Translations under genes and position numbers: made by a program | Shown here: positions 1 to 64,000 of the stretch, one piece after another | Numbering within the stretch: the first letter of the stretch is position 1 | Layout of the letters: each line of letters opens with the position of its first letter | Notes under the pieces: model-generated | Told to the model about the DNA's origin: nothing | The model's database searches: none | Seen by the model: the letters and a program-made list of their open reading frames with translations, nothing else | Source of the DNA: Malania oleifera | Taxonomy: Eukaryota > Streptophyta > Magnoliopsida > Santalales > Ximeniaceae | Direction of reading: 5' to 3' | NCBI RefSeq assembly: GCF_029873635.1 | Contig: NC_080423.1 | Span: forward strand, 108,423,988-108,487,987 | Length of the DNA: 64,000 nucleotides

Positions 1-689
1 CCTAAATAAATTTAAATTATCTTTCACCGAGTTAAAGAGCATAGATTTCGGACTTTTGAATTAGATTTGCATGGAATAGGATAATTTTAATATAATTTTA
101 TATTATATTTTATCCAAATTCAATATAAATCTAAATCCAAAATTTCTCCAAATATAGGTATATATATATGCATGGTTAAGAAAAAAAACGTAGATGGGCA
201 TAACACGAAATGGATCAAGAGTGAAAAACTACAACATAAATAGCCAAGCATGTTTCAATGGAAGGTTTAATATGAAAAAGTACTAAAACTTCGAAAAGAA
301 CCAAAATAAATTTTATTTTATTTTATTTTTTTTTAATGAAAGCAACAGTTAAGTAAGCATTAGAAACACAGAATAGGTAAAAGAAGTGTGAAATGACAAA
401 GTTGGACAAAAGAGATGGTTCCAATAAAATCCACTGAAACCAAAATTTGTGAGAATAACAATGACTGGATTGAAACTTAACCATAGCATAATATATTACT
501 CCTAGAACAAGAATTAAATCAAGTTCGTACAAAAAAGACTACATTATGAACTACTTAACAGCATAAAACAAACTAATTACTACAGAAAGCAACATAATTT
601 GCCCACACATAACCATAAAGAACCAATTGCTAGCTAGACTGAAACTGTGGCACCTTAACCAAGCCTCAGATTGCATAGAATAAATACGA
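1..689. other. AT-rich sequence without a recognised gene
   Basis: No open reading frame here resembles a known protein, and I see no LTR ends, primer site or transposase motif. The stretch is AT-rich with short A and T runs. It is the only long part of the window, apart from the ALS end, that I cannot assign to a retroelement. It may be host intergenic sequence, or an old untranslated region; nothing in the sequence decides this. Confidence 0.5.
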
Positions 690-797
690 CGGCTCAAAAA
701 ATCGGCCCGAGATCTTAGAGAGAAGGGTGGGGAACCGAAAGGTAAGAGAGAGAGAAGTTTTGCGCAGGAAAATGACTAAAAAATCACATTTAACCCT
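690..797 (-). repeat. Gypsy LTR fragment X, inner part
   Basis: This piece resembles, in minus orientation, the part of Gyp1's LTR just downstream of the TATA box: a GA-rich stretch followed by an AT-rich stretch. It ends at ACCCT (793-797), the target duplication of the 10-kb Copia that follows, and resumes after that element at 10787. The left border near 690 is where similarity fades, so it is approximate. The rest of X farther left is missing. Confidence 0.5.
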
Positions 798-3016
798 TGA
801 AATCAGGATGGCTTCCCAAGAAGGGGGTGAATTGGGAATTTAAAAACTTTCTTTTTAATCCCTTTTAAATACTTAACTTCTTTTATTATTTATCTAACTC
901 TTTTACTTGTTTGTTTAATTTGTCAAACACACAATAACTTGGTTTCTTTTTTATATTCAACAACACAAGCACTTTAACAACTAAATCACCAATCAACCTT
1001 TCAATTAATCACACTATCCAAACTAACCAAACACAATTTGAAGGCAAACAACCAAACCAAAATTAAGATATACAGTAGTAAGAAATTAGGATGGTTGTTT
1101 GTTTATGTATGCCTTATAAATATGAATCAAGCCTTGTAGTTGAATGATATGCTTGATAAAATAAATTTGCTTCTTTCATATGATTTACAACCACACATTC
1201 ACACTCTTCCCAAAATTCAAAATTCAAATAAACTCTTAGTTAATTTTCTTTAGGTGTTTTAACCAAGTAACGTACTCCCGTATGGTTTCCGCAAAGTATG
1301 GTTTAACCAACGTACTCCCTTTCGGTTTTCGCAACCCAAATCAAAATTTAACTTTAAGTTTGTTTGATTTCCAAATAAACGTAGTGTATATGATTTCAAA
1401 TTTAAACCATCCACGCAATATAAATATGCTGAAAATAAAGAGTAAGGGAAAGAGAGAGTGAGACACAAGATTTTACGAGGTTCGGCTTCAACACAGCCTA
1501 CGTCATCGCCTTTGGCAAAACCACCAAAGGATTCACTAAACCTGTTCCTTTACCGGGTGGAACAATACCTTTATACACTCCTTCAGAAGGCTAGAGCAGC
1601 ACCTCTCTAAGCGATAATCCCTTACCTAACCAACGATCTAGCAAACCTAGAATCGTCACAATCTACAAGAATATAATATAAATTCAATGGTTCGTTTAAA
1701 AGAGAAATGGAATTGCAACCCGGAACCGAACTTTGATTTTTTCAATCTACCAAAGTTGTAGAATTCCTCTCCAGCAAAAGATGTGAGCAAAGAAGAGCTT
1801 TAGAAGAATTTCAGCACAAGATGAATTTCAAATTTTGTCTGATTTCTCTCTTTTCTTGTGTTTTCTAGTATTGTATTTTTTCATTACCCAAAGAGGTATT
1901 TATAGGCAATTTAAAAGATCAACTTCCACATCAAATTGGGTAAACTTTGAAAAAACATTTAATTTTGAATTTCAAAATTTTGAAAGATCAACATTCACAT
2001 CAAATTAGGTAAACTTTGAAAAAACATTAAAATTATTAACTAAATTTTGAAATTCAAAATTTTGAAAGATGTTGTCCATATCAAATTAGGTAAACTTTGA
2101 AAAAACATTAAATTGTTGATTAAATTTTGAAATTCAAAACTTTGAAAGATGTTGTCCATATCAAATTAGGTAAACTTTGAAAAAACATTAAATTGTTGAT
2201 TAAATTTTGAAATTCAAAACTTTGAAAGATGTTGTCCATATCAAATTAGGTAAACTTTGAAAAAACATTAAATTGTTGATTAAATTTTGAAATTCAAAAC
2301 TTTGAAAGATGTTGTCCATATCAAATTAGGTAAACTTTGAAAAAACATTAAATTGTTGATTAAATTTTGAAATTCAAAATTTTAAAAAAAGTTTCCCTTT
2401 GAGATTTAAAATTTGCTCCACATGGCAGTCATCTGTCATAGTTAAAATTTAAACCCAAAATACTTTTATTGACATGGCAGTCATCTGTCATAGTTAAAAT
2501 TTAAACCCAAAATACTTTTATTAAACCCTTTAACTTGCCAGTCGTCTGTCCATAGACAGACAGTCATCTGTCAGGTGCACTGTTTATCAGAAATTCAATT
2601 TTTATTTTGAACACTTTCCTTCCTTTAAGACCTTTGTTACTTTAATTTCAAAAACATGTTTTAAGCTCTTTAAAACAAAGTGTTTCTTAGTTTCTTTTGT
2701 TTTTATAAGAGCTTCACATATCTAAATGACATTTGGTTTTGAAGTACTTACAACAGTTCTTCTAATTATGGTCTTCTTAAATCCTTCAGCCTTTTGAGGT
2801 TCACTTTTGACTTTGAGTTTGCTTGCCCTTAAGCTTCTTCATTTGTTATTCATTGCCTTCAATATTCTGAGGCGCTTTCACTAGATTAACATTGAGCTTC
2901 AATTTATCAACCTTGAGAGTTCTTTTACCTAAAACGCATCACTTAACATTATATGTTAAAGTGCTCTTCATTTTGTTATCATCAAAACAGGATTGAAAAG
3001 TCCAGTTAAATCAACA
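798..3016 (-). repeat. 3' LTR of Cop1
   Basis: 2219 bp, matching 8632-10781 almost throughout. On the minus strand it starts TGTTGATTTAACTGG and ends TTTCA. A minus-strand TATA-like CTATAAATA lies near 1895-1905. It includes an 80-bp tandem array, a 52-bp duplication at about 2419-2523, and several copies of CAGTCATCTGTC between 2426 and 2572. Confidence 0.92.
1905..2384 (-). repeat. 80-bp tandem repeat in Cop1 3' LTR
   Basis: Four near-identical 80-bp units start at 2065, 2145, 2225 and 2305, preceded by two diverged units from about 1905. The units are AT-rich and contain GTTGTCCATATCAAATTAGG. The other LTR has only three close units. Confidence 0.9.
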
Positions 3017-3030
3017 ATCTCCCCCTTTTT
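3017..3030 (-). promoter_or_regulatory. Polypurine tract of Cop1
   Basis: On the minus strand AAAAAGGGGGAGAT directly precedes the 3' LTR, the expected site for plus-strand DNA priming. Similar tracts lie at about 3077-3088 and 3331-3340. Confidence 0.85.
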
Positions 3031-3703
3031 GATGATGACAAATGAGGAGCAAAAAATATGAATAAGCATAAAAAAAATCTCCCCCTTACAACTTGCTTTA
3101 TTTTACTGCCCCTTACGATAAGCATTTCTTTAACAATTTGTAGATTCAAGTCCAATCATGCTTATTGCTCAATTTTCTTATTGCTTATATTTTTCATTCT
3201 AATCATACCCAACATGCTCAAGTTTCAATATTAGACTATCAATATCATGCTTTATCATGCTTTTAATCAATTTAATATTTATTATGCCCATCAAGCTCAC
3301 AATCATGCCAAGATTTTGCTCAAATACTACTTCCCCTTTTGACATCAATCAAAAAGGGTAAACATTAAAATGTACATATGACCACACACTCCTTAATCAT
3401 GCCAAGATTCAATCATCATATTTCAAATTAGGCATTCTTATTTCATGTGTTGTGACATTTTTGAATTTTCAATCATGCATATGGTGCTCAATTTAAAGAT
3501 ACCAATTTTTTTTTTAAAACATCCACATGTAGCATGCTACATATCACATATCATGAGCCTAAGAGACAAGGAAAGCAATTCAAACTCAGTGTTGAATTAT
3601 ACAACACATCAAAGTACATGCCAAAACAAATTTTGATCAATTAAAAGAGACAAACCCTAAGTGATCTTAGAGATTGTGGATATTTCTTTAAGTCTGGTTC
3701 CTT
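3031..3703 (-). other. Non-coding 3' region of Cop1
   Basis: Between the end of pol and the 3' LTR there is about 670 bp of AT-rich sequence with two extra polypurine-like tracts. Some SIRE-lineage elements carry an envelope-like ORF at this place; I see none, only short unrelated frames. Confidence 0.7.
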
Positions 3704-6700
3704 TTAGTTTACTTCTCTACTATGTAGTAGACCAAGTTCTCTTCTTATGGTTATAAATCTATCTTCTGAGAGTGGTTTAGTAAAGATATCAGCTCATTGG
3801 TCATTTGTATTGATGAATTCTAGATTTATATCTTCTTTTTGAACATGATCTCTAAGGAAGTGGTGTCTTATGTCAATGTGCTTTGTTCTTGAGTGTGAAA
3901 TAGGATTTTTAGATATGTTAATCGCACTCGTGTTATCACACTTAATTGGTACAGTTGTGTAGTTTAAATTGAAATCTCTTAATTGTTGTTTCATGTAAAG
4001 AGTTTGTGCACAACAACTACCAGCTGCTACATATTCTGCCTCAGCAGTTGACAAAGCCACGGAATTTTGTTTTTTAGAAAACCAAGAAACCAAAGATCTT
4101 CCTAAGAAGTGGCATGTGCCACTTGTACTTTTTCTATCTATCTTACAACCGGCATAGTCCGCATTTGAATAACTGATCATTTCGAAGCTAGTGTCTTTAG
4201 GATACCATAGTCCTAAGTCCATTGTGCCTATTAAGTATCTTAGGATTTTTTTAATAGCAATTTGGTGTGATTCCTTAGGTGTTGATTGAAAACGTGCACA
4301 CATACACACACTAAACATTATATCAGCTCTACTAGCTGTTAGATATAATAGACTTCCAATCATGCCTCTATAGTGCTTTGCGTTTATGGATTTTCCCTTT
4401 TTATCTTTGTCTAGGCTGATGGAGGTACTCATAGGCGTGCCTATGGGTTTACTATTTTCCATACCAAATTTTTGTATCATATCTTTTATATATTTTGTTT
4501 GACTTATAAAAGTCCTATTTTTTGTTTGTTTAATTTGCAGTCCAAGAAAATAGTTTAATTCCCCCATCAAGCTCATTTCAAATTCTTCTTGCATACATTT
4601 TGCAAATTCTTTACATAGATGTTCATTTGTAGCACCAAATATTATATCATCTACATAGATTTGAACTAAAAGTATATTATTTTCCTTATTTTTAATGAAC
4701 AAAGTGCTATCAATTTTTCCTCTTAAAAATCTCTTCTCAATTAGAAATCCACTAAGTCTTTCATACCAAGCCCTAGGGGTCTGTTTAAGTCCATACAAAG
4801 CCTTAGTTAGTTTAAATACATGGTTAGGATTTTCAATATTCTCAAAACCAGGGGGTTGTTCAACATATACCTCTTCATTGATATATCCATTCAAGAATGC
4901 ACTTTTGACATCCATTTGGTTATAACTTAGATTCTTTGTAGGAAGCATAGGCTAACAACATTCTAATAGCTTCCATTCTAGTTACAGGGGCAAAGGTTTC
5001 ATCATAGTCTATTCCTACTTCTTAATTGTACCCCTTTGCTACAAGTCTAGCTTTGTTTCTAGTGATTATACCATTTTCATCCCTTTTATTTCTAAATACC
5101 CATTTAGTTCCTATGATCGAATGATTTTCCGGTTTGGGTACTAATTTCCATACTTGACTTCTTTCAAATTGGTTTAATTCTTCTTGCATTGCAACTATCC
5201 AAGATTCATCCTTAAGGGCTTCTTCAATATTTTTAGGTTTATTTTGGGATAGGAATGCATAATGATTGCAAAGGTTCTTTAGTGAAGATCTAGTAGTCAC
5301 ACCTCTAGATGGTTCACCTATAATTTGTTCTTGAGGGTGATCTTTCTTATATTTCCATTCTTTTGGAAATTCCATATTTTCTATGAGTTCAGCTTTTGAC
5401 TTTTCTTTGATTATTTCATTTTCCTCCTTGATTTCTATCTCATCCTCCTTTTTGAATACATAATCTTTTTCTTCATTTTTAACCTCTCTTAAAAGAGGGC
5501 TAGATTCATCAAAGTCTACGTGAATTGATTCAACTATGGTTAGAGTTCTTTTGTTGTAAACTCTATAGGCTTTACTATTTGTGGAGTATCCTAGGAAAAT
5601 GCCTTCATCCGATTTAGCATCAAATTTTCCTAAGTTGTCTTTGTTATTTAGGACGAAACACTTACATCCAAAAGCATGAAAGTACTTTATGTTAGGCCTT
5701 CTTCCTTTCCACAATTCATAGGGTGTTTTGTTTAGGTTTGATCTAATGGAAACCCTATTAATTATATAGCTAGCTGTATTTACAGCTTCGGCCCAAAAAT
5801 ATTTTGGTAGGTCATTTTCATTAAGCATGGTCCTTGCCATTTCTTGGAGGGTTCTATTTTTTCTTTCCACAACTCCATTTTGTTGTGAGGTTCTAGGTGC
5901 CGAAAAGTTGTGATTTATGCCATATTCATTACAAAAATTTTCAACATTTTGATTCTTAAATTATCTTCCTTGGTCACTTCTAATATTTGAGACATAATAC
6001 CCTTTCTCATTTTGAAGCTTCTTACTTAAAGTGATTAATGAGTTGCAAGCTTCTTCTTTGTTAGCTAGGAACAACACCCATGTGTATCTTGAGTATTCAT
6101 CAACAATTACAAAGGCGTATTGTTTTCCTCCTAAACTTTGGGTTCTAGTAGGACCAAACAAGTCTAAGTGTATGAGTTCTAGGGGTCTACTAGTTGATAT
6201 ATGTTTCTTCTTTTTGAAACTTTTCTTGGTTTGTTTTCCTAATTGACAAGCATCACACACTTTATCTTTGACAAATTTTGTTTTAGGTAAGCCTTTAACT
6301 AAATTCTTTTTGGAGAGTTTGGATATAAGATCCATGCTAGCATGTCCTAACCTCTTATGCCAAAGCCAACTATTTTCACTCATGGCTGCTAGGCAAGTTA
6401 TATCTTGAGAGATTAAACTATCAAAATTTATGCAATAAACATTGTTCATTCTAAGTGCGGTGAATAACGTTTTTTGATTCTTAGAATCTCGTATTATGCA
6501 TTTTTCTCTCTTAAATATTATTTCACATTCTTTGTCGCTAAGTTGACTAATACTTAGTAAATTATGCTTTAGACCATCTACTAACAAGACATCATCTATA
6601 GAAAATGAAGAGTCTTTACCTATTTTACCTATTCCGATGATCTTGCCTTTTGCATTGTCACCGAAGGTTACAAATCCTCCATCCTTTGGAGTGAAAGAGG

Positions 6701-6790
6701 TAAACTTAGATTTATCGCCCGTCATATGCCTTGAACATCCGCTGTCCAAGTACCATTTATCCTTAGACGGAGTGGTCCTAAAGCAAACCT
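3704..6790 (-). pseudogene. pol: Copia pol: protease, integrase, RT, RNase H (broken)
   Basis: The parts appear in Copia order on the minus strand. The aspartic protease has WYLDSGCSRHMTG near 6750. The pre-integrase region has HKRLGHAS. The integrase core has LDLFGPT and DEYSRYTWVLFL. The reverse transcriptase has WKLVPKP, MDVKSAFLNG and an intact YVDD at 4646-4657. RNase H has ALSTAEAEYVA, followed by ADIFTKPL and a natural-looking stop at 3704. The frame is broken by stops after SDQGR (integrase), after ARLVAKGYN (RT) and after FINTNDQ, and by a frameshift just before MDVKSAF. Each stop fits one base change in a Glu or Gln codon. It would make no full product. Confidence 0.93.
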
Positions 6791-6802
6791 ACAAGAAATG
6801 AT

Positions 6803-8574
6803 TCAAGTTGTTACTTTTGGAACCCAAACCTTCTTAATTTTCTTTAAATTTTGTCTATTTTTAGCATTTATCTTCCACTCATCTTTTACTTTTGTATACT
6901 TTTTCTTAAGTGGACAATTAAACATTATGTGTCCTTTCTTTTTGCACATGTAGCATGTGGCGTGCTCATGAATATTTGTTAATGAAGTACTTACATTATA
7001 TTTAGATTGATTTACAAAATATCCCATATACAAGTTTTTCTTTCTTTTGTTTGAGGCTCCATTATAACCAATTCCTTCTTTGTTGTTTGTCATCCTTTGT
7101 TGTCCTACCATCTTTTCAAAGTTATCCTTACCTTTGGTAAAGTTATAGATGACATTTTCTTTCTCTTGAATTTGATTTTTGAGATTATTTATTTCTTGCA
7201 TAATCTTGATATCTTCATTCACTTGAGACTCAGCTAATTTTTTAGATAAGTTATCTACTTTCTTCTCAAGTTCTTCAATCTTTAAATCTTTTTCTTCTTC
7301 AACAAGTTTTGTAGATTCAAGTTGATTTTTAAGTGCCTCGTTTTATTGTTTCAAACTAATGTTTCTTTTTGAGACTTTAATAAACTTGTTATGTAAAAAG
7401 AGTAATTCATTTTGAAGTTCTTTGTAAGAGGACATACTTTCACACGAATTACTACAAGATTCATTACACGAATCTTCAAAGAGGGAATAATAAGAGTTTA
7501 CCTCTTCGTTATGCGCCATGAAGCAAATGTTTGCTATTTCTCGATCACTTGGTTCACTTTCCGATTCACTCGAACTAGTGTCATCCCAAGTTGCCTTCAT
7601 TGCAGGCTTCTTTTTCTTCTTGTCCTTCTTGAGTTGTGGGCATTCCGGTTTGATGTGCCCTACCTTTTTACAATGATAGCAAGTGGGAGGATCATTTTTG
7701 TTTTTGTATTCTTTTTTATTACTTTCTCCTTTTTCAGCTTTTGATCCGTTATATTTTCTAGTGAATTTTTGTTTCTCCTTAAGAATTTTCCAAGTCTTTT
7801 AGTTATGAGTGCTAAATCCTCATCTTCTAATTCACTAGATTCATTATCTTCCTCACTTGAATATTCTTTCAAAGCTTTTAGAGCTATAGACTTCTTATTT
7901 TTGTTTTCAGTGCTTCTTTCTTTCAACATCATTTCATAGGTTAGAAGAGATCCTATGAGTTTATCTAAGGAAGTTGTTTTAAGATTTCTTTCTTCCATAA
8001 TGGCTGTGGCTTTTGGTTTCCAAATAGGTGGAAGTGCTCTTAGAATTTTACGAATCATCTCATGGGTGGAATAAGTTTTTCCTAAGGCACTTAATGAGTT
8101 TATGATATGGGTGAACCTAGTGTACATGCTTGTTATACTTTCATCGGAGTTCATCCTAAAGGCTTCATATTCACTGGTTAACATATCGATTCTACTTTCC
8201 CTAACATCTACTGTGCCTTCATAGGTTACTTCTAATTTATCCCAAATCTCTTTGGCTGTTTTACATGTCATTACTCTATTGAACTCAATTGCATCAAGTG
8301 CACAGTATAAAGCGTTTATTGCACTTAAGTTAATTTGCAACATTTTATAATCTGAATCGTTTAGTTCTTTATCTTCTTTAGGTACCTCTTTTCCATCAAG
8401 TAGTTTAGTGGGGATTAGATTTCCATTTGTTACAACGTTCCATGCCTTCCAGTCCATCGTTTGAAGATAGATTCTCATTCGTTGCTTCTAGAATGTGTAA
8501 TTTATTCCACAAAAAATTGGTGGCCTAGTTGAGGATTGACCCTCACCAAAGGGAGCTATGCCTATTTGTGCCAT
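6803..8574 (-). pseudogene. gag: Copia gag with two zinc knuckles (broken)
   Basis: The start is the minus-strand ATG at 8574, giving MAQIGIAPFGEG; the related fragment at 18440 starts in the same way. The next conserved Trp codon (NYTFW) is a TAG stop, so the long frame restarts at MRIYLQTMDWKAW. The capsid-like UBN2 region has EIWDKLEVTYEGT. Two CCHC knuckles follow: CYHCKKVGHIKPEC near 7641-7682 and CYMCKKKGHIMFNC near 6912-6957, with an acidic Ser/Glu-rich and coiled-coil-like segment between. A frameshift separates the first knuckle from the capsid part. The product would have coated element RNA. Confidence 0.9.
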
Positions 8575-8616
8575 TTAGATCTTTATATAGCTACTTGTTA
8601 GGTTTTGCTATAATTA

Positions 8617-8629
8617 GGCTCTGATACCA
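8617..8629 (-). promoter_or_regulatory. Primer-binding site of Cop1 (tRNA-iMet)
   Basis: The minus strand reads TGGTATCAGAGCC two bases inside the 5' LTR. It is complementary to the 3' end of plant initiator tRNA-Met. Confidence 0.93.
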
Positions 8630-8631
8630 AT

Positions 8632-10781
8632 TGAAATTAGGATAGCTTCCCAAGAGGGGGGTGAATTGGGAATTTAAAAACTTTTTTTTTTATCCCTTTT
8701 AAATACTTAACTTCTTTTATTATTTATCTAACTCTTTTACTTGTTTGTTTAATTTGTCAAACACACAATAACTTGGTTTCTTTTTTATATTCAACAACAC
8801 AAGCACTTAAACAACTAAATCACCAATCAACCTTTCAATTAATCACACTATCCAAACTAACCAAACACAATTTGAAGGCAAACAACCAAACCAAAATTAA
8901 GATATACAGTAGTAAGAAATTAGGATGGTTGTTTGTTTATGTATGCCTTATAAATATGAATCAAGCCTTGTAGTTGAATGATATGCTTGTTAAAATAAAT
9001 TTGCTTCTTTCATATGATTTACAACCACACATTCACACTCTTCCCAAAATTCAAAATTCAAATAAACTCTTAGTTAATTTTCCTTAGGTGTTTTAACCAA
9101 GTAACGTACTCCCGTATGGTTTCCGCAAAGTATGGTTTAACCAACGTACTCCCTTTCGGTTTCCGCAACCCAAATCAAAATTTAACTTTAAGTTTGTTTG
9201 ATTTCCAAATAAACGTAGTGTATATGATTTCAAATTTAAACCATCCACGCAATATAAATATGCTAAAAATAAAGAGTAAGGGAAAGAGAGAGTGAGACAC
9301 AGGATTTTACGAGGTTCGGCTTCAACACAACCTATGTCCTCGCCTTTGGCAAAACCACCAAAGGATTCACTAAACCTGTTTCTTTACCGGGTGGAACAAT
9401 ACCTTTATACACTCCTTCAGAAGGCTAGAGCAGCACCTCTCTAAGCGATAATCCCTTGCCTAGCCAACGATCTAGCAAACCTAGAATCGTCACAATCTAC
9501 AAGAATATAATATAAATTCAATGGTTCGTTTAAAAGAGAAATGGAATTGCAACCCGGAACCGAACTTTGATTTTTTCAATCTACCAAAGTTGTAGAATTC
9601 CTCTCCAGCAAAAGATGTGAGCAAAGAAGAGCTTCAGAAGAATTTCAGCACAAGATGAATTTCAAATTTTGTCTGATTTCTCTTTTTTTTTTGTGTTTTC
9701 TAGTATTGTATTTTTTCATTACCCAAAGAGGTATTTATAGGCAATTTAAAAGATCAACTTCCACATCAAATTAGGTCAATTTTGAAAAAACATTTAATTT
9801 TGAATTTCAAAATTTTGAAAGATCAACATTCACATCAAATTAGGTAAACTTTGAAAAAACATTAAAATTGTTGACTAAATTTTGAAATTCAAAATTTTGA
9901 AAGATGTTGTCCATATCAAATTAGGTAAACTTTGAAAAAACATTAAATTGTTGATTAAATTTTGAAATTCAAAACTTTGAAAGATGTTGTCCATATCAAA
10001 TTAGGTAAACTTTGAAAAAACATTAAATTGTTGATTAAATTTTGAAATTCAAAACTTTGAAAGATGTTGTCCATATCAAATTAGGTAAACTTTGAAAAAA
10101 CATTAAATTGTTGATTAAATTTTGAAATTCAAAACTTTAAAAGAAGCTTCCCTTTGAGATTTAAAATTTGCTCCACATGGTAGTCATCTGTCGTAGTTAA
10201 AATTTAAACCCAAAATACTTTTATTGACATGGCAGTCATTTGTCATAGTTAAAATTTAAACCCAAAATACTTTTATTAAACCCTTTAACTTGCCAGTCAT
10301 CTGTCCATAGACAGATAGTCATCTGTCAGGTGCACTGCTTATCAGAAATTCAATTTTTATTTTGAACACTTTCCTTCCTTTAAGACCTTTGTTACTTTAA
10401 TTTCAAAAACATGTTTTAAGCTCTTTAAAACAAAGTGTTTCTTAGTTTCTTTTGTTTTTATAAGAGCTTCACATATCTAAATGACATTTGGTTTTGAAGT
10501 ACTTACAACAGTTCTTCTAATTATGGTCTTCTTAAATCCTTCAGCCTCCTTCAGCCTTTTGAGGTTCACTTTTGACTTTGAGTTTGCTTGCCCTTAAGCT
10601 TCTTCATTTGTTATTCATTGCCTTCAATATTCTGAGGCGCGTTCACTACATTAACATTGAGCTTCAATTTATCAACCTTGAGAGTTCTTTTACCTAAAAC
10701 GCATCACTTAACATTATATGTTAAAGTGCTCTTCATTTTGTTATCATCAAAACAGGATTGAAAAGTCCAGTTAAGTCAACA
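8632..10781 (-). repeat. 5' LTR of Cop1
   Basis: 2150 bp, the partner of 798-3016. It is 69 bp shorter, mainly because one 80-bp unit is absent, partly offset by a small duplication near 10540-10555. Its end at 10781 is followed by the target duplication ACCCT. Confidence 0.92.
9900..10139 (-). repeat. 80-bp tandem repeat in Cop1 5' LTR
   Basis: Three close 80-bp units start at 9900, 9980 and 10060, preceded by two diverged ones. The 3' LTR has four. Confidence 0.9.
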
Positions 10782-10786
10782 ACCCT

Positions 10787-11113
10787 ACTTATACTGCGAG
10801 ATTCGTTGACGAGCCACGTCATCTCATCGACGAGTCCTGTAGAAAGTTCGTTGACGAACTTCAACCCTTGTCGATGAATTTCAGGCTTCCAAAAATCCTC
10901 TCTCGGTATCTTCTCATCGACGAGACAAGACTTCGTCAATGAGATCCTAAAGAACCCTCATCGACGAAACCCTTGTGTTTGTCGAAGAGGCCTGGAAAAT
11001 TTCTCAGGATTATCCCAATCAAAATGCAACGTCGTCGACTGCTTCCTTCTGTTCCTGTTTCCATTTCTCTTTCTTTTTATTATTTAAATATCATTATTCT
11101 TTGGGTTGTTACA
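10787..11113 (-). repeat. Gypsy LTR fragment X, terminal part
   Basis: This continues the fragment at 690-797 after removal of Cop1. On the minus strand it starts with the family terminus TGTAACAACCC at 11113, close to the GypB start TGTGACAACC, and holds the full palindrome array. Its terminus abuts the middle of Gyp1's 5' LTR, as expected if X inserted there. The TSD would be GTACG at 11114-11118, but its partner is lost. Confidence 0.7.
10802..11042 (-). promoter_or_regulatory. Phased TTCGTCGACGAA-type array in X
   Basis: Nine near-palindromes have centres at 10807.5, 10828.5, 10852.5, 10872.5, 10918.5, 10937.5, 10962.5, 10983.5 and 11036.5. The steps are 21, 24, 20, 46, 19, 25, 21 and 53 bp. 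The layout matches the array in GypB. Confidence 0.8.
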
Positions 11114-12210
11114 GTACGGGCTGAGCCATTTATATGATATGCTGCCTCTTAATTGATATGTGATACAACGTATGGGCTGTGATTGATAAAATATGAAATG
11201 TTGGCGTAAGGGCCGATGAGTTTCATGTTATATATGAAATGTGATATGATGATATTGAATTGACAATTATTATTATGGAATAACAATGTATCATAATTTG
11301 AAATATGTTATATGTTATCAGAATTTGGTTGGCTTGGAGGCTTGCACTTGCACGATACCGTAGCTATGTGTTCATGATCATCATGATATTGTGTTATCGC
11401 TGTCGTACGGGGCAGCGTAAGGATGGATAGTCATTGTGGTTTATTGAAGTGTTGGCGCCCCTAATGTACAGACCAGGTCTGGCAGACCCATCGTACTTAC
11501 AGACATTTACTTTGACTTGGCAGTGGTCGGCTAACCATTATCAGGTCCTACCGTCGGGCCACACAACCCAGTCATGTGGGGGTAAGACATGACACTAGCC
11601 AGCTAACCTACCAGGGTTGTTTTTGTATTATTATTATTATTATTATATGAGATGAGTTATGCTTATGGAAATCCAGTATGTTCTTCCATGCTATGATTAT
11701 ATATGTTTTTCCCTAAAATGATATAGACAGTTTTACTAAATGTGCTTATGTATGCTTTTATGTATAACACGAAAATACTCATGTTGCCACACACTGATAT
11801 TAGTTTATTTCCCTTACTAAGAGGTGACTCACCCTATATTATATGAACATTTCAAGAGCCCTAGATAGGAGAGCGAATAAAGCTCCGCAGAGATAGTTAC
11901 ACCTGATTTACCCTTTCTGAAGGGTAAGTATTTGCTAAGGTTAGACAGATTTTTGGGTGGAGACCCTGTGACTATTTTGGATACTTTTTGAGATGTGTGT
12001 ATCTATATGATGGTTGTAGTAAACTCTAGTATTGTGTTAAATGATACTTTAAGATGTATATGATTTTATGTTTCCTACTGCTTAGATTTTCATATTGTGT
12101 TTCTGATGTATCCCAAGTACCCACAGGTTCAGGTTGATTATAATCTACTAGATTTATTATATGGGTTTTTATTATCATGGAAAAAAAGGTAAAATAAGTA
12201 GGTCGTTACA
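11114..12210 (+). repeat. 5' LTR of Gyp1, 5'-truncated
   Basis: It corresponds to the 3' LTR from about 22382 onward and ends ...TCGTTACA just before the primer site. The upstream promoter part is missing. It keeps remnants of the CGTACGGGCCG hairpin array (11114-11219) and the GTCATGT...ACATGAC stem-loop at about 11551-11592. Confidence 0.85.
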
Positions 12211-12213
12211 GTT

Positions 12214-12226
12214 TGGTATCAGAGCC
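12214..12226 (+). promoter_or_regulatory. Primer-binding site of Gyp1 (tRNA-iMet)
   Basis: TGGTATCAGAGCC lies three bases after the LTR end. A non-coding leader of about 290 bp follows, up to the gag ATG. Confidence 0.92.
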
Positions 12227-12514
12227 TAGGTTTTTAGGTTCTATAGACTTTAGAGTGCCACGAAAACGATACCAGATTATAGAAAAATGATTTAAGGTTT
12301 TGTTCTACAATTTGGAGGCACGACTTCAGTGGTGGTTTCTGTGTTTTTCCTGGGGTGATGATTTTAGGAAAATTATAGTAAACTATTGTCGGGTTGTGTT
12401 CCTAGAATGTAGGACTGGAGTTAGGAGTGAGTTGAGGAAGTTAAGATAGGGAACTATGTTAGGTGAGTAAACTATAGGTATAAAGTTCCTAAATTACGTT
12501 TACTGTTTTTCAGG

Positions 12515-13530
12515 ATGGATCAAGGAGGAGGTAGTGCTTATGCAAGTGGCAGTGATGAAGCAGGGTTCTCGAGTGCAGGCGGGACTGACTCTGAAGCAGT
12601 ACTACGTAGTTTTGCTCAACAGGTTATGGCTGAGATCGCTAGAAGCTCTAGAGAGAAGGGAGGTCCATCTGCAGGCCATGGGTGCACTATAAATAAGTTT
12701 ACTAAGATGAATCCTCTGGCGTTTCATAAGGAGTTGATCCTGCAGTTGCCGAGAATTGGATGTAGGAGATTGAGAAAGTCTTGGCAGTGCTATAGTGTAC
12801 GGAGGAACAGAGGGTCTTCTTCGCCACCTATAAACTAACAGGAGAGGCTAAAAGGTGGTGGATTGCTATTAGACTTTTGGAGCAGAAGAGGACGACAACG
12901 ATAGCCATGACATGGGACTGGTTTAAAGAGTTATTCTTTGACAAGTATTTTCCTACTACTGTCGAGGAGGCTAAAGTGGAAGAGTTCCTCAGTCTGAAGC
13001 AGGGACAGTTGTTGGTCCAGCAGTATGCGGTGCAGTTTATAGAGCTCTCTCGCTTCACTGTGTATATTGTTCCCGATGAGATAAAGAAGGCGAGACAGTT
13101 TGAAATAGGATTGAGGAGAGGCATATACAAGCAGGTGGTGGTAAGATTCATGATTTTGCTGAGTTAGTTGATAGAGTAGCCTTGGCAGAGGTTGGTGAGC
13201 GTATGGATGCAAAGGAACAGGGACAGAAGAAGAGATATGCATCTTCAGGCTAATCAGCAAGGTTATAGGCCGGGTCAGTGGAGGAGAGGAAACTATGGTA
13301 GAGGACGGAGACAAGAAACTGGGGATCGTGAAGTTTAGACAGTGCAGAATCCTCCTATCTGTCAGACTTGTGGGAGGAGGCACTGAGGAAAGTGTCGACT
13401 GGGACGAGCTGTCTGCTATCATTGCGGTAGACAGGGACATATGGTGCGAGACTGCCCTTTACCACCAGATATCGCTCCGACTCCTAGATCGTACCAAGGA
13501 GGCTATCAGATGCCACGTGGAGGCCAGTAG
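12515..13530 (+). pseudogene. gag: Gypsy gag of Gyp1 (broken)
   Basis: The frame starts MDQGGGSAYASGSD; GypA and GypB gag start with close variants, which supports this ATG. The capsid region is recognisable around ERWW-like and FFDKYFPTTVEEAKVEEF segments (to about 13170). A zinc knuckle CYHCGRQGHMVRDC lies near 13410-13455. Frameshifts after about residue 75 and near 13170 split it into short frames. It would have encoded the nucleocapsid and capsid of the element. Confidence 0.85.
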
Positions 13531-16227
13531 AGGAATATGGCTCCAGCTAGAGTTTTTGTTGTAACGTCGGGTGATGCTGAGATAGCCAGCAACGTGGTGA
13601 TAGGTATGGTTAGCAAGCTTTCCTTTAAAGTTATTATATTATTTGATTTAGGAGCCATACACTCGTTTGTGTCTCTGGAGTGCACTAGACTATGTGGGGC
13701 ATAAACATTGTTGTTAGACAATGAACTGTTGGTATCCACACCGACTGGGTTAGCAGTGAGGTGTAGTAGGGTGCTCTGAGATTGTTCAGCTGATATCTAG
13801 GGGAAAGTCTTGTCTGTTGACTTAATAATGCTGGATATGCATGGGTTCGATGTAATATTTGGTATGGATTGGCTAGCAACTAATTTTGTTAGCATAGATT
13901 GCCATGTATGAGAAATGATATTCAGACCTCCAAGAAAAGCGAAATTTAGGTTTGTAGGGTCGCGAGTGCACTCCCCACCTCAGTTAGTTTCAGCTATTTA
14001 GGCGAGGAGACTATTGTTGAGTGGTTGTTAGGGATTTGTGGCCTTTGTGAAGGAAATATCAGGGAATGAATTGAAACTCGCTAGTACACCAGTAGTAAAG
14101 GAGTTTATAGATGTTTTTCCAGATGAGTTACCAGACTTGCCACCTGATCATGAGGTAGATTTTTCTATTGATCTGCTTTTAGGTACAACGCCAATTTCCA
14201 AAGTACCTTAGCGAATGGCGCCAGTAGAGTTGGAAGAACTGAAGAATCAACTGCAAGATTTGCTTAATAAGAGCTTTATACAACCTAGTGTATCTCCATG
14301 GGGAGCTGCAGTATTATTTGTGAAGAAGAAAGACAGAATTATGAGGATGTGTATAGATTATAGGGAGATTAACAAAGTGACAGTCAAGAATAAGTATCCT
14401 CTACCTCGTATAGATGATTTGTTTAACTAGCTCCAGGATACACGAGTGTATTCTAAGATTGACCTCAGATTAGGCTATCATCAGGTGAAAGTGAAAGTAA
14501 AGGATGTATCGAAGATAGCCTTCAGGACCAGATTCGGGCATTATGAATTCTTTGTTATGCTGTTTGGTCTGACGAATGCTCTTACAATATTTATGGATCT
14601 GATGAATAAAGTTTTTCATTAATATTTAGACCAGTTTGTTGTTGTTTTTATTGATAATGTACTGGTCTATTCAAGGAGTTATGAGGAGCATGAGACGCAT
14701 TGAGGTAGATTCTACAGGCACTTTGGGAAAAGAGGTTGTACGCTAAGTTCAATAAATGTGAATTCTAGCTTGAGAATATTGTGTTTTTAGGGCATGTCAT
14801 TTCAAGAGATGGTATATTTGTGGATCTTAGTAAAATTGAAGTAGTAGTGAATTGGGCTAGACCAAGGAATGTCCAGGAGATCAGGAGTTTCTTGGGGTTA
14901 GCTGGGTATTACTGTCGTTTTGTTGAGGGGTTCTTAGCATTATCAGGGCCTTTGAGACGACTGATTAGGAAGAATGTTAGATTTGAGTGGGACAACAATT
15001 GTGAGCAAAGTTTTCAAGAATTAAAGCAGAGGCTTGTCACGACACCAGTTCTGGTTATCTCGTAAGGGGGTGAAGGTTATGTTATCTACAGTGATGCATC
15101 CTTGAAGGGATTTGGCTGTGTATTGATGCAACATAGTAGAGTAGTAGCGTATGCTTCTAGGCAATTAAAAGAATATGAAAAGAACTACCCTACTCATGAT
15201 CTTGAATTGGCTTCAGTAGTACATGCATTGAAAATTTGGAGGCATTACTTGTATGGTGAATAGTGTGAAATTTTCTTCGACCACAAGAGTTTAAAGTACT
15301 TTTTCACTTAGAAGGAACATAATATGAGGCAAAAAAGGTGGTTGGAGCTTATTAAAGATTTTGACTGCACTATCAGTTACCACCCAGGGAAGGCGAACGT
15401 AGTAGCTAATGCTTTGAGTAGGAAGTTGGTGGGACCAGCGTTGGTAGCTATGGAGATCTAGTATCCGATCATGATGGATTTGGAGTGATTTGGCATAGAG
15501 TTGGTCAAGAGTGGTTCTCGAACTTGTATTGCTAGTTTAGTGGTGTAGCCTACTCTACAGGAAATGATTAAAGATGCTCAGAAGGACAATCCAGAGTTAG
15601 CAGAGGTATTAGTCAGAGTGCAGAATGGTCAGGGGGAGGAATTTTGTATTACAGATGACAGAGCTTTACGGTTCCATTCCAGATTATGTGTTCCTGCCGA
15701 CGCTGACATCAGTAAGACCATTTTAGAGGAGGCTCAGATCTTTGTACACAGTGCATCTCGGTAGTACGAAGATGTATAGAGATCTGCATGAGTCTTATGG
15801 GTAGAGTGGTATGAAGAAAGAAATTGCTGAGTATGTAGCCCAGTGTCTAACGTGTCAGCAGATAAAAGCTAAGCAATAGAGACCGACAGGTCAATTGCAG
15901 CCACTTTTTATCCTATAGTGAAAATGGGATCACATATCTATGGATTTCATTTTAGGGTTGCTGTTGGCATTGCATGGTTAGAATATGATTTGGGTGATTG
16001 TAAACCGACTAACCAAGACCACCCATTTCCTTCCCATTAAGATAATCTACTCCAAGGAAAGACTCGTAGAGATTTATATGCGGTAGATAGTCCGTTCTCA
16101 CGGCGTTCTAGTGTCTATAGTGTTCACGATTTTGGAGGAGCTTGCAAGAGGCTCTAGGCTCTAAGTTATCTTTTAGCACAACGTTCCATCCTCAATCAAA
16201 AGGGCATACTGAGAGAACAATTCAAAT
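13531..16227 (+). pseudogene. pol: Gypsy pol of Gyp1: protease, RT, RNase H, first part of integrase
   Basis: The protease reads LFDLGAIHSF, so the DSG triad is DLG (Leu codon 13648-13650). RT shows PYRMAP-like and [14 protein letters not shown] segments and [12 protein letters not shown], but the FIDD box is FIDN at 14647-14658, losing a catalytic Asp. RNase H has [18 protein letters not shown] and [14 protein letters not shown] near 15150-15420. The integrase zinc-binding part and core are present, but the segment holding the second catalytic Asp (SDRD) has been deleted near 16120. Many TAG stops replace Gln and Trp codons. It ends at the target site (CAAAT) of the solo LTR that follows. 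Confidence 0.88.
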
Positions 16228-17928
16228 TGTTAGCCTTAGTGGCTACACCATCATTGTTTAATGTGTTTTGATGATATTAACCTACATGTTGTTCCTAGTG
16301 TTTTCCTATCTTTGCAGATCATGTTTAGTACAGGTACTCGTACATGAATTATTGGATCGAAAGCAAAGATCAGACCGAGTAGACGTCAAGAAGGAAAGAT
16401 CAAATGGACACATACTTGGAATGACCCAAGCACAACCAAAGAAAGCTTAAGTGTATAAATTAATTGTAATAAGGGTTGTGTGAGTGAGTGCGTATTATAA
16501 CTCTTGCGATGTGTATCTTGCATGATTTCTGAGTAAGAATTGAGCCATTGCATAAGCATACTAGGACACATGAGTTTATAGGATTGCACTAAAGACATAA
16601 ACACAAACTCACCTTTCATAGCTTTCTAAGTTAAAACAAGAGTTTGTCAAATGAATCCTAAAACTCAAATATGTTTTCAAAGGGACAAGTTTTTAACATC
16701 CTAGTTTTAAGAACATTTTTATACTTAGTCCCGATTGTGTTAAAACAAGTTTAAACGTCCTAAAGGTTCAAAGAAAGTCGAGTATATTTACAAAAGGACA
16801 TACTAAGCATATAAGATATCAAAATGGGTTTTCAAACGTATTCTATTAATTAAAATATCTTATATTCAAAAGGAAACTCATTTGGAAAAGTTTTAATCTT
16901 CATTAGACTTAATATATTTCATATAATTTTGTCCAAGAATGATTTGAGTCATTAAAACACTTTTTGACAAGGAAAAACAAAGTAATCGTCACTGCCGTAG
17001 TGCAGTCTTGAGTCCTGAACATCTTACGGTATTTTGGGCATAACGTTTTCTAGAAAATTCCAAATGGGACGATCTTGGTTTCTTTGGAAATATAAGACAA
17101 AATTACACAACTTTCATTTTGGTGACTTTTTCTGATTCAGGGACCTCGTCGATGAAATTCAGATTTCGTAGATGAATTCTGGGAAGAAGCGCCCCAACAG
17201 GGGGAAAACGGCTAGTTTGCCAAATAAAGTATTTTTTCTTCCCCCCAACGGCTAGTTAACGGCTCCTAAGGTTCTTGGGCTATAAATATAAGATTTTAGA
17301 CTTGTATTAACATGGTTTTGAGCATTGTTGATCATATTTGTGAAAAATATCATTTTATCCAAAACCTAAGCACTTTGCACTTTGCATTTTACTTATTCTT
17401 CACAAGTGCTCAATCCTCTCTTGCTCACTTATCTTGTAAGATTCATTCCTTGAGAGAATAGAGTGAGGAATTGGTTGTGTTTCATATTGGCTCATTTAAG
17501 GAGCATTAAATTGTATTTCCAATCTCTTGTAAGATTCTTTGTGAACCATTGTTGTAAGGTTCTTTGTGAACCGAAGTGAAGGCTCTTGGTGAGTGCGGTA
17601 GGGGTTCGTTCCCAAGTGTAGGGATTTGTTCTCGAGTTGTAAGGCTTCTCCGCCAGTGAAGGAGTATCTTTAGTGGATTGTGGAATCCTTGGCTTGGTGC
17701 CAAGGCGTGGATGTAGGCTTGGTGCCAAACCACGTAAAAATACCGGTGTTGTTCTTTCTCTCTTTTACACCCTTTATTTTATATCTTGTGCATGATTTAT
17801 ATTTATATTGCAATATAATTTCTTGTATCTTGTCAAGAGTTTTTATTTTGTAGAAAAATACATATTCCGCAAAAAGAGTCTATTCACCCCCCCTCTAGAC
17901 TTTATACTTCAGGCTGGGACTCCCAACA
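16228..17928 (+). mobile_element. SIRE-type Copia solo LTR in Gyp1 integrase
   Basis: 1701 bp with TG...CA ends and a perfect target duplication CAAAT at 16223-16227 and 17929-17933. It starts TGTTAGCCTTAGTGGCTA and has TTTTGATGATATTAAC close to the start, as SIRE-lineage LTRs do. A TATA box (TATAAATA) lies near 17281. There is no internal region, so recombination between two LTRs has removed it. Confidence 0.9.
17145..17176 (+). promoter_or_regulatory. Pair of TCGTCGATGAA-type motifs in a Copia LTR
   Basis: CTCGTCGATGAA and TTCGTAGATGAA have centres at 17150.5 and 17170.5, 20 bp apart. They lie about 110 bp upstream of the TATA box. Motif and spacing match the Gypsy arrays in this window. 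Confidence 0.6.
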
Positions 17929-18125
17929 CAAATATTAGAAGATATGTTTCGAGCGTACGTGCTAGATTTTGGGGGCAGTTGGACTCAGTTTATGCCACTG
18001 GTGGAATTTGCATACAATAATAGTTATCAAGCCAACATTGACATGTCACCATTTGAAGCACTTTATGATAGGAGATGTCGTTCTCCTTTATTTTGGGATG
18101 AAGTGAGTGAGCGGACCATTAGCTC
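17929..18125 (+). pseudogene. Gyp1 integrase continuation
   Basis: After the solo LTR the integrase resumes with ILEDMFRAYVLDFGGSW and then FAYNNSYQANIDMSPFEALY and CRSPLFWDEV. It stops at about 18125, where the truncated Copia begins. About 150 bp of the expected Gypsy sequence between here and 20691 is missing. Confidence 0.85.
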
Positions 18126-18440
18126 AGTTACATGCCATTACCCTATTAAATTCATTGACATCTAGTGCACAGAAAAGTATATTCATGATTATGCCATTAC
18201 TTTGAACTAACTTCCAATCTTCTTCAGTATATTCATCTTTAGTTTTAGGTACATTAATCTTATCAATGACTTTCATGGGAATGTGATTTCCTTTAGTCAC
18301 AATTTTCCAGACTTTCCAATCTATGTTCAGTAGATATATGCTCATCCTACATTTCCAATAGATGTAGTTTACACCACAGAAATGGGTGGTCTAGTGGATG
18401 AGTGTCCCTTACCAAATGGAGTTACACCAATGTGTGCCAT
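18126..18440 (-). pseudogene. Copia gag fragment (5' end only)
   Basis: The minus-strand ATG at 18440 begins MAHIGVTPFGKG, parallel to the Cop1 gag start. After a frameshift it continues MSIYLLNIDWKVWKIV and NEFNRVMACN, the N-terminal part of the UBN2 capsid domain. It is cut at about 18126 by the deletion junction. Confidence 0.85.
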
Positions 18441-18481
18441 GTGATCGTTTTACAAATTAACTATCAAGTCTAAGTAAACCC

Positions 18482-18493
18482 GCTCTGATACCA
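18482..18493 (-). promoter_or_regulatory. Primer-binding site of the truncated Copia
   Basis: The minus strand reads TGGTATCAGAGC, two bases inside the LTR end; it fits tRNA-iMet. Confidence 0.88.
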
Positions 18494-18495
18494 AA

Positions 18496-20690
18496 TGTTG
18501 ATTAAAGTGTAATCCCAAGAGGGGGGGTGAATTGGGTATTTTAAAAAATTCTTTGAAACCTATTTACCAATCAATCCCTATTTCTAAGGTTAACTAATTA
18601 ATGATAGAAACTTATGTCTGAATTAAAATTATTTTACCAATGAATTCCTTTTTACTCAATTAAGTGCGTATAAAGTTATTCAACATACACAAGCAAGAAA
18701 TTAAATGCAATGCTGAAAATAAATAGTGAAGGGAAGAGAGAAGGCAAACACAATTTTACGAGGTTCAGCCTACTTGGCTTACGTCCTCGCCTTGAGCAAC
18801 CACTCAAGGATTCACTAACCCTGCTCCTTAAAGTGGGACGGAGCTTCCCTTACAATCCGTTGCTTACAAGAGGCATAACTTCCTCTTATTCCGCTGCTTA
18901 CAAGATATACATCTCTCTCCTCTCACACTGGTTCACACACCGAACCGTGTATACAATAGAATCTAGAAAATACACTCAAAAACAATGCTTCTAACAAAAT
19001 CTGGTGAGTACAATTCAAATTCCTAAAACATTGACATATGATATAACTTGAAACTCGTGAATGAATGAAAACGATACAATCGTTTTATGTATGAGACGCC
19101 TTAACACACAAATCCCTTTTTAACCAAAACTTTCAAGTAAAGATAAATTCAAAACGTTTTGGAATAAACTAGGGTTCTTGATTCACTTTGCAAAAAAATG
19201 CACACTTATATAATTGAAGTGAACTAGTTAGCAAAAACTTTGTCTTGAATATACACTCAATCAAAATCACAAATTTTTATTTCAAGTACTTAACCACAAA
19301 ACTAAGTATATTAATTTGCAGAAAAATATCCCTCAATTAAAATTATAGTTATAAGTACCAAGGATATTAAATCAAGTTCTAATGTATCTAAAGATAGATC
19401 CTTTTAGAAATCACACACTTGAATCAAACCTTTCAATCAGTCATACACCATAAAACAAATAAAGATCTTGTTTAAAATAGCTTTGTATATATAAAGGTAC
19501 TTTTAAGATCACCCTTTTAATCAAAACTAGGTTTTTCAATAAGAAGCTCTTTGAGAAAATATATGTATATTTATATGCTCTTGAACCAAAATTTAATCTA
19601 CCAAGTTAGATAAACTTTCTCAAGTAATGATCTCTTAGAAAATTAATTTTTGTACGAAAAGCACACTAAAGATCAATTCTTTTCAATACTAGTCAAGAAC
19701 GAATGATGAGATGAGATGTAGAAATCACAAGACTAATAACTTGAAAGATCAAACCTTAATATTAGATTGAAGTACAGTAGAGTAAACAAGTTCCCTTTGG
19801 AAATATGAATTGATTTGCCCAAGCTTGAAGAGGTGAGATTGATGTATAGGAAAATGAATAGCACTAAGAATAGATAATCAATAATCTTGCAGCAAGGTGT
19901 TTCTTCTCTTTCTTGTGTGTCTAACTCTCTTGTTCTAGGGTTTAGATATTCATAATATATAGTATATTACCCTTAGGATTGATCTCAACCGTTAGATCAA
20001 TAAGATACCTCGCGTGTCTTTTTAATAAAAAACCGATTTTTAGGCTTTCCCGCGAGTTCAGGCAACCAAACTCGACTTCAGGCTCCTGAAGTGTCAACTT
20101 CAGGCGCCTAAGGTTCCAAGGTCAGGCAACCAAGGTACCTCTGCCAGGATCTGTCTTTCCCGTTTAATTCTTCAGGCTACCGAACTTAATCTTTAGGCTA
20201 CCGAAGAAATTCTTCAGGCGCCTGAGGTTAACTTCAGGCTACCGAAGTTCCCTTTTCACACATATTCATTTCTAGTTTAAAATTCTACCTTGATTATTTG
20301 CTTGGGTCTTTTATAAAACAAGTTTTCCATGATTTTAAACACATTTCTAAGCCCATGTAAGTACTCTAATGATGTACATGAAATGCATGAATCCTAAAAT
20401 CATTCTAAGTTGTATTGAGTCTCAAGATAAATCATACAAAAATGTAGGTACATGAGTTCTAAATACCCATTCCCAAGACATTTTTGAACTTTGCCGCTTG
20501 CATCTTGATTCTCATAATCTTTGAGTTTCATGGTACTTTCTAATATGTATAAGCTTTACTTTATGGTGTCCATGACCCATTATATTTTCGTGTATGCTCA
20601 GTGTAAGTCTTGTTCACAAACTCAATGCACAGATAAAATATCAAGTGATTTGTCATTATCAAAAACCGGATTGGACTCATAGAGTCAACA
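18496..20690 (-). repeat. 5' LTR of the truncated Copia
   Basis: 2195 bp, TGTTGACTC...CAACA on the minus strand. A TATA-like ACTATATATTATG (minus strand) lies near 19950-19965. The palindrome array at 20057-20246 lies about 95 bp upstream of it. Confidence 0.85.
20057..20246 (-). promoter_or_regulatory. Phased TTCAGGCGCCTGAA-type array (4+4)
   Basis: Eight 14-bp copies start at 20057, 20077, 20099, 20121, 20171, 20192, 20213 and 20233. The steps are 20, 22, 22, then 50, then 21, 21 and 20. Copies vary between TTCAGGCGCCTGAG, TTCAGGCTCCTGAA and TTCAGGCTACCGAA. The array lies upstream of the LTR's TATA-like box. Confidence 0.8.
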
Positions 20691-21102
20691 CATGTATTTA
20701 TGAAAATAGCTCCATTAAAAGGGGTTATGCGATTTGGAAAAAAAGGGTAAACTTAGCCCTAAATTTATCGGTCTGTTTGAGATTCTAGAGAAAGTGGAGC
20801 CGGTGGCTTACAAGCTAGCTCTGCCACTTGTGTTGTCTAAGATACACGATGTAATTTCCATGTTGAGAAAATACGTCTCAGACCCTTTTTATGTAATCAG
20901 TTATGCTGAATTAGAGCTCAATGATTCACTAACTTATGAGAAGGTGTCCGTACAGATTCTGGATAGGAAGGAACATGAATTGTGTAATAAGAAGATTCCT
21001 TTGGTGAAAGTTTTGTGGAGGAATCACACAATATAAGAAGCTTCTTGGGAGCTCGAGGAACAGATAAGACAGAGATATCAATAATTATTCAGGGAAATGT
21101 AA
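20691..21102 (+). pseudogene. Gyp1 integrase C-terminus and chromodomain
   Basis: The frame resumes at VFMKIAPLKGVMRFG-like sequence and passes through KLSPKFIGLFEILEKVEP and a short deletion near ISMLRKYV. The chromodomain-like end reads IPLVKVLWRNHTI, a stop, then EASWELEEQIRQRY, another stop, and LFREM to the terminator at 21102. Chromodomains of this type steer integration to heterochromatin in chromoviruses. A non-coding stretch with the polypurine tract runs from here to 21334. Confidence 0.85.
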
Positions 21103-21414
21103 GTAGTAGGTAATGTTTCTTTTACAGGTACATGTAGTGATCGCTAGTGAGTAGTCATGTAGTTTTGGGAGAATTTTATTTGATGTCTGTGATCTCCTAG
21201 GACTTGGGATGTAACCACGATATTCCTCCGCCATAAGTGAGGGTAAGTAATAAAATAAGTAGACCTCTTTTCTTAAGGGATGATGAATCATATGAATAAC
21301 AAATTTCGAGGATGAAATTTTTATAAGGGGAGAATGTAGTGACCTGGTGAATTATGGTATTTAAATAATGGGAGAATGAGAGAAAAGAACTAAAATTGGG
21401 AAATTAAATAGGGT

Positions 21415-21604
21415 CTTATTGATGAACACAGGGGATTTATCGATGAGCACATATGAGGGGCTCATCGATGGAGACACGTCTCGTCGATGAGAAAATACCG
21501 AGAGACTATTTGCCTATCTCTGAATTTCGTCAACGAGAAGAAAACGTTTGTCGATGAACGTCCTTCTTGACCTCATCGACAAGGTGACGTGGCTCGTAGA
21601 CGAA
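21415..21604 (+). promoter_or_regulatory. Phased palindrome array in Gyp1 3' LTR (4+4)
   Basis: Centres are at 21420.5, 21441.5, 21466.5, 21485.5, 21531.5, 21552.5, 21577.5 and 21598.5. The steps are 21, 25, 19, 46, 21, 25 and 21 bp. The copies are diverged (for example CTCGTCGATGAG) but the spacing is kept. The TATA-like box starts about 12 bp after the last centre. Confidence 0.78.
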
Positions 21605-22242
21605 GGCTAGTGTATAAGTATGCTATAATTGAATTTTTTAACAGAAATCACGCGAGAAACTCTTTCTCTCTCTAAGTTTTCGTCTTCCCCATTTTCTCTA
21701 GGATTTCGGGCCAATCTTTTGCTGATTGGACAATATGAGGCCACCATGACACTCCCGAGAAAGTTCTTTTTAACTCTGTTGGAGTGGATTGTTGGTGGGG
21801 GCTAAGTTGGAATCCATCCCAAATTTAGGGTAAGGCTTTTATTCAGTATTTGACCTTCCCTACAGTTGTAGAAAGCGTAGTACGTGTAGAAATACTGAAT
21901 TTCTATTCTGGGAAATGTTGTTTTCAAGGTGTTGAACGAGGAACCCTACGGGTGTATGATTGATTATTTTAGGGGCTTTTCAGGAATTAGGTAAGGGAAT
22001 AAACTAAACTAGTCATTTTATAAAAATATATGTATAATCTTACAACATTGATTTCAGAAAAATAAATAAATAAATATATATATATATATATATATATATG
22101 CATTATGTTTGGGAAATACTGCTTAAATGACGATATGTTTAAATATACATAATACCCATTCTGTGTGGCATGAGTAGAATTTACTATGAATTACTGTTTT
22201 GTGCGAAAATGTTAAATGATACAGATTTTTACAATGATAAAC

Positions 22243-22432
22243 CGACGTACGAGTCGAGAGTTTTTATATGATATATCGGCGTATGGGTTGAGGATGTTCT
22301 CACATGATATGCCAATGTACGAGCCGAGCTTTTTACATGATATGCCGACGTACCGGCCAAGCCATTTATATGATATGCCGGCGTACGAGCTGAGCCTCTT
22401 AATTGATATGTGATACGACGTACAGGCCGTGA
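22243..22432 (+). repeat. CGTACG hairpin array in Gyp1 3' LTR
   Basis: About six units of roughly 30 bp contain variants of CGGCGTACGGGCCG. Examples are CGAC-GTACGA-GTCG, a fully paired variant, and CGGC-GTACGA-GCTG. It lies well downstream of the TATA-like box, so it should be in the transcript. Confidence 0.7.
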
Positions 22433-22558
22433 TTGATAAAATATGAAATGTGATATGATGATATTGAATTGACAATTATTATTATGGAATAGCAATGTAT
22501 CACAATTTGAAATATGTTATATGCTATCAGAACTTGGTTGGCTTGGTTTAGGCTTGCA

Positions 22559-22875
22559 TGTAATGCCCCATCCTAGGTTTGCCAGGGAGCTCTGCATCTC
22601 TCCTCCACCTGGACCAAACCACCAGGGAGCTAGGGGTCTTATCGGACTAATGACTGGCCCCACAGACCAACACGTGTCCTTTTTAGTGTGTTTTGTCCTC
22701 ACTCACACATTTCCTGAGAAAACTTCCCAAAAGGTCACCCATCCCAAGATTACTCCAAGTTAAGCACGCTTAACCATGAAGTTCTTATGGGAAGGGCTCC
22801 CGAAAAGAAAGGTGCACCTTGTTGATATGGGTAGTAATATCTAATTCTTTAAACCTTTCATCCATGGGTATCACA
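22559..22875 (-). mobile_element. Cassandra-like solo LTR with 5S rRNA-derived sequence
   Basis: 317 bp with TG...CA ends and a perfect target duplication TTGCA at 22554-22558 and 22876-22880, inside Gyp1's 3' LTR. On the minus strand 22733-22784 carries GTTAAGCGTGCTT and, 30 nt farther on, GGATGGGTGACC. These are the A-box region and C-box of a plant 5S rRNA gene with about the normal spacing. Cassandra TRIM elements are known for 5S-like sequence in short LTRs, and the size fits. It is not a 5S gene, because the rest of the 120-nt gene is absent or unrecognisable. Confidence 0.85.
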
Positions 22876-23306
22876 TTGCACTTGCACGATACCGTAACTA
22901 TGTGTTCATGATCATCATGATATTATGTTATCATTGTTGTATGAGGCTGCGTGAGGATGGATAGTTGATGTAGTTTATTGAAGTGTTGGTGCCCCTAGTG
23001 TACATACAAGGTTTGGCAGACCCATCGTACTTACAGACATTTACTTTGACTTGGTAGTGGTCGGCTAACCATTGTCAGGTCCTGCCTTCGAGCCAAACAA
23101 CCCAGTCATGTGGGCGTAAGACATGACACTAGCTAGCTAACCTACAAGAGTTGTTTTTGTATTATTATTATATAAGATGAATTATGCTTATGGAAATCTA
23201 GTATGTTCTGCCATGCTATGATTATACGTGTTTTTCCCAAAAGTGATAAAGACAGTTTTACTAAATATGCTTATGTATGCTTTTATGTATAACACGAAAA
23301 TACTCA

Positions 23307-25247
23307 TGTAACGACCTTAAATTTTTAATATGAAATGTAACATAATAAATGAAAAAATCAACCCGAACCCGTGGGTAATGGGGACACCTGTCAATCACGG
23401 CGGAAACCTAAGCAGCAACAAGCATAAAATCTAAATCATCCATCCATAAAGCATAATACCAAAGTTTACTACAATATCATAATACTGTATTTTATATACA
23501 TCATCATAAACGTCAAAATAACTTTAGAATCAAACACAAAATAATTCTGACCCTAGTACAAAATATCACCCTCCTAGTAGGGTAATATCACTGACTCCAT
23601 GACAGCTACGACCTGCCGGTCACTCAGGGTGAGACATTTCTCAGTCAGGGAAAATAAACTAAATACAGTTGCGTGATAACATGAACATTTAATGCAATTA
23701 TAGATATACAATACATTTCATATATCAGTAAACATTCATCATAACATACTAAATTCTCATATAATTTCATATTTATTAATAAATCATAACGTACATAAAA
23801 CATCTGTTATAACTGATAATACTGAAAACATACCCAGGATGAATAGCTAGCTAATGTCATGTATTACCCCCCATGATGGGTTGTGTAGCCCGAAGGCGGG
23901 ACTCAACAATGGCTGGCTGACTACTGCCGAGTCAAATATGTCTATAAGTACAATGAGCCCGCCATACCCTAGTCCAGACTGCCAGGTGGACGTCTACACT
24001 CTACTGAAAGCCACATTGACTATCCATCTCCCACCCCCTCATGGGGTGGTTAGCACTAATCTGAACATAGATATCTGATCTATATAGCTATGGTATCGAG
24101 CTCTTGAACCGAACTAAACTAACATCCGGGTTCTGATAACATATAGTACATGATAGTATATCATCTTTCATAATTTCATAATTACGGTCTCGTGCTGAAA
24201 ATTTCATAAATACGACCTCGTGCTGAAATCATAATATACTGTATATTTCCATAACTTCTCAAATCATACTGCATTCATATTATTATCATATCATAATATT
24301 TCTCCATGTAAAATAATATTCAACCACACATTTGTTGTATAAAACTATACATTACATTTGAAATTCATGATTTCTGGTATCTCATACATATATACCCGTT
24401 TCAACATAATAATAGTATTTTTCCCAAACGTGCATTAATTCCATAATGTTCAAATATCGTACATATTTTCAGAAAATTAGTTTGCTCATAAATAATAGTA
24501 ATTTGAGTGAAAAGTAACTGCTTTAGTTTATTCCCTTACCTGACTACTGAGAAAGCCTCTAAAATATCCTAACCTAACACTCGTAGGATTTCCTTATCAA
24601 GACCCTGAAAATAAAAACTCACAGTACTAAACTTCAGTATTTTTACGTGTACATCATTTCCTATAACTACTGTAAGATCAAATTTGACTTAAAAATCCTT
24701 ACCTCAACTTAGGAATGATTTCCAACTTGCTTTCACCAGCGATCCGCTCCGGTAGATTTGGAGAGGACTTCCCCAGGAGCGTCGTGGTGACTTCAGATTG
24801 TCGATCCGGCGTAAATCCAGCCCAAAATAGATGAAAGAGAGACAGAAAATCAAAGGGGGAGAGAGAGGAGAGAGGCTTCTTAATAATGAAGTTAAAAATC
24901 TGAATTTTTCTATATTTATAGAACTAGATTCATCGATGAGCCACGTCATTCGTCGACGAATCCTTTAATAATTTCATCGACAAAATTCAGTCCTTGTCGA
25001 CGAAATTCATTTGGCTCAAAACCTCTCTCGGTATTTCTTCATTGACGAAATTTAGTCTTCATCGACGAATTCTCTTAAACCCTCGTCGATGAATCCCCTG
25101 TATTCATCGACAAAGCCTTGATGATTCCCCTCGGTTATTCCTTTCAAAGTGCAATGTCGTCGATGAAGTTGACTTCCTCCTTCTGTTACTGTTTCCATTT
25201 CCCTTTCTCTTTGTTATTTAAATTCCCTTTTTATTTAGGTTGTCACA
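23307..25247 (-). repeat. 3' LTR of GypB
   Basis: 1941 bp; on the minus strand it starts TGTGACAACC and ends GGTCGTTACA. It holds the palindrome array with a TATA box (CTATAAATATAG on the minus strand) near 24910-24921, diverged hairpin units at 24184-24224, and a TCATG...CATGA stem-loop near 23856-23900. Confidence 0.9.
24929..25167 (-). promoter_or_regulatory. Phased palindrome array in GypB 3' LTR (4+4+1)
   Basis: Centres are at 24934.5, 24954.5, 24978.5, 24998.5, 25043.5, 25063.5, 25087.5, 25108.5 and 25161.5. The steps are 20, 24, 20, 45, 20, 24, 21 and 53 bp. The first centre is about 15-18 bp upstream (minus strand) of the TATA box. Confidence 0.82.
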
Positions 25248-25502
25248 TTCTTCCTTCTTTATAAAATTTCATTCCGAAATTTACTATTCACACAGTTTAT
25301 CATCCCTTAGGCAAAGTGGTCTACTTACTTTATTACTTACCCTCACTTGTGGTGGAGGAATACCGTGGTTACAACTCAAGTTCTGGGAGATTACATATTC
25401 CAAAAGAAATTTCCCCCAAAACTAAAATACCACATACTAACTAAAGTATTACATGTACCTGCAAAATAAAACTACATATTTACATACATTTTCTAATTAC
25501 AT

Positions 25503-27046
25503 TTAAACTTCTTGGAATAATTGCGGATATTTCTGTCTAATCTGCTCCTCGAGCTCCTAAGAAGCCTCTTCTATCGCATGATTCCTCTATAGAAGTTTTA
25601 CTAGAGGAATTTTCTTACTACGTAGTTCCTGTTCCTTTCTATCTAGAATCTGCACTGGTACCTCCTCATAAACAAGCGAATTACTGAGTTCTAACTCACC
25701 ATAACTGATAATATGAGAAGGATCTGTGACGTATTTCCTCAACATAGATACGTGGAATACGTCGTGTATTCTGGATAGTGTGGGTGGCAAAGCTAACCTG
25801 TAGGCCACCGGCCCCACTTTCTCTAAAATCTCAAATAAACCGATAAACCTAGGGTTAAGTTTACCCTTCCTACCAAACCTCATAACTCCTTTTAACGGAG
25901 CTATCTTCAAAAATACGTGATCACCCACATTAAACTCTAAATTCCTACGTCGATTGTTGGCATAACTCTTCTGTCGGCTCTAAGCTGCACTAATTCTTTC
26001 CTTGATGAGCTGAACCTTATTGTACGCCTATTGTACCATCTCTGAACCCACAACTCGCTACTCACCCATCTCATCCCAATATAAAGGAGATCGACATCTC
26101 CTACCGTACAAGTCCTCAAACGGTGTCATGCCAATACTAGACTGGTAACTATTATTATACGCGAATTCCACTAGTGGCATGAACTAAGTCCAGCTACCCC
26201 CAAGATCTAATACACATGCACGGAGCATATCTTCTAGTGTTTGTATCATCCTCTCAGTCTGTCCATCTGACTAAGGATGGAATGTTGTACTAAATGATAA
26301 CTGAGATCCCAGAGCCTCCTACAAGCTCCTTCAAAATCGTGACATGAATCGCAGGTCTCGATCTGACACAATAGATACAGGCACTCCATGAGAACGAACT
26401 ATCTTCTAGATGTAAATCTCTACCAATCTGCTGAGGGAATAGATGATCTTGATAAGGAGAAAATGGGCTGACTTAGTCAACCGGTCTACTATCACCCAGA
26501 TCGCATCCTGGCCATGTGATGTCGACGGTAGCCCTGAAACAAAGTCCATGGATATATGATCCAACTTCCATTCTGGGATAAATAGTGGCTGCAACTGACT
26601 CGTTGGCCTCTGGTGCTCAGCTTTTACCTGCTGGCACGTCAAGCACTGGGCCACATACTCGGCAATCTCCCTCTTCATTCCACTCCACCAGTAAAACTCT
26701 CGCAGATCCCTGTACATTTTTGCACTATTAGGATGAACTGTATACAAGGATCTGTGAGCCTCATCTAAAGTAGTCCTCCTAATATCAGCATCAGTAGGAA
26801 CACACAGTCTGGAATGGAAACACAAAGCTCCGTCATCTGAAATACAAAATTCCTCTCCCTGACCACTCTACACTCTGTCTAATACTTTCACCAATTCTAG
26901 ATCTTCTTTTTGGGCGGCTTTAATTCTTTCCTGCAGAGTAGACTGTACCACTAGGCTGGTGATACATACTGGAATATTACTTTCTATCAATTCAATGCAG
27001 AGTCTCTCTAGATCCATCATGATCGGACGCTGGATCTCCATAGCTG
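25503..27046 (-). pseudogene. GypB pol, integrase and chromodomain part
   Basis: From 27046 downward the minus strand gives the spacer after RNase H, the integrase zinc-binding segment (WWSGMKREIAEYV), the core with [11 protein letters not shown] and [12 protein letters not shown], and an intact-looking SDRD-type segment near 26370. Then come the C-terminal GDHVFLKIAPLKGVMRFG and a chromodomain with IPLVKLL, a stop, RNHAIEEAS and EEQIRQKYPQLFQEV to the terminator at 25503. Several TAG/TAA stops sit at Gln and Trp positions. It joins 31330-33198 across solo LTR D. Confidence 0.87.
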
Positions 27047-28165
27047 TAACGACCTACTTATTAAATTGATTTTTTTTCCTTCATAATGGCAAATAACATA
27101 CTTTGATACCATGATATTGACCTAAGCAGCAAGAAGCAGAATCATACAAACATAACCATTATATACAATACAAAACCAATACCAGAGTACTACTGTGTTT
27201 TCCAAAATATACACATATAACTATTTTTCGAAAATTCCCTCAACTATACTGGGATATACAAAAAGGCTCCCAAAAATGATACTCACTCTCTGACAGGGCA
27301 CTACATACGCTCCTCTATTTGCGAGCCTAATCTGTTCGCCTACTTGGATCACGTGAAAAATATTTCAACACTGGGATGAGCCAACGCTCAGTAAGAGGAA
27401 ATATGCTATTACTAGTGTATGGCAAATGAGCTACTATATATCATGAAATCTGTTTTATATAAACATGAATAACTGAGTACAAAAGTACATCACAAATAAT
27501 AAAGTACACCACCCCTTTTCCCTATTGCTTGACATATCAGTATTATGGTTATAATTCAAAATACTTCTAATGTATATAGTAGGATCCCCGTTTTTGTAAA
27601 TCAATACGTAAGTAATAGTAACTGAAACTGTTCCCTGTGGCTATCTGTGTCATGACATGCCCCTCATGACGAGGTTGTGCGGCCCGTAGGCTGGATTTAC
27701 CCTAACTGGCCAACCAGGAATAAATCATTGAACTCTGTCAATCAACTTGCCCACCTCAACCCATATCTGGATGGGGAGCCTAACCTCTTCAAGGGCTTAG
27801 GTGGTCGACTTTACCACGTATATCTGAATAGGTGGTTGCACTCGTAAAGTAACATAGTATTTGTAACAACGGTACCGTACTCTGTAGCTGCAAGTCCAAC
27901 AGGGTCTGATATCATATAATATATTTCTATACATATCTATCTGTTTTACCATGACTCTGAAGTAATCATAATTACCATGATGCTGCATAACGTACTGAGA
28001 TCTGAATAATCATAACATGGAACTGCATATTCATAATACTGGAATTCGTATAATCATGGTACTGAGATTCATATAATTATAGTACTTAAATCCGTAAAAT
28101 CATGGTACTGAAATTCATAAAAATCATGAAACTACAACTCGTAAAACATATCCCCGTACTACATA

Positions 28166-30498
28166 TGTAATAACCCAAGAAAAAAAATGAATAATAATAA
28201 TAATAATAGTTGGTATTAAAAAAGAAAGTGTTTCTCTATTAGGATCCTTGATTCCATGTTTGATGCCTAAGAAAGACCTTGTCTAAGTGAGTGCTCAGAG
28301 ACCATTGCGGCTCAATCGCTCCCTTGAGGTCGGCCTGGTCAAAATGGAATTTCATATGATAAAACAAGGTAGACACTGTTTATATACGTAAATAAGTACA
28401 TAAAATAATGTTTTGACTGACATAATTTGTAGAAATATATGATAAAATAATAATAATATAAGTATCATATGCGAGGCCCACAATAGTGTGTGGGGTCCAC
28501 ATGAGTCCCGAAATCGTATGGAGGTTTACACGAGTCTCAAAGCTATGTAGGATGCATAAAATCGTATAAGAGTTATTCGAGTTACGTAGGATCCATTTGG
28601 GTCTCGAAGTTGTGTGGGGCCCACAAGACCGTGTGGGGCCCACATGAGTTTTCAAAATTCAAATTTAATTCTTATTCAAAAATAAATAATAAAATAAAAA
28701 AAATGGTTCAAAATTAATAACAATGATAATAATAATGATTAAGAAAAATAATAAAATAATAAAATAATTAATTAACTAATTGATTAATTAATTAGGTAAG
28801 TGATTAATTAAAAATTTATTTAATGGGAATGGTGGCAAGTACTCCCACATGGCCTCCATCCTCATCCCATACTCAACTCATAACTTGCCCATCCCTTGCC
28901 CATTCTTTAATTTTTAAAAATTATAGTTTCACCCATCTCCCTACACTTTTATAAATTTCATTTCTTCCCCAAAATTTTCCTATAAATAGGGAGCTCTCAA
29001 CCTTCATTTTTCACAACAATTTTCCAAGGAAGAGAAGGATTAGTGAGTGAAAGAATTTGTGGTGGAGAGAGAATTTTGAATAAGTTCTCACTCACCCACT
29101 CTTTCTGATCTCATTGCTTAAAGATAGTTTTTGTGTTCGTAGCACACGGTAAAAGAAGAAGGTAAGTAAATTTTGATTATGTTAGTTTTTTTTATTTAAA
29201 ATTCATACCCGAGTTTATTTTATAAGTAAATTTCAATTATGTTAATTAGTTCCACAAAATTTCCATGAATTTATTTTTACGCGTATTTAATTATACCAGT
29301 TCTATCTTTAATATACTTGCATCTATTTTTGGGTTAAGAAATGTTCTAATCCCCTCGGGTAAATTTTCAGCATTTCTTTCTATTCAAAAATAAAATTATA
29401 TATATTTTTAACACAAAAATTGTGTGGCATGAGTTTATTTCTACGTTGCATTTTTTTTTTTTTATAAAAAAATGAGTAAAGATGAGATTTTCACGATATT
29501 ATTTTAAATTACATAAATTATAATAAGATGATTTTAAAACCCCTTATGGCAACGAAAGTTCAAAGTTACAGATGCTCGGTACCGCAGCTTAAAGTTTATA
29601 TGGATCAGAGTGCACCCACACTGTTTACAGAGTGCTTATTTATGTTAGTGGATTTCTCCTGAGTGCACACTTAGTTCCGGATCAGGACTTAATAAGGAAA
29701 ATCTCACTTAAAGTTTACGTACGTTGATTTAGTTTGGTCGGCTAGCCAGCTAAGTCCAGTCTTCGGACCGCACAACCCAGTCATGGGGATAAACATGACT
29801 TACGGCAAAAAGGCCTAAGGGTGATTTTTTTTTTTTATATAATATATGTTTATACATATTTAATTACGTGTACAAAGTTATTGATGATTTAAAGGAAAAG
29901 TGTAAGTTTACGTGAAATGATCATTCTGGTGCTTAAATGACGATCTAAGGAAAACGTATAAGGAAAAGTATATGTATGTTTATCGTAAAATATTTTTACA
30001 GTTTTAAAGTTAAAAGTTTAATTTAGCAGTTATATTATATGATTATAAAAATTTACTGTTGAAATTGATGACAAAAGTTTTATGCAGAAATTTTTTTAAA
30101 TTTATATTTATTCTAAAAGCAGTATTGAAGTTATAGTATTGAATATTGTTTTACGAAATTCTTTAAAATCTCATTTTGGCCACACACTAATAATAATCTT
30201 ATTTACTTACTGAGCGTCGTCTCACCCCAAACGTATTTTATTTCAGATAACTCTGAAGGACATGTCGGAGATCAAGCTTAGCGAGCATGCGGGTGGGGAT
30301 TAGAAAAATAAAGATTGATTAGAAATATTAGTATGGTTTTAGATATTTATGTTTGTGTAATTTTTCTTCTTTTGAAATAAATGATTGTAATATGGATGAT
30401 TAGCGCTCTAGTTTAATAAAAATTGAGTTTATTTGCTTCCGTTGTAAATTAGTAGTAAAAATTTAATATCCCAGGCCCCTCGGGGTTGGGGTGTTACA
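28166..30498 (+). mobile_element. Gypsy solo LTR F inside solo LTR D
   Basis: 2333 bp, TGTAATAACCC...GGGGTGTTACA, with a perfect target duplication ACATA at 28161-28165 and 30499-30503. A TATA box CCTATAAATAGGG lies near 28979. The end resembles LTRs that precede an iMet primer site in Tekay/Galadriel-type chromoviruses. It shares with the other Gypsy LTRs the CACAACCCAGTCATG block (29761-29800), here with an AGTCATG...CATGACT stem. Confidence 0.88.
28470..28650 (+). repeat. GGGCCC-centred tandem repeat in solo LTR F
   Basis: About six or seven units, mostly 28-29 bp but some near 19 or 38, carry variants of TGGGGCCCACATGAGTC. The two clearest copies have centres at 28619.5 and 28638.5. It lies about 330 bp upstream of the TATA box. 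Confidence 0.6.
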
Positions 30499-30912
30499 AC
30501 ATACATATTCACAAGTCACACCATAATTAATACATAATTTTCGTAAATAAATACACTGTATAATATTTAGAAATTTCCTAACATAACATATTTCCCTTAC
30601 CTTAACTTTGAAAAGCCCCTAGGGAATACAAGCGTAACACCCGCAGGGCCTTCTACAAAACACCCTGAAACCAATATTTGCCAGAACTAAACATCAGTAT
30701 TTTTCTGCTTATATTATTTCCTATAACTACCACAAGGCTAAAAGGAGACTAAAAGGCCTTACCCTGAATTTGGGATGATTTCCAACTCCGAAATTCTGAT
30801 AATCCGCTCCGGTAGATGCGTGGAGAACTTCGCCAGGAGCATCATAGTAGCTTCGGATTGTTGATTCAGCGACTGGTGGGGCTGGAAATGAAGAGAGAAG
30901 GGAGAGGGAATC

Positions 30913-30960
<48 letters not shown>

Positions 30961-31011
30961 TGGCGAAAGAAATGAAGATTATTCCGGATTTTCACTATTT
31001 ATAAAGCCAGG

Positions 31012-31249
31012 CTCGTTGACGAGCCCTTCACAAAATTTGTCGATGAGGCCTTGTGTTTGTTGACGAAATTCAGAGCAGCCCGAACCGTCTCTCGGTATTT
31101 TCTCGTTGACGAAGCCCTGTGTTCATTGACGAAATTCTGAAGACCTTCGTTGACGAGACCCTGTGTCCGTCGACGAAGCTGAGCAATTTCTTTGAAATTA
31201 TTTTTATTTAATATTATCTCCAAAATGCAATGGAGCGTTCGTCGACGAA
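31012..31249 (-). promoter_or_regulatory. Phased palindrome array in solo LTR D (3+4+1)
   Basis: Centres are at 31017.5, 31041.5, 31061.5, 31107.5, 31127.5, 31151.5, 31171.5 and 31243.5. The steps are 24, 20, 46, 20, 24, 20 and 72 bp. One copy of the TATA-proximal block seems to be lost. Confidence 0.78.
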
Positions 31250-31329
31250 GTCTACGGCCTCCTTCTGTTTCTATTTCTATTTGCTCTCCCTCTAATATTT
31301 AAAATGCTATTATTCTTCGGGTCACTACA

Positions 31330-33198
31330 ATAGCTGCTAATGTTGATACTCCAGACTTCCTGCTCAGTGCTTCAGCTACCACGTTTGCTTTCCCTGGTGG
31401 TAACTGATAGTACAATCAAAATCTTTAATCAACTCTAACCACCTTCTCCGTCTCATGTTCAACTCCTTCTGGGTAAAGAAATACTTTAAGATCTTGTGGT
31501 CAGAGAAAATCTCGCACTGCTCACCATACAAATAATGCCTCCAAATTTTTAAAGCGTGTACCACTGCAACCAACTCAAGATCGTGGGTAGGGTAATTCTT
31601 TTCGTACTTTTTCAACTGTCTAGACGCATACACCACCACCCTGCCATACTACATCAATACACAGCCAAGTCCCTTCAAGGACGCATTACTGTAGATAGTA
31701 TAACCCTCACCCCCAAACGGGATGATCAATACTGGCGCTGTGACTAACCTCTGCTTCAACTCTTGAAAACTTTGCTCACAGAAAATCTAGCATTCTTCTT
31801 CGTCAGTCGTGTCAAAGGCCCTGACATAGCTGAGAACCCCTCAACAAAATGATGATAATAAACGGCTAACCCCAAGAAACTCCTAATCTTTTGGACATTC
31901 CTTAGTCTAGCCCAGTTCACCACCGCCTCAATCTTACTGGGATCTACAGAAATTTCGTCTCCTGAGATAACATGCCTTAAAGACACAACTTTCTCTAACT
32001 AGAAGTCACATTTACTGAACTTGGCATACAACTTCTTCTCCCTGAGCATCTGTAAAACCTGCCTCAAATGTATCTCGTGCTCTTTATAGCTCCTCGAATA
32101 TATCAGTACATCATCAATAAAAATGACCACAAACTGATCTAAATATGGATGGAAGATCCGATTCAATAAGTCCATAAATATCGTAGGAGCATTTGTTAGA
32201 CCAAATGACATAACAAGAAACTCATAATGCCCATATCTGGTCCTGAAAGCTATCTTCGATACATCTTCCGCTCTCACTTTTACCTAATGATAGCCGAACC
32301 TGAGATCGATCTTGGAATACACCCATGTACCCTGGAGCTAGTCAAACAAATCATTAATACGGGGTAGAGGATACTTATTCTTGATGGTAACTTTATTAAT
32401 CTCTCTGTAATCTATGCACATCCTCATAGAATCGTCCTTCTTCTTCACAAATAGCACTGAAGCTCCCCACGGCGATACATTAGGTTGAATGAAGCCCTTA
32501 TCAAGAAAATCCTGCAACTGGTTTTTCAATTTTGCCAACTCTGTCGACGCCATTCTATACGGTGCTTTAGAAATCGGCGCTATACTTGGAAGTAGATCGA
32601 TGGGAAAATCTACTTCACGATCAGGTGGCAAACCAGGTAATTCATCTGGGAAAACGTCTGTAAATTCTTTCACCACAAGTGTATTGATAAGATTCAATTC
32701 ATTTTTTGACATTTCTTTCACAAAAGCCACGAATCCCAGACAGCCATTCTGAAGCAGTCTGCTCGCCTGAACAGCTGAGACCATATGAGGTAAGGACTGC
32801 ACTCTTGACCCTGTATATCTAAATTCTGGTTTCCCTGGAGGTCTGAATATCACTTCCCTTGCACGATAGTCTATAATGGCAGAATTAGCTGCTATCCAAT
32901 CCATGCCAAAAATGATATCAAACCTGTGCATATCCAACACCACCAAATCAGCAGATAAAATTCTCCCCTGAACATCAACTGGACAATCACATAGCATCCT
33001 ACTATATCTCACTGCTGACCTAATCGGTGTCGCCACTAACAGTTCAATATCTAATGATTGTGTTTCTGCCCCACATAATTTAACACACCCCAAGGACACA
33101 AACGAGTGTGTGGCCCCAGAATCAAAAAGTGCAACAACTTTAAATGAAAACATATTAACAGTACCTGTCACCATGTCGCCGACTGCCTCAGCATCACC
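31330..33198 (-). pseudogene. GypB pol, protease, RT and RNase H part
   Basis: The protease has an intact [10 protein letters not shown] near 33110. It is followed by [11 protein letters not shown] and the RT region [19 protein letters not shown] with [12 protein letters not shown]. The FIDD box is intact at 32110-32121. RNase H has [18 protein letters not shown] and YHQGKQT near 31390-31620. Stops follow PRINDLFD and KFSKCDF, each fitting a Gln or Trp codon change. GypA begins at 33204, so any reading through its LTR into this frame is artificial. Confidence 0.9.
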
Positions 33199-33283
33199 CA
33201 GCGTGTAACGACCCGAATAAAAATGGTATTTAAATAATAAAATAAAGGGAAATGGAAGCCGAAAACAAAAGGAAGCAGTCACG

Positions 33284-33523
33284 TTCGTCGACGACATTGA
33301 ATTTTGGAAGGGATAATTGAGGGGAGGTCATCAGGGCTTCGTCGACGAATACAAAGGATTCGTCGATGAAGGCTTTAGAGAATTCATCGACGAATATAGG
33401 GGACTCGTTGATAAAGAAATGCCGAGAGGGGGTTTGAGCTGACTGAATTTCATCGATGAAGGACTAAATTTCGTCGACGAAATTATAAAGAATTCATCAA
33501 CGAAGGACGAGCTCGTCGACGAA
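33284..33523 (+). promoter_or_regulatory. Phased palindrome array in GypA 5' LTR
   Basis: Same arrangement as in the 3' LTR (42531-42770): one outlying copy, then two blocks of four variants of TTCGTCGACGAA. The last centre (33517.5) is about 16 bp before the TATA box. Confidence 0.82.
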
Positions 33524-34093
33524 ATCCCCTGTTCTATAAATATGGGAAAATCCAGATTTTTCTTCAAGATTAAGAAATTTATCATCTCTCTCCTCTTCGG
33601 TTCTCTCTCTCTCTTTCATCGATTTTAGGCCAGATCTTCACCGGATTGACAATCCAAAGTCACCACGACACTCCTGGCGAAATTCTCTACGAGTCTGCCG
33701 AAGCGGATCGTCAGGGAAACAAAGTTGGATTTCATCCCAAATCCAGGGTAAGACTTTATATTCAATATTTGGATTTTTGACAGTTGAAGAAAGTGATATA
33801 CGCGTAAAAATACTAAACTTTAATACTGGGAATTTCCATTTTCAAGGGTGTTGAATTGGGAACGTTGGAAATCATTCCTAAGTTGAGGTAAGACTTTTTA
33901 AACCGAATTTAACTTAATGGTAGTTATAAGAAGTGTTATGCGTGTAGAAATATTGAAGTTTAATACTGAGAGTTTTCGTTTCAAGGGTTGTTGAGTTGCG
34001 AACCCTGCGGGTGCAGGGAAGATTTTCTTAGGGGCTTTGTAGGAATCAGGTAAGGGGATAAACTAAACTAGTTTTGTTTTGAGAAAATGTATG

Positions 34094-34097
<4 letters not shown>

Positions 34098-34160
<63 letters not shown>
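34098..34160 (+). repeat. TA microsatellite in GypA 5' LTR
   Basis: About 30 uninterrupted TA units. The 3' LTR has a shorter run at about 43398-43441. Confidence 0.95.
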
Positions 34161-34163
<3 letters not shown>

Positions 34164-34344
34164 GCATCTGATTTGCGAAAAATGTATATAAATTTATATA
34201 TATGCTTTATATTTGCAAAATACTGTGAAAATGATTGTATGATTGAATATGTGAAAATATGTTCAGTGTGGCATGAGTATAAAATGTAATGGAATACTGT
34301 TTTCTGGGAATGTGAATGATATGGATTTTTATGATGGGAAAAAT

Positions 34345-34589
34345 CGGTGTACGGGCCGAGATTTTTATATGATTTGCCGACATACGGGCCGTGCTATGTA
34401 GATATGTTTGCTGGCGTACAGGCCGTGCTATGATGTGATTTTCCAACGTACGGGTTGTGCTATGATATATTTGCCGGCCTACAGGCCGTGCTATGTGATG
34501 TGATTTGCCAGCGTACGGGCTGTACTATGATTTTTCGGTGTACGAGGGCCGAGCTATGATAAAATGTGTAATACCGGCGTACGGGCCGA
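34345..34589 (+). repeat. CGTACG hairpin array in GypA 5' LTR
   Basis: Eight units about 30 bp apart centre on CGGC-GTACGG-GCCG. Variants CAAC-GTACGG-GTTG and CAGC-GTACGG-GCTG keep the stem by paired changes; one or two copies have a mismatch. It is some 800 bp past the TATA box, hence in the transcribed leader. Confidence 0.75.
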
Positions 34590-34943
34590 TGATTTTCATG
34601 ATACACGTATATATGCAAAATGATATGATTGATGTGAAAATAAATGATATGAGATATTTATGTATCACGGTTTTAGTATATGTACATGATATCAGAACCT
34701 GGTTGACTTGGTTTAGGCTAGCACTTGCACGATACCGTGGCTATGTGTCCATGGCTTTCGTGATCATGATATCTGTGTTAACGCCGCTATATGGAGTGGT
34801 GTGAGATTGGATGGTCGATGTGGTTATTTTCAAGAAGTGTGCTGTTATCGCCCCTGGTGTACGGACCAGGTCTGGCAGACCCATCGGACTTACAGACTAC
34901 TGTTTGACTTGGCAGTGGTCGACCAATCATTGTCAAGTCCTGC

Positions 34944-34985
34944 CTTCGGGCCACACAACCCAGTCATGTGGTGGTAATACATGAC
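34944..34985 (+). other. Conserved stem-loop block in GypA 5' LTR
   Basis: CTTCGGGCCACACAACCCA is followed by GTCATGT, a short G/T-rich loop, then ACATGAC. The two arms pair perfectly. The block recurs in most Gypsy LTRs of the window. Confidence 0.65.
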
Positions 34986-35648
34986 AACAGTTAGCTAACC
35001 TACCATGGATGTTTTTATGTTATTATTATTATGATATGAGATGAGAAATGTTTATGAAAATGCAGTATTTTCTGCCATGTTTTAATATACATATGTTTTC
35101 CCAGATTTGATAAATAGTACTAAATATGATATATATGGTATATATAGAACACGGTATACTCATATTGCCACACACTAGTATTAGTTTATTTCCCTTACTG
35201 AGAAGTGTCTCACCCCTAAATTTTACAAACTTTTCAGGAGCCCCTCATAGGAGAGCGGGAAAAGCTCCGCTGATCTAGTGTTGTTTATCTGCCCTCTGCG
35301 AAGGGTAAATTTTTGTAGGGATAGTTAGATTTCGTGGGAAATCTCCTTAGATATGATTTTTTGGGATGTATATACTGGGATACAATGATTGTCGTGACTC
35401 TGGTATTTGTAGTCATATGATGGATGTTTTGTAATTATAATATTGTGGAATATGAAATGATCAGATGCATGTGATTGTATGTTTCCTACTGCTTAGGTTT
35501 CTGTTATATGTTCTGATGTATCCCTGGTACCCACGGGTCCAGGTGGATTGTGACCTGCTGAGCTGGAATGTGAGATGTGTGGTATTGATTTTATGATGAT
35601 ATTATAATTATAAAGAAAATGTGGAAAAATGAGCAGGTCGTGACAACT

Positions 35649-35660
35649 TGGTATCAGAGC
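35649..35660 (+). promoter_or_regulatory. Primer-binding site of GypA (tRNA-iMet)
   Basis: TGGTATCAGAGC lies three bases after the 5' LTR. A leader of about 290 bp leads to the gag ATG. Confidence 0.92.
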
Positions 35661-35947
35661 TTAGGTTGCTAGGTTCTATAGACTTTAGAATGCAGCGGAA
35701 ACAATACCAGAGTTTAGGAAATGATTTAAGGTTGTTCTACGATCTGGAGGCAGGACTTCCGTGGTAGTTTCTGTATTTTTCCTAGGGTGACGATTTCATG
35801 AAACCCATAGTAAGCTATTATCGGGTTGTGTTCCTAGAATGTAGGACTGGGGATTAGAAATGAGTTGGGAAATGTTGAGATAAGTGGTGAGGATAGGTGG
35901 GTAAATTATGAGGATAGAATTTCTAAGTTGTGTTTGTTGTTTCCAGG

Positions 35948-37040
35948 ATGGGTTTAGGAGGAAATAGTGCCTATGCCAGTGGCAGTGATGGAGCAGGACA
36001 ATCAGGTGTAGTTGGGACCGAATCTGATGCGGTATTATGTAGCGTGGCTTAGCAGGTTATGGCTGAGATCGCTTGGAGCTCGAGGGAACAGAGTGGTCCA
36101 TCTACAGGACATGGGTGCACCATAGAGAAGTTTACGAAGATGAATCTTCTAGCGTTCTCAGGTGGAGTGAATCCTGTAGCCGCTGAGAACTGGATGTAGG
36201 AGACTGAGAAAATCTTAGTTGTACTGCAGTGTATTAAGGAACAAAGGGTCCTTTTCACCACCTATAGACTGACAAGAGAGGCTGAGAGGTGGTGGACCAC
36301 GGTGAGACTATTGGAGCAGCAGAGGGTGACTCCGATAGCTATGACATGAGACTGGTTTAAAGATCTGTTCTTTGATAGGTATTTTTTGGCTACTGTCAGA
36401 GAGGCTAAGGTAGAAGAGTTCCTGAGTCTGAAATAGGGATAGTTATCCATCCAGCAGTATGCAGCACATTTTATCTAGCTCTCTCGTTTCGCCCTATATA
36501 TTGTTCCGATGAAGTGAAGAAGGCGAGACAGTTTGAGAGAATCTTGAGATGGAGCATATTCAAGCAGGTGGTGGTGCTGCGGATCTAGGACTTTACTGAG
36601 TTAGTCGAAAGGGCAGCCTTGGCAGAGATTGGTGAGCGTTTTAATGCAAAGGAGCAGGGACAAAGGAAGAGATCTACATCTACCGACTACCAACAGGGTC
36701 ATAAACCTGGCCAGTGGAGGAGAGGAAATCAGAGTAGAGGACGGAGACAGGAGACGGGAGTACGTGAGGTGTAGACAGGGCAGGGTCATCTAGTCTGTCA
36801 GACTTGTGGTAAGAGGCACTGGGGAGAGTGTCGAGCTGGTGGTGTAGTATGCTATCGTTGCGGTAGATCGGGGTATATAGTGCGAGATTGTCCTACCCCA
36901 CCAGATGCAGCTCTGGTGTGCTATCGCTGCGGTAAATCGGGGTACATGGTACGAGACTGCCCTATCCCACCGGATGCAGTTCTAGCTACTAGATCATATC
37001 GGGAAGGTTATCAGGCGCCACGTGGGGGCCAGTAGAGGAA
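35948..37040 (+). pseudogene. gag: Gypsy gag of GypA (broken, duplicated zinc knuckle)
   Basis: It starts MGLGGNSAYASGSDGAG. The capsid part includes ENWM, AERWWTTVRLLEQQR and DWFKDLFFDRYF, and is cut by stops at positions where Gyp1 has Gln or Trp. Near 36790 a CQTCGKRHWGEC segment is followed by two knuckles, CYRCGRSGYIVRDC and CYRCGKSGYMVRDC, made by an in-frame 69-bp duplication (starts 36850 and 36919). Both have Tyr where the zinc-binding His is expected, so the duplication probably came after that change. Nucleic-acid binding would be weakened. Confidence 0.87.
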
Positions 37041-39808
37041 TATGGCTCTAGCCAGGGTGTTTACTTTAACGCTGGGTGAGGCTGAGATGTCGGGTGACGT
37101 GGTGAAATGTATGGTCATTATGCTTTCTTTTAAAGTTATTGCATTATTTGATTTAGGAGCTACACACTCGTTTATGTTTTCGGGGTGTGTTAAATTATGT
37201 GGGGCTGAAACACAATCATTAGATGTTAAATTGTTGGTATCTACATCGACTGGGTCGGTAGTGAGATTTAGTAGGGTGCTTTGAGATTGTCCAGTTGATA
37301 TTAAAGGAAAGATTTTGTCTGCTGATTTGATAGTACTAGACATGCATGGGTTCAATGTTATATTTGACATGGATTGGCTAGCAGCTAATTTTTTCAGCAT
37401 AGATTGCCGTGCACGAGAAGTGATATTCAGATCTTTGAGGAAAGCAGAGTTTAAGTTCATAGGGTCACAAGTACAATCCCTGCCTCAGCTAGTTTCAGCT
37501 ATTCAGGCCAGGAGATTACTACTAAGTGGGTGTCAGGGGTTTGTGGCTGTGGTGAAAGAGATGTCCAAAAATGAATCGAAACTTGCTAGCACGCCTGTAG
37601 TAAAGGAGTATACAAATGTCTTTTCAGATGAGTTACCAGGTTTGCCACTTGATCGAGAGGTAGATTTTTCCATAGACTTACTTCCAGGTACAACACCTAT
37701 TTCCAAAGTACCTTATCGAATAGCGCTAGTAGAGTTGACATAATTGAAAAATCAATTACAAGATCAGCTTGATAAGGGCTTCATACGACCTAGTGTATCT
37801 CCGTGGGGAGCTCCAATTTTATTTGCGAAGAAGAAAGACGGGACTATGGGGATGTGTATAGACTATAGGGAAATTAATAAAGTAACAATCAAGAACAAGT
37901 ATCCTCTACCCCGTATCGACGATTTGTTTGACTAGCTCCATGGTACACGAGTGTATTCAAAGATTGACCTCAGATCCGAATACCATCAGGTAAAGGTGAA
38001 AGCAGAAGATGTCTCGAAGACGGCCTTCAGGACCCAGTACAGGCATTAAAAGTTTCTCATTTTGCCGTTTGGATCGACGAATGCTCCTACGGTATTTATG
38101 GACTTAATGAACAGAGTCTTCCACCGATACCTAGATCAGTTTGTTGTTATTTTTATTGATGATGTACTGGTCTTTTCGAGGAGCTATGGGGAGCATGAGA
38201 CGCACCTAAGGCAGGTTTTACAGACACTTCAGGAAAAGAAGTTGTACGCCAAGTTTAGTAAATGCGAATTTTGGCTTGAGAGGATCGTGTTCTTGGGCCA
38301 TGTTGTATCTGGAGATTGGATCCTAACAAGATTGAGGCAGATGTGAATTGGGCTAGACCGAGGAACATCTAAGAGATTAAGAGTTTCTTAGGACTAGCTA
38401 GTTATTATTGTCGTTTCGTTGAGGGCTTCTCAACTTTGTCTTGACCCTTGACCCGACTGACGAGGAAGAATGTTAGATTTGAGTGGGACGATAGCTGTGA
38501 GCAGAGTTTTTAGGAACTGAAGCAGAGATTAGTCACAGCACCAGTGTTAGTCATCCCATCTGGGGGTGAGGGGTATGTCATTTACAGTGATGCGTCCTTG
38601 AAGGGACTTGGTTGTGTATTGATGCAACATGACAGGGTGGTGGCGTATGCGTCCAAATAATTGAAAGAATATGAAAAGAACTACCCTACCCATAATCTTG
38701 AATTAGCTGCAGTGGTACATGCGTTGAAAATTTGGAGGTATTATCTGTATGGCGAGCAGTGTGAGATTTTCTTTGACCACAAGAGTTTAAAGTATTTCTT
38801 TACGCAGAAGGAACTAAATATGAGGCAGAGAAGGTGGTTAGAGTTGATTAAGGATTTTGATTATACCATCAGTTATCACCCGGGAAAAGCAAACATGGTA
38901 GCTAATGCGTTGAGTAGGAAATCCAGAGAACTAGTGCTGGCAGCTATGGAAATCCAGCATCCGATCATGATGGTTTTGGAGAGACCCGACATAGAGTTGG
39001 TGGAGAGTGATCTTCTAGTGTGTATTTCCAGCTTAGTAGTACAACCTACTCTGCAAGAAAGAATTAAAGCCGCTCAAAAGGGAGACCCAAAATTAGTAGA
39101 GGTGATAGACAGAGTACAGATGGGTCAGGGGGAGGATTTCAGCATTGCAGATGACAGAGATTTGCAGTGTTCTTGCCAATACTGAGATCAGGAATACTAT
39201 TTTAGAGGAAGCTCACAGATCCTTGTATACAATTCATCCCGGTAGTACGAAGATGTACAGGGATCTGAGAGAGTCGTACTGGTGGAGTGGCATGAAAAAA
39301 GAGATTGCCGAGTATGTAGCCCAGTATTTGACGTGCCAGCAGGTAAAGGATGAGCACCAGAGGCCAGCAGGGCAATTGCAGCCGTTATTTATCCCAGAGT
39401 GGAAGTGGGATCATATATCTATGGACTTCGTGTCAGGATTGCCGACAGCGTTACATGGCCAGAATACCATCTGGGTGATTGTTGACCATTTGACAAAGAC
39501 CGCTCACTTTATTCCTATCAAGATCAGCTACTCCCTTAGCCATTTAGCAGAGATTTACATTCAGGAGATAGTTCGTTCTCATGGGGTGCCTGTATCGATT
39601 GTGTCAGATCAAGACTCGCGATTCACATCACGATTTTGGAGGAGCTTGCAAGAGGCTCTGGGTTTCAGTTATAGTTTAGCACGACATTCCATCCTTAGTC
39701 AGACGGGCAGATTGAGAGGACGATACAGATACTAGAGGATATGCTCCGAGCGTGTGTATTAGACTTTGGGGGTAGTTGGACTCAGTTCATGCCGCTGGTA
39801 GAGTTTGG
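37041..39808 (+). pseudogene. pol: Gypsy pol of GypA: protease, RT, RNase H, integrase core
   Basis: The protease reads LFDLGATHSF, with DLG in place of DSG (Leu codon 37153-37155). RT has [19 protein letters not shown] and an intact FIDD at 38152-38163. RNase H has [19 protein letters not shown] and [14 protein letters not shown] (to about 38920). The integrase has [24 protein letters not shown] and [15 protein letters not shown], so the first two catalytic Asp residues are kept. Stops such as LFD followed by TAG, and frameshifts near 38330 and 39170, break the frame. It ends at TTTGG, the target site of the next solo LTR. Confidence 0.9.
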
Positions 39809-40444
39809 TGATTACGCGTCGAAACTGCGTAATTGGGCATCTTAATCCGGGCTTTACGGTTTATATTTTTAATTAAATGTCCAAATTTGTTCAATATTTT
39901 AATAAAGTTCCAAAATCATCATTCTTGAACTTTATTGCACTATTTATGAAGTTTTGGTATTTTTTTTGTTGCAGGAAAATTCCCGGGAACCAAAATCGAC
40001 ACCTGTTCGTATTTTGTGTATAACTTTTCCGTCCAAGCTCCGATCAAGACAATTCAAATTTTTAGAGAAAGAGGAAAGGATTATCTACAACTTTGATGTT
40101 TTGAGTTTTGTGAGATACGGGCTCCAGAAGAGTTAGATTTGCGATGAATAGAGAATGAAAAAAATGAAAAAAATATAGCAATTCGGGTTAACTCCAATTG
40201 GGTCAAGTTGCCGGGTCGGGTCTCCTATCCGGGTCTAGGGCTTTCCCCCCTATCCTATTTAACCCTTCTCTTCCTCTTCCTGCGTAGGCAGCCCCCAAGG
40301 CTCCCCATTCTCCTCTTCTCCTTCTTCTTCTTCTTCTTCTTCTTCTTCTTCTTCTTCTTCTTCTTTAGTTTGTTTTTTTTTGTTCTTTTAAATTCTGCTT
40401 TGCTCTCTTTCTCTTTTCTCTATTCTCTGTTCTCCTTCCCTTTA

Positions 40445-40487
<43 letters not shown>

Positions 40488-41535
40488 CCTCTTTTGCCCA
40501 TTGTTGTCGCAGCACAAAAAGCTCCTGCTGCACTTTGTTGCTCTCTCCGGCGGCCACCAACAGCACCAGCAGATCCGTGAGCCACTCTCCCGCTGTTCCT
40601 TGCTCCATGCCACAGCCGCGAACCAACCCACACACAGCCGCAACTGCTGCCACGGCTCCGTGGATTTGTTTCTCTCTCTCTCTCTCTCTCTTTTCCTTTC
40701 TTTCTTTCTTTTATTTACTTTTCTTTGAATCTTGGAATATTGAAGAAAGTTTAGTTTTTTTTTTTTTTTTTTTAATGTTATTGGAGTATTCTTTCTTTTT
40801 GTTTAAGTTGAGTAATGTTGGGTATTTCATTATTGTTAAATTAATCTCTTTGTTTATCTAATTGATAGTTATTTTAATTTTGCATTCTTAATTAAATTCA
40901 AATATTTTTTTTTGTCGAAATTCGATTTAGTTAGGGTCTATGATTAGTAAAGGTTGTCTTTTTATTGTATTCTGTTATTGTTTACGTTTTTTTAAATTTC
41001 TGTTGAATTCATGTTTGCATTTAAATTGTGAGTCTTGATTTGATCTCTTAATTGTGCTAAAGGTTAGATTTTTAGTAGGTTCGGTTTTTTTTTTAGTATG
41101 TGTCTAGTTTAGTTTCCATTGTGTGTTTTTAATTCCATGTTCTAGGTTGCCATTTTTAATTAACGAGTGTCCTAGTGTTTCCTTAAGTAGACTAGGGTTT
41201 TCATTATTGTTATTTTAATTCTATGTTTAAAGTTTCCATTTTTAGTTAGTATGATCTAGTGTTTCCTTAAGTAGACTAGGGTTTTCATTATTGTTATTAA
41301 ATTCCGTGCGTGATAGTTTTAGGACTTTAATTTGTGTTTTCATTTAAGTCTCCACAATCTTGAAAACCCGAATCTGAACTGAGTTCAATACCTTTTTAAT
41401 TTCGATTGGAGAAAGTAAAATTTGAGATTAAAACGCATTCCCTGAGGAGACGATCTAGCTCTTGGGCTTAATATTACACGATAGAACTCCTATACTTGGG
41501 ATAGCTTTCGAGCTGCTCATTTTTTGAGTGAGTCA
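39809..41535 (+). mobile_element. Solo LTR, probably Tat/Ogre/Athila-type Gypsy
   Basis: 1727 bp, TGATTACGCG...GAGTGAGTCA, with a perfect target duplication TTTGG at 39804-39808 and 41536-41540. It has no coding capacity beyond low-complexity frames. It carries a CTT run (about 40319-40364), a CT run (about 40446-40485) and a T run near 40757. The CTGAGGAGACGATCTAG segment near the end resembles the ends of Tat/Ogre/Athila LTRs, which is my reason for the lineage; that part is uncertain. Confidence 0.8.
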
Positions 41536-42209
41536 TTTGGGTATAATAATAGTTATCAGTCCAGCATTAGCATGACACCATTTGAGGCTCTGTACAGTAG
41601 GAGATGTCCATCTCCTTTGTTTTGGGATGAAGTGGGTGAGCGACGAGTTGTGGGGCCAAAGTTGGTACAACAGGTGCATGATAAAGTTCAGCTTATCTAG
41701 GATAGGATCAGTGCAGCTCAGAGCCGACAGAAGAGTTATGCCGACCATCGCCGTAGGAATTTAGAGTTTGACATGGGTGATCGTGTATTTTTGAAGATAG
41801 CTCTAATGAAAGGGGTTATGCGATTTGGGAAGAAAGGTAAACTTAGTCCGAGGTTTATCAATCCATTTGAGATTTTGGATAAAGTGGGATCGGTAGCCTA
41901 CAGGCTAGCCTTGCTACCTGTGTTGTCCAGGATCCATGACGTATTCCATATTGCTATACTGAGGAAATACGTCCCAGATTCTTCTCATATCATCAGCTAT
42001 GATGAGTTGGAGCTTAGGGATTCATTGGGATATGAGAAGGTACCAGTTCAGATTCTAGATAGGAAAGTGCAAGAGTTACGTAACAAGAAGATTCCTAAGG
42101 TAAAAGTTTTCTAGAGGAAGCGGTAGAAGAGGCTTCTTAGGAGTCCGAGGAGCAGATGAGGCAGAGGTACCCACTTTTGTTCCAAGAAGTTTATTTGGGT
42201 AAAATGTAA
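41536..42209 (+). pseudogene. GypA integrase C-terminus and chromodomain
   Basis: Integrase resumes with YNNSYQSSISMTPFEALY, then GDRVFLKIALMKGVMRFG and LSRIHDVFHIAILRKYV. The end IPKVKVF runs into a TAG and a frameshift; the shifted frame reads EEQMRQRYPLLFQEV and stops at 42209, matching the chromodomain of GypB and Gyp1. From 42210 to 42448 there is non-coding sequence with the polypurine tract AAGGAGGGGAGGA. Confidence 0.87.
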
Positions 42210-42530
42210 GTGTTTAGGTAGTTTTCTTTTGCAGGTGCATGTAATGGTTTAGTTAGTGTAAGATTTTAGTGTTGGGAGAATTTTTTTGTGTATATGTAAT
42301 CTTCCAAGACTCAGAATGTAACCATAGTGTTCCTCCGCCATAAGTGAGGGTAAGTAATAAAATAAGTAGACCCTTTTTCCTGGTTAAGGGATGGCGAGTT
42401 ACGGGAACAGTAAATTTCGAGGACGAAATTTTTATAAGGAGGGGAGGATGTAACAACCCGAATAAAAATGGTATTTAAATAATAAAATAAAGGGAAATGG
42501 AAGCCGAAAACAGAAGGAAGCGGTAGAGCA

Positions 42531-42770
42531 TTCGTCGACGACATTGAATTTTGGAAGGGATAACTGAGGGGAGGTCATCAGGGCTTCGTCGACGAATACA
42601 AGGGATTCGTCGACGAAGGCTTCAGAGAATTCATCGACGAATACAGGGGACTCGTCGATGAAGAAATGCTGAGAGGGGGTTTGAGCCAACTGAATTTCGT
42701 CAACGAAGGACTGAATTTCGTCAACGAAATTATAAAGAATTCATCGACGAAGGACAAGCTCGTCAACAAA
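42531..42770 (+). promoter_or_regulatory. Phased palindrome array in GypA 3' LTR (1+4+4)
   Basis: Centres are at 42536.5, then 42590.5, 42611.5, 42635.5, 42656.5, then 42701.5, 42722.5, 42745.5 and 42764.5. The steps are 54; 21, 24, 21; 45; 21, 23, 19. Three copies fit TTCGTCGACGAA exactly or within two bases; others are TTCATCGACGAA, CTCGTCGATGAA and TTCGTCAACGAA. The TATA box (42781) follows the last centre by about 16 bp. Confidence 0.85.
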
Positions 42771-42850
42771 ATCCCCTGTTCTATAAATATGGAAAAATCT
42801 GGATTTTTCTTCAAGATTAAGAAATTTATCATCTCTCTCTCTCCTCTTCA

Positions 42851-42914
<64 letters not shown>

Positions 42915-43390
42915 GTCGATTTTGGGTTAGATCTTCACCGGATCGACAATCCGAAGTTACCACGACGCTCCTGGCGAAGTTCTTTACAAGTCTGCCAAAG
43001 CGGATCGTCAGGGAAATGAAGTTGGATTTCAACCCAAATCCAGGGTAAGACTTTATATTCAATATTTGGATTTTTGACAGTTGAAAAAAGTGATATACGC
43101 GTAAAAATACTAAACTTTAATACTGGGAATTTCCATTTTCAAGGGTGTTGAATTGGGAACATTGGAAATCATCCCTAAGTTGAGGTAAGACTTTTTAAGC
43201 TGAATTTGACTTAATGGTAGTTATAAGAAGTGTTATGCGCATAGAAATATTGAAGTTTAATACTGAGAGTTTTTGTTTCTAGGGTTGTTGAGTTGGGAAC
43301 CTTGCGGGTGCAGGGAAGATTTTCTTAGGGGCTTTGCAGGAATCAGGTAAGGGGATAAACTAAGTTAGTTTTTTTTTTAGAAAATGTATG

Positions 43391-43442
<52 letters not shown>

Positions 43443-43620
43443 CATCTGATTTGCGAAAAATGTATATAAATATATATATGTTTTATATTTGCAAAATACT
43501 ATGTAAATGATCGTATAATTGAATATGTGAAAATATGTTCAGTGTGACATGAGTATAAAATGTAATGGAATACTGTTTTCTGGGAATGTGAATGATATGA
43601 ATTTTTATGATGGGAAAAAC

Positions 43621-43829
43621 CGGCGTACGGGCCGAGATTTTTATATGATTTGCTGGGATACGGGCCGTGCTATAATGTGATTTTCTAACGTACAGGCTGT
43701 GCTATGATATGTTTGCCGACGTACGGGCCGTGCTATGTGATGTGATTTGCCAGCGTACGGGCTGTGCTATGATTTGCCAGCATACGGGCTGAGTTATGAT
43801 AAAATGTGTAATATCGGCGTATAGGTCGA
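43621..43829 (+). repeat. CGTACG hairpin array in GypA 3' LTR
   Basis: About seven units, including CGGC-GTACGG-GCCG, CAGC-GTACGG-GCTG and CAGC-ATACGG-GCTG, alongside two units with imperfect stems. Confidence 0.72.
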
Positions 43830-44886
43830 TGATTTTCATGATACACGTATATATGCAAAATGATATGATTAATGTGAAAATAAATGATATGAGATATCTA
43901 TGTATCACGGTTTTAGTATATGTATATGATATCCGAACCTGGTTGGCTTTGTTTAGGCTAGCACTTGTACGGTATCGTTGCTATGTGTCCATGGTCTTCG
44001 TGATCATGATATCTATGTTAACGCCGCTGTACGGAGTGGTGTGAGATTGGATGGTCGATGTGGTTATTTTCAAGAAGTGTGCTGTTATTGCCCCTGGTGT
44101 ACGGACCAAGTCTGGCAGACCCATCGGACTTACAGACTACTGTTTGACTTGGCAGTGGTAGGCCAACCATTGTCAGGTCCCGCCTTTGGGCCACACAACC
44201 CAGTCATAAGGGGGTAATACATGACAACAACCAGCTAACCTACCATGGATGTTTTTATGTTATTATTATTATGATATGAGATGAGAAATTTATGAAAATG
44301 CAGTATGTTCTGTCATGTTTTGATATACATATGTTTTCCCAGATTTGATAAACAATACTGAATATGATATGTATGGTCTATGTAGAACACAATATACCCA
44401 TGTTGCCACAAACTAGTATTAGTTTATTTCCCTTACTGAGAGGTGTCTCACCCCTAAATTTTACAAACTTTTCAGGAGCCCCTGATAGGAGAGCAGGAAA
44501 AGCCCCGCTGATCTAGAGTTGTTTATCTGCCCTCTGCGAAGGGTAAGTTTTTGTAGGGATAGTTAGATTTTGTGGGAAATGTCCCTAGATATGATTTTTT
44601 GGGATGTATATACTGGGATACAGTGATATTAGTGACTCTGGTATTTGTAGTCATATGATGGATGTTTTGTAATTATAATATTATGGAATATGAAATGATC
44701 AGATGCATGTGATTGTATGTTTCTTGCTGCTTAGGCTTTTGCTATATGTTCTGATGTATCCTTCGTACCCACGGGTCCTAGTGGATTGTGACCTACTGAG
44801 CTGGAATGTGAGATGTGTGGTATAGATTTTATGATGATATTATTATTATAAAAAAATGTGGAAAATGAGCAAGTCGTGACACGGCG

Positions 44887-45857
44887 TCAAAGAGAAAACC
44901 CTTACTGGGGCCATATTCCTCTGTTGGCCTCCTCGTGGTACCTGGTAACCTCCTCGTGCAGGTCTAGGAGCAAGAGCAGCACCAAATTGCGTCGGATACT
45001 ATCTCATCATATGTCCTAGATCCCTGCACTTGTAGTAGACACCTTGTCCGGCACAATACTCCCCCAGGTGTCTCTTCCTACAATATGGGCAAGCTGAAGA
45101 TGGCAGCACACCCTGGAAACCGGAAGGTGCGAATCTCTTCTTCTATCTCTGTTCCTTAGCTTCCAACTGCTCACCAATCTTTGCTATAGTGGCCCTATCA
45201 ACCAGTTCGACAAAATCCTGTAACTTCAGAATAGATACTTTCTTGTATATTTCTCTTCTCAGGCCTCTTTCAAACAGTATCTTATTTACCTCATCTGGAA
45301 TGATCTACGGGGCGAAGCGGGATAGCTTAGTGAACCTCACTGCGCACTATTGTACTGATAGCTGTCCCTGCTTTAAATTTATGAACTCCTCAATCTTAGC
45401 CTCTCTGGAAGAGGCTGGAAAGTACCTGTCGAAAAATATTTCTTTAAACCGCTCCCACGTCATCTCCACAGGTATAGTCCTCTGCTACTCTAAAAGTCTC
45501 TTCGTTGACGACCATCTCTCAGCCTCCCCAAATAGTCTATAGGTGGCAAACAACACCTTCTGCTCCTTTAAACACTGCAGCACTGCAAATATTTTCTTTA
45601 TCTTCCGCACCCAATTTTCAGAAAATGCAGGATCTATCCTTTTTGAGAAAGCTGGAGGACTGATCTTAATAAACTTCTCAATCGAACTATCGTGGCCTGC
45701 TGATAGACCACCCGGTTCCTTCGAACTCCTGGCAAATTCTACCATAACCTACTATGCCACGCTGCGTAAAACGGCATCTGAATCACTAGTCCCAGCGCCT
45801 GAGGGTCTAGCACCCTCACTCCCACTGGCATGGGCACTATTGCCACCAAGGTCCATC
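44887..45857 (-). pseudogene. gag: Gypsy gag of GypB (broken)
   Basis: The minus-strand ATG at 45857 gives MDLGGNSAHASGSEGA, parallel to Gyp1 and GypA. After stops in the AQQ region the capsid frame continues MVEFARSSKEPGGLSAGH and FAVLQCLKEQKVLFATYRLFGEAERW-like sequence. A CPYCRKRHLGEYC segment and a degraded knuckle (YYKCRDLGHMMR, first Cys lost) follow near 45010-45095. The gag-protease junction was the insertion site of GypA. The leader from 45858 to 46157 is non-coding. Confidence 0.86.
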
Positions 45858-46157
45858 CTGAAACACATGTAACTTAACTCAAAATCCCTTCACTATACAT
45901 GTCACTCAACTCATATAGTATATTTCTCCTAATTAACTCATCACTCCTGATCTTCATTCAAGGTTCAATCCTGCAACCTAGATACCTAACTCGACGATAG
46001 TTTACCATGACTTTCCTGAAATTATCACCCCAAGAAATCACACAAACCACCACAAAAGTCCTGCATCTAGACTACAAAATCAGGCCTCAAATCCCATTAT
46101 CCTATACTATGGTATTATTACTGCTGCACTTTAGAGTCTACAGAACTTAGTATCGTA

Positions 46158-46170
46158 GGCTTTGATACCA
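46158..46170 (-). promoter_or_regulatory. Primer-binding site of GypB
   Basis: The minus strand reads TGGTATCAAAGCC two bases inside the 5' LTR; one mismatch to the tRNA-iMet complement. Confidence 0.88.
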
Positions 46171-47068
46171 AATGTAATGACCTCAATTTATTCATCTGAA
46201 ATGTAACATAATAAATGGAAAATTCGACCCGAACCCGTGGGTAACGGGAACACTTATCATTCATAGTGGAAACCTAAGAAGCAGCAAACATAAAATCTAA
46301 ATCATCCATCCATAAAGAATAATACCAGATTTTACTACAATGTCATAATATTGTATTTCATAAATGTCAAAATAACTCTAGGATCAAACACAAAACAATT
46401 CTGACCCTAGTACAAAATCTTACCCTCCTAGGGGGGTAATATCACTGACTCCATGGTAGTTACGACCTGCCGGTTACTCAGGGTCTCCTAAAAAATATAG
46501 TTAGTTCGGGGGTGAGACACTTCTCAGTAAGGGAAAATAAACTAAATACAGCTGTGTGGCAACATGAACATTTAATGCAATTATAGATATATAGTACATT
46601 TCATAAATCAGTAAACATTCATCATAACATACTAAATTCTCATATACTTTCATATTTATTAATAAATCATAACATACATAAAACATCTATTATAACTGAT
46701 AATACTGAAAACATACCTAGGATGAATAGCTAACTAATGTCATGTATTACCTCCCATGACGGGTTGTGCGGCCCGAAGGCGGGATCCGACAATGGCTGGC
46801 TGACCACTGTCGAGTCAAATATGTCTGTAAATACGATGAGCCTGCCACACCTTAGTCCAGACTGTCAGGTAGACATCTACACTCTACTGAAAGCCACATC
46901 GACTATCCATCTCCCACCCCCTCGTGGGGGTGGTTAGCACTAATCTGAACATAGATATCTGATCTATATAGTTATGATACCAAGCTCCTGAACTGAACTA
47001 AACTAACATCCAGGTTCTGATAACATATAGTACATGAAAGTATAGAATTTTTCATAATTTCATAATTA

Positions 47069-47165
47069 CGGTCTCGTGCCGAACATTTCATAAATACGGC
47101 CTCATGCCAATCATACGTAAATACTACCTCACGCCGAAATCATACATAAATACGGCCTCGTGCCG
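47069..47165 (-). repeat. CGGC-ACGAG-GCCG hairpin array in GypB 5' LTR
   Basis: On the minus strand at least one unit is CGGC-ACGAG-GCCG and three others are one- or two-base variants, roughly 25-35 bp apart. The stem is that of the GypA array; the loop is different. Confidence 0.65.
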
Positions 47166-47868
47166 AAATCATAATATATTGTATATTTCCATAACTTCTC
47201 AAATTATACTGCATTCATATAATTATCATATTATAATATTTCTCCACGTAAAATAATATTCATGTCACACGTTTTCTGTATAAAACTATACATTGCATTT
47301 GAAATCATGATTTCTGGCATCTCATACATATATACACGTTTCAACACAATAACATTATTTTTCCCAAACGTGCATTAATTCCATAATGTTCAAATATCAT
47401 ACATATTTTCAGAAAATTAGTTTGCTCATAAATAATAGTAATTTGAGTGAAAAGTAACTGTTTTAGTTTATTCCCTTACCCGAATACTGAGAAAGCCTCT
47501 AAAATTTCCTAGCCTAACACCCGTAGGATTTCCTGATCAAGACCCTGAAAATGAAAACTCATAGTACTAAATTTCAGTATTTCTACGTGTACATCATTTC
47601 CTATAACTACCGTAAGATTAAATTTGGCTTAAAAAGCCTTACCTCAACTTAAGGATGATTTCCAACTTGCTTTCACCAGCGATCTGCTCCGACAAATTTG
47701 GAGAGAACTTCCCCAGGAGCGTTGTGGTGACTTCAGATTGTTGATCCGGCATAAATTTGGCCCAAAATCGATGAAAGAGAGAGAGAAAATCAAAGGGGGA
47801 GAGAGAGAAGAGAGGCTGCTTAATAATGAAGTTAAAAATCTAGATTTTTCTATATTTATAGAACTAGA

Positions 47869-48075
47869 TTCGTCGATGAGCCACGTCATTCATCGATGAG
47901 CCACATCATTCATCAACGATTCCTTTAATAATTTCTTCGACGAAATTCAGTCGGCTCAAAACCTCTCTCAGGATTTCTTCGTCGACGAAATTCAGTCTTC
48001 ATCGACGAATTCTCTTAAACCCTCGTCGATGAATCCCTTGTATTCGTCGATGAAGTCCCTGTATTCGTCGACGAA
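47869..48075 (-). promoter_or_regulatory. Phased palindrome array in GypB 5' LTR
   Basis: Centres are at 47874.5, 47894.5, 47914.5, 47938.5, 47983.5, 48003.5, 48027.5, 48048.5 and 48069.5. The steps are 20, 20, 24, 45, 20, 24, 21 and 21 bp. Compared with the 3' LTR one 20-bp unit is gained and one lost in the TATA-proximal block, and 32 bp are lost before the outlying copy. Confidence 0.8.
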
Positions 48076-48155
48076 ATTGACTTCCTCCTTCTGTTACTGT
48101 TTCCATTTCCCTTGCTTTTTGTTATTTAAATTCCATTTTTATTTGTGTTGTCACA

Positions 48156-48592
48156 ACTCATGTTGCCACACACTGGTATTAGTTTAATTCCCTTACAGAG
48201 AGGTGTCTCACCCCAAATTATATGAATATTTTAGGAGCCCCAGATAGGAGAGTGGATAAAGCTCTGTAGAGATAGTTACACATGATCTACCCTTTCTAAA
48301 GGGTAAGTATTTGCCAGGGCCAGACTGATTTTTGGGTGGAGACCTTGGGACTATTTTGGATACTTTTTGAGATGTGTGTATCTATATGATGGTTGTAGTA
48401 AACTATGGTATTGTGTTAAATGGTACTTTGAGATGTATATGATTTTATGTTTCCTGCTACTTAGGCTTCCGTATTGTATTTCTGATGTATCTCTGGTACC
48501 CATGGGTTCAGGTTGATTATGATCTTCTAGATTTATTATATGAGTTTTTATTATCATGGAAAAAAAAATGGTAAAATAAGCAGATCGTTACA
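48156..48592 (+). repeat. 3' LTR of Gyp1, last part
   Basis: It resumes with ACTCATGTTGCCACACAC, the sequence expected after 23306, and ends CAGATCGTTACA. The match to the 5' LTR end (to 12210) fixes the border. Cop2 sequence follows at once. Confidence 0.9.
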
Positions 48593-50439
48593 GATGCAAA
48601 GATATTGAATAGCACCAATAGTGCTTCTATAAAATGTTGGGTCCGAAAATGCTTCACCTTCATAAGTCGAGAGTGTTGTTGCTGTGGCCATAGGAGTTTG
48701 AACTAGTTTTGCTTCTAGCATATTGGTACGTTTCAGGATATCCATGATATATCAATGCTAAGATAGAATGAAGCCCTTGGAATTTTGAATCATTTCAACA
48801 CCAAGAAAAAAATGTAGAGGACCTAGATTTTTAACAGCAAAGTCATTGTGTAAAGCTGATAGAAAATCGTCAATAGCTGACCGTTTATTGCTTGTGATGA
48901 GAATATCGTCCACATATCTAAGAATAAATATGCTAACCGTGGAGGATGTATAAAAAAACAAGGAAGTGTCTGACCAAGTACCTTTAAAACCACAATCAAG
49001 AAGCTTGTTACCGAGTCTAGCAAACCAAGCCCGGGGGGCTTGTTTGAGACCATACAAAGCTTTTTCTAATTTACATACATGGTTTGGGTACTGGGGATGA
49101 AGAAAACCAAGGGGCTGAGACATATATACTTCCTCTGATAAATTCCCATGTAAGAAGGCATTTTGAATATCGATTTGAAGAATAGCCCAACCAGTTGAGA
49201 TAGCTAAGGAAAGAACAATACGTACCATTGTAGGCTTGACAACAAGGCTAAATGTTTCACCAAAATCAATACCTGGTTGTTGATGATAGCTTTTGGTGAC
49301 AAGACGTGCTTTATAGTGTTCGATAGTACCATTTGCATTTCTTTTGATTCGAAACACCCATTTGGAGCTAATTATGTTAGAAGCTAAATTACGAGGAACC
49401 AGTGTCCATGTTTGATTATGAAGTAATGCATCAAATTCAACATTCATTGCTTGGTGCCATAGTGGATCTGTGATGGCTATGGTATAACAGGTAGGTTCAG
49501 TAGGTTGTTGGGATGATTCTGTAAGGGGAGCTTTTGGGATTAGGTATCAGATCATGTCTTCAGGAAGATGTTTGGGTTTTTGGATATTATTTTTGGACTG
49601 GGTGATCATTAGGTGTACTGAGGATATTTGGGCATTAGTGGTGGACAGAGGAGAGTTTTCTAAATGCAAAGAAGAGGTTGGGTTTTTTGAAATAAAATTG
49701 TTAGAATTTTCTAAGTTTTCTGAGTGTAGAGAAGAGGTTGGATCGATGGCATGAGGTGAGGTTATGGAGAGCTCTGGACTAGGTGTATTTGTTTTTCTTG
49801 GGAGCTGGCTGTGGTGAGGAAAGTATGTATGGTCCATTGAGGGATGACTTTAAGGAGCCGCTGCTATCGAGACCCTTGTATCCGATAGACTTAGAAGATG
49901 ACCATGATGGAATTGAGATGGAGGAGAGTGGCACACTATGCTGTTTTTTGAAAGGGAAATTAAATTCATCAAATTGCACATCACGAGAGATATAAACACG
50001 ACGAGAGGGAACATGAAGACACTTATATCCTTTGTGTAAAGGACTATATCTGAAGAAGACACACGGGAGAGAACAAGGTTGGAACTTGTTTGCATTGTAT
50101 GGCTGGAGGTTAGGCCAACAAGTGCAACCAAATATCTTGAGAAAAGTGTAGTCAGGTGGCGATTTGAAAAGAACCTCATATGGATTACGATTTTGAAGTG
50201 TGGGAGTGTGCATTCGATTGATTAAGTAGCAGGCCGTAAGAAAAGCATCATACCAAAAATGTTGAGGAACGTTTGCTTGGGATAATAAGGCAAGGCCTAT
50301 CTCCACTATGTGGCGATGTTTGCACTCAATAGCACCATTTTCTTGGTGTGTATGAGGGTAAGAAATACAATGAACGATACCTTGATCTTGAAAAATTTTA
50401 TGAAACGAGCAATATTCACCGCCCCAATCAGATTGCACA
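48593..50439 (-). pseudogene. Cop2 pol: integrase end, RT, start of RNase H
   Basis: From 50439 down: integrase SDWGGEYCSF and NGAIECKHRHIVE, then a linker. RT follows with WTLVPRN, ISSKWVFRIKRNANG, LQIDIQNAFLHGNLSEEVY, KALYGLKQAPRAW and an intact YVDDILI near 48905. After GFILS there are two stops (TAG and TGA, each one C-to-T step from Gln and Arg), then MDILKRTNMLEAK and STIGAIQYL, where Gyp1 interrupts. Integrase-before-RT confirms Copia. Confidence 0.9.
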
Positions 50440-51002
50440 TGTCACGCCCCGAACCCCGAAATGGGACCCAAGGGTGAAAATATAACCAACCTGTCCCTGT
50501 ATCTGATAAAACATCAAAAGATACAGTACATTGGATGAGGGTCCAACCCCGTGGGGTTCCCAGGAACCCTAAGCACATCCAACCACAATCAAATAAGCAG
50601 CGGAAAAAGGTCATCTATATACACATATGCAGTACCATACTAGAGTCTATACAAGAGCAGAACATAGCTCTATCAAAACGTACAAACGAGTGCCCAAAAC
50701 ATCTCAAAATGGCAACCCATCAAAATACAGTCTTAGCACTTACCCAAGCGCTAAACGCAGTACACCGGCCACTACACTCCTTACACCAGGATGCTAGTTC
50801 CGGTTACTCGAAGGACCTATAAAAATGTACGTACAACAGGGGTGAGACACCTCTCAGTAAGGAAGAACACAGGTTATATCGGTGTGTGGCAATTGAGTGT
50901 TATCATGATACACTAACATGCATGGATCGATAGTCAAAACAATCAAAACAGTTCTAGTATTTTCACAAACCAATCAATACAATCTGGTGTCATCACACCC
51001 TT

Positions 51003-51174
51003 CGGCTCAAAGTCGGATTGTTTGGTGGTATTTCACACCCTTCGGTAAAAATCGGTGAACTAGTGGTATTTCACACCCTTTGGCCAACGCCGGTAGTATG
51101 GTGATATTTCACACCCTTCGGCAAATTCTGGTGCAGATCTGGTGTTCGCACACCCTTCGACTTGAAAGCCGGCC
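51003..51174 (-). repeat. CTTCGGC hairpin array in GypC 3' LTR
   Basis: Five or six units about 35-40 bp apart, with the shared segment CACACCCTTCGGC and a following partner such as GTCGG or GCCGG. The 5' LTR array (about 60011-60182) includes a perfect CGGC-TCTAAA-GCCG. Confidence 0.68.
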
Positions 51175-51887
51175 AATCTAGTGGTATTGCACACTCTTTG
51201 GAAAAAGCCAGATTTTCAAACTTGGAACAATTTGAAACCCCGTTCCTATTTCACTAAGATACAACATATGCATACTCATATAACCAAACAAACCACACCC
51301 ATTTGGTAATCTAAATCATGGGTTTTCAAACAAATACAATTTAAACAAATCAAAGCACGACTACCCCAATATCACAGTATAAATCAACATATACCCACGA
51401 TTTTAAAAAAAACCAGGGATGCAGCCCGTCGCCCCCTTTTCCCAAAACTGTAATAATGAAAAACCCATAATTTTCTCTGATAGATCCTCTCAAATGAGTA
51501 GCCAAAACACACACAGGACCGTGAACCACAGTTCCACCGAGTCCGATTTCAAAAATAACCGATAAAAACACAGTTCCACTTACCTTTTCCTCGAATAGCA
51601 AATTCCGAACTCCAAGGCCCCTAAACAGCTAACCGAGTTCCAAAACCTACAAATCACAGTACAAAATATACTTATAAGACTGTTACCTACAAAACTACTG
51701 GATCAGAATTGAAAACCGAGCCTTACCTCGATTTTCGCCAAAACCCAAAAATCCCTGAAACGAGATTCTGATTCGTAGAAATTGTATAAAATCCTCCCAC
51801 AATCCTCGTGGTAACTTCAGATTTTGGATTCCATCAACGATTGGCAAAAAAATCTAGAGAGAGAGAGTGTGTGTGTAGGGAGAGTTC

Positions 51888-51924
<37 letters not shown>

Positions 51925-51988
51925 TATTGAAGTTACTTAATGAAGAAGTAATGAAAAATCCTATTTATAGCCCTTTGACTTGACCCAA

Positions 51989-52160
51989 TTCGTTGATGAA
52001 ATGGTGCCTTTGTCGACAAATCTTCCACTACCTTCGTCGACGAATCGGTGACCTCGTTGACGAATCTAAGATCACTGATTTTTCTGAGACTCCTCCGCTT
52101 CTCCTTGTCAACGAGTCTTTGAATTTCGTCAACGAGAAAAACAAAGGCTTCGTCGACGAA
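51989..52160 (-). promoter_or_regulatory. Phased palindrome array in GypC 3' LTR (4+3)
   Basis: Centres are at 51994.5, 52014.5, 52038.5, 52058.5, 52109.5, 52130.5 and 52154.5. The steps are 20, 24, 20, 51, 21 and 24 bp. The block of four lies next to the TATA box. Confidence 0.8.
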
Positions 52161-52498
52161 ATATGCCAAATTCTCAATTTGCCCCTCTCTTATTTATTTA
52201 AACCCATTTATCAAGGTTCAGGTGCTTACAATCTTCCCTCCTTACAAAAATTTCGTCCTCGAAATTTGCCATCTCCAATTCACAAATTCATACATACAAT
52301 CAAACACATATACCACTCTCAAGAAAAACTGGCGACCACTATAGCGCAGTCCCATCATACACATTCACATACATACCCTCACTTATGGTGGAGGAATACC
52401 GTGGTTACATATACAACGGTCTCAGGAGTTCAAAATACACACACACTCCCGATGACTAACCACCTATTCCAACCCACAGTAGGATCATGTACAAGTGC

Positions 52499-55400
52499 TC
52501 AAAACAACTATGGATACTTCAAGCGTATTTCCGTTTCCAGTTCCCAAGAAGCTTCCTCAACCTTGTGGTTTCGCCACAATACCTTCACTAACGGTATCTC
52601 TTTGGTACGAAACTTCTAAACTTTACGGTCCAGAACCTGAACAGGTATCTCCTCATTCGCTAAAGTATCCCCAATTTCCAAATCATCATAACTGATAACA
52701 TGTGAAGGATCCAACACGTACCCCCTCAACATGAATACGTGAAACACATCATGGACCCTCGAAAGTGCTGGAGGTAATGCAATTTTGTAGGCTACTGGAC
52801 TCATTTGCTCAAGCACCTCAAATGGTCCGATATACCTCAGGCTCAACTTGCTCTTCCTCCCAAATCTCATCACCCCTTTTATCGAAGCGATACATAGAAA
52901 TACCTTACCTCCCACTTCGAACTCTAACTCACGGCGGTGAACATCTGCATAACTTTTCTTCCGACTTTGAGTTGATCTAATCCTCTCCCGGATCAAACCC
53001 ACCTTCTCAGACCCCTGCTGCACAAGTTCAAGTCCTAACACCTGACTTTCACCGACTTCATCCCAACACAAAGGAGATCGACACCTCCGACCATACAAAA
53101 CCTTGAACAGTGCCATCCCGATACTAGACTAGAAGCTGTTGTTATAAACAAACCCTACAAGTGGCATAAACTGTATCCAACTACCACCGAAGTCTAACAC
53201 ACAAGCTTGCAACATATCTTCCAATATCTGTATTGTCCTTTCCGACTGTCCATCAGTCTGAGGGTGGAACGCTGTACTGAAAGTAAGCTTCGTCCCCAAT
53301 GCCTCCTGTAAGCTCATCTAGAATCAAGAAGTAAACCTCGGATCTCGATCAGACACAATGGACACCGGTACTCCATGCATTCTTACAATCTCATGCACAT
53401 ACAACCCTGCAAGCCTACTTAAAGGATAGCTAAATTTGATCGATATGAAATTAGCAGATTTCGTCAATCTATCTACGATCACCCAAATAGCATTCTGCCC
53501 GTGAAGCGCTGGCGGCAATCCGGTCACAAAATTCATGGAAATATGCTCCCATTTCCACATCGGAATAGGCAAAGGCTGCAATGGCCCTGCCGACCTCTGG
53601 TGTTCAACTTTCACCTGATGACACGTCAGACACTGCTCCACGAAATGCAATATGCCTCTTCATACTAGACCACCAGAAGGTCTCGCGCAAGTGCTGATAC
53701 ATCTTTGTACTAGCATGATGTATCGTATACAAAGAACGATGCGCCTCCTCTAGAATCGGCCTTCTGATCTCATCATCGTTCGGAACACATAGTTTGGTCC
53801 TAAACCTCAATACACCTCCTTCAGAGATGTTAAACTCTGTAGCCAGTCCCTGCTGCACCTTTTCCATAACCTCTGCCAACTCTGCATCACTAGCCTGCGC
53901 TGCTTTTATACGCTCAAATAAGGTTGGTTGGACCACCAAACCAGCAAGAAAAGCCTGATGATCACCAACCACCAACTCTATACCTGAGCTTTCCAAATCC
54001 TGTCTGATGTGACACTGAGTTACAACCGCAGGCCCTGACTTTCGACTCAATGCATTAGCTACCACATTAGCCTTCCCCGGGTGATAACTGATCGTGCAAT
54101 CGTAGTCCTTAATCAATTCAAGCCACTGCCTCTGCCTCATATTCAACTCCTTTTGTGTGAAGAAATACTTGAGACTCTTAGGGTCTGTGAAGATCTCACA
54201 CTGCACCCCGTACAGATAGTTTCGCTAGATCTTCAATGCATATACCACAGCATCCAATTCCAGATCATGCGTAGGGTAATTCTTCTCATACTCTTTCAAT
54301 TGCCGAGAAGCATACGCCACTACCTTACCCTGCTGCATAAGCACACATCCCAAACCTTTCATAGACGCGTCATTATAAATCACAAACCCACCATTTCCCG
54401 AAGGAATGGTCAACACTGGAGCAGTAACCAGCCGGTGCTTCAACTCCTGAAAGCACTGCTCGCAGTCACTAGTCCACTCAAACTATACTCATTTCTTGAT
54501 CAATCGTGTCAGAGGTCCAAAAAGTTTAGAGAAGCCCCTTACGAACCGACGATAGTAACCCGCCAGTCTTAGAAAACTCCGAACCTCCTACACATTCTTC
54601 GGCCTTACCCAGTCGACCAAAACTTCAATCTTGATAGGATTAACTGATATACCATCCCCAGTAACCACATGGCCTAAGAATGCAATCTGACTCAACCAGA
54701 ATTCACATTTCTTCAATTTAGCTTACAACTTCTTCTCCCGTAGAATCTGTAATACTAACCTTAAATGTTCTACGTGCTCTTCTGTACTCCTTGAGTATAC
54801 CAGAATGTCATCAATGAATACCACTACGAATCGATCTAAGTATTCATGGAAAACCCTGTTCATTAGATCCATGAACACCGCTAGAGCATTCGTTAACCCA
54901 AAAGGCATGACTAAGAACTCAAGGTGGCTATATCTGGTCCAGAAAGCAGTCTTCGCTACATCCTCCACTTTAATCCTCACATGATGATACCCTAACCACA
55001 AGTCGATCTTCAAAAAGATCTGCGTCCCCTGCAATTAGTCAAAAGGATCATCTATGCGAGGTAAAGGATAGCGATTCTTCATAGTTACCTTGTTGATCTC
55101 ACGGTAATCAATGCACATCCGCATCGACCCATCTTTCTTCTTCACAAACAGTACTGGAGCTCCCCAGGGTGAAACACTAGGTTGAATGAATCCCCTGTCC
55201 AGTAATTCATGTAACTGCTCCTTCAACTCTCGAAGTTCTGTTAGAGCCATCCGGTACAGAGCTTTAGAGATCGGTGCCTTACTAGGAAGCAACTTTATCG
55301 CAAATTGCACCTCACGATCCAGAGGTAAATCGGGTAAATCATCTGGAAACACATCCGGGAACTTGCTAACTACCCGAATGTCCTCAAGTCTCAACTCATC

Positions 55401-55865
55401 TCTCGGCAGTTCCTTCATACAAGCTAGGTACCCCTGACATCCGTCCAAAAGTAGCCTCCTCGCTTATAGTACCGATAGAATCTGTGGCGCTGGACGCACA
55501 CACGATCCCATGAATTCGTACTCCCGCTCCCCAAGAGGTCTGAAAACTACCACCTTCCTACAACAGTCAATCACATCATAACTGGAGAACAATCAATCCA
55601 TCCCTAAGATGACATCGAACCCCGACATGTCGTATACCACAAGATTTGTCAATAGCAGCTTCTCCTGAATTTCCACTAGGTAATCTACCAATATCTTCCT
55701 ATAGAAAGATACACTCCCAGATGGTGTAGTAACAGAAAACACCTCATTCATGTCTTAAGTCTCAACCTCACACTGTCCTACAAAATTAACAGACACAAAG
55801 GAATGGGTTGCACCCGAATCAAACAAAATAGAAGCTTTATTCGAAAGTAATAATAAGGTACCTAT
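52499..55865 (-). pseudogene. pol: Gypsy pol of GypC, protease to chromodomain
   Basis: The protease keeps [10 protein letters not shown] near 55815-55845. RT has [19 protein letters not shown] and an intact FIDD at 54807-54818. RNase H has [18 protein letters not shown] and [14 protein letters not shown]. The integrase has [18 protein letters not shown] and [16 protein letters not shown], but the core reads [11 protein letters not shown], with Asn for the first catalytic Asp; SDRDPRFTS is intact. The chromodomain has KEIPLVKVLWRNHKVEEAS and WELETEIRLKYP before stops at 52499. Stops follow VLDRKV, YALKI and PRIDDPFD. It is the least decayed Gypsy pol here, but not functional. Confidence 0.9.
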
Positions 55866-56936
55866 CACCACGTTACCTGCATGCTCAGCGTCCGCTGGAG
55901 TAAGAGAGTATACTCTGGCCGGAGTTGTATTCGCTTGAATGGTTCCTCAAGGTATCTGATTGCTCCATCGGCTTCCATTGATTGCGGGCACATCTCGCTT
56001 CGGTGCATGACAATCATGAAACATGTGACCTGGCTGGCCACAGTTATAGTAGTTACCTCCAAATGACTGGCACTCACCCTCGTGCCATTTGTGGCATCTA
56101 GCACAACGTCCACGAGTCTGGCTCCCTTGAGAATCCTAGTGCTCGGTATTCTGGTGATAGCTCGAGCCCTTACTCCTCTTCTTCCACGATCCCTGACGAG
56201 ATCCTATTTGAGAACCAGAAGGTACTGTCCTCTTCCTTGATTCCTGATCCGCCTCATCCTCTTATATACCAGTCTCAATCACGGTGGCCTTATCCACCAA
56301 CACCAAGAACTCACAGATATGAAGCATACCCACTAGTCTATGGATATCCTTCCTCAAACCCTTCTCGAACCTCCGAGTCTTCTCATACTCGCTCGAGATC
56401 ATACATGGTGCAAAGTGGGACAACTCTATATATCGAGCCGCATACCCCTGCACCGTCAAACTCCCCTGAGTCAGAGCAGAAAACTCATCTGTCTTTGCAT
56501 CACGTACTGAAGCTAGGAAGTATCTGTCAAAGAACACCTCCTTAAAATGGCTCCACGTCATCTCCTCAGGACCACCTCTTTGCTTCTCCAGCAAACTCAC
56601 CGCAGTCCACCATCGACCCGCCTCCCCAGACAGCTGGAAAGTAGCATAGAGGACTTGCTGCCTATCTGTGTAGTGTAGGACATCCATAATCCTCTCAGTC
56701 TTCTCTACCCAATCCTTTGCTATTGTTGGGTTAGGTCCTCTAGAGAACGTTGGAGGATGCATGCGTGTGAACCTTTCAATGGTGCACCCTACAGCAGTAG
56801 GAGAGTGCTCATGTCTCCTCACACTCCACCCGATCTCCCGTAACACCTGCCTCATCAAACCTCGTGGCACAGAAGGAGACTCATCACTCACAATCTCCTC
56901 GAAGCCACTTCCTAGGTTATTATCCTTGGGCTCCAT
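55866..56936 (-). pseudogene. gag: Gypsy gag of GypC
   Basis: The minus-strand ATG at 56936 starts MEPKDNNLGSGFEE. The capsid includes AKDWVEKTERIMDVL, LSGEAGRWWTAV, MTWSHFKEVFFDRYF and FEKGLRKDIHRLV, open for about 224 codons. A stop near 56262 and a frameshift precede the knuckle region (CARCHKWHEGEC, then YYNCGQPGHMFHDC with the first Cys replaced by Tyr; 55960-56110). Solo LTR E landed on the start codon: its target duplication TCCAT includes the ATG. Confidence 0.88.
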
Positions 56937-57803
56937 TGTAACGACCCGAATTTAGAATGTTATTTAAATAATAAAGAGAGGGAAATGGAGACCAAAAACA
57001 GAAGGAGGTCGTTGACGAATATAGGGGATTCATCGACGAAGGCTTAAGAGAATTCGTCAACAAACATAGGGGGCTCGTATAAGAGAAAATACCGAGAGGA
57101 GTTTTTTAGCCGACTGAATTTCGTCGACGAGGAGTGGATTTTGTTGAAGAAATTTGTGAAGGACTCGTCAACGAAGGACGAGCTCGTCGACGAAATTCCC
57201 TGTTCTATAAATATGCGAAATCCGAATTTTAACTTCCTAATTAAGCTATCTTCATCCTCTCTCTCTCCCCTTCGGTTCTCCCTATTTCTTTCATCAATTT
57301 CGGGCTAGATTTTCATTGGATTGACAATCTGAAGACACCACGATGCTCCTAGGGAAGTTCTCTCCAAATCTACCGAAGTGGATCATTGGCGAAAGCTAGT
57401 TGGAAATCATCCCAGAGTTGAGGTAAGGCTTTTTAAGCCATATTTGGTCTTGCGCTAGTTATAAGAAATGTTGTGTGCATGAAAATACTGAAGTTTAATA
57501 CTGGGGGTTTTCAGTTTTAGGGAATTGATCAATGAATCCCTCAGGTGTTAGACTTGAATACTTTTAGGTAAAAACTTTCTACTCAATATTTAAGTTTTTG
57601 ACAGTTGAGGAAAGTATTATATGCTTAGAAATACTAAACTTTAATACTGGGAATTTCCATTTTCAGGGTATTGAGTTGGGAATCCTGCGGGTGCAGGGAA
57701 GATTTTCTTAGAGGCTTTGCAAGAATCAGGTAAGGGGATAAACTAAACTAGTTTTTAAGAAAATGCATGTATATGTACATATAACATCTGGTTTCAAGAA
57801 ATA

Positions 57804-57836
<33 letters not shown>

Positions 57837-59119
57837 TTCATATTTGGAAAATAATGTGAAAATGATCGTATGTTGAATATGTGAAAATCCGCTAGTGTGG
57901 CATGAGTATAAAATATATGAAAAACTGTTTTCTGGGAATGTGATTATGACACAAGTTTTTATGATGGAAAACCGGCGTACGGGCCGAGATACTTTTATAT
58001 ATATATGATTTTTCGGTGTACGGACCGAGCTATGTGGATAAGATATGCCAGCGTACGGGTTGAGTTATGTGATTTGCCAGTGTACGGGCTATACTATGTG
58101 ATTTGTCGACGTACGGGCCGATCATTTTCATGATATATGTATATATGAAAAATGATATGAATGATTTGAAAAGTAATGATATGAGTTATCAATGTATCAC
58201 GATTTTAGTATATGTATATGATATTAGAACCTGGTTGGCTTGGTCTAGGCTAGCACTTACACGGTACCGTTGCTATGTGTCCATGGTATTCGTGATCATG
58301 ATATCTGTGTTAATGCCACTATACGAAATGGTGTGAGATTGGATGGTCGATGTGGTTATTTTCAAGAAGTGTGCTGTTATCGCCCCTGGTGTACGGACCA
58401 GGTCAGGCAGACCCATCGGACCTACAAATTAGACTATTGACTTGGCAGTGGTCGGCCAACCATTGTTAGGTCCCACCTTCGGGCCACACAACCCAGTCAT
58501 GTGGGGGTAATACATGACAACAGCCAGCTAACCTACCAGGATGGTTTTTATGTTATTATTATATTATGAGATGAGACATGTTTATGAAATGCAGTACATT
58601 CTGCCATGTGCTGATATATTTATGTTTTCCAGATTTGACAAAACAGTACTGATTATGTTATGTATGGTATATGTAGAACATAGAATACTCATGTTGCCAC
58701 ACACTAGTATTAGTTTATTTCCCTTACTGAGAGGTGTCTCACCCTTAAATCTTATAAACTTTTCAGGAGCCCCGGATAGGAGAGTAGGAAAGGCCCCGCA
58801 AAATTAATGTTGTTTATCTGCCTTCTGTGAAGGGTAAGTTTTTGTATGGACTATTAGGTTTTGTGGGATTTGTCCCTAGACTTCATTTTTGGGATGTATA
58901 TATGGAAGTACAACGATTGTAGTGACTCTGGTATATTGTAATATATGAAATGATGAGATGCATGTGATTGTATGTTTCCTGTTGCTAGGACTTCTGCTGT
59001 ATGTTCTGATATATCCTTGGTACCTACGGGTCCAGGTGGATTGTGACTTACTAAGCTGGAATGTATGATGTTGATTTTATTATTATAAAAAAAATGTGGA
59101 AAATATGCAGGTCGTGACA
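56937..59119 (+). mobile_element. Gypsy solo LTR E (GypA family) at the GypC gag start
   Basis: 2183 bp, TGTAACGACCCG...GTCGTGACA, with a perfect target duplication TCCAT at 56932-56936 and 59120-59124. It matches the GypA LTRs through the array, the TATA box (about 57210), a TA microsatellite (about 57808-57833), hairpin units (57973-58120) and the stem-loop block (about 58470-58518). Confidence 0.92.
57008..57194 (+). promoter_or_regulatory. Phased palindrome array in solo LTR E (4+4)
   Basis: Centres are at 57013.5, 57034.5, 57058.5, 57079.5, 57125.5, 57145.5, 57169.5 and 57188.5. The steps are 21, 24, 21, 46, 20, 24 and 19 bp. Confidence 0.82.
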
Positions 59120-59433
59120 TCCATTTTGTAATACAATAGAAATCTATCAGTATTCCTACAACACATACAGTTAACACAATGATCTACACTAATCGTGTTA
59201 ACTACTCCCTACTAGGTCTAGGTCTGTCCTATCACACCAACATGAAAGTCATCAATGATCTGCCCCGCTTTTACTGGAATCATCATCCCAGGAAAAACAT
59301 GGAATACCGTCGACAATTCCCGGTCTAACAACCAAACAACCCTCAACCAACTCTACCCATATCCACATCTTATATTCTGGTATGTACTCATAACTAAGCC
59401 TAACCAAGTCTACAAGATCTAGTAACCTGATTA

Positions 59434-59445
59434 GCTCTGATACCA
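59434..59445 (-). promoter_or_regulatory. Primer-binding site of GypC (tRNA-iMet)
   Basis: The minus strand reads TGGTATCAGAGC three bases inside the 5' LTR. The leader down to 59125 is non-coding. Confidence 0.92.
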
Positions 59446-59448
59446 AGC

Positions 59449-61096
59449 TGTCACACCCCGAACCCCGAAATGGGACCCAAGGGTGAAAATGTAAATAACA
59501 TGTCCTTGTATATGATAAAACATCCAAAGATACAGTAGAATGAATGAGGGTCCGATCCCGTGGGGTTCCCAGGCACCCTAAACACATCCAACCACAATCA
59601 TATGCACAACAAAAAAAGGTCATCTATATACACATATGTAATACCATACCAGAATTTATACAAGAGCAGAAATGGATTTATCAAAATGTACAAACGGGTG
59701 CCCAAAACATCTCAAAATGGCAACCCATCAAAATACAGTCCTAACACTTACCCAAGCGCTAAACGCAATACACCGGCCACTACGCTCCCTACACTAGGAC
59801 GCTAGTTCTAGTTACTCGAAGGACCTGTAAAAATGTATGTACAACAAGTGCGAGACACCTCTTAGTAAGGAAAAATCCAGGTTATATCGGTGTGTGGCAA
59901 TTGAGTTTTATCATGATACACTAACATGTATAGAACTATAGTCAAAAAAATCAAAACAGTTCTAGTATTTTCACAAACCAAGCAATACAATCTAGTGTCG
60001 TCACACCCTTCGGCTCAAAGTTGGACAGTCTGGTGGTATTTCACACCCTTCGGTAAAAATCGGAGATCTGGTGGTATTTCACACCCTTCAGCTAACGTCG
60101 GCAATCTGGTGATATTTCACACCCTTCGGCAAACACCGGTGCAGATCTAGTGTTCGCACACCCTTCGGCTCTAAAGCCGGCCAATCTAGTGGCATTGCAC
60201 ACTCTTCGGCAAATGCCAAATTTTTAAATCTGGAACAATTCGAAACCCCGTTCCTATTTCACCAAGATACAACATATGCATGCTCATATAACCAAACAAA
60301 CCACACCTATTGGGTAATCTAAATCATGTTTTTCCAAACAAATACAATTTAAATAAGTCAAGGCACGACCATCCCAATATCATAGTATAAATCAACATAT
60401 ACCCACGATTTTCAACAAAACCAGGGATGCAGCCCGTCGCCCCCTTTTCCCAAAACTGTAATAATGAAAAATTCATAGTTTTCCCCGAATAGCAAATTCT
60501 GAACTCTAAGGCCCCTAAATAGCGAACCGAGTTCCAAAACCTACAAATCACAGTACAAAATATACTCACAAGACTGTTACCTATAAAACTACCAAATCTA
60601 AATTGAAAACTGAGCCTTACCTCGATTTTTTTCAAAACCCAAAAATCTCCGAAATAAGATTCCGATCCGTAGAAATTATGGAGAATCCTCCCACGATCCT
60701 CGTGGTAACTTCAGATTTCGGATTCCATCAACGATCGACGAATAAATCTAGAGAAAGAGAGTGTAGGGAGAGTTCTAGAGAGAGAGATAAGATTGAAGTT
60801 ACTTAATGAAGAAGTAATGAAAAATCCTATTTATAGCCCTTTGACCCGGCCCAATTCGTCGACATAATGGTGCCTTCGTCGACGAATCTTCCACTACCTT
60901 CGTCGACGAATTAGTGACCTCATCGACGAATTTGAGATCATCGATTTTTTCGAGACTCCTCGGCTTCTCCTCATCGATGAGTCTCTAAATTTCGTCGGTG
61001 AGAAGAACAAAGGCTTCATCAACGAAATATGCCAAATTCTCAATTTGCCCCTCTCTTATTTATTTAAACCCATTCATCACGGTTCAGGTTCTTACA
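59449..61096 (-). repeat. 5' LTR of GypC
   Basis: 1648 bp, partner of 50440-52230, with a deletion of about 120 bp near 60485. The hairpin array lies at about 60011-60182. Confidence 0.92.
60855..61027 (-). promoter_or_regulatory. Phased palindrome array in GypC 5' LTR
   Basis: Seven copies in the same positions as in the 3' LTR array. Several are closer to TTCGTCGACGAA here, so the two LTRs have diverged at individual copies but not in spacing. Confidence 0.8.
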
Positions 61097-62852
61097 GCAC
61101 AACTTTGATTTTGGTATTAAAATATCGTTCAACATATGATTGAAATTTGAGAAAAATACGACTAACATCACTTTTTAAAGGAATAGGATAAAGCCAAGAA
61201 TATTTGCTAAATGCACCTAGAAAAGAAATATAATATTTATTGCCAGTGTTTGAACAAATAGGAGCAAGGCCCCATACATCGGTATAGATCAATGCTGAAG
61301 GTTCTGTAACTTGAGTTAAAGAAACGGAAAAAGGGTAATTGCTTACTCTTTGAACACAAGCAAGCAGAGCATTTTTTAGAGATGGAGGAGCAATGTACTG
61401 GGACTTGCATTTGACGAAGGATGCGATGAACAATTTGAAACGAAGGATGACCCATACGAGCATGCCATAAGGAGAGAGTGGAGTGCTCACTTGAGAAAGC
61501 GGACGAAACACTTTTATTTTTGGTGGTTGAAATTTGATAGAGTCCATGGTTACTCGGGTCTTGGAGTAGCAGCTTTCCCGTAGCTCGATCCTTCAAAAGA
61601 AAATAAGATAGGTGGAATTCAAAAAATGTATTAGTATCTTTGGTGAAGCGCTGGACAGAGAGTAGATTTTTGCAAATGTGGGGAACATGAAACACATTAT
61701 TGAGTTGAATTTTAAGTGAGGGAGTGAAAATTTGAGTGGTTCCAATATGATGAATAGGAAGATCATTACCATTGCCTACATGAATTGTATCAGATCCTGA
61801 GTATTCTCCAGCTTTAATATTCAGATTGGCAAGTTCCGAAGTAAGATGATGTGTAGCACCCGAGTCCGAGTACCAAGTTGCATCAGTAGAATTTTTGGAA
61901 GTTGATACATATGCTTAGCCTTGAGAGGAATCCCCCTGGTACGTTTCATCATACCTATAATAACAGTCCAACGCCACATGACTTGTTCTTTTTTGCAAAC
62001 TTGGCAAACAAGACGAGAGGTGTTGGAAGAGGATGAAGAACTTCGACCATGCCCCCTGCCTCGGTTGTTTCGAGATGGTGAGTTCCGATAATTGCCTCGT
62101 CCATTGTGGCTTGGAGAGCCGCGATGATTGCCACGACCACCACGATTTGTGGTGTTGTGAGATGTGAAATTGGCATTGGCGACAGCTAGATCAACTATGG
62201 CTTGATGCTGCTCCAATTGCTTTTCATGAGCAAAAAGATTACCATAGAAGTCTTTAATGGATAGAGGTTCAACTCTAGTGGTAACAGATATGACAAAGTA
62301 GTCATAATCCGGTCCAAGGTCTGCAAGAAGAAAAGAAACAAGCTCATAATTGTTTAATGGTTGATCAATAACAGCAAAGGTATCGGTGAGGTTGGTAAAT
62401 TGCTGGAAATAATCAGCAATTGAGAGGTTGGCTTTTTTGAGAGTAGCAAGCTGAAAGTGTATATTGGTAATCTGAGCATGAGAGGTGGAGGAAACCATGC
62501 GTTCTAATACAAGCCATATTTCGCGCGAGGTGGTGCACTTAACTACATGAGATAAAAGTTTTTCCGTGAGGGAGGAGGTAAGGACACTCAGGATGAGTTG
62601 ATCTTGAAGGTGCCAAGAGTGGAAGGTAGGATTTGGAATGATTTCGGTTGAGTTGTCACTTTCAGAAATATGAGTAGGGGGTACCAGTAGTGAGCCATCA
62701 ACATAGCCGAATAGACGAGTGCCTTTAAGGCAGGGAACAATTTGGGCACGCCAAAGTAAGGAGTTGTCATGACTTAGCTTGACGGTGATAAAGGAGTGAG
62801 GAGTAAGAGAGGTGGGTGGGGATGGAACGAGAGTGGAGGAGGAGGATGCCAT
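61097..62852 (-). pseudogene. Cop2 gag, protease and first part of integrase
   Basis: The minus-strand ATG at 62852 starts MASSSSTLVPSPPTSL, and gag continues SFITVKLSHDNSLLWRAQI, EIWLVLERMVSS and an Arg/Gly/Ser-rich tail. A CQVCKK half-knuckle near 61990 is followed by a frameshift. The protease region (near 61860-61880) reads WYSDSGATHHL-like sequence in short frames. Pre-integrase has LWHARMGHPSF, and the integrase start has YTDVWGLAPI and FLGAFSKYSWLYP, ending FNTKIKVVL at the GypC target site. Frameshifts and a few stops break it, less than in the Gypsy elements. Confidence 0.85.
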
Positions 62853-62875
62853 TGGGATCAGACGTTGGTCACTTA

Positions 62876-62888
62876 GACTCTGATACCA
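62876..62888 (-). promoter_or_regulatory. Primer-binding site of Cop2
   Basis: The minus strand reads TGGTATCAGAGTC directly after the LTR end; one mismatch to the iMet complement. Confidence 0.85.
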
Positions 62889-63065
62889 TGTGAAAGCTCA
62901 AATATTTGGAGAATTGCTGCCTTATCTTAAACACAGGTATAAGTGTGTAATTACAAAGATGTAAAATATATTCTTGTTACAACTGAATCATGGAAAGATA
63001 GGAACGGAGGAATACATTTGAATTTAAACATTTGAATTGAAACCGATTACATATCTAAACAAACA
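62889..63065 (-). repeat. Putative 5' LTR of Cop2
   Basis: The inner end (TTTCACA before the primer site) is clear. The outer end is inferred from a minus-strand TGTTTGTTTAG at 63065, giving 177 bp. It contains a TATA-like AATATATTTT. The partner LTR and TSD are missing, so other TG positions are possible. Confidence 0.45.
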
Positions 63066-63166
63066 TATCAAGAATCCTGAAAAATAGTTAAACTGATGTT
63101 CATGAAACTGCTTTGTGAAAAGCCGCTGGTTGTTGCTGTGGATAAGCCTAACACTGCTCAAAAAGA
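63066..63166 (-). other. ALS 3' flank, probably 3' UTR
   Basis: About 100 bp between the inferred Cop2 LTR end and the ALS stop codon. No reading frame is seen. By position it is probably 3' untranslated sequence; a polyadenylation site cannot be fixed here. Confidence 0.5.
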
Positions 63167-64000
63167 TCAATAGGTTGATCTCCCATCGCCCTCTGTGATT
63201 ACATCCTTGAAAGCACCACCACTTGGGATCATAGGCAGGACATGTTCTTGATGGGGTACAATAACATCCAGTAAGTATGGCCCAGGAGTATCCAGCATTT
63301 TCCGAATTGCAGCTCTAAGATCTCCCTTCTTTGACACTCGAGCAGCAGGTATCGCACATGCTTCTGCAAACTTCAACATATCAGGGAATATCTCGGACTC
63401 TTTTGATGGGTCTCCTAGATATGAGTGAGCCCTATTAGCCTTGTAGAACCGATGCTCCCACTGCACAACCATACCTAAATGCTGATTATTTACGAGCATT
63501 ATCTTAACAGGAAGATTCTCCACACCAATTGTAGCCAATTCCTGAACATTCATCATAAAACTCCCATCACCATCAATGTCTACAACAACTGCATCCGGTT
63601 TCGCCACAGCTGCGCCCATTGCAGCAGGTAATCCAAAACCCATAGCCCCAAATCCACCTGAGGTTAACCAATGCCGAGGCTTGTTGTACATGTAGAATTG
63701 AGCAGCCCACATCTGATGTTGCCCAACACCAGTACTTACAATTGCATCCCCATTTGTCAATTCATCAAGAAGCTGAATTGCATACTGTGGAGGAATTGCC
63801 TCCCCAAAAGTCTTGTAACTCAATGGATACTTCAGTTTCTGCTCTTTCAGTTCCTCTCTCCAAGTCGAAAAATCCAGTTTAAGCTTGTCTGCTTTCCTCT
63901 CCAGCATCCCATTTATCCCTTTCAATGCCAGCTTCAAATCAGCACAAACTGACACATGCGGCTGCTTGTTCTTCCCAATCTCTGCAGAATCTATGTCAAT
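63167..64000 (-). CDS. ALS: Acetolactate synthase catalytic subunit, C-terminal 277 residues (5' end outside window)
   Basis: This chloroplast enzyme condenses two pyruvates, or pyruvate with 2-ketobutyrate, in the first common step of Val, Leu and Ile synthesis. The visible part starts [19 protein letters not shown] and runs without introns to a TGA at 63167-63169. The thiamine-diphosphate fold is clear: [33 protein letters not shown], then the cofactor motif from GDGSF to LVNN. The C-terminal [18 protein letters not shown] is typical. The length from the conserved Trp (codon 63458-63460) to the end is 96 residues, as in the 670-residue Arabidopsis enzyme, so it corresponds to Trp574; Ser653 is codon 63221-63223. 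Both are the herbicide-sensitive residues. The frame is intact and likely functional. Transcription starts beyond the right edge. Confidence 0.97.

Follow-up and report, generated by a model that had tools for sequence, protein, structure and literature searches.

Repeated protein-binding sites in the control regions of LTR elements are exemplified by the U3 enhancer repeats of Tnt1 and Tto1 and by the Su(Hw) site array of Drosophila gypsy. To our knowledge, these are single families without any 20-24-20 palindrome lattice common to Gypsy and Copia elements, and the plant retrotransposon promoters known to us have been characterized family by family.

The closest described systems are found in ONSEN and VANDAL21. 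In the ONSEN (COPIA78) LTR, which lacks CG and CHG sites, a heat response element (nTTCnnGAAn) links the retrotransposon to HSFA2 (PMC3907296), and ONSEN bursts involve intra-family recombination, i.e., a route for exchanging parts of LTR elements (PMC5668417). The VANC21 targets in VANDAL21 carry the motif YAGTATTAY in one orientation and their binder is element-encoded (PMC5735166). As far as the excerpts of these sources go, LTRs with short host-factor sites are already known, and so are mobile elements with dense arrays of a motif (PMC3907296, PMC5735166).

The array analyzed in this work, found in LTRs of Malania oleifera, is similar to ONSEN in that a short palindromic site is placed in a plant LTR promoter (there, for the host factor HSFA2), but it is CpG-rich, and the ONSEN passages of that source contain neither an eight-site lattice nor a central word (PMC3907296). 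With the VANC21 target arrays, which have one sequence-specific binder, it shares a dense array of a short motif within mobile elements and growth by tandem duplication; according to the part of the source consulted, it differs from VANDAL21 in consisting of palindromes at fixed steps, in occupying LTRs of two superfamilies, and in having a binder that is putative (PMC5735166). Moreover, recombination of ONSEN is reported, in the excerpted part of the paper, within one family, whereas the module described here spans superfamilies with otherwise unrelated-looking LTRs (PMC5668417). The HSF site nTTCnnGAAn was considered as an identity of the motif and rejected, as the TTC and GAA of the motif lie 6 bp apart. 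Among the matches listed by searches of open-licence PubMed Central (for TTCGTCGACGAA, TCGTCGACGA, LTR repeats, palindromes, LTR swapping, and shared sites), no description of the array was found, nor of an eight-palindrome lattice with an oriented central word common to Gypsy and Copia elements; the papers matching TTCGTCGACGAA were unrelated, as judged by title and abstract.

The GypA Element and Arrays of the Analyzed Window

The window, i.e., the whole 64,000-nt stretch of DNA analyzed in this study (NC_080423.1:108423988-108487987, contig C7 of the 1.494-Gb M. oleifera genome), is composed of nested, piled-up LTR retrotransposons. At its end (63167-64000, minus strand), a host-gene-like ORF with a TPP_enzyme_C and a weak TPP_enzyme_M match was noted. 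One of the retrotransposons, GypA, encodes RVP_2, RT_RNaseH, Integrase_H2C2, rve (below the cut-off), and SH3_Tf2-1 domains, which indicates the presence of gypsy-type protease, RNase H, and integrase; for the C-terminus of the latter, SH3_Tf2-1 alone, and no chromodomain, was matched in a 104-aa open piece, and the sequence beyond it is interrupted by stops. A primer-binding site, TGGTATCAGAGC, presumably complementary to the initiator tRNA-Met, is localized at 35649, three bases beyond the end of the 5' LTR (35645). The Gypsy elements of the window are possibly chromoviruses of the Tekay/Del type. Directly before the GypA 3' LTR (42416-42427) there is a motif-like sequence, TTCGAGGACGAA (2 mismatches), which is likely a coincidence; in such elements, pol ends in a similar coding stretch. 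The arrays and the accompanying features of the window are given below.

33204..35645, plus strand: 5' LTR of GypA (Ty3/gypsy), self-BLAST pair with 42449-44881 (88.9%), with an array at 33338-33523 and a solitary motif at 33284-33295
42449..44881, plus strand: 3' LTR of GypA (Ty3/gypsy), the other member of the self-BLAST pair (88.9%), starting with TG and with an array in its U3
42531..42542, unstranded: M0, solitary upstream motif, 54 bp before M1, present at the same place in the 5' LTR (33284)
42585..42596, unstranded: M1, TTCGTCGACGAA
42606..42617, unstranded: M2, TTCGTCGACGAA
42630..42641, unstranded: M3, TTCATCGACGAA
42651..42662, unstranded: M4, CTCGTCGATGAA
42664..42675, plus strand: oriented central word, here AAATGCTGAGAG (10/12 to AAATACCGAGAG), 1 bp past M4
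42696..42707, unstranded: M5, TTCGTCAACGAA
42717..42728, unstranded: M6, TTCGTCAACGAA
42740..42751, unstranded: M7, TTCATCGACGAA
42759..42770, unstranded: M8, CTCGTCAACAAA
42782..42789, plus strand: TATAAATA box, 11 bp past M8
10802..10989, minus strand: array of another Gypsy LTR (start 11113)
21436..21604, plus strand: array of another Gypsy LTR, including AAAATACCGAGAG at 21492-21504
24929..25167, minus strand: array and M0 of the GypB LTR (start 25247)
31012..31249, minus strand: array and upstream motif of another Gypsy LTR (start 31329)
47869..48075, minus strand: array of the second GypB LTR (start 48155)
51989..52160, minus strand: array of the GypC LTR (start 52230)
57008..57194, plus strand: array of LTR X
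60855..61026, minus strand: array of the second GypC LTR (start 61096)
17145..17176, plus strand: remnant of two motifs (step 20) within an LTR that belongs to a third, probably copia, lineage, with BLASTN matches to loci L045 and L084 (about 70%, E 2.8e-23 and 9e-17)

The repetition of near-palindromes reported by the initial, sequence-only reading was confirmed, with 89 matches to TTCGTCGACGAA at no more than three mismatches in the window versus 15.0 (sd 3.7) in shuffled sequences. The region 42531..42770, previously regarded as one array, comprises eight motifs at 42585-42770, and the site at 42531 turned out to be a solitary extra motif 54 bp upstream. Five of the seven earlier lists of centre-to-centre steps were reproduced in full: 21,24,21|45|21,23,19 at 42585-42770; 20,24,20|45|20,24,21 at 24929-25114; 21,24,20|46|19,25,21 at 10802-10989; 24,20|46|20,24,20 at 31012-31177; and 20,24,20|51|21,24 at 51989-52160. 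Each of the two other arrays, near 21436 and near 57008, lacked one motif in our scan (more than 4 mismatches) and agreed in the remaining steps; the matching of the earlier family labels to places in the window is our own assignment. Two smaller features were also noticed. An extra, solitary motif 53-72 bp upstream of M1 recurs across several families (42531, 33284, 25156, 31238, and fetched loci), and CTGAAT or CTCTGAAT immediately precedes M5, at the end of the gap (e.g., 42690-42695), in many Gypsy arrays.

Genome-Wide Occurrence and Spacing of the Motif

Exact TTCGTCGACGAA (pattern YTCGTCGACGAR) is present in 37,861 copies in the 1.49-Gb genome, compared with 67 copies of the reversed pattern and seven of a control palindrome, TTCGACGTCGAA, of equal letters and equal CpG number. 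Fifty-nine loci were fetched around the first 100 listed exact matches, which all fall in the initial 2.5 Mb or so of contig C1. Every one of these loci contained an array with three or more motifs, and all 101 exact motifs of these loci lie within 150 bp of an array. A spacing-free scan of the loci revealed 64 arrays, in which steps of 19-21 bp (163), 22-23 bp (2), and 24-25 bp (75) were recorded, and none of 26-39 bp.

The same preference was visible in pairs of exact motifs counted throughout the genome at centre steps of 19-42 bp. There were 2059 pairs at 19-21 bp, 71 at 22-23 bp, 884 at 24-25 bp, and 118 at 26-42 bp (i.e., about 686, 36, 442, and 7 per single distance, respectively), and the reversed controls gave zero at every step tested. 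Inspection by eye of the places listed showed that many of the 71 pairs share one spacer family and that many of the 118 enclose an intermediate motif. The core pattern is approximately 20-24-20 | 47 | 20-24-20, with a standard deviation of 0.5-0.85 bp for the steps and a central gap of 47.3 bp (sd 1.5), and some copies have extra blocks, giving 10-12 motifs. CpGs are also locally clustered in the array (9.1 per 100 bp, against 2.4 in the remainder of the LTR).

Outside this genome, viral contigs, prokaryote genomes, and a protein collection were searched. The motif-pair pattern was found in eight viral contigs, with one pair each and a GC content of 53-65% (the five inspected appeared to be coding, as judged by eye), and in one contig of the prokaryote genomes. 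The translated array gave four matches in a protein collection, with E values of 0.7-9, and the array part alone gave no candidate.

The Oriented Central Word

For further comparisons, 75 arrays (from the window and the 59 loci) were grouped into 22 clusters at 75% single linkage. The finder used for these arrays demands a partner at 18-26, 43-48, or 64-68 bp; since these distances were preset, its own step list was not used as evidence. A central gap of 43-52 bp was present in 20 of the 22 clusters.

It had been supposed that only the palindromes are kept, and this proved incorrect, as a non-palindromic, oriented word, AAATACCGAGAG, is also retained 1 bp after motif 4. A match of at least 9/12 was observed in 60 of the 77 gaps and 16 of the 20 clusters, compared with 1% of shuffled gaps, the word being defined from the same arrays in which it was scored. 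The four other clusters, including GypC, match at just 7-8/12, a range in which about 30% of shuffled gaps reach at least 7. The genome contains 4046+4020 exact copies of AAATACCGAGAG, compared with 58+68 of the reversed word, and within the window and 60 loci, 32 of 33 occurrences with no more than one mismatch lie directly behind a motif at a fixed offset. The strand of the word agreed with the automatically called transcription strand in nine of 16 clusters and disagreed in four, with no call in three; the four disagreeing clusters (L020, L024, L025, and L045) agree once the LTRs are read, for L020 and L045 by eye.

Carriers Outside Ty3/gypsy

The array had been described as a feature of Gypsy LTRs, a restriction that turned out to be wrong, because Ty1/copia LTRs carry it as well. 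Locus L069 contains a 5.2-kb element with LTRs at 1201-1738 and 5808-6392 that are 81% identical, and an array is present in both. Between them, Retrotran_gag_2 (2e-28), Pol_BBD, gag_pre-integrs, and RVT_2 (1.6e-61) were identified, and this copia-type gag together with RVT_2 between two LTRs assigns the element to Ty1/copia. The 5' LTR has six motifs and the 3' LTR eight, at steps of 21,25,22|47|20,25,20, with AAAATACAGAGAG in the gap. In a genome search with this LTR, 40 copies of 3974 candidates were scored and the best 12, the query among them, were fetched; all of these 12 best copies have 6-8 of the eight motifs (no more than three mismatches) at the L069 steps +/-1, and 10 of them have the word at 10/12 or better on the LTR's own strand. 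Another locus with RVT_2, L071, has a polypurine tract, presumably copia-style, preceding the array.

A third group (L070, L084, L018, L063, and the remnant at 17145 of the window) is alike only piecewise, at about 66-77%, and has up to three blocks. In L084, the LTR is followed on its own strand, after about 2.2 kb, by RVT_2 (9.4e-25), from which this third lineage is probably copia. A match to K_trans, a potassium transporter domain (E 8e-07), was also noted in L070 (1351-1821, minus strand), about 3.3 kb from a ten-motif array. The window itself holds a copia element of a separate family, whose 2.2-kb LTRs (797-3017 and 8631-10782) are devoid of any match to the TTCGTCGACGAA motif; 80-bp tandem repeats were observed within them (1940-2559 and 9695-10314).

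Motifs, steps, and the word at its fixed place agree between the Copia and Gypsy arrays, and the other sequence looks unrelated. Local alignment of the spacers with motifs masked gave scores of 28 and 28 versus 25.6 (sd 2.1) and 25.9 (sd 2.7) in shuffles, and none of the seven matched slots was significant when four copia copies were compared with 54 other frames; among these slots, the gap slot that contains the word had, as a whole, a score that was reached by seven of 100 shuffles. Spacer homology as a proof of recent exchange between the superfamilies was therefore rejected, the spacers being no more alike than shuffled ones.

Conservation of Motifs and Spacers

An anchored frame required two motifs of no more than three mismatches separated by a 43-52-bp gap, and the word at 7/12 or better, which resulted in 60 frames from 18 clusters (an array with two gaps can yield two frames). 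In the six non-anchor slots, a motif of no more than three mismatches was present in 41-52 of the 60 frames, compared with an expected 0.2%. When each cluster was represented by one array, the information content was about 1-1.9 bits in most motif columns (lower in the outermost and in some CpG ones) and 0-0.6 bits in most spacer columns, for which the largest value was 1.00 (in a step-19 set of nine).

Transversions were counted between the 18 clusters, one array each, and also in bins of divergence, with divergence measured on one block and transversions tested on the other. For motifs of no more than four mismatches, a condition under which the motif counts are favored by the manner of motif finding, there were 406/11508 transversions in motifs and 968/2500 in spacers with one array per cluster. 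In the bins, under the same condition, motif transversions stayed at 1.7-2.9% while those of spacers climbed from 11.7% to 38.1% (about 50% being random), and the motif/spacer ratio was 0.20, 0.10, 0.07, and 0.08 from the closest bin onward. Without this condition, the values were 9.6-12.6% for motifs versus 16.7-38.1% for spacers, with the ratio falling from 0.58 to 0.25 with divergence. The spacers are thus not as conserved as the motif and the spacing does not vary freely, so that the earlier claim that motif and spacing are kept while the spacers diverge was upheld, even if shared inherited spacing with rare indels could account for part of the lattice.

Changes that arose after insertion were assessed in three pairs of 5' and 3' LTRs, in which 3/144 non-CpG motif sites and 18/291 spacer sites were changed (p 0.09). 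Between families, 143/1070 motif and 599/1881 spacer sites differ, a ratio equal to that of the three pairs, and the pairs therefore do not discriminate between selection and slower mutation at A/T sites. Most of the motif changes in these pairs fall at CpGs (35/144), as would be expected of methylated copies. G4>A exceeds C3>T (188 vs 109), an excess which can stem from mutation context.

Helical Geometry and Distance to the TATA Box

A step of about 21 bp had been taken to align the sites on one DNA face. This supposition is contradicted by the angles of the eight sites, which have a resultant of 0.43, 0.46, and 0.14 at 10.3, 10.5, and 10.7 bp per turn, respectively (1 denoting one face). 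A unit of 20+24 bp does not correspond to a whole number of helical turns, so that each pair is rotated about the helix relative to the one before, and a common face is restricted to neighbours that are about 20 bp apart.

The distance from the array end to the TATA box, previously given as 12-30 bp, had to be corrected to 8-19 bp from the end of the last motif within the window. In the 34 anchored frames with a TATA box, it lies 7-11 bp past the end of M8 in 28, 19-21 bp in four, 31 bp in one, and 102 bp in one; in 14 of the 48 frames with a readable M8, no TATA was present within 130 bp. The two main classes, 7-11 and 19-21 bp, are about one helical turn apart, and as few lineages are involved, they possibly reflect descent. 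In L070, a member of the third lineage, TATAAATA was seen by eye about 110 bp downstream, which indicates that a fixed TATA distance is not essential.

Possible Function of the Array and Alternative Explanations

Since motif and spacing are kept while the spacers diverge, an array of promoter sites for a dimeric DNA-binding protein is the best reading; to this extent, the cooperative site for a dimeric protein proposed at the outset stands, and its phasing on one face has to be abandoned. We consider it fairly probable that the array is a composite U3 promoter module that is recognized by a trans-acting dimeric factor, is under selection, and is shared between superfamilies. Such a module would consist of two blocks of four YTCGTCGACGAR palindromes (about 20-24-20) flanking a gap of about 47 bp, which in most families opens with AAATACCGAGAG. 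A trans-acting, probably dimeric, DNA-binding protein would occupy the palindromes, contacts between adjacent dimers would be made at two fixed spacings, and the central word may be recognized by a further factor or surface. The complex would switch on transcription, or hold the promoter open, at the downstream TATA box. We know of no plant factor whose motif fits YTCGTCGACGAR. A host protein would be the most likely candidate and a protein of one element exploited by others a less likely one, as use of the same module by Ty3/gypsy and Ty1/copia makes a host factor more plausible than one private to one family. Both a host and an element origin had been admitted earlier, and of these, a factor encoded by and private to a Gypsy family has become less likely, given that copia shares the array.

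The palindromes could also be the functionless remainder of an old tandem repeat. In this scenario, successive duplications of a 45-bp unit and a 111-bp unit in an ancestral LTR would have been inherited by its descendants, and the spacing would have persisted owing to the rarity of indels. Tandem duplication did occur, as follows from the similar M1-M2 and M3-M4 spacers of GypA (TACAAGGGA and TACAGGGGA) and from the copies with extra blocks (10-12 motifs), and the three LTR pairs are compatible with mutation bias; nevertheless, we regard this explanation as unlikely, because motif transversions remain flat (1.7-2.9% for motifs of no more than four mismatches) in the same blocks in which spacers reach 38.1%, exact pairs avoid 22-23 and 26-42 bp throughout the genome, and the motifs and steps recur in a copia family whose spacers are unrelated. 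A role at the RNA level, with adjacent palindromes pairing in the 3' part of the genomic RNA into a row of hairpins for packaging, dimerization, or stability, seems improbable. U3 is indeed transcribed at the 3' end of the genomic RNA, and a folding energy of -62.4 kcal/mol was obtained for the sense strand (z -5.75 vs shuffles), but self-complementary sites fold whatever their role, the region 42400-43100 has no Rfam match, and the array adjoins the TATA box on DNA in most families. Between adjacent motifs, C1 of the first and G12 of the second show weak co-variation in the 60 frames (OR 2.33, p 0.006), which loses significance when each cluster is represented by a single frame (OR 2.61, p 0.13); for the inner closing pair, there is none (OR 1.02). 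The dimer model would, for its part, lead one to expect matching ends within a motif, and this C1-G12 link is weak in all frames (OR 1.64, p 0.03) and absent when a single frame stands for each cluster (OR 1.11, p 0.83), so that co-variation decides in favor of neither model.

It is very improbable, in our opinion, that the array is an anti-silencing target, bound by an element-encoded protein which strips or blocks methylation as VANC does, with other families free-riding on the sites. VANC targets, in the excerpts of the source, are likewise dense, short repeated sites evolving by tandem duplication (PMC5735166), and the array is a dense, tandemly repeated short motif and a local CpG cluster (9.1 vs 2.4 per 100 bp). 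Against this, no such gene was noticed on inspection of a number of stop-to-stop ORFs, and the VANC21 motifs of VANDAL are, in the same excerpts, single-orientation, whereas the sites described here are palindromes in retrotransposons of two superfamilies (PMC5735166).

Significance of the Shared Promoter Array

Returning to the promoter module, the presence of the same spaced palindromes in many unrelated elements of the genome suggests their reliance on one DNA-binding protein. The sharing may have arisen through exchange of promoters between families or through convergence. A bolder version, which we put forward only tentatively and consider rather doubtful, is that of a promoter cassette taken up by Ty3/gypsy and Ty1/copia elements, through exchange or repeated assembly, with one factor serving as an enhanceosome-like master switch.

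The occurrence of a single geometry in two superfamilies, together with approximately 38,000 exact sites in this genome, is indicative of one factor that many families may require. The array is a ready bait for this factor, and it also allows testing whether elements trade promoter modules. Furthermore, CpG-rich sites in an LTR with fast CpG decay provide a natural test of methylation-sensitive activation. If the cassette proposal is true, one factor would control a large part of the retrotransposons of this genome and act as a switch for its community of mobile elements.
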